The notes beneath the pieces are model-generated. The model made no database searches. It had not been told where the DNA came from and saw nothing but the letters and a program-made list of their open reading frames with translations. 25,632 nucleotides of DNA from a virus. Where the stretch lies: the IMG/VR virus record IMGVR_UViG_3300030329_006306, positions 1 through 25,632 of that record; one strand, written 5' to 3'. Position numbers and translations under genes: made by a program. Positions 1-25,632 of the stretch are shown here, piece after piece (positions within the stretch are counted from its first letter, which is position 1; each line of letters starts with the position of its first letter).

Positions 1-35
1 GGGCATGCCCGCCGGTTGTACTTTGCGTCTTCCCA

Positions 36-581
36 TTACCAAGCCTTCTTTGTGACGATGCGATGTACTCTTGAGGGGCTTACTTCGTAGATTTTCGCGA
101 GCTTTCGCAGAGAACTTCGACCTCGAGCCCACCGAGCTCGCATCTCATCGACCTGCTCCTGGGTAAGCTTGGCTCTTCCATTGGCCTCCCCTCTTTGCCG
201 GGTGGGCCAGGGGATAATATCGCGGACCTCCTTGAGGACAATGGCTCTGCCGTGGTCTGCCTGCCAATCGGTGGGTACAAAGGGTAGCGTCGATGCCAGT
301 AGCGAGACGGCATCTATCTCTTCTTGGATGTACGCAGCGGGGTGACCTAGTCGAAACAAGGTCCTCCACCACAGACAGGACATCCACCTGGAGGCTGCGT
401 TGAAGGCATGTACATCCAGAGGGCCCCCCTCCATAACGCAATGCTGGACCTCGCTTATCTCCAGGGCAAGCACCCCGGCGAGCTCCGAGGCGGGTGAGCC
501 CAGGGCCGCGCAAGTGACGAGGACGGCACCTTCCGCTGTTTGGGGTACGACGTCCGCCTGAAGATATCGAGCCAGGTCCAC
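36..581 (-). CDS. Two-HTH DNA-binding protein; candidate small terminase subunit
   Basis: About 181 aa. I chose the GTG at 581 because it overlaps the TAG of the upstream nuclease gene by one base and has a GGAGAGAG Shine-Dalgarno about six bases upstream. A longer GTG start at 659 would overlap that gene by 79 bases. Two HTH-like stretches are visible: one near the N terminus (LGSPASELAGVLALEISEVQ) and a clearer one at the C terminus (LTQEQVDEMRARW, then LRKLAKIYEVSPSRVHRIV). The C-terminal motif is the kind that ends many phage HNH and homing proteins, but no HNH residues are present. The gene is last in a leftward block TerL, VRR-NUC, this gene. Position beside TerL makes small terminase the best guess. 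A sequence-specific regulator is an equal alternative. The DNA-binding role is fairly sure; the terminase role is inference. Confidence 0.6.
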   Translation of the reverse strand: MDLARYLQADVVPQTAEGAVLVTCAALGSPASELAGVLALEISEVQHCVMEGGPLDVHAFNAASRWMSCLWWRTLFRLGHPAAYIQEEIDAVSLLASTLPFVPTDWQADHGRAIVLKEVRDIIPWPTRQRGEANGRAKLTQEQVDEMRARWARGRSSLRKLAKIYEVSPSRVHRIVTKKAW

Positions 582-982
582 TACCGTCTCTCTCCGTACC
601 CCAAAGACTTCAACCAATCTATCGCGGCCCTCGAGCCATAGGAGACGGCAGACAGCCACCCTCTCTGTTCAAACCTCTCAAGCCAGAGCATCTGCTCGGG
701 CCGGATGTCCGAGGGTTTTCCGTTGGCTCTCTTGAGCTCCAGGGCGATGCCTACATAGTTGGGCATCTCCGGCGGCCTGTCTATGATGAGGAGGTCGGGG
801 ATACCGGGGGTGACCCCCTGCGCCTTCATGGTGACGCCCCCTCGGCCAGGACGAAGGCCTCCGTTGGGGACGGAGAACGCAGCCACGCAGTTGCGGCGAA
901 GCCAGCGAAAGAGCGCTGCCTGTTCTGCGCTCTCTAGAGGGGCGCGTCCTTTGGCCCTCTTGTCGTCGCGTAAAATCTCCAA
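581..982 (-). CDS. VRR-NUC domain nuclease
   Basis: 133 aa, essentially one VRR-NUC (PD-(D/E)XK superfamily) domain. The sequence shows an N-terminal ESAEQAALFRWLR helix with the conserved Glu, a PNGG..R loop, the GVTPGIPDLLI strand carrying the catalytic Asp, and the IALELKR strand giving the E-x-K pair, followed by an EQMLWLERFEQRGW helix. All expected active-site residues are present. The start is TTG at 982, with GGAGG four bases upstream that overlaps the TerL stop codon. No ATG is available nearby. Stand-alone phage VRR-NUC proteins are thought to act on branched or flapped DNA. Its place directly downstream of TerL suggests resolving replication intermediates before or during packaging; this is inference. 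Confidence 0.85.
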   Translation of the reverse strand: MEILRDDKRAKGRAPLESAEQAALFRWLRRNCVAAFSVPNGGLRPGRGGVTMKAQGVTPGIPDLLIIDRPPEMPNYVGIALELKRANGKPSDIRPEQMLWLERFEQRGWLSAVSYGSRAAIDWLKSLGYGERR

Positions 983-990
983 GGGGCCTC

Positions 991-2487
991 CTAGCGGTGT
1001 ATTTTTCTGGACTGGCGTCTAATCCAGTCATCGGGCCTCGAGCCTGCCCCGTGGGTCCTGCCCACCACATAGGGTGTCTTCTCCTCGAAGAGGAAGGCGA
1101 CAGCGGCGTAGCGGACGGCGTCGATGCCGTGGTCCCAGACGTTGTTTTTTTGTGGTCGGTCACTGGTGGCCCCGTTGGCGAGCCTCGCCCATTTGTAATT
1201 CTCGAAGCACTTTACAATCCCCCGCCTCGGTGGGTTCTTCGCTAGGTGATCAGCAATGTAGAAGCGCGGTGGTGTATCCAGAGGTTCCAAGGCGGCCTCG
1301 ATGACCTGTAGACCCGTACGGATGTCCTGGTCCTGTCGCGTCTTCATGGTGTGAACGCGCGAGGTAGGGAACTCATGCTTGAGCCACTGGTTCTCACTTT
1401 TGACTGCCCGGTCGGCTGCGATATCTGTGGGGGGTCTGCCCAGACGTTTGCATGCGGTGATGACATAGTTGCGGAGGTGGTCTCTGGGGACGTTGTCCTC
1501 GCAGAACTCGTCGAAGAGGATGACGGAGCCATCGTGCGTCTGTTGGAAGAATACAACATGGGGATGGCTGTGCCCCCAGTCGACTGCCATGGTGTACGTC
1601 GAGATTGTCGGGTCATACCTCCATGGGCGCAAATGAATACCCCGGTCGAACATGGGGAAGACCTGGCCTTCTGGGCGGAGAATCTTGGCCTCTACCTCCT
1701 GCTGCCACTGCCTCTTGGAGTAACCGGCCTTGAGGCTCTCGATGTATCCCGGAGGCAGGTGGGTGTTGTCTTTGGTGGGAGCTCGCCCCACCCACCACTG
1801 TCTTCTTAACCTCGACGCTTCTTTGTCGGGCAGGGTGTCAGCTAGGTTGCGCTGCTCCATGAACTTGCCGACCACCCCGCCGAGGCCTCGAGGGGTGGTG
1901 GTGACATGTATCTGGAGGTAGGGAGCGGTGGTATCTCGGATGCGTCCAAGGAGGGTGTCGAAGACGTACCCTGGACGTCGCATAGCCTCGGACTCGTCGA
2001 TATGTACGAACGAGAACGAGAACCCGCGCAGCGAGTCGATACGGTCTGCGCTGCGTACAAAGAGCCTACCCCCGGACACTCCCTCGAAGGTAGCGGTGGA
2101 GTGCTTCCATCTCGAGAACAGGGGAAACCCGTTCTTGGCCATCTCATCAGCGAAGTTGCGGATGGTGGGGACCACGCAATGGAGGCATTGGTCGAAGGTT
2201 GGTGCGACGACGGCTGCGGACGCGCCTCGGTCTATCTCCGAGACTATGAAGAGCATGCAGGTCTCCGCCGCCGCGAAGTAGGTCTTGCCTGCCCCAATAC
2301 CTCCGAGGAGCATCTTGGCGGTTATCTCCCCTTTCTCGGAGGTCCCGGCTAGGTGAGCTCTAATCTGGTGAGGCAGAGGGTTATACCCTGAGACTGCACA
2401 GAAGAAGCGCAGGAGTTCAGCCCGGTCTCCAGATTGACCGAGCTCCCTCCGCAGGTCTTCCCACCCTTTTAGTGTCGATTGTTCCAT
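991..2487 (-). CDS. terL: Terminase large subunit (ATPase and nuclease)
   Basis: The DNA packaging motor and genome-cutting nuclease, which docks on the portal. About 498 aa from the ATG at 2487, chosen because AAGGTG lies nine bases upstream; ATG 2496 and GTG 2499 are poorer. The ATPase domain shows Walker A LGGIGAGKT (about residues 61-69), Walker B FVHIDESE (about 160-167, with catalytic Glu) and a coupling motif TTTPRG (about 196-201). The C-terminal RNase H-like nuclease has AVDWGH (Asp about 303), IAADRA (Asp about 359) and WDHGIDAVRYA (two Asp, about 452 and 456). Length and motif order are normal for the family. The gene is transcribed leftward, divergent from the portal gene, which is unusual: terL and portal are usually collinear. 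Confidence 0.96.
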   Translation of the reverse strand: MEQSTLKGWEDLRRELGQSGDRAELLRFFCAVSGYNPLPHQIRAHLAGTSEKGEITAKMLLGGIGAGKTYFAAAETCMLFIVSEIDRGASAAVVAPTFDQCLHCVVPTIRNFADEMAKNGFPLFSRWKHSTATFEGVSGGRLFVRSADRIDSLRGFSFSFVHIDESEAMRRPGYVFDTLLGRIRDTTAPYLQIHVTTTPRGLGGVVGKFMEQRNLADTLPDKEASRLRRQWWVGRAPTKDNTHLPPGYIESLKAGYSKRQWQQEVEAKILRPEGQVFPMFDRGIHLRPWRYDPTISTYTMAVDWGHSHPHVVFFQQTHDGSVILFDEFCEDNVPRDHLRNYVITACKRLGRPPTDIAADRAVKSENQWLKHEFPTSRVHTMKTRQDQDIRTGLQVIEAALEPLDTPPRFYIADHLAKNPPRRGIVKCFENYKWARLANGATSDRPQKNNVWDHGIDAVRYAAVAFLFEEKTPYVVGRTHGAGSRPDDWIRRQSRKIHR

Positions 2488-2496
2488 AATCCCCAT

Positions 2497-2523
2497 CACC
2501 TTATGCTATAGATAGCGAAGGTG
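2497..2523. promoter_or_regulatory. Inverted repeat in the terL/portal divergent region
   Basis: Left arm CACCTTATGCTAT (2497-2509) and right arm ATAGCGAAGGTG (2512-2523) are reverse complements except for a two-versus-one base mismatch in the middle, with only two bases between them. The dyad sits in the 66-base gap between the divergent terL and portal starts. The left arm, read on the minus strand, supplies the AAGGTG ribosome binding site of terL. A weak rightward promoter (TTGTTC at 2479-2484, 17 bases, TATGCT at 2502-2507) overlaps it. An operator shared by both genes, or an RNA hairpin masking the terL ribosome binding site, are both possible. Confidence 0.5.
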
Positions 2524-2553
2524 GTAAACCTTCAGAATGAGAGAGGTACGCGC

Positions 2554-3987
2554 ATGGCGGTCCCTTCAGGCTTAGACCAACCTTATGCCGGGTATGATGA
2601 CGACACCGTCCCTGGTGGGTCTACGTGGCGTGACAACTCTGAGATTCTGTTCAAGATGTACTCTCGGAGTACTGAGGACGCTCAGGACCAGCAGCAGAAG
2701 CTATATCCGAACAACTACCAGAGCCACGTGCCCCGCACGGTGCCTTGGGTCTGGAAGGTTGCTCGCGAGCTCGGAGGTTCTCTATATCTCAGGGAGCCTA
2801 GCCGTGACTTCTTCTTTCGTCGCGATGACGAGGGAGGGGTTAGGGGAGATGCTCTGCCTGACAGCACCACCAACCTGATTGACCGCATCTACAAAGGCGC
2901 GGACGTCAACTCCTGGATGAAGTACTGCCACGAGTTGATGATTGCCACGGGCAACGCCGCCATCTTTGTGCTTCCCCTTCGTTCGGTATTGGGAGTTCGT
3001 CTCGTCTGTCCTCCCATCCATGAGGTGGAGATAGCCCTGGACGACCCGTTCTCTACCAGCGAGCTGGACCTATCGAAGGCTTGGTTCCGGGTGCCTTTGG
3101 GTCGCGACCCAGAGATGAACATGACGGTCTACGGTGTCGCCGAGATTACGCGCGAGACCGCTGTCTGGGCGAACGGTCCTCTCGAGGGTCAGGGTCTCTT
3201 TGAAGAAGACGGCTCGAACCCGTTGGGGGAGATTCCCCTTATCCAGCTCCGCAGGTCCCCCGCTCAGCCGGGCAGGTGGTTCTCCGCTGAGCCCCAGGAC
3301 CTGTTGGACGCGCAGCGTGCGTTGAATCATGACTTCACGGACTTGGGCACCATCAGCAGGCTCCAGGGCTTTGCCCAGGGGTACATCAAGGGGATGAGCG
3401 CTGAGCAGGTTGGTGACCTGAAGGGGTTGGGGCCGAACTCATTTGTGGGCTTGTGGGAGGACAGCGAGCTGGGCTTCGCCTCCCCGTCGCCTGACCTGAA
3501 GGGCTATCTCGACCAAGTCGAGAGTTATGTGAAGACGGTGACCAGCGTCAACAGCCTGAATCCGGCGACGTTGATGAACAAGAGCGCTGGAGCCACAGCG
3601 CTGGCAAAGTTGGTTGAGCTCCAGGACCGTGAGGTTGAGCGCGCTCGCCACGAGGTCCAGTTCCAGCGGGCTGAGCAGCGTTTGTATCGTTTGGTGTCGA
3701 AGTGGGTGAACTACCTGCGTGGACAGCCGAACCTTCTTCCGTCGGCGGACGTATGGATGACATATCGTCACGCAGAGCCGCCGACCGACCCTCTCCACAG
3801 CGCCCAGAGCAGCGAGCTCCGTATCCGTATGGGTCTCTCGAGCGCGGTGAGTGAAATCATGCGTCAGGAGGGTCTTACTCGCGAGGAGGCTCGGCGTAAG
3901 GTCGAGGACAACCTCCAGGAGACGAAGGAGCTAACACCTAACATCTTGGGAGAGCTGATCGTTGTTGATACCCAAGATAAAGCTTGA
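2554..3987 (+). CDS. Portal protein
   Basis: About 477 aa, forming the dodecameric ring at the head vertex through which DNA enters and leaves. The ATG at 2554 is chosen over the upstream in-frame GTG at 2521 because AGAGAGG lies seven bases before it. Family features seen: an early region with FKMYSRSTEDAQDQ, a central beta-rich stretch ending in EIPLIQLRRSPAQPGRW, then the helical QDLLDAQRALNHDFTDLGTISRLQGFAQGYI segment and a clip or stem region. A C-terminal helix NPATLMNKSAGATALAKLVE is followed by a long helix of the SPP1-type portal kind. Length is typical. It is the first gene of the long rightward late block, and its tail overlaps the next gene by 26 bases. Confidence 0.88.
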   Translation: MAVPSGLDQPYAGYDDDTVPGGSTWRDNSEILFKMYSRSTEDAQDQQQKLYPNNYQSHVPRTVPWVWKVARELGGSLYLREPSRDFFFRRDDEGGVRGDALPDSTTNLIDRIYKGADVNSWMKYCHELMIATGNAAIFVLPLRSVLGVRLVCPPIHEVEIALDDPFSTSELDLSKAWFRVPLGRDPEMNMTVYGVAEITRETAVWANGPLEGQGLFEEDGSNPLGEIPLIQLRRSPAQPGRWFSAEPQDLLDAQRALNHDFTDLGTISRLQGFAQGYIKGMSAEQVGDLKGLGPNSFVGLWEDSELGFASPSPDLKGYLDQVESYVKTVTSVNSLNPATLMNKSAGATALAKLVELQDREVERARHEVQFQRAEQRLYRLVSKWVNYLRGQPNLLPSADVWMTYRHAEPPTDPLHSAQSSELRIRMGLSSAVSEIMRQEGLTREEARRKVEDNLQETKELTPNILGELIVVDTQDKA

Positions 3988-4708
3988 GTACACCGCTACA
4001 AGCTACATAAACAAAGGGGCTTTGAAGCTTTCTCAGCCCTTACTAGCCCTTACTGCCCTGACGGTAGAGGACATTCGGTCGCGTGTCCTTAACACAGGTA
4101 TTAGTGCTACGGGCAACCGGTTCACTAGGTATGCTCCGAGCACTATCAAGACACGTAAGCGCTTAGGCCTTCAGACTGCTTTCAAGGACTTCAATCGCTC
4201 TGGTACGATGTGGAACTCTTTGAAGGTCAAGCTCCAGACGCCTGCTAAGGTCACGTCTGCTTTCACAGGTAGAGCCGCTCACGGGAAAGTGAAAGGCAAG
4301 AGGCGAAAGCCGGGACCTAAAGGGGGCACGGTCACCTTCAGGAAGCTCACAAACAACCGGCTCGCCCGTATTCTTAATCACAGGGAGCGCGTCTCCATCA
4401 TGAACGGCAGGCTCGCCGAGCTAGAGGAGCACCTGCCTTTGTTCGGTGATTACCTTACTGGAGAGGTGCTGACCGCCGTGGGTTTGCAGGAGCAGGCCTT
4501 CCAGGTGCAGAAGAAGGTTAGGTCTGCTAGGCGTAAAGTGCAGCGAGCATTGAAACTTCGGAGAATACACGGTATTCCTTCTGCGACGGCTTATAGAAAG
4601 AAGAAAGCGGTCAGGCGCAGCCGGCGTAAATTTGACTTGCGCAAGCTTCTCGCCCCTAAAGGACAGCTACCCGGTGAGAAGAAGATTTACCTGAACACCT
4701 TTGGATAG
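3962..4708 (+). CDS. Basic head-completion or virion morphogenesis protein
   Basis: 248 aa from a TTG at 3962, supported by GGGAGAG seven bases upstream; it overlaps the portal gene by 26 bases. Residues about 30-90 carry a pattern common to phage morphogenesis and neck proteins: helix, F-x-x-YAPSTIKTRKRLGLQT, then DFNRSGTMWNSLKVK. After that the protein is unusually rich in Lys and Arg (GKVKGKRRKPGPKGG; KKVRSARRKVQRALKLRR; YRKKKAVRRSRRKFDLRK), and very few acidic residues balance the C-terminal third. A neck or connector role is suggested by the N-terminal pattern and by position after the portal. The basic C-terminal region could contact DNA or be an internal head component. Specific function is not proven. 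Confidence 0.6.
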   Translation: MLIPKIKLEYTATSYINKGALKLSQPLLALTALTVEDIRSRVLNTGISATGNRFTRYAPSTIKTRKRLGLQTAFKDFNRSGTMWNSLKVKLQTPAKVTSAFTGRAAHGKVKGKRRKPGPKGGTVTFRKLTNNRLARILNHRERVSIMNGRLAELEEHLPLFGDYLTGEVLTAVGLQEQAFQVQKKVRSARRKVQRALKLRRIHGIPSATAYRKKKAVRRSRRKFDLRKLLAPKGQLPGEKKIYLNTFG

Positions 4709-4717
4709 GAGTTGGGC

Positions 4718-4921
4718 ATGCCCGGCAAGAAAACCAAAAAGAAGGCCCCCGCTGCTCCTCGCGAGTTCGGACACGTTGTCCGGCGGTTGCGTGTTGACAG
4801 CAAGGAGGCGGCAGACGCTATGGTCGCCGCTGGAGCTCGGTGCTTCCGTGAGGATGAGCTGGGCTTCCACCTGGAGATGGACGAAGTTGCCCAAAAGGCG
4901 TGTGAGGCTCTCAATGTTTAA
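4718..4921 (+). CDS. Small lysine-tailed protein A
   Basis: 67 aa from ATG 4718, preceded by AGGAG at six bases. The N terminus is a short basic tail (MPGKKTKKKAPAAP) followed by a compact domain (VRRLRVDSKEAADAMVAAG, then RCFREDELGFHLEMDEVAQKA). The compact domain resembles that of the next gene, with a shared order of EAA helix, G-x-R-x-F turn and D-x-G-aromatic strand. No known family is recognised. Its place between portal and scaffold genes suggests a capsid-associated or packaged protein. Its stop codon overlaps the start of the next gene, so the two are probably translationally coupled. Confidence 0.7.
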   Translation: MPGKKTKKKAPAAPREFGHVVRRLRVDSKEAADAMVAAGARCFREDELGFHLEMDEVAQKACEALNV

Positions 4922-5174
4922 GAAGCTTGATGAGAAGAAGGTCACTAAGAAGGCCTCATCAAAACCTAAAGCCAAGGCTAAGCCTAAAGCCAAGGTGTTC
5001 CCTTCCAACCCTACTCGCGTGTATGGGGCAACGGTGTTCTCCAAGACCGTGAGCAAGGACGAGGCTGCTGCGCTGATCAGTGAGCACGGCTTCCGTCTGT
5101 TCTCTGTGTCGGACGCGGGATACTACGTCCATGCAGACGCCATCGCTTACAGGTCCTACAAGGGTGACGCATGA
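4914..5174 (+). CDS. Small protein B with histone H1-like basic tail
   Basis: 86 aa from ATG 4914, overlapping the previous gene by eight bases; a longer in-frame ORF upstream is just that gene's shadow. Residues 1-30 are almost only Lys, Ala, Ser and Pro (KKVTKKASSKPKAKAKPKAK), like the disordered tails of bacterial histone H1-like proteins. Residues about 35-86 form a small alpha/beta domain (VSKDEAAALISEHGFRLFSVSDAGYYVHADAIA) similar to protein A. A DNA-binding or DNA-condensing role inside the head is an attractive inference, not shown. The gene ends in an ATGA overlap with the scaffold candidate. Confidence 0.7.
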   Translation: MFKKLDEKKVTKKASSKPKAKAKPKAKVFPSNPTRVYGATVFSKTVSKDEAAALISEHGFRLFSVSDAGYYVHADAIAYRSYKGDA

Positions 5175-5803
5175 GCGACGTTAAGATTGCAGGCGCACCT
5201 GCGGATAAGCAGGAGGAGATCCAGGCCCAAGCTGCTGCGGAGGCTCAACAGAGGGCAGAGGCAGCCGCAGCTGAACAGGCTGCTCAGGCCCAGGCCGCGA
5301 AGCTCCAGGCCCAAGAGGCTCGGCGAGCAGAGGAGCTGGCGCGTCAACAGCGGGAACTCGCACCCAAGACCGTGGTCCCTGCGGAGCCAGAGAAGCACGC
5401 CAACAGCCGCGCTGCTCTGGAAGAGGCGGCTGCGCTGCGCGAGATGGCAGAGAAAGAGCGGGACCGTCTTCGTGAGCTTGGTAACGAGTATGACGCGCGC
5501 CTTCGCCGAGAGCGCAATAGGGACCGTATTCAGGCCCTTCGCACCATGGGCGCGTTGGGCTCTTTGACCGATGAGCAGTTGCTTGCCATCACCCCCGACG
5601 CGGACCCTCACACCGCTGGTGGAAAGGCGCAATTGGCGGAGTGGCGCGAGCGTAACGAGGGTCTATTTGTCTCCCAAGAGGGGCCTAAAATCCCGACTCC
5701 TGCTGACTTGATGGAGGGGTTGACTACACAGAAGTCTGCCTCTGGTCTTTATGACGAGAAGTTTCTTGCAAGGATGCTTCGTGAAAACCTTGGGGGTAAC
5801 TAA
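5171..5803 (+). CDS. Capsid scaffolding protein candidate
   Basis: 210 aa, start ATG 5171 in an ATGA overlap. Residues about 12-65 are a charged Ala/Gln/Glu/Arg repeat-like segment (QAQAAAEAQQRAEAAAAEQA), strongly predicted coiled coil by eye, followed by another helix rich in Glu and Arg (about 80-125). A less charged C-terminal part follows (GALGSLTDEQLLAITPDADP; PTPADLMEGLTTQKSASGLYDEKFLARMLRENLGG). Long helical composition, high charge, position one gene upstream of the major capsid gene and a short C-terminal helix-turn-helix fit an assembly scaffold that binds the capsid protein. No protease motifs are seen in it. Moderate confidence, because the assignment rests on composition and place. 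Confidence 0.68.
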   Translation: MSDVKIAGAPADKQEEIQAQAAAEAQQRAEAAAAEQAAQAQAAKLQAQEARRAEELARQQRELAPKTVVPAEPEKHANSRAALEEAAALREMAEKERDRLRELGNEYDARLRRERNRDRIQALRTMGALGSLTDEQLLAITPDADPHTAGGKAQLAEWRERNEGLFVSQEGPKIPTPADLMEGLTTQKSASGLYDEKFLARMLRENLGGN

Positions 5804-6357
5804 TGCCTGCGAAGAAGAAGACAACGAAGCCCGACGCCGCCGCGAGCGGACTGGCAACGCCGAGCGGTGATGCTTTTGACTTTGAGGCGGCGCGCGCCAA
5901 GAGCGTGATGGCTTCAAACCGGATGATCGAGTTGGTGGAGACATCTGAGAGGATGTCCGTTGGCACATGGTACTTCCAGAACGGTTGGCCCGACGAGCGC
6001 CTGAAGAAGTGGCACTTTATCCGCTGCGGAACGCTTCGGGCCGAGGCTTCTTTGGCTCTCGCCTCTCGGCTTCGTCAGTTTGGCTATCAGCCTGCCCCCA
6101 AGGGAATCAGGTGTGTTGGCTTTGAGAAGGAGGGGGAGAACATGTTGGTCATGTGCGCTCCTCCTGCTGTTCGTATGAACATGCGCCGCATCAAGGCGAT
6201 GGAGAAGCAGAAGATTGGCAAGACCTTGCAGGACTCATTCGGTGCCGTTCAGGCTGCGGTGGGGACGCACGGTCAGGTTCATGTTGTTGGTGGGTCCGGG
6301 AAGGGCAGTGAGGGAGACTTCCGTAACGCTATTCGCGGCGCGAATGTCATCAGCTAA
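5803..6357 (+). CDS. Conserved-looking head-module protein of unknown function
   Basis: 184 aa, start ATG 5803 in a TAATG overlap with the scaffold gene. It has a short basic, Ala-rich N-terminal tail (MPAKKKTTKPDAAASG). A tidy central domain follows, about 45-130, with WYFQNGWPDERLKKWHFIRCG, then a helix ASLALASRLRQFGYQPAPKG and a strand pair RCVGFEKEGENMLVMCAPP. The C-terminal end is Gly-rich and probably flexible. I do not recognise the family. Its place between scaffold and major capsid protein suggests a decoration, minor capsid or accessory assembly role. No Ser-His-Asp arrangement of a prohead protease can be made out. Confidence 0.7.
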   Translation: MPAKKKTTKPDAAASGLATPSGDAFDFEAARAKSVMASNRMIELVETSERMSVGTWYFQNGWPDERLKKWHFIRCGTLRAEASLALASRLRQFGYQPAPKGIRCVGFEKEGENMLVMCAPPAVRMNMRRIKAMEKQKIGKTLQDSFGAVQAAVGTHGQVHVVGGSGKGSEGDFRNAIRGANVIS

Positions 6358-6377
6358 TAAACCCTGATCACTCGCGC

Positions 6378-6405
6378 AGGACACTTCAACGTTTTGATAT
6401 ATGAT
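6378..6405 (+). promoter_or_regulatory. Candidate sigma70-type promoter for the major capsid gene
   Basis: AGGACA (6378-6383, four of six matches to TTGACA), a 16-base spacer, and TATGAT (6400-6405, five of six to TATAAT). It lies in a 105-base gap, the longest non-coding stretch in the head module, upstream of the capsid gene. CTTCAACG (6384-6391) and CGTCGAAG (6409-6416) form an inverted repeat with one mismatch flanking the -10 box. Independent transcription of the capsid gene is plausible given its high demand. Confidence 0.4.
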
Positions 6406-6462
6406 GAGCGTCGAAGCCTGACCAAAAAATAACATCCAGGCACCAATACATGGGAGGCCCCG

Positions 6463-7371
6463 GTGGCTCTAAGTACTGATAATGTAAAGGCTATTGCCGT
6501 CCGCAACTTCTTTGAAGGCATGCTCCAGGCTGATGATTCTGTCATCACCAAGGTCATGACCTACCACAACGAGGACGTCGCAAGCCTCCGTCTTGCTGCC
6601 TTGACGGGTATCCCTGACCCCGGCACTTGGCCCTCGGGAGATGACCTCACGGTTGCCACTGTGGACTCCACGGGTGCGAACACCATGCAGTACGACGCCT
6701 ATGGAGTGAGCGTCGAACTGAACCCTATGGACATCCGAGACATTCCAGGCCTTATCAACAAGGCTGCCAAGAAGCTCGGTCGTTCGGTGACCTCGAAGCG
6801 CGCCAACCTGGCGTTCTCCAGCATCGCGGCTGTCTTCACTGAGACCATCGCGGACACCCACCCGGTGTGCTCGGGTAATCACACGATGACGTCGGGCACG
6901 CGGTCTAACAAGGGGTCTACAAATCTCGACATGGCTGCGTTCCAGGTTGCCATCACGGCGATTCGCGGGTGGCAGAACTACCAGACGCAAATCATGGACT
7001 GGGCAGATCAGCCCAAATTCCTCATTGTGCCTCCTGCTCTCGAGGAGACTGCGCGTCAGATTCTGGGCTCGCCTTATCAGTTGACTACTGTCGACACGTC
7101 GGGAGCGCCCGCTCAGGGTCTCATCAACACGTCGGGTCTGTACAACACCCAGATTGTGATCAACCCATACGCCTCCGACGACAACGACTGGATTCTGGTG
7201 GCGGACCCGTCCTTCGGCAATCCTCTCAACTTCTGGGACCGTGCTCCTGTGAAGTTCGAGGCCTTGGTCCAGGACCAGGACAGCTTGAAGACCAAGCTCC
7301 GCGTCACCTGGGCCTCCAAGGCGCAGTCCGGCCCGCAGCCCGACGGCATCTGGGGCGCTAGCGTCGGTTAG
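6463..7371 (+). CDS. Major capsid protein (HK97-like fold expected)
   Basis: 302 aa from GTG 6463, with GGGAGG five bases upstream; no nearby ATG fits. The pattern matches the Mu gpT-like or HK97-type major head proteins. It has an N-terminal helix (NFFEGMLQADD), an E-loop-like region, a spine helix ending in RGWQNYQTQIMDWADQPKFLIVPPALEETARQILGSPYQ, then NPYASDDNDWILVADPSFGNPLNFW and a C-terminal beta pair (KTKLRVTWASKAQSGPQPDGIWGA). The P-x-x-LIVPPALE-x-x-A strand-helix is a hallmark of these proteins. There is no long N-terminal delta domain, which fits use of a separate scaffold. It is the most likely abundant virion protein in the window. Confidence 0.85.
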   Translation: MALSTDNVKAIAVRNFFEGMLQADDSVITKVMTYHNEDVASLRLAALTGIPDPGTWPSGDDLTVATVDSTGANTMQYDAYGVSVELNPMDIRDIPGLINKAAKKLGRSVTSKRANLAFSSIAAVFTETIADTHPVCSGNHTMTSGTRSNKGSTNLDMAAFQVAITAIRGWQNYQTQIMDWADQPKFLIVPPALEETARQILGSPYQLTTVDTSGAPAQGLINTSGLYNTQIVINPYASDDNDWILVADPSFGNPLNFWDRAPVKFEALVQDQDSLKTKLRVTWASKAQSGPQPDGIWGASVG

Positions 7372-7380
7372 GAGGCAACA

Positions 7381-8292
7381 ATGCCTGCCCTCGAGCTAGT
7401 TGAGGACAAAGCGGCGTCGGTTAGTTACTTTCCGACGTCGCTGTCCTCGCGACCTTCGTCCGCCACTCTTATCTTCAAAGAGCCGGGTGGTGGAACGAAG
7501 GAGACGCCTTCCGTAACTGTCGCGACTATCGGGTCCGGTGGTTATGCGTCGGTGTCCTCGGTGACATCTCAGGTCGTCGTTGTCGTAGATGACGCGACGG
7601 GGTTTGTCCCCGGAGAGCAGGTATGGGTCGAGACTGCCGATGGCTGGAAGGGTCCAGCTATGGTCGACGAGGTGGAGGGTACAACCATCACCTTCGAGAG
7701 CGCTCCTCCGGGCACCTTGACGGACGCGGCGAAGATTTATGGTCTAGGCTTAGACGCGACCCTCACAGCGGCCTCCACTACGGACAGAGGTAAGTTCTAC
7801 CGGCTCGAGTGGACGATTACGAGCGCGGACTCCTCGGTGTCTGTGCTTCGTGAGGTAGCTCACGTTGTCCGTACTCAGTTTGCCGACCCGATTGACCCTG
7901 CGGGCACCGAGGTCAAGCGCTACGTCGCGGCCAACTGGCCGGGCATGGCTCAGTCCAAGACTGCAGGTTGGTTCCGGGGCATCGCCTATAGAGCCAACGC
8001 TCGGGTACGCACTCTTATCCAGTCTAATGGGGACTTCCCCTACCTTATCGGCTCACCTGACATCTTCGTCGACTCTGGCGCTGGACTGAGTGCCGTTCGG
8101 ATTGAGCTCGCGCACCAAAACCTCGTCCCTGGCGATTACGAGATTGCATCCTATGTCGAGCTCACCACCGGAGAGTTGCTCCGGGCAGTCCGAGAAGCGA
8201 TGGCGAATACCTACGTGGATAGGGGCGATACAGACTCTGTCGACGCTGGTGACGTGCGCCAGTTGGCTATCATCCCCTCCGGTAGAACATGA
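7381..8292 (+). CDS. Head-tail connector-region structural protein
   Basis: 303 aa, ATG 7381, nine bases after the capsid gene stop, with GGAGG just upstream. Largely beta and Thr/Ser/Val-rich. Residues about 61-121 form a module (VVVDDATGFVPGEQVWVE, then VDEVEGTTITFESAPP) that also recurs in the large hub-like protein further on. The C-terminal half has DPAGTEVKRYVAANWPGMAQS and ends in a helical part. Position between major capsid and tail terminator is where adaptor or stopper proteins are encoded, but it is longer than the usual adaptors (100-150 aa). It could instead be a decoration or neck protein. Start and reading frame are firm; function is inferred from place. Confidence 0.6.
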   Translation: MPALELVEDKAASVSYFPTSLSSRPSSATLIFKEPGGGTKETPSVTVATIGSGGYASVSSVTSQVVVVVDDATGFVPGEQVWVETADGWKGPAMVDEVEGTTITFESAPPGTLTDAAKIYGLGLDATLTAASTTDRGKFYRLEWTITSADSSVSVLREVAHVVRTQFADPIDPAGTEVKRYVAANWPGMAQSKTAGWFRGIAYRANARVRTLIQSNGDFPYLIGSPDIFVDSGAGLSAVRIELAHQNLVPGDYEIASYVELTTGELLRAVREAMANTYVDRGDTDSVDAGDVRQLAIIPSGRT

Positions 8293-8711
8293 GAGCGAGC
8301 GCGGTAAAGACCGCTATCGTTGACTCTCTCGAGGCTATTACGGTGGACTCCAACGTCGGTGGAGAGTCCTTCACCTACGTCGACCTGGGCGGAAGGGAGC
8401 CGGGTGCCTTGAGCGAGAGAGCCTTTGAGGTAGAACTCACTGCGGTAGCCCCCACGATTCTGATCACGGAGAGTGCGCAGATTGTATCTTTCTTGGTCAC
8501 TATCTACTACGCGAGCTACCCTCAAGTTGAGGACAGAATCGCAGACGACGCTGAGCGCGTTGTAAAGAAGCTATATCGGCTGTTTGAACAGAATGGAGAC
8601 ATCTTCAAGACGGACTTCGAGGAAGTATCGGTCTCTCCATCAGGAATCATGGAGGGGATGCTCGAAGCGGCTGTCCCCCTAGCTGTCACCTATAGAAGAA
8701 CTGGAGTCTAG
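8289..8711 (+). CDS. Tail terminator / tail completion protein candidate
   Basis: 140 aa, ATG 8289 in an ATGA overlap. The protein begins with an amphipathic helix (RASAVKTAIVDSLEAI), then beta strands, VSFLVTIYYASY, a long helix EDRIADDAERVVKKLYRLF, and terminal strands (EEVSVSPSGIMEGMLEAAVPLAVTYRRTG). This alpha/beta layout, size and final strand match lambda gpU-like tail terminators, which cap the tube and join it to the head. The gene directly precedes the tube gene, as in most siphophages. No sequence hallmark is decisive. Confidence 0.62.
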   Translation: MRASAVKTAIVDSLEAITVDSNVGGESFTYVDLGGREPGALSERAFEVELTAVAPTILITESAQIVSFLVTIYYASYPQVEDRIADDAERVVKKLYRLFEQNGDIFKTDFEEVSVSPSGIMEGMLEAAVPLAVTYRRTGV

Positions 8712-8713
8712 AC

Positions 8714-9970
8714 ATGGGAATCCCAACAACGCTTGGACGCTTTGCCGTAAAAGAGCAAGCCTCTGGATGGGGCACGCCTGAGACCTCGTTCGCCAACGCG
8801 AACTACCTCGAGGCTCAGATTATGGTGCCGACCCCCGGTCAGGCTTCGGTCCAGGCTGATGTCATGCGGGCGAGTTGGTTCGCCACAACCCGCGTCGACG
8901 GCGGGAAGGGCCCGACGGAGCTGTCGCTGACGATGCCTCTGCATGGGTTCTCTACGGCTGCCCCTACGGGCGACCCTACAGAGCACCCGGACTCCCTTCT
9001 TCTTCGCTCGGTCCTCGGCGCAAACGTCGCCGCTGCGTATGCAACGGACCTCACTGGGGGGGCTGCTGGCACCGCGACGGTGACTACGGCAGACAACTAC
9101 GTTGGATGTGCTGTGTTGGCTCCTATGGACTCGACGTCTCCTACGGAGTACTCCGCCGGCTGGATTAAGGACCGGGACACCAACGAATACACCATGCAAC
9201 GCAACTGGGCTCTGACCTCTGCTGGAGGGGCGCAGACGCCTTCTACCTCTGTGACTACGCTCTACGGGTCCAACGTGGTCTACCTGACGAACACCCAGCC
9301 CACTCCTTTCACTCTGGAGTGGCTGGGTTCTACGGCTAACGTCAAGTTCCGGTTCTCGGACTGCGTGGTCACCAGTGCAACCATCAACCTCAACGCTCGA
9401 GAGCAGCCGCAGTTGGCGGTCACCATCCGCTCGGCGAACTGGGCAAACGTCGGGTCAGGCGGAGCTCCCTCCGCAGAGGCCCTTACTAACCGTCCTCAGA
9501 TGCCGGTTGTCCTTAGTGACAACGGAGCGCGCGTGGTTAGCTCGCAGGGTGAGCAGAAGGCGGGAAGCGCGACCATTACGATGACCGCAGAGGTCGCGGA
9601 TGAGCTGAACTACGATGCTCCTCAAGGCATCTCCAAGTTCGTCGTTCTCAAGCGTAACGTCGAAGTGTCTATGGTTGCGCCTGCGATGTCGGACGCTACC
9701 AGCAATGACGTGCTTGCAAACCCTGGAAGCCTCCTCACCCCAGGTGCCGACGCGGGTGCTGTCCAGCTCGACGCGGGAACTACTCCAGGTCGCGCGTTTT
9801 CGGCCCTTATCCCCTCCGGTCAGGTCAAGGAGCTCCAGGCTCTTGGTGACAACAACTCACTTGTGAGTATCACCACTGTGCTGGAATGTGCTATCTACTC
9901 GGGAGACACGGCAACTACGGGTGCTCTTGGCTCTGTCGCCAACACCCCGTTCCGTGTCGCTTTCTTGTAG
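8714..9970 (+). CDS. Major tail tube protein
   Basis: 418 aa, ATG 8714, two bases after the preceding stop. Thr/Ser/Ala-rich and beta-rich throughout: TELSLTMPLHGFSTAAPTG, PFTLEWLGSTANVKFRFSDCVVTSATINLNAREQPQLAVTI, SATITMTAEV. The strand sequence containing FSDCVVTSATINL resembles the core sheet of tube proteins. At 418 aa it is longer than a typical tube subunit (150-300 aa), so extra surface domains are likely. The neighbour order terminator, tube, chaperone G/GT, tape measure is the classic one and carries most of the weight. Confidence 0.75.
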   Translation: MGIPTTLGRFAVKEQASGWGTPETSFANANYLEAQIMVPTPGQASVQADVMRASWFATTRVDGGKGPTELSLTMPLHGFSTAAPTGDPTEHPDSLLLRSVLGANVAAAYATDLTGGAAGTATVTTADNYVGCAVLAPMDSTSPTEYSAGWIKDRDTNEYTMQRNWALTSAGGAQTPSTSVTTLYGSNVVYLTNTQPTPFTLEWLGSTANVKFRFSDCVVTSATINLNAREQPQLAVTIRSANWANVGSGGAPSAEALTNRPQMPVVLSDNGARVVSSQGEQKAGSATITMTAEVADELNYDAPQGISKFVVLKRNVEVSMVAPAMSDATSNDVLANPGSLLTPGADAGAVQLDAGTTPGRAFSALIPSGQVKELQALGDNNSLVSITTVLECAIYSGDTATTGALGSVANTPFRVAFL

Positions 9971-9990
9971 GCACATACGAATGGGGATTC

Positions 9991-10395
9991 ATGGCACTGG
10001 GACTAATCAAGACAACGGAGCAGGCCGCGCTGGTATGTAAATCCGACCCGGCTATCGGTGAGGAAACTGACGAATGGGTCGAGGTTTCAAAGGCGAAGGG
10101 AGCGAAGAAGAAGGGAGCTACAATCGTGGTTGTACGCGCCCTGAACGACCGGGAGCTCATGCGATGCTCCGGGACGTTTCGCTCCATCAACTACGACTCT
10201 GTAGACGAAGCTTCGACTCTTCAGCTCGCGGAGGCTATGGAAAACGTGATCTCCGCAGCCTTCATCCGATGCGAAGAGGGCAAGGAGGTCTGCGAGGAAG
10301 TAGACGTCGTCCTTCAATCCATCAAGCTCGGACCTCTTTTGGCTCTGGGCTCGTGGGTACTCGCTGCTTCCGGGATGGGCGCGGACCCCACCTAA
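9991..10395 (+). CDS. Tail assembly chaperone, short form (G-like)
   Basis: 134 aa from ATG 9991. The Shine-Dalgarno is only GGGG four bases upstream, and an earlier in-frame reading would run inside the tube gene. Sequence is helical in its second half (DEASTLQLAEAMENVISAAFIRC; CEEVDVVLQSIKLGPLLALGSWVLAASG). It sits between the tube and tape-measure genes, where siphophages encode the chaperone that coats the tape measure during tail assembly and is absent from virions. Its stop (10393-10395) is followed by a long open frame in the -1 phase with no credible start, which is the usual sign of the G/GT frameshift pair. Confidence 0.8.
   Translation: MALGLIKTTEQAALVCKSDPAIGEETDEWVEVSKAKGAKKKGATIVVVRALNDRELMRCSGTFRSINYDSVDEASTLQLAEAMENVISAAFIRCEEGKEVCEEVDVVLQSIKLGPLLALGSWVLAASGMGADPT
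10386..10392 (+). other. Candidate -1 programmed frameshift site
   Basis: The last codons of the short chaperone read GAC CCC ACC TAA. The run C-CCC (10386-10389) lets a Pro tRNA in the P site re-pair perfectly after slipping back one base. The next codon then becomes CAC, and translation continues in the frame of the downstream extension. There is no canonical XXXYYYZ heptamer near the stop. The GGACCCC and CTTTTG runs nearby fit worse. The site lies one codon before the stop codon, so slow termination may help. Inference from sequence only. Confidence 0.45.
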
Positions 10396-10715
10396 GCGAG
10401 CACGTCCGTGTAGCTGCGTGGCTAGACGTTCTCGCTGAAGCACATGGTCTCAAGTGCGCCTCTGGCGATTCAAGCGCTTGCAAGGGTCGCTGCGAGCACC
10501 GTGCGGGCTTCTATCTGGGTCGTCCTTGGGAAAGGTGTCCCGTCGCTGCGTTGAATGACAACGCACGCGTTCGGTACGTCCTGACCCTCGAGCATCATTC
10601 TCGTCTCTCGCCTCTGTCGGGGTGGCCGGACGAGTACGCTGCGTGGGTGCCGGGCATATGGTCTGCGTTGGTGCAGGCTCGGTCTCAGCGACAGACACAT
10701 AAAGTGAAGGGGTAA
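10389..10715 (+). CDS. Tail assembly chaperone frameshift extension (GT-like)
   Basis: Extension of about 108 codons read in the -1 frame relative to the short chaperone, giving a fusion of about 241 aa. In this frame no ATG or GTG occurs after 10389 and the first TTG is at 10551, so it is unlikely to be a free-standing gene. An ATG at 10269 would overlap by over 120 bases and lacks a ribosome binding site. The peptide is plausible as protein: CEHRAGFYLGRPWERCP and WPDEYAAWVPGIWSALVQARS. The segment from its Cys-Pro to the Trp-rich end resembles the second half of other siphophage chaperones, which link the tape measure to the growing tube. Several Cys (CASGDSSACKGRCEH) could bind metal; this is speculative. 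Confidence 0.72.
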   Translation, partial: HLSEHVRVAAWLDVLAEAHGLKCASGDSSACKGRCEHRAGFYLGRPWERCPVAALNDNARVRYVLTLEHHSRLSPLSGWPDEYAAWVPGIWSALVQARSQRQTHKVKG

Positions 10716-10718
10716 GAG

Positions 10719-13256
10719 ATGGCACAGGCAGCAAGTTTTAGTGTCATCCTGGAGGCTCAGAACAACCTCAAGGCTGTCTTGAATCAAGCCAACGGGATGA
10801 TTCGACAGTCTACCGACGAGCTGAAGAAAGCCTCTGCGGCCCAGTCCAAGATGGGCAGCATCATCGACGATGTTAAGGCCAAGGTCTTCTCTTTTAGGGG
10901 AGGTCTGGTTGCTTTAGGGAGTGCAGCCGTTGCTGCATCCAAGCCTCTCTTTGACTTCGCCATGCAGGGTGCAAAGCTCGCTGATCAGCTGGACTTTGTT
11001 AGCGCTCGTGTAGGCAACATGGACCAGTTGATGGCGCAGGCCCGCGAAGCTACGGGCGGCATGGTTGATGACGCTCAGCTAGCGAAGGGCATCGCCTTGA
11101 TGGACTCCTTCGGGCTGGAGCTCGATAAGATGCCCGAACTGTACGAGCAGGCAGCGAAGGCTTCTCTGCGTACAGGCGACAGCATGGACATACTGCTCGA
11201 CAGTGCTGTCCGTGGTATCGCACGCCTGAGTCCGCGCATCATCGACAATATGGGCATCCAGGTTGAGCTGTCGGAGGCTACGCAGGTCGCTGCGGACATG
11301 TTCGGCATTGAGGCGGATGCTGTTGACGAGACCCAGAAGAAAGCAGGTCTCTTATCTGTGGTCTTGCGCGAACTGGGTAAGCTCAACCGGGACGTGGACC
11401 TTAATAAGTCACGCGTAGCCTCTTTGAAGTCCGTGTCGACGGCGTTCACTAACTTCAAGAACACCTTAGCAAAAGACTGGGCGGACTTATTCACATCCAC
11501 GGGCGATAGGCTTGAAGAGTTTGCCCATCAAAGCAAGGTCGCACTCAATAAGGCCGATGACGCCTGGGCGAGGACTGAGGACAATATTCGTAAACGGATA
11601 GCGAATATTGGGACCATCATGGATTCCTCCGCAAAGCTTAACCTCACTGTTTTCCGAGAGCAGGCTCTTGTTCAAGAAGAGATGGCAGCTCGGAGGGAGT
11701 TGGAGGCTGAGCAACTAGCTCGCGCAGGCATGCTTGAGGCAAAGATTAACACGGAGCTCATCAATCAGCGTGTGCTCATGCTTGAGAAGGGCAAGTGGAG
11801 ACTCTTTGACCAAGAGCAGCTCGAAAAGGTAACGAAGCGGATTACCCTCCAGGAGGAAGAGCGGAACAGGAAGGAGACGGCTGCCCTGAAGGCTCGTTTC
11901 CAGGCGCGCAGGCTAGAGGAGCAGGAGAGAAGCAAGGCTGATCGAGCCCGCATCAAAGACATGACTGAGATGACTCGCATCGCCATGGGCGAGAGTCAGG
12001 CTCAGATTAACTTGGAGAACCAGAAAGAACTGGTGAACAAGTTAAGGAAGGAGGGCAAAGGGCTAGAGGACGGTACTCTCGCAGCTGCGGAGAATCTGTT
12101 AGTCAAGTACGGTCAGATCGTCGACAAGCAGAACGAGCGCAAAGGTGCTTCTCGCAGCATCAAAAAGAGCGAGGAAGACAACACCCAAGAGCTCTTAGCC
12201 CAGATAGAAGCACTCGAGCGAAAGAACAAGCTGGCTGCGGAGGGTGATCCTCGGAGGAAGGCGGAGCTCAAGTCGGGTTTCGCCTTACTGGACATGCTCA
12301 AGGAGGCGGAGAAGTTCGAGGAGAAGGGTCTTGATGCGCAGTTCTTGAAGGCGAAGTTCACCGCTCTGGAACTTCAGCACAAACAAGACATTGCCAACAT
12401 CGACGCGGATGACGCGGAGGCTAGGTTCCGTGTCAGAATGGCTCAACACGAGGTAGACCTGCTCCAGGAGATCACAGAAGAGGACCATATCCGGCTGGAA
12501 TTGCAGGCGCAGATTGCGGAAATTAATCACACTACGTTGGCGGGCGAAGAGCGTAGGCTTCTGATCAAAGCCGCTGAAATAGACGCGACTACTCAGCTGC
12601 GCGACCTCGAGCAAGAGCGGCTTGAGGCAAACATGGCTACCCTTGGGGAGGGCGTTGGAGAGGCCTTTGATAAAGGCTCGCGATTGCTCAAGGATATGGA
12701 TAAGGACTTGAAGGCACTCAATCGGGAGGAGCGCTTCACAAACGTCATTGAGGGCTTCCAGGGGATTAGCGCCGCCCTCCCCAAGGCGGCAGAGGCCTTC
12801 TCCGCCCTTGGAGATTCCTCCTTATCCGCAGGAGATAAGGTGGCGGGAGGCATAGCGGCAGGCTTGGGCGCAATCGGCCCCTCCGTGGCGGGCTTCGTAA
12901 ACGGGACCCGTGAAAAGGCAGCTATCATGGCTGCGTTTGAGTTGGCTATGGGGTTTGCGACTATCATGACGCCTTGGGAGTCCGCAGCTCACTTCGCCGC
13001 TGCTGCAATGTTTGGCGTTATAGCAGGCACGGCAGCAAGCATGCCTACTACTGCGGTGGCTGAAGAGGAGACGCCAGGCGCAGGCGACTTAATCACTCCC
13101 GCAGCTGAGCGCCCTCGAGAAGACGCCCCCGCGAGTTTCACCATCAACCTCGGGCCGGGCACAATCTTCGGGCTCCCCCAGGAGATGGGGGCGCAAATCG
13201 CCGAGCGCATCAACTCGATGTCAGGTTCCGGCTTCGAGGAGTCCACTGCGTTCTAA
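10719..13256 (+). CDS. Tape measure protein
   Basis: 845 aa, ATG 10719 with AAGGGG six bases upstream. It sets tail length and is thought to line the tube lumen before passing into the host envelope. The N terminus (FSVILEAQNNLKAVLNQANG) begins long helical stretches. Residues about 300-660 are highly charged coiled coil (Glu/Lys/Arg/Gln-rich). Near residues 700-780 come Ala/Gly-rich hydrophobic segments (KVAGGIAAGLGAIGPSVAGF; AAFELAMGFATIM; AAAAMFGVIAGTAASM) able to cross a membrane. At the usual rate of roughly 1.5 angstrom per residue the tail would be about 125-130 nm. No peptidoglycan hydrolase motif is evident. It ends in a TAATG overlap with the next gene. Confidence 0.93.
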   Translation: MAQAASFSVILEAQNNLKAVLNQANGMIRQSTDELKKASAAQSKMGSIIDDVKAKVFSFRGGLVALGSAAVAASKPLFDFAMQGAKLADQLDFVSARVGNMDQLMAQAREATGGMVDDAQLAKGIALMDSFGLELDKMPELYEQAAKASLRTGDSMDILLDSAVRGIARLSPRIIDNMGIQVELSEATQVAADMFGIEADAVDETQKKAGLLSVVLRELGKLNRDVDLNKSRVASLKSVSTAFTNFKNTLAKDWADLFTSTGDRLEEFAHQSKVALNKADDAWARTEDNIRKRIANIGTIMDSSAKLNLTVFREQALVQEEMAARRELEAEQLARAGMLEAKINTELINQRVLMLEKGKWRLFDQEQLEKVTKRITLQEEERNRKETAALKARFQARRLEEQERSKADRARIKDMTEMTRIAMGESQAQINLENQKELVNKLRKEGKGLEDGTLAAAENLLVKYGQIVDKQNERKGASRSIKKSEEDNTQELLAQIEALERKNKLAAEGDPRRKAELKSGFALLDMLKEAEKFEEKGLDAQFLKAKFTALELQHKQDIANIDADDAEARFRVRMAQHEVDLLQEITEEDHIRLELQAQIAEINHTTLAGEERRLLIKAAEIDATTQLRDLEQERLEANMATLGEGVGEAFDKGSRLLKDMDKDLKALNREERFTNVIEGFQGISAALPKAAEAFSALGDSSLSAGDKVAGGIAAGLGAIGPSVAGFVNGTREKAAIMAAFELAMGFATIMTPWESAAHFAAAAMFGVIAGTAASMPTTAVAEEETPGAGDLITPAAERPREDAPASFTINLGPGTIFGLPQEMGAQIAERINSMSGSGFEESTAF

Positions 13257-13921
13257 TGGCGAACAACTACTATAGCCTTCTGGCGAAGGTAACGGACGGT
13301 TGGACCGGAACCCTCACCGTGACCGTAGGGTCCGTTGTAGCTACGGTTACTCCGCGCCCTCGGACATCTGCTCTGAGGGTTCTCGAGCGCATGGTCTATG
13401 AAGCCCGTCGCGTCCACGGAGCGTCTTTCGTGGCGTATGTGGTCTCTGCATTTGGGAGTCCTAAGTTTTATGTGGAGATGCCCTCAACCTTCTCTATTGC
13501 TGCCACAGGCACTACCGACAACAAGACAGGCCTTACGTCGAACCAAAGCGGGGCGAGCTCCTACACCTTCCCTGACATTATCTCATCTGCGCTGCTGCCT
13601 GCATACGGGGCAAAGCTCATGACGCCCGTCGTCAAGTTAGACCGCGGGTCTTCCCTTCTCGCAGGAGGTCTGGGGTTCGCCAAAGGCTACGCAAACGTAA
13701 TGGGGCGCCTTAACCTGTATGACACCTTGGCGAATAGCTCCACGTTCGCAGACACCTTGGCGGATGGAGGTACATTCGACGTGGGCATCATGCGGACGGA
13801 CGACTCTACGGACATCATGAGCGTGGAGCGTGTCCGTATTCGAACTTCGTCTGTCCGGCGGTGGGGTAGGCTGGGCTCTTCCGGCACGGTAACCTGTTCT
13901 GTCCAGGGGGTGTCTGAATGA
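13256..13921 (+). CDS. Tail-tip protein 1
   Basis: 221 aa, ATG 13256 in a TAATG overlap. Mostly beta with one helix (ALRVLERMVYEARRVHG), a PKFYVEMPSTFSIAATGTT stretch and a C-terminal strand set (SVERVRIRTSSVRRWGRLGSSGTVTCSVQG). Immediately downstream of the tape measure is where distal tail and initiator proteins are encoded. It shows a faint similarity of layout with the next gene, as if the two were distant tandem copies. No named family recognised. Confidence 0.65.
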   Translation: MANNYYSLLAKVTDGWTGTLTVTVGSVVATVTPRPRTSALRVLERMVYEARRVHGASFVAYVVSAFGSPKFYVEMPSTFSIAATGTTDNKTGLTSNQSGASSYTFPDIISSALLPAYGAKLMTPVVKLDRGSSLLAGGLGFAKGYANVMGRLNLYDTLANSSTFADTLADGGTFDVGIMRTDDSTDIMSVERVRIRTSSVRRWGRLGSSGTVTCSVQGVSE

Positions 13922-14640
13922 GCGCCCTGAATGAGTGGCCGACGCCGTCAGCGTGGCTCTATGGATTCATCGACACGAGCGTCCCTGGATACAGGAAGAT
14001 GTCTCTAGGCTCCTCCACATATGACTACCAGATTAGTGACGGATACTACTCCTTTCCTTCGCTGATTACGCAGCTGAACACTCAACTGACTACAGACTAC
14101 GGGTCAGTGGGCACCGCAACTACAGACTCCTTGGGCAGAGTGGTAATTACAGAGAGCGTCGGCGGCGAGACTGAGTGGGTAGACAGGCTAGGTTGGTTGC
14201 TGGGCTTTAATGTGAAGCCGGGAGATAAAGAGGGCGTACCTGGAGGACCTTCTGTAACGTCTACCAGTGAGAGACCACCCCCCGCAGCTATCCCTCTCAT
14301 GTCTGTTAGCTGGGAGCGTATCGACCGAGCTATTGAGACGACCATTGCCGTGGATAGACACCAGAGAGGGCATGGTTACGTCTTCGGCGACAATGACCTC
14401 ATGCGGTTTAAGCTTCTTCTGCATGTCCAGGCTCTCCGGTCCCTGCGAGAGGGTTGGTGCTTGTCTGGGCAAGTAATCATCTCGACGAAGAGCCCCTCGG
14501 CGTTCTCGACCGACAGTGCTTGGTCGACATCTAATACGGACGGGTATATCCAGGGATACGTGGTAGGTATGGAGAGAGGCCGATGGGTGGACGATACCCG
14601 CACCCTGTGGCAGACAGACCTCATCATCTCCAAGGCGTAG
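13918..14640 (+). CDS. Tail-tip protein 2
   Basis: 240 aa, ATG 13918 in an ATGA overlap. Contains DYQISDGYYSFPSLITQLNTQL, then DSLGRVVITESVGGETEWVD and RLGWLLGFNVKPGD. This is a helix, beta-hairpin and L-G-F layout seen in some structural proteins that array small strands along a body. The second half is beta-rich, with WERIDRAIETTIAVDRHQRG, a helical FKLLLHVQALRSLREGW, and an aromatic end (RWVDDTRTLWQTDLIISKA). Likely a distal tail or hub adaptor. Function is inferred from its position between the tape measure and the large hub-like gene. Confidence 0.62.
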   Translation: MSALNEWPTPSAWLYGFIDTSVPGYRKMSLGSSTYDYQISDGYYSFPSLITQLNTQLTTDYGSVGTATTDSLGRVVITESVGGETEWVDRLGWLLGFNVKPGDKEGVPGGPSVTSTSERPPPAAIPLMSVSWERIDRAIETTIAVDRHQRGHGYVFGDNDLMRFKLLLHVQALRSLREGWCLSGQVIISTKSPSAFSTDSAWSTSNTDGYIQGYVVGMERGRWVDDTRTLWQTDLIISKA

Positions 14641-14643
14641 ACG

Positions 14644-17322
14644 ATGGCATCGACGTTCAGCACCCTAATAAAGCGCGGCTACGGGACTATATACGCTGTT
14701 CGTATTGAAGGCATCCCCTACACCTTCCATGAAGGTCCCACCCCTTATCGAGTAGATGCGGAGTCCTTTCCGAGCGCAGGCACGGGATACACGTCGTCGG
14801 CGTCTTTCATGGTCCTCAAGGACATGACCATCGACCAGGAGATTGACCGTCACAGCTCCATCGCTCGAGGCAAGGCGCTTACCATCAATCTAGCGTGGTC
14901 GGTCATGGAGTCTGAGGACATCCTGGACAAGCTGTTCCGCCGCCCTGCTTATCACACCACCCTCACGGCAGATGTCGCGGCGGCGGACACTACCATCAAC
15001 GTAGAGAGCACCGCTGACTTCCCTTCTTCGGGGACGTTCTATATTGGACGTGAACTCGTAACATATACAGGCACTACGGCGACGTCTTTCACGGGGTGTA
15101 CTCGAGGGTATCTAGGCTACAAGTACCGGTTCCGCAAAGACGACCCAGGCTCTCACGGGATGATTACGCCGACGCCCTTGTCTTGGAAGGGCCGGTTCAT
15201 CACCATCTACGAGCACCTAGTCTCACCGGAAGGTCGCATACTGGACAGCACCTTCTGCACAGGTTCGTACCAGCGCGAGCTCTGGAAGGGGTATATCAAC
15301 GCTCCTCCGGTGCCTAATGCGTTTGGTATGACCTTGTCTGCTTTCCCCCTCGTCCGCCTGGCAGGGCAGGAGCTCGGCTCTACGCTTCAGGCGACTACGA
15401 TTGGGGCGTCTGCGTCTACAATCCAAGAGAGCGGCGTCATTGGGAGTATCTGGGACTACCCGGTCTACGTGGAGGAGGGTGCCTCGGTCGGGTGGATTGT
15501 AAGTCGCACTACGGAATGGGGGTCTGGCGGTACGGAATCGAAGATAGGGGGGTGGTTCCCTACAGTAGAGACGGGAGCGGTGGCGGCCGACTGGCCTAAG
15601 ATACCTCCCGGAGTGATGACCATACGGACTTTTACCCAGGCGATGCTTGATGATGTGATGGAGAATCTCATCCCGTACGACCCTGCGGCGCCGGAGTACA
15701 ACATCGTCGGCCTGCATATTATGGAGGACAGCAGCGTCATTGACGGCTTAGCTCCAGGGAAGCTGGTGATTGGTTTTCAGGTCAGCTATTACCATTCTAT
15801 GCTGAGTCTTTCCGACTACCTGATTTATGATGTTGCTCTTCAACCCAACTCCGGCGTGTACTGGCTACAGTCAGGCAATCATAAACTCCAGGACGAGGTC
15901 TTCGATGTCGACGATGACGTCGCACAGTATATAGACCTCCCTACGGGGCTATATAAGAACACTCAGTACTTGGCGGTTACTGACGTGGTGGGGAACAGCG
16001 CGATTGATTACACGCTGGATGACACAGGGGTGGGGATATGGGACGCCGGAGGCAATAGCGGACTGATAGAGTGGAGCGAGAAGTATACCCAGGACTACCT
16101 AGGTAATTCCTTTTCTCCAATCGCTTTGTTACGCGTCAAGCAGAAGATGATAGGCGCGCAGTACGCTACTGTAGAGCAGCTCCCCCCGGACATTGCCCAG
16201 AACGGCACTTTGGATGTCGTCGCGGGCGTTGAGGGTAGCTTAGATAACGCCGCGCGGACGCTCCTGCAATCGTCAGGGACAACAGGTCTTAGGGGTACTT
16301 ATGACACGTTGGGGTTGGGTTTCGGCTTAGGTATTCCGGAAGGTTTTATGGACCTGAACGGCACGGGAGGGTCTCTCATAACGAATGAAGTACTCCCTCT
16401 CTTCGCTTTAGGTCGCTCTTCATGGGGACAACTGTTCTCCGGTTGGTATGCAATCTCTGGGGTGTGCCTGGTCCAACGACTGGACGAGACAGACGGTGTC
16501 ATCAAGCTCATGAAGGTACATACCTCCCCTGCGGAGGTTATATCCACAGATGGTAAGTCCTTCCTTGGAGTAGAGCTCGCTAAGTCCGATGTCGTCGTCG
16601 GGGGTACTCAAGTCCCCAAGCTCGTTGTTGCGCCTAACCAAATCGTGGTGGATACCACAGTGGGTCCTTATGAGAGCGCGGATTACACCTACAACGCCGT
16701 CGGCCGCATCCAGTCGGAGGGTGCAACCTCTATTAGCTTAGGTATTCCCGGAGGTCGTCCGGATATCATCGCAGCGGCTGTTGTGTCGCTTATGTCTCGA
16801 GGGCTGGGTCAATCCATCATCCAGTTCAAGGTTGCCCCTTGGGTGGAGGTGCAATTAGGCGACCCCGTGTCTGTTACGGTGGGGCACCCAGTGCTCTTCG
16901 ACTGGAGCGACGGGACGCGCCAGCCCAGTAACCTCCCCGGTCGGGTTGTAGGCACGTCCTACAAGATGAAGTCGGGAGAACGCACTGTGACCCTCCTCTT
17001 GGACGGTCTCTTGGAGCCCGGGTTCTGGCTGTGCCCTACCCAGTTGGTGACAAACATCTCTGGAGACGACGTTACGGTATCTGACGGCTCCTGGTTTAGG
17101 TCTGGAGAGACCGTGAGGTTCTACAACGAAGGCAACGAGGCAAGTGAAGACGTGTCCATTGTGGCGACGACTGTCTCGGGCAATGTCCTGACTCTCGCCT
17201 CCACTCCCCCCTCTTGGTTCAATACGACTACAACGTATGCGACGTATCCTATCTACACCAGCGGGTCGACGGAGCAGACCGCTGCGTTCATGTATGACAA
17301 AACAACCAAGAAGTGGCGCTAG
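14644..17322 (+). CDS. Large tail hub / central tip protein candidate
   Basis: 892 aa, ATG 14644, three bases after the preceding stop. The N-terminal 100 residues (YGTIYAVRIEGIPYTFHEG; MVLKDMTIDQEIDRHSSIARG) look like a tail-hub start. Residues about 105-156 hold a beta module (DTTINVESTADFPSSGTFYIG, RELVTYTGTTATSFTGCTRG). A second module of this type closes the protein at about 803-872 (ISGDDVTVSDGSWFRSGETVRF). The central part includes strand-rich regions and a TRQPSNLPGRVVGTSYKMKSG segment typical of hub domains. Largest tail protein after the tape measure and encoded three genes after it, so a baseplate hub or receptor-facing tip is likely. No lysozyme or peptidase motif is seen. Confidence 0.68.
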   Translation: MASTFSTLIKRGYGTIYAVRIEGIPYTFHEGPTPYRVDAESFPSAGTGYTSSASFMVLKDMTIDQEIDRHSSIARGKALTINLAWSVMESEDILDKLFRRPAYHTTLTADVAAADTTINVESTADFPSSGTFYIGRELVTYTGTTATSFTGCTRGYLGYKYRFRKDDPGSHGMITPTPLSWKGRFITIYEHLVSPEGRILDSTFCTGSYQRELWKGYINAPPVPNAFGMTLSAFPLVRLAGQELGSTLQATTIGASASTIQESGVIGSIWDYPVYVEEGASVGWIVSRTTEWGSGGTESKIGGWFPTVETGAVAADWPKIPPGVMTIRTFTQAMLDDVMENLIPYDPAAPEYNIVGLHIMEDSSVIDGLAPGKLVIGFQVSYYHSMLSLSDYLIYDVALQPNSGVYWLQSGNHKLQDEVFDVDDDVAQYIDLPTGLYKNTQYLAVTDVVGNSAIDYTLDDTGVGIWDAGGNSGLIEWSEKYTQDYLGNSFSPIALLRVKQKMIGAQYATVEQLPPDIAQNGTLDVVAGVEGSLDNAARTLLQSSGTTGLRGTYDTLGLGFGLGIPEGFMDLNGTGGSLITNEVLPLFALGRSSWGQLFSGWYAISGVCLVQRLDETDGVIKLMKVHTSPAEVISTDGKSFLGVELAKSDVVVGGTQVPKLVVAPNQIVVDTTVGPYESADYTYNAVGRIQSEGATSISLGIPGGRPDIIAAAVVSLMSRGLGQSIIQFKVAPWVEVQLGDPVSVTVGHPVLFDWSDGTRQPSNLPGRVVGTSYKMKSGERTVTLLLDGLLEPGFWLCPTQLVTNISGDDVTVSDGSWFRSGETVRFYNEGNEASEDVSIVATTVSGNVLTLASTPPSWFNTTTTYATYPIYTSGSTEQTAAFMYDKTTKKWR

Positions 17323-18273
17323 ATGGCATATACACCTATAGACAACGGCTCTTTTGTGCCCGGAACGCTTGGCAGCGCGGCTGTCTGGAACTCCTTAATA
17401 GGTAACGACGCGGCCTTGTATGCCGAGGCAGTCCCGGTGTATGCAGGCTCCTGTAACACGTTCTCAACCACGGCAACGTCGGCTACTGCTGTCGCTTATT
17501 TCGCTCTTCCCGCTAACCGGGACGATAACACCTTCTCCATAACCTTCGTGTACGGGCAGACGGGCTCTTCGGGCACGGTGACCTTTGAATTGCATGACGG
17601 TTCCGCCACCGATTCCGCTACTACTACGGTGACGGCGGCATCTGGAAGCGGCGTGGTTAGTCTAACTCCGAGCTCCACGAGCGCATCTGACACGCCTCGG
17701 TGGGGTGTACTGAAGATGCACACTACTTCAGGTCAGACCTTCAGTCTCTCTAGCTGGGTAGTATACTTGGTCCCTTCTGCGGCTGCTGCCGGGGTTCTTG
17801 CTAGCAGCTACGCGAGTGTGAGCACCACATGGTCGGTGCCCAACGCTCCCATCCCGTCTAAAGTGATGGCGACTCTAGAGAACAACCCTAAGTGGATTGC
17901 TCGAGACAGGCCCAATGCCCTCTATTCCTATATAGCTCCTATCACTACAGTCAGAGAGGGCGTCTACACTAACTCAACGGACTACGTCACAACACTTCGT
18001 CCCTTCTTCTGCAAACAACAGCACACAACCAAGAAGTACCGGATGTGGTGTTATGTGGAGAGGGACGGCACAGCCAAGGCTAACGTTCTGATGGTGATAG
18101 GGGGACAGAATGTCTACGTGCTGGACGATTATGGGGTAATGACAACGACGTTCGAGGCCTCTGGGAGCACGATGAACGCGATGAGCTACGCAAACACCAT
18201 ATCCATTCGAGTATCTTCGGGCTCGGGGTATGTGTCTCTCAAGACGTTGCAGGTTATCGAGGAGCCCTACTAA
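17323..18273 (+). CDS. Tail fibre or tip adhesin-like protein
   Basis: 316 aa, ATG 17323 abutting the previous stop. Starts with a short attachment-like region (YTPIDNGSFVPGTLGSAAVWNSLI), then Ser/Thr/Gly-rich beta sequence (TSATAVAYFALPANRDDNTF; SGTVTFELHDGSATDSATTT). A C-terminal sandwich-like domain follows, with KYRMWCYVERDGTAKANVLMV and SGSGYVSLKTLQVIEEP. Composition is typical of receptor-binding or fibre proteins. The N-terminal motif likely docks on the hub protein. Host receptor cannot be deduced. Confidence 0.6.
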   Translation: MAYTPIDNGSFVPGTLGSAAVWNSLIGNDAALYAEAVPVYAGSCNTFSTTATSATAVAYFALPANRDDNTFSITFVYGQTGSSGTVTFELHDGSATDSATTTVTAASGSGVVSLTPSSTSASDTPRWGVLKMHTTSGQTFSLSSWVVYLVPSAAAAGVLASSYASVSTTWSVPNAPIPSKVMATLENNPKWIARDRPNALYSYIAPITTVREGVYTNSTDYVTTLRPFFCKQQHTTKKYRMWCYVERDGTAKANVLMVIGGQNVYVLDDYGVMTTTFEASGSTMNAMSYANTISIRVSSGSGYVSLKTLQVIEEPY

Positions 18274-18776
18274 TGGGATTGAAAGCCCCCAATTACACGC
18301 CTTTACTGCCCTTCTCGGGCGCCAAGGCATACGTGGACCCGGTTCCCGCGAACGCGTCCTTCCCTGCCGCTGCGGACGCAACTCAGCATGCCTTGGCTAC
18401 AGCGGGGCACCATTACGGAGCGTCCGTCGGCATGTACTTGACTGCCGGCACCTATAAGGTGTTTTGTCCCGTACCGCCCTCTGTGGTGTATATGCAGGTC
18501 ACGCTACTTATGCAGGGGGACGCGACGGTGACGGTCAATAGTTCGTCGACGGGCACCGTCAAGAGTTGGACATCGGGAGGTAACGCGGATTCCGTGTTCT
18601 CGACGTACCCCATGAAGACCAGCGGACTGCCCGGAGACAGCGTCAATAGCCCACTGAAGGTGCGGAGCTCGGCTGCGTGGACGTGGGCGTTGGACATCGT
18701 GACCATTGTCCTTACGGGGGCCGGGACCATCCATGCTGTTGGTTTCGAGCCCGTATGGGAAGCTCAATCAACCTGA
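18273..18776 (+). CDS. Tail-tip associated beta protein
   Basis: 167 aa, ATG 18273 in a TAATG overlap. An N-terminal extended region (APNYTPLLPFSGAKAYVDPV) precedes a likely beta sandwich (GMYLTAGTYKVFCPVPPSVV, LLMQGDATVTVNSSSTG). The C-terminal strand (IVTIVLTGAGTIHAVGFEPVWE) resembles the last strands of the preceding protein. It could be a second adhesin subunit or a decoration protein. No family recognised. It closes the tightly coupled tail operon: a 45-base gap follows, without an evident terminator. Confidence 0.55.
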   Translation: MGLKAPNYTPLLPFSGAKAYVDPVPANASFPAAADATQHALATAGHHYGASVGMYLTAGTYKVFCPVPPSVVYMQVTLLMQGDATVTVNSSSTGTVKSWTSGGNADSVFSTYPMKTSGLPGDSVNSPLKVRSSAAWTWALDIVTIVLTGAGTIHAVGFEPVWEAQST

Positions 18777-18821
18777 TCACTCGACGACCCCCTCACCTCA
18801 CCTCTCCGCTAAGGTATCATC

Positions 18822-19154
18822 ATGCAGAAGAAGAGTTTTACAGGCATCGCCGCAGACAAAGACCTCGACGAGACTGCCCTCGGGTATAATCCGGGCGACT
18901 ACGACTATCACTACATTCAAGTACTGGGGTCGACGTCTGAGACGTGGTTGGTCAAGGCTAAAGCAGAGGGCGGGAGCACCTTTGTCGCGATGGCGTCCCT
19001 GCCCTCCCAGACTATCCCCGCAGGTAGTTGCATTGCCGTTACCCCTGAGCACATCGGCGGCATCGAGGCGTTACAGGTGGCCTTCTCGGGGAGCGTTACC
19101 GGCATGGTCATCCTCGTTGCCAGCATGAACCGTCCGGGTCTGGGCGTACGGTGA
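18822..19154 (+). CDS. Small beta-rich structural protein candidate
   Basis: 110 aa, ATG 18822 with AAGGT six bases upstream. Sequence alternates short strands (YHYIQVLGSTSETWLVKAKA; STFVAMASLPSQTIPAGSCI; LQVAFSGSVTGMVILVASM) with no membrane segment or signal peptide. It lies between the tail and lysis genes and may be a minor tail or capsid decoration protein. The compact all-beta look with an internal SQTIPAGSCIAV turn suggests a small sandwich. No family recognised. Confidence 0.6.
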   Translation: MQKKSFTGIAADKDLDETALGYNPGDYDYHYIQVLGSTSETWLVKAKAEGGSTFVAMASLPSQTIPAGSCIAVTPEHIGGIEALQVAFSGSVTGMVILVASMNRPGLGVR

Positions 19155-19157
19155 TAC

Positions 19158-19757
19158 ATGCTCGAGGCTTTGGTCCCGCTTATTCGCCGAGGGCTTCGTA
19201 CCCCCGGAGCGAAAGACGCACTGGTGTCTTTGGTTCAGAGTTATCTCGACCAGGACATCGTCGAGCACGGCTCCAACAAGGGACCGATGGTCGAGTTCTT
19301 TCAGGTCGATGGGGGCGGAAGCGGCAAACCCGCGCCCTGGTGCGCCCTCTTCGTAAGCAGTTGTCTAAGAACACTCAGCCGCTGCGGGTTCCAGGTCCGT
19401 AATCCGGGACCTACCGGCAGGGCTGTCGCCTTTTGGCAACGGGCAGCGGAAGACCAGCTCATCGAGCCCGACGACATCTTCGACCTGAAGGACCCTCGAG
19501 GACTCGTGTTCGTCCGAACCCGTATGTCCAGAGACGTCAAGGACCGGCAGCGAGCTCGGGAAGGGATGTCCGTCCAAGGACACACCGGGATTGTGACCCG
19601 TGTTGAAGGAGAGCCTCACTTCAAGGTCTACGCCATCGCTGGAAATTCCAGCGGGCGCGGACATGCCAGCGGGACGGGTGCGGTCGCGCCAGAGGTCATC
19701 CGAAAGGGAACAGCAGCCTGGGACCGCCTTGTCGGTTTTGTGAGGGTAGTATCATGA
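19158..19757 (+). CDS. Endolysin, CHAP / NlpC-P60-like peptidoglycan hydrolase
   Basis: 199 aa, ATG 19158. The papain-like pattern is present in order: KPAPWCALFVSSCLR (catalytic Cys at about 62), GHTGIVTRVEG (His at about 142) and YAIAGNSSGRGHASG (polar residue, Asn at about 163). A GPTGRAVAFWQRA helix lies between the Cys and His. The enzyme is expected to cut a peptide or amide bond in cell-wall peptidoglycan at the end of infection. There is no signal peptide or signal-anchor segment, so it needs a holin to reach the wall. No separate wall-binding domain is seen. It is followed by two overlapping membrane-protein genes, forming a lysis cassette. Confidence 0.85.
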   Translation: MLEALVPLIRRGLRTPGAKDALVSLVQSYLDQDIVEHGSNKGPMVEFFQVDGGGSGKPAPWCALFVSSCLRTLSRCGFQVRNPGPTGRAVAFWQRAAEDQLIEPDDIFDLKDPRGLVFVRTRMSRDVKDRQRAREGMSVQGHTGIVTRVEGEPHFKVYAIAGNSSGRGHASGTGAVAPEVIRKGTAAWDRLVGFVRVVS

Positions 19758-20086
19758 GGTGGATTCAGACATGGGCCAAGAACCACATAGGTGTCGTTGC
19801 GGCATGGCTGGGAATGGGCGCTACCCTGCTTATCTCCGTAGGTTCTCACTGGACGCTCGCCCAGGTTAATCAGTCGCGGACGGAGGCCCACCTGACCCGT
19901 CTCGACGAAAAAGTTGAAGAGCACGAAGAGGCAATCGTTGTCCTTCGTAGCGACGTGCGGAGTATCTCCGAGAGTCAACGTCGCGCTATTGAAGTGATCG
20001 AGCGAACAGACCGAGGTCTACGCTCTCTAGAACAAGTAACAGCCGAACTACGAGCGCTGCTGACAGCGCATCGAGGCAGTAAATGA
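19754..20086 (+). CDS. Membrane protein with coiled coil; i-spanin or holin candidate
   Basis: 110 aa, ATG 19754 in an ATGA overlap with the endolysin. One N-terminal transmembrane helix (about residues 12-31, IGVVAAWLGMGATLLISVGS) preceded by basic residues predicts cytoplasmic N terminus and outside C terminus. The rest (about 37-105) is a charged coiled coil (TRLDEKVEEHEEAIVVLRSD; ERTDRGLRSLEQVTAELRAL). This is the layout of inner-membrane spanin subunits (Rz-like), and also of some single-span phage membrane proteins of unknown role. Lysis-cassette position supports a lysis function. Spanin versus holin is not resolved. Confidence 0.62.
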   Translation: MRWIQTWAKNHIGVVAAWLGMGATLLISVGSHWTLAQVNQSRTEAHLTRLDEKVEEHEEAIVVLRSDVRSISESQRRAIEVIERTDRGLRSLEQVTAELRALLTAHRGSK

Positions 20087-20556
20087 AGAAAATGCACACG
20101 AAACTCGCGGACCCAGCAGAGGTCGGCACTTGGCTATCGGGCGTCATTGCCCTTCTCATGCACTACGCAGGAAGCTATGAGCTCCCTCCAGAGGCTCTGG
20201 GCGCAATGCTCACCGCTGCGGTGCTTCCTATCGCGATGGGGGCTATCCGGCTTGTCAGTCGGGTCCTCTCTCAGCTCCCTGACGATAATCCCCCGTCGGG
20301 CGAGGAAGGATTCGCCTCCGTCGCGTTTCTCCCGTTTGTGGTTGTTCTGGCGGTTATACTCATGATGGCGCTTGAGGGGTGCGGAGCTAACTACCACCTG
20401 GACAAAGGTGGATGGACGCTCGAGAAGGCTGATTGTGGCACCCAGCTCACTGTCTACGGTGATGGGGACCCCGATGTCTCTGTCATCTGCATCAAGGAGT
20501 CTGCGCCTCTCCAGATTGGCCCCAAGGTCAAAGCAGCCCTCTGCGGGGAGAAGTAA
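20083..20556 (+). CDS. Holin-like membrane protein with an internal lipobox-like site
   Basis: 157 aa, ATG 20083 in an ATGA overlap. Two hydrophobic segments near the N terminus (about 15-31 and 38-58) look holin-like. A polar linker (QLPDDNPPSGEEG) leads to a third hydrophobic stretch (about 79-97) that ends in ALEGC with Cys 100. This resembles a lipobox, although Glu at -2 is unusual. The remaining 57 residues are hydrophilic and contain four Cys counting Cys 100. Options are a three-span holin with a periplasmic tail, or a fusion of holin and outer-membrane spanin lipoprotein. It follows the i-spanin candidate, where an o-spanin is often found. Confidence 0.58.
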   Translation: MKKMHTKLADPAEVGTWLSGVIALLMHYAGSYELPPEALGAMLTAAVLPIAMGAIRLVSRVLSQLPDDNPPSGEEGFASVAFLPFVVVLAVILMMALEGCGANYHLDKGGWTLEKADCGTQLTVYGDGDPDVSVICIKESAPLQIGPKVKAALCGEK

Positions 20557-20792
20557 TGGCTCTCACCGACAAAGACAAAGAGGCTTTGGAGTGGGCTTCC
20601 TTGGTTCCGGGTCTCTTGAGAGCCATCGGGGAGGCTACCGGTGACGAGGGCTTCGGCAAGGCTGCAGATGCCTTGTCCAAGGTCCCGGTGGACTACATTG
20701 GCGCGGCTCTAGGAAAGCTCCGGACGGACCATATCAACATCGACAAGGGCACCATGAGCATAGGTGACGATGTCGACGTTGAAGCCGGATGA
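20556..20792 (+). CDS. Small hypothetical protein, lysis-adjacent
   Basis: 78 aa, ATG 20556 in a TAATG overlap. Two helical stretches (TDKDKEALEWASLVPGLLRA; DEGFGKAADALSKVPVDYIG) are followed by a short acidic strand region (HINIDKGTMSIGDDVDVEAG). No membrane segment is obvious. The family is not recognised. Coupling to the membrane-protein gene places it in the late operon. Confidence 0.6.
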   Translation: MALTDKDKEALEWASLVPGLLRAIGEATGDEGFGKAADALSKVPVDYIGAALGKLRTDHINIDKGTMSIGDDVDVEAG

Positions 20793-20955
20793 GCCTGACG
20801 ACGTAGTCTTCGTCGGTACGATTCTAGAGGTCATCTGCGACCTGATGCTTGAGGCGGATGGTGAGCAGACATATGCCTTAATCGCGGAGACAGGACAGAA
20901 CCCCAAGAAAGGGGAGGGGACCCTTATTCTCATCCCCCCAAGAGCGGACGCTTAA
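20770..20955 (+). CDS. Small acidic hypothetical protein
   Basis: About 61 aa if ATG 20770 is the start; GTG 20764 is an alternative, and neither has a well-placed ribosome binding site, so translation may be coupled to the overlapping upstream gene. Sequence is acidic at the N terminus (LKPDEPDDVVFVGTILEVIC) and beta-like after that (EQTYALIAETGQNPKKGEGTLILIPP). Last gene of the rightward late block. Function unknown. Confidence 0.5.
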   Translation: MSTLKPDEPDDVVFVGTILEVICDLMLEADGEQTYALIAETGQNPKKGEGTLILIPPRADA

Positions 20956-20984
20956 ACTTTTTTACGTTTTCTGCGTTTATTCTC

Positions 20985-21012
20985 TTGATTTCATCCGCGC
21001 TGTGCGTAAACT
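20985..21012 (+). promoter_or_regulatory. Candidate promoter of the HTH regulator gene
   Basis: TTGATT (20985-20990), a 16-base spacer, and TAAACT (21007-21012) resemble a sigma70 promoter. The AT-rich stretch 20955-20985 upstream contains ACGTTTTCT (20964) and GCGTTTATTCT (20973), and GCGTAAACTCCTC (21005) overlaps the -10. These three similar words could be operator copies. A strong ribosome binding site (GGAGAGAG) precedes the gene. Confidence 0.45.
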
Positions 21013-21049
21013 CCTCTCATCACCGGGCGATAAGCCCAAGGAGAGAGGC

Positions 21050-21268
21050 ATGCTCAAACCACGTAATATCACCGCAGCACTTCCTGATGTCACGCCGCGT
21101 AAGGCCGGCGATTGGCTCCGTGGGGACCGTTCCCCCAGCGTCATCGACCTCGGGCGTATCCTCCAGGCCTTCCCTGACCTCGACGCACGCGAGTTCGTCA
21201 TGGAGCTCGGGCGTCGAAGGGAAGAGAGGATGCGTTTGGAGGCTATCGTCAAGGCTCAGCGCGCCTAG
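21050..21268 (+). CDS. Small HTH (XRE/Cro-like) regulator
   Basis: 72 aa from ATG 21050, with GGAGAGAG four bases upstream; an in-frame start at 21002 would place the start before the likely promoter. The core reads ITAALPDVTPRKAGDWLRG, then SPSVIDLGRILQAFPDLDAR, the order of a lambda-repressor-like domain: helix 2, turn, recognition helix, then packing helices. The C terminus is a charged helix. It is the only clear transcription-factor-like protein in this half of the map. It converges on the polymerase gene: the two stop codons share the palindrome CTAG (21265-21268). A role in early-to-late switching or autoregulation is inference. Confidence 0.72.
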   Translation: MLKPRNITAALPDVTPRKAGDWLRGDRSPSVIDLGRILQAFPDLDAREFVMELGRRREERMRLEAIVKAQRA

Positions 21269-23139
21269 CCCCCCGGCTCCCACGGTACGAGGCGCGAGTC
21301 GATATATGTCGGCTCTGCGCCTTTGTACCATCTACGCATGAGCGAGGGCTCCGCGCTAATCTTCACGTCTGGGCAGACCTCGGACAGAGCCTCCACCATG
21401 ATGTCGGCGATGCGTTGGGCAGCCTCCGCAGCCTTATCGACGGGGACCTCTGCGATAATCTCATCGTGCATGAGTATCAGCGGGTGTGAGCCGAACAAAG
21501 GCGAGTCCACGTCCGTCCGGCTCTCTTGGGTCACCAGATAGAACGCCCGTTTGGCTCCATCGGCGACAGGACCTTGGAAGTAGTAGTTGCACCCGTTGGT
21601 GAAGCTCAGCCCGCCTCGAGCGCGCCTGGACCTCTCTAGGGTCCCGGTGAAGCTACCTCCGCCCCTTTCGAGCTCGCGGGTAATACGTCGCCAATAGAGC
21701 GACATCTCCGGGTAGGTCTCCACAAAGGTCCTCTTGAGGCTTCTAGCCTGGTCCTCATCGATGTCCAGTCCGTAGGTGGCCGAGGCATAGTCCACGAAGC
21801 TAAGGGCTCCAAGACCTCCTGGATAGCCAAAGTTGAGCGCCTTTGCCAGCTGACGGGCGTCCTTCGCGGCTGGAGAGCCCGCCTTATACCTCGCGTCGAA
21901 GGCGTGGTAATTGATGCCCAAGATGGTCGCCCCCGTAGCCTTGTGCGGGTCCCTCCCTGCATTGATGGTGTCTGCAAGCTTGGACTCGCCGAACCAATCG
22001 ACGCAGACCTGAGCCAAGGTGCAAAGCTCCGCGAAGCTATAGTCCGCAGCAGCGTAGTAGAAGCCCTCTCGAGGCACGTAGCACTCGCGGACACCGGACC
22101 TTCGGGGCTGTTGGGTCAGGTTCGGCTTCGAGCAGGATACCCGGCCTGACTCTACCAGGGTGTTCCACCGAGGGTTGATGGGTCGGTCCACCCCAGCCTT
22201 CAACGTGGGGATGAAAGCGCTGAGCTCTTTCTCGTCACCTGAGACCTCGCCTAGACGGACCAACATGGGGTCACCAGAGCCCAACAGCGTGGTGGTGTCT
22301 GTCTTGGTCGCGCCTTTAGCCGTCTTGGGCGTGCGCTGACCATAAGCCTCTTCGACCCTGCGCCGAATAGCCCCCATATCCTTGGTTCCGTTCTTTCGGA
22401 TGAGCCCCAACTGCGAAGCCTGCGAGCGGACCTCATCCACCGACGCCTTCAACCGGGTCTCCAGGGCATCTACAGCGTCTTTGTCCGTGCGGATGCCCCA
22501 GCATGAAGCCAGGTGCAGCGCCCACGCAGCGCGGTTCTGGTTCGCTTCATCGGGGAGCTCCGTGAGCCCAACGGACTGAGCGTACTGCGTCAACTTCAGC
22601 CACAGGCGCGCGGTGTATTGAACGTCATCTTTGGCGTAGTTCAACGCCTCCGCAGGCCACTGGGACAGCGGCACTTCATCAAGCTCATGGTATCGAAGAC
22701 GCCAAACGTCGGGTCCGGTCTTGCCCTCTACTTTCTCACCGACGAACCGGGCCACGAGGTCACCTAGGGACCACCTCGGGCGGGCACCCTTCTCACCGAT
22801 GGTTGGGTCGAACTTGAACCTGCCCAGGGCGATGGCGATGAGCTGAGCTCGGATGAGCGTGTCCTTTATCCTGCCCTCGTCATAGGCCTTCCAGATAAGG
22901 GGCTCGAGGGAGGGTTCGGCCTGAATCAATACAGCGAGGTCGAAGGGGATATTGTGCCCCACAATCTCTTGAGCCCGCAGACCCCGCTCGAATACAGGCA
23001 CCCAGTCATCTTCTCGGTGGAGGATTTGGACCTCTTGGTCGTCCTCTTTGAAGGTCGGGCACACCAAACGTGGAGCAAGGCGACCCGGCGCGATAAGCCA
23101 CGTCTCTAGGTCGAAGACAAACCGCGTCGGGTCACCCAT
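21265..23139 (-). CDS. DNA polymerase, family A, with 3'-5' exonuclease domain
   Basis: About 624 aa from ATG 23139; AAGGGT seven bases upstream fixes this start, whereas a longer ORF start at 23190 lies inside the upstream gene. DEDDy exonuclease residues are visible: FVFDLET (Asp and Glu, about 10-12), GHNIPFDL (Asp about 67), YAKDDVQYT (Tyr about 168, Asp about 172). Polymerase motif A is AADYSFAELCTLAQ (about 363), motif B is RQLAKALNFGYPGGLG (about 428), motif C is LILMHDEIIAE (about 553). All catalytic Asp are present. No N-terminal 5'-3' exonuclease domain, as usual for phage enzymes. Replicates the phage genome with the helicase and SSB-like neighbours, all leftward. Confidence 0.95.
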   Translation of the reverse strand: MGDPTRFVFDLETWLIAPGRLAPRLVCPTFKEDDQEVQILHREDDWVPVFERGLRAQEIVGHNIPFDLAVLIQAEPSLEPLIWKAYDEGRIKDTLIRAQLIAIALGRFKFDPTIGEKGARPRWSLGDLVARFVGEKVEGKTGPDVWRLRYHELDEVPLSQWPAEALNYAKDDVQYTARLWLKLTQYAQSVGLTELPDEANQNRAAWALHLASCWGIRTDKDAVDALETRLKASVDEVRSQASQLGLIRKNGTKDMGAIRRRVEEAYGQRTPKTAKGATKTDTTTLLGSGDPMLVRLGEVSGDEKELSAFIPTLKAGVDRPINPRWNTLVESGRVSCSKPNLTQQPRRSGVRECYVPREGFYYAAADYSFAELCTLAQVCVDWFGESKLADTINAGRDPHKATGATILGINYHAFDARYKAGSPAAKDARQLAKALNFGYPGGLGALSFVDYASATYGLDIDEDQARSLKRTFVETYPEMSLYWRRITRELERGGGSFTGTLERSRRARGGLSFTNGCNYYFQGPVADGAKRAFYLVTQESRTDVDSPLFGSHPLILMHDEIIAEVPVDKAAEAAQRIADIMVEALSEVCPDVKISAEPSLMRRWYKGAEPTYIDSRLVPWEPGG

Positions 23140-23140
23140 C

Positions 23141-23662
23141 TTAGTTACCCTTGACGGCCCAGCGGACCTTGGTGAAGGGGTTGTTCGCACGGGTAAAGAT
23201 GATGAACGCCTCCACGCGCATCTCCAGCCCGATGGCAGGCGACCCGTTCGGAGCGAACAAGGTGTCCATCACCTGCGGGCTAATCTGACTCTCGGCGATG
23301 CTCTTGGGGTCCTGCCCGTTCTCGAGCGCGACCGCCTGCATGACCGCGAGGCCGAACGCCTTGAGGTTGTCCATCGCACTGGGGAGGCTCATGTTGACCT
23401 TCCACGCGACATCATCACCCTCCATGAAGGTGTTGGGGGACAGGGGCGTGGGAGCAATCGAGTCGTCCAGGTGGGGACGGACACCGGGGGCGTACCCTCG
23501 GACGTTGCACTCCACGATGGCGTACTTTGTGCCCGGGGCCTTTTTGGAGTCGACGACCTTCAGACCGTCCAAGCGGACGACGTAGGTCCCCGGCTCGAAG
23601 TTACGTGAAGAGCCACCACCAATCGAAGCGTTCTCGATACCTGCGAAATGAGACATTGTCAT
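23141..23662 (-). CDS. Single-stranded DNA-binding-like protein (DUF669-like)
   Basis: 173 aa, ATG 23662, preceded by AAGGAGAAGG. The sequence follows the OB-like layout of phage ssDNA-binding proteins next to helicases and polymerases: RNFEPGTYVVRLDGLKVVDS, KAPGTKYAIVECNVRGYAPG, then DVAWKVNMSLPSAMDNLKAF and EMRVEAFIIFTRANNPFTKV. The pattern G-x-Y-x-V near the start, and a strand with K-x-x-G-x-x-Y, are typical. One base separates its stop from the polymerase start. ssDNA-binding is inferred from layout and context; the acidic, Trp-poor C terminus gives no further clue. Confidence 0.65.
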   Translation of the reverse strand: MTMSHFAGIENASIGGGSSRNFEPGTYVVRLDGLKVVDSKKAPGTKYAIVECNVRGYAPGVRPHLDDSIAPTPLSPNTFMEGDDVAWKVNMSLPSAMDNLKAFGLAVMQAVALENGQDPKSIAESQISPQVMDTLFAPNGSPAIGLEMRVEAFIIFTRANNPFTKVRWAVKGN

Positions 23663-23673
23663 TAACCTTCTCC

Positions 23674-25497
23674 TTAATCTTGAATGACCGGCGCGAAGAC
23701 CAACTTCATACGCCCGCCTGTTGTTGACGCCGCATATGCGGCTTTTTTCCGCGCGGATGCGAATGCACTCGCGAACGGTTCGGGTCCGACGAAGGTGAAG
23801 ACCTCCACTTCATCGGCTGTTTGGCCTGCCCGGTGGGTTCGGCCAATGAGCTGCTCCCAGACCTGACCGGAGCTCGGTGGTTCTACCACAACAGAGAGCC
23901 TCCAGGCCTGCAAGTTCAGACCTTTGTGGTGCGCGTTAATACTCACCAGACACGTCCTCGCCGGTCCTCCTGGAGGGTCACCTGGTCCGTGCAAAGGCCA
24001 CCCGGTCGCGCTAGCCAATGCTTCCCCTACTGCGCGGGTCTCATACCAGACCAAGACGGGCTCATCATGACGAGAGACCTCGTCGATGACCGCATCTATC
24101 ATGTAATGAGACAGCCAGACCGGCACCGTGGGGGGAGCGCTCCTGTGGGATACCTTCTCCCATTCATGCAGCGCCGAGTGGATACGGGAGGTCTCCACCA
24201 GCGAGGGCCGCGCATCAATCTCGGCTTGGACCTTACGCTTGACCATCGCGGGCGAATCGTACCCCTCGGCGGACTGCGTCTCCAGCTCCCTACGCACCCA
24301 CCTGGACCAGTGAGACCGGGCCTCGAGCCATTCGTGGTCAACGCGACCTTGGGGCGTGAGCTCCCACGCCCACCTGTAATAGAACCCGGCTGAGACCTGA
24401 CGAAGAGCGCGCCATACGGAAGCGTCGTCCTCGAAGACCTCTTCACCGTTGGGGCTCGTGCCTTGTCTCACCGACTCCATGGCGTCGACAATCTCGTGCG
24501 GCGGGGCTGGAGAGTGCAGGCAATGGATGAGCAGTGAGCACGAAGCAGACTCATCGTCGGTGGTGACCACCCCAGCTGTCGTCGTCAGAAGCTTACAGAA
24601 CGCAGCCCGCGCAGCGTCCCTCTTTTGCTCTCCCCGCATCTGCCTGTGGTTGGCTGGACCATAGGTATCGAGCAGCGGCTCCACGCAAGACCAGTCTGTA
24701 GGTGAGGGTCTACCGTCCGCGTCCAACACGTTGGCCCATGAATCCAGGTGGGAAGTGAGCACCGGCAACGGGGAGTTGAAGCCCAACGCATACTTCGCCA
24801 GATGGGCGTAGTCACGGACAGACCGAGCAGTGAGCGTACCGGACGCAGCTGCGAATACTACCTCTGGATTCTGGTCCAGATACCGCAGCAGACGTCGCGT
24901 GCGAGCGCTGCCTACATGCCTGAGACAGTGAGCCTCATCCGCGAAGATGTAGTCCGGCTTAATCTGGTTGAGTAAATCCCACCCGCCGGGGCTCGAGAGC
25001 GTGGAGTATGCAATGACCTGGACGTAGGGAAGCTTGAAGTGAGGGGCAAACTTCTCGTACTCATCCAAGAACGTCTGCTTCAACGAGGGAGGCACCATCA
25101 CCACCGGGCGTTGGGCTCCGACCATGCAGGCGCCCAAGATAGCCACGAGGGTCTTGCCGTGACCTACCCCGATGGCTCCCAACAGACCTCCCATCGTGCC
25201 CAAGACCGACAGCGCATAGGCCTGGATGGGGCGAAGCTTCATCTCCGCGCCCGGCATGTAGAACATGTTGGAGCGGTCGAGAGCCTCGGCGAAGAGGTCA
25301 TCGTCTGCCCGCATAGTCCGAACTGCACGTTCAGTATCGCTGGGCACACGTCGAGCCTTCTTCAGCAAAGTGTAAACATGGTCCCCCCGCGTCGATGTGG
25401 TTGCTGCTGTATTGTGGTAATCGCGCGGAGGGACCTGCGACGAGGGGTTAACGGGGAGCCCTTCGCCGCGTTTTCTGAGTAGTTCTAGAATATCCAC
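23674..25497 (-). CDS. SF2 helicase / SNF2-like ATPase
   Basis: 607 aa from GTG 25497, which overlaps the stop of the upstream gene by one base (TAGTG); the ribosome binding site is weak. Helicase motifs appear in order: LRPIQAYAL (Q-like, about 88), Walker A GAIGVGHGKTLVA (about 107-119), DEAH (about 187-190), SGTLTARS (about 219-226), a motif V-like INAHHKGLNLQ, and motif VI WEQLIGRTHRAGQT (about 547-560). The GRTHRAGQ box is characteristic of SNF2/Rad54-like proteins. It likely acts as the replicative or remodelling helicase of the phage; phages of this layout often use such proteins. A 130-residue insertion-like region lies between the two lobes. Confidence 0.88.
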   Translation of the reverse strand: MDILELLRKRGEGLPVNPSSQVPPRDYHNTAATTSTRGDHVYTLLKKARRVPSDTERAVRTMRADDDLFAEALDRSNMFYMPGAEMKLRPIQAYALSVLGTMGGLLGAIGVGHGKTLVAILGACMVGAQRPVVMVPPSLKQTFLDEYEKFAPHFKLPYVQVIAYSTLSSPGGWDLLNQIKPDYIFADEAHCLRHVGSARTRRLLRYLDQNPEVVFAAASGTLTARSVRDYAHLAKYALGFNSPLPVLTSHLDSWANVLDADGRPSPTDWSCVEPLLDTYGPANHRQMRGEQKRDAARAAFCKLLTTTAGVVTTDDESASCSLLIHCLHSPAPPHEIVDAMESVRQGTSPNGEEVFEDDASVWRALRQVSAGFYYRWAWELTPQGRVDHEWLEARSHWSRWVRRELETQSAEGYDSPAMVKRKVQAEIDARPSLVETSRIHSALHEWEKVSHRSAPPTVPVWLSHYMIDAVIDEVSRHDEPVLVWYETRAVGEALASATGWPLHGPGDPPGGPARTCLVSINAHHKGLNLQAWRLSVVVEPPSSGQVWEQLIGRTHRAGQTADEVEVFTFVGPEPFASAFASARKKAAYAASTTGGRMKLVFAPVIQD

Positions 25498-25632
25498 TAG
25501 AACTTACGGACAACGTCGGTCGCGAAGGGAAGAAGCACCTCCACAGCGGGCTCACTTGCGGGCAAGCGCATGTCCGCTACGATAGGTCCGTGGAGCTCGA
25601 CCTGACCCGACCGGATACGGTGAGCCAACACA
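25497..25632 (-). CDS. Partial gene running off the right edge
   Basis: An open frame continues leftward from the window edge to a TAG at 25499-25497, giving at least the last 44 residues (including VELHGPIVADMRLPASEP and VEVLLPFATDVVRKF). It overlaps the GTG start of the helicase gene by one base and uses the same coupling pattern as its neighbours, so it is probably the next upstream gene of the replication block. Too short to name. Confidence 0.55.
   Translation of the reverse strand, partial: VLAHRIRSGQVELHGPIVADMRLPASEPAVEVLLPFATDVVRKF

Follow-up and report, generated by a model that had tools for sequence, protein, structure and literature searches.

The question raised by this locus is how a reading frame that lies in the -1 phase over the end of a short gene, and that has no start of its own at the beginning of its conserved part, is translated. 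The stretch of DNA analyzed here (the window) is a virus record of 25,632 bases with a tailed-phage structural block that comprises a terminase, a portal-like gene, a capsid gene, a tail tube gene, the short gene (G), the -1-frame extension (T) and a tape measure gene. Both the location between the tail tube and tape measure genes, in which the relatives described below are syntenic, and the second frame over the end of G are as expected of a G/GT tail assembly chaperone. To judge from the sequences, the locus is very probably an ordinary G/GT -1 frameshift, at which a weak Z_ZZN tetramer (C_CCY) would act together with a hairpin stimulator (Table 1). Elsewhere in the window, the gene for the large terminase (991-2499) is on the minus strand, opposite to the structural genes that the terminase usually precedes. 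The minus strand also carries a family A DNA polymerase with 3'-5' exonuclease (21265-23190, within 21265-25497) and a helicase-like gene (23674-25497). Neither tRNA genes nor Rfam matches were found in the window.

Table 1. Features of the putative frameshift locus and its flanking genes (window coordinates).
Feature	Position	Strand	Basis or remark
Tail tube protein, 5' neighbor of G	8714-9970	+	Phage_tube_2 Pfam match weak, below cut-off; synteny conserved
G-like tail assembly chaperone, 134 aa, 0 frame	9991-10395	+	ORF; position between tail tube and tape measure; AlphaFold2; Foldseek
C_CCC slip tetramer (slip codon CCC 10387-10389, proline 133)	10386-10389	+	Sole motif common to the overlaps of 12 lineages; invariant proline
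T domain, -1 frame, 108 aa after the slip	10389-10715	+	Relatives in 12 lineages; AlphaFold2; conserved cysteines
0-frame stop TAA of G	10393-10395	+	Adjacency to slip site not conserved
Candidate stimulator hairpin	10395-10436	+	Folding, -19.4 kcal/mol; covariation
Tape measure protein, 3' neighbor of T	10719-13256	+	PHROG 1e-12, unnamed family; tblastn to annotated tape measure proteins

Pfam and PHROG scans yielded nothing useful for G or for T. Among 50,697 annotated phages, the tail tube protein, G and T had no significant relatives and no sequence similarity of G to an annotated phage G was found; T had a weak match to Vibrio phage BONAISHI (E 0.1), and the tape measure protein had weak matches only, to Porphyromonas and Vibrio phages. 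T and the tail tube protein were also without relatives in 84,980 prokaryote genomes. The AlphaFold2 model of G (pLDDT 81) was compared with known structures using Foldseek. The top match in the PDB was the HK97 tail assembly chaperone 2ob9 (prob 0.66, E 0.25), and the top match in BFVD was again a tail assembly chaperone (prob 1.00, E 0.007), with tail chaperones among the best viral matches. Together with the gene order, these matches of a predicted structure support a tentative assignment of G as a tail assembly chaperone. The model of T (pLDDT 85.5) had no fold match in the PDB. Four cysteines of T (residues 23, 31, 35 and 50), three of them invariant, are kept across most relatives and could represent a metal-binding site.

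The -1 frame is open from 10071 to 10715 and overlaps G by 322 nt, and its last 108 codons, from 10389 onward, hold the conserved part of T. The last codons of G are GAC CCC ACC TAA. The slip codon can re-pair perfectly in the -1 phase on CCC 10386-10388, which no other site near the stop permits; after such a slip, the next -1 codons read H-L-S-E-H. The overlap contains no X_XXZ_ZZN heptamer. A preliminary description of the locus had placed the end of G at 10395, had pointed to the 108-codon -1 frame and to C-CCC as the sole perfect re-pairing near the stop in the absence of a heptamer, and had derived the junction GADPHLSEH; our ORF analysis agrees with these assignments and with its other coordinates, and the same junction follows from the -1 codons after a slip on C-CCC. 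In one genome alone, such a site is within reach of chance (NNC_CCY makes up 1.1% of the codon pairs in the genes of the window), and its significance comes from conservation.

Successive profile searches of IMG/VR yielded eleven further lineages (12 including the window; designated below by L numbers), in all eleven of which T comes after G in the -1 phase. An in-frame Z_ZZN tetramer that permits re-pairing of a single tRNA, C_CCY, coincides with the homologous proline in 12 of the 12 lineages. The sequence is C_CCC_ACC in the window, L012 and L017, C_CCU_ACC in L003, L005, L011, L021 and L026, C_CCU_ATC in L018, and C_CCU_TTA, that is, the canonical heptamer C_CCU_UUA, in L001, L014 and L027; the codon after C_CCY is ACC in eight lineages, ATC in one and TTA in three. 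Only three residues are invariant in a 12-row alignment of G drawn from 11 of the 12 lineages, and the slip-site proline is among them. Given the proline, the per-genome probabilities of NNC CCY multiply to 10^-12.6 for the 12 lineages if these are treated as independent, which they are only partly. Alignment of the site in related phages had been proposed in the preliminary description as a check on its claim of a tail-chaperone G/GT -1 frameshift with a slip at the C-CCC proline, and the claim gains from the retention of C_CCY in the 11 other lineages. In the close trio, conservation of the -1 frame begins directly after the slip codon. A tree of the lineages calls for two switches between the ACC and TTA types of site, with weak support. 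The clade is represented here solely by metagenome-derived virus records. In more distant relatives of T (L028, L029 and L031-L035), the upstream ORF carries the canonical heptamer G_GGA_AAC close to its end; thus, the wider family uses ordinary slip sites too.

A further element, absent from the preliminary description, is a candidate stimulator hairpin that begins 5-6 nt past the slip codon and is built of a 12-position outer stem with one mismatch and an inner 5-bp stem. Known stimulators begin 4-10 nt past the motif (PMC4066793). A candidate structure within this range, at +5/+6, is present in the window, L003, L005, L017 and L012 and, in weaker form, in L011; it is less clear in L018, L021 and L026, which seem to have differently placed hairpins. 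The 50-nt segment at +5 was ranked against all segments of the same locus, which resulted in Fisher p values of 1.0e-5 for the nine tetramer loci, of 3.7e-4 for six tetramer loci, one per close clade, and of 0.42 for the three UUA loci. The p values given here are inflated by shared ancestry. The results with 40- and 60-nt segments and with GC-adjusted values agree. Downstream structure is enriched in the tetramer group and not in the heptamer (UUA) group. Tested against the remaining in-frame C_CCY tetramers within these loci, the downstream structure gave a Fisher p of 0.008; tested against synonymous-codon shuffles, it gave 0.003 for the nine and 0.04 for the six loci. For the window alone, neither synonymous shuffling (p = 0.25) nor dinucleotide shuffling (z = -0.9 at 60 nt) showed the hairpin to be significant, and synonymous-codon conservation across the signal region was not significant in the close trio (p = 0.23). 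In six ungapped lineages, 78% of the stem cells are paired, versus 30-39% in slid controls, and the alignment of these lineages contains compensatory changes, on both sides of the stem, at five stem pairs. The same stem was recovered independently by RNAalifold on the six lineages; on all 11 rows, RNAalifold gave no common fold. By these comparisons, the hairpin is well supported in that part of the clade to which the window belongs, and tentative outside this part. A Shine-Dalgarno-like stimulator upstream of the site was seen in L017 and L011 only and is not conserved.

From these features, we infer the following course of translation. Most ribosomes would read CCC ACC TAA in frame and release the 134-aa G. 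A minority would move one base back while tRNA-Pro reads CCC 10387-10389, re-pair perfectly on the CCC that begins one base earlier, and go on as P-H-L-S-E-H to a GT fusion with a predicted length of 241 aa and a mass of 26.2 kDa. G and T may both serve in tail assembly. The predicted tryptic peptide across the G/GT junction is LGPLLALGSWVLAASGMGADPHLSEHVR. In the relatives with CCU, the slip from CCU to CCC would replace a wobble pair by a G-C pair, provided that the anticodon is GGG. The hairpin may pause or pull the ribosome and thereby allow a weak site to work, and the spacing fits the proline codon being placed in the A site at the moment when the ribosome meets the hairpin. In the three UUA relatives, the site is completed to the canonical heptamer.

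The position of the slipping tRNA admits a variant of this explanation, with a probability that overlaps that of the explanation itself. The same site would be used, with tRNA-Pro slipping in the P site at a time when the A site (ACC or ATC) is unoccupied or its codon is being read, and without re-pairing in the A site. We regard this variant as possible, but not likely. It would agree with the ACC that comes next in eight of the nine tetramer lineages, although the coding constraint of the -1 frame (YAC C..) largely accounts for this codon, and with the UUA relatives, in which the heptamer necessarily places CCU in the P site. However, the hairpin would then lie only 2-3 nt past the A-site codon, compared with 4-10 nt for known stimulators (PMC4066793).

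That T is expressed as a protein of its own, through internal initiation or termination-reinitiation, is quite improbable. The preliminary description had stated that the 108-codon -1 frame has no ATG or GTG start. This holds for the start of the conserved part of T, where no such codon is present, and none is common to all relatives, but not for the whole open -1 frame, which has ATG codons at 10074, 10164 and 10269 and a GTG at 10353 inside G, as well as late GTG codons within T at 10647, 10671 and 10704. L003, L005 and L017 have a GTG or TTG at the position that matches the GTG at 10353, 34 nt upstream of the slip codon, and in L001 a GTG directly follows the stop. However, the codons 34 nt upstream result from the coding of a Ser-Trp pair conserved in G (TCN TGG), they are absent elsewhere, they are not preceded by a purine-rich ribosome site, and the -1-frame residues between them and the slip site are not conserved. 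Moreover, L011 (= L025) lacks any ATG, GTG or TTG in the -1 frame ahead of the conserved T region, so that T can be expressed there by frameshifting only, and L012 and L026 have no -1-frame start near that region. A homologous phage with a separate start for the extension, which would have spoken against the preliminary description by its own account, was not encountered, and L011 is a case without any.

A -1 slip elsewhere in the 322-nt overlap, at an imperfect site, is very improbable. Other Z_ZZN tetramers do occur in the overlap of the window, for example GGGC 15 nt and TTTG 54 nt before the stop, but none of them is common to all lineages. C_CCY is the only slip motif that is present in every one of the 12 overlaps, which are just 64-73 nt long in L011 and L014, and the hairpin is phased to it.

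Of similarly low probability is an effect of the stop codon, whereby the proline tRNA would slip because termination is slow. CCC_UGA is a known +1 shift site (PMC5009743), and in the window, L003, L005 and L011 the stop comes 3 nt, that is, one codon, after the slip codon. The preliminary description had treated this adjacency as relevant, which is not borne out: the distance is 15 nt in seven lineages (L012, L017, L018, L021, L026, L001 and L014) and 141 nt in L027, so that the stop adjoins in 4 of the 12 lineages only, and even in the window the sense codon ACC separates the slip codon from the stop. The signal therefore does not include the stop. The G-like ORF of L027 ends at 4115, which makes the overlap much longer and lengthens the unshifted product. 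Transcriptional slippage on the four C's would be unlikely with so short a run.

For the clade as a whole, we somewhat favor the view that a natural C_CCY site with an obligate hairpin at 5-6 nt converts to and from C_CCU_UUA, with the hairpin being relaxed in the latter case. Motif strength and hairpin strength are likely to trade off. The related phages represent a natural experiment, a tetramer with a hairpin versus a canonical heptamer without a detectable hairpin, in which such a trade-off could be examined directly.

Several known systems are close to this locus. All Z_ZZN tetramers have been assayed in E. coli, and six of them shift with the IS3 pseudoknot; two of the six are C_CCU and C_CCC, which shift at levels at least 4-fold above background with this stimulator and barely or not without it (PMC4066793). 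The C_CCY motifs rank low among the working tetramers in E. coli, which may not be the host of the phage. The locus resembles these systems in the tetramers themselves and in a candidate stimulator 4-10 nt downstream. It differs from them in that the natural cases are IS1 and IS3 transposase genes, mainly with A_AAG and U_UUY (PMC4066793), whereas here a clade of phage chaperone genes combines C_CCY with a hairpin. With gpG/gpGT of lambda and its long-tailed relatives (PMC5009743), the locus shares the short chaperone with a predicted -1 long form, the position between tail tube and tape measure, and a putative slip near the 3' end of G; the lambda-type sites are typically slippery heptamers, in contrast to the C_CCY tetramer. 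In the Listeria phages PSA, A118 and A500, a phage structural gene also shifts on a proline CCC codon, but in the +1 direction at CCC_U (PMC5009743), whereas the shift in the window would be -1, with perfect re-pairing on the preceding C. Judged by the name of the PRFect motif class (PMC10885494), the GGACCCC of the window would fit 'twoonefour', a two-one-four pattern, and PRFect might catch the site of the window alone; the relatives with CCU, for example GGACCCT in L003 and CGACCCT in L005, would not fit. No natural -1 site of the C_CCY type was found for tail chaperones in the open literature, to which the search, without the original survey of chaperone frameshifts, was confined. The preliminary description had called such a slip uncommon; it did not mention that C_CCC and C_CCU had already been described as weak tetramers that function in the presence of a strong stimulator (PMC4066793). 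The G/GT -1 frameshift is of a known kind, and its C_CCY site is a new variant in the literature searched and only moderately unusual. Frameshift finders that demand XXXYYYZ heptamers miss sites of the C_CCY type, and the clade would provide a natural -1 signal at a proline tetramer that, in the literature searched, is otherwise a weak test construct in E. coli.
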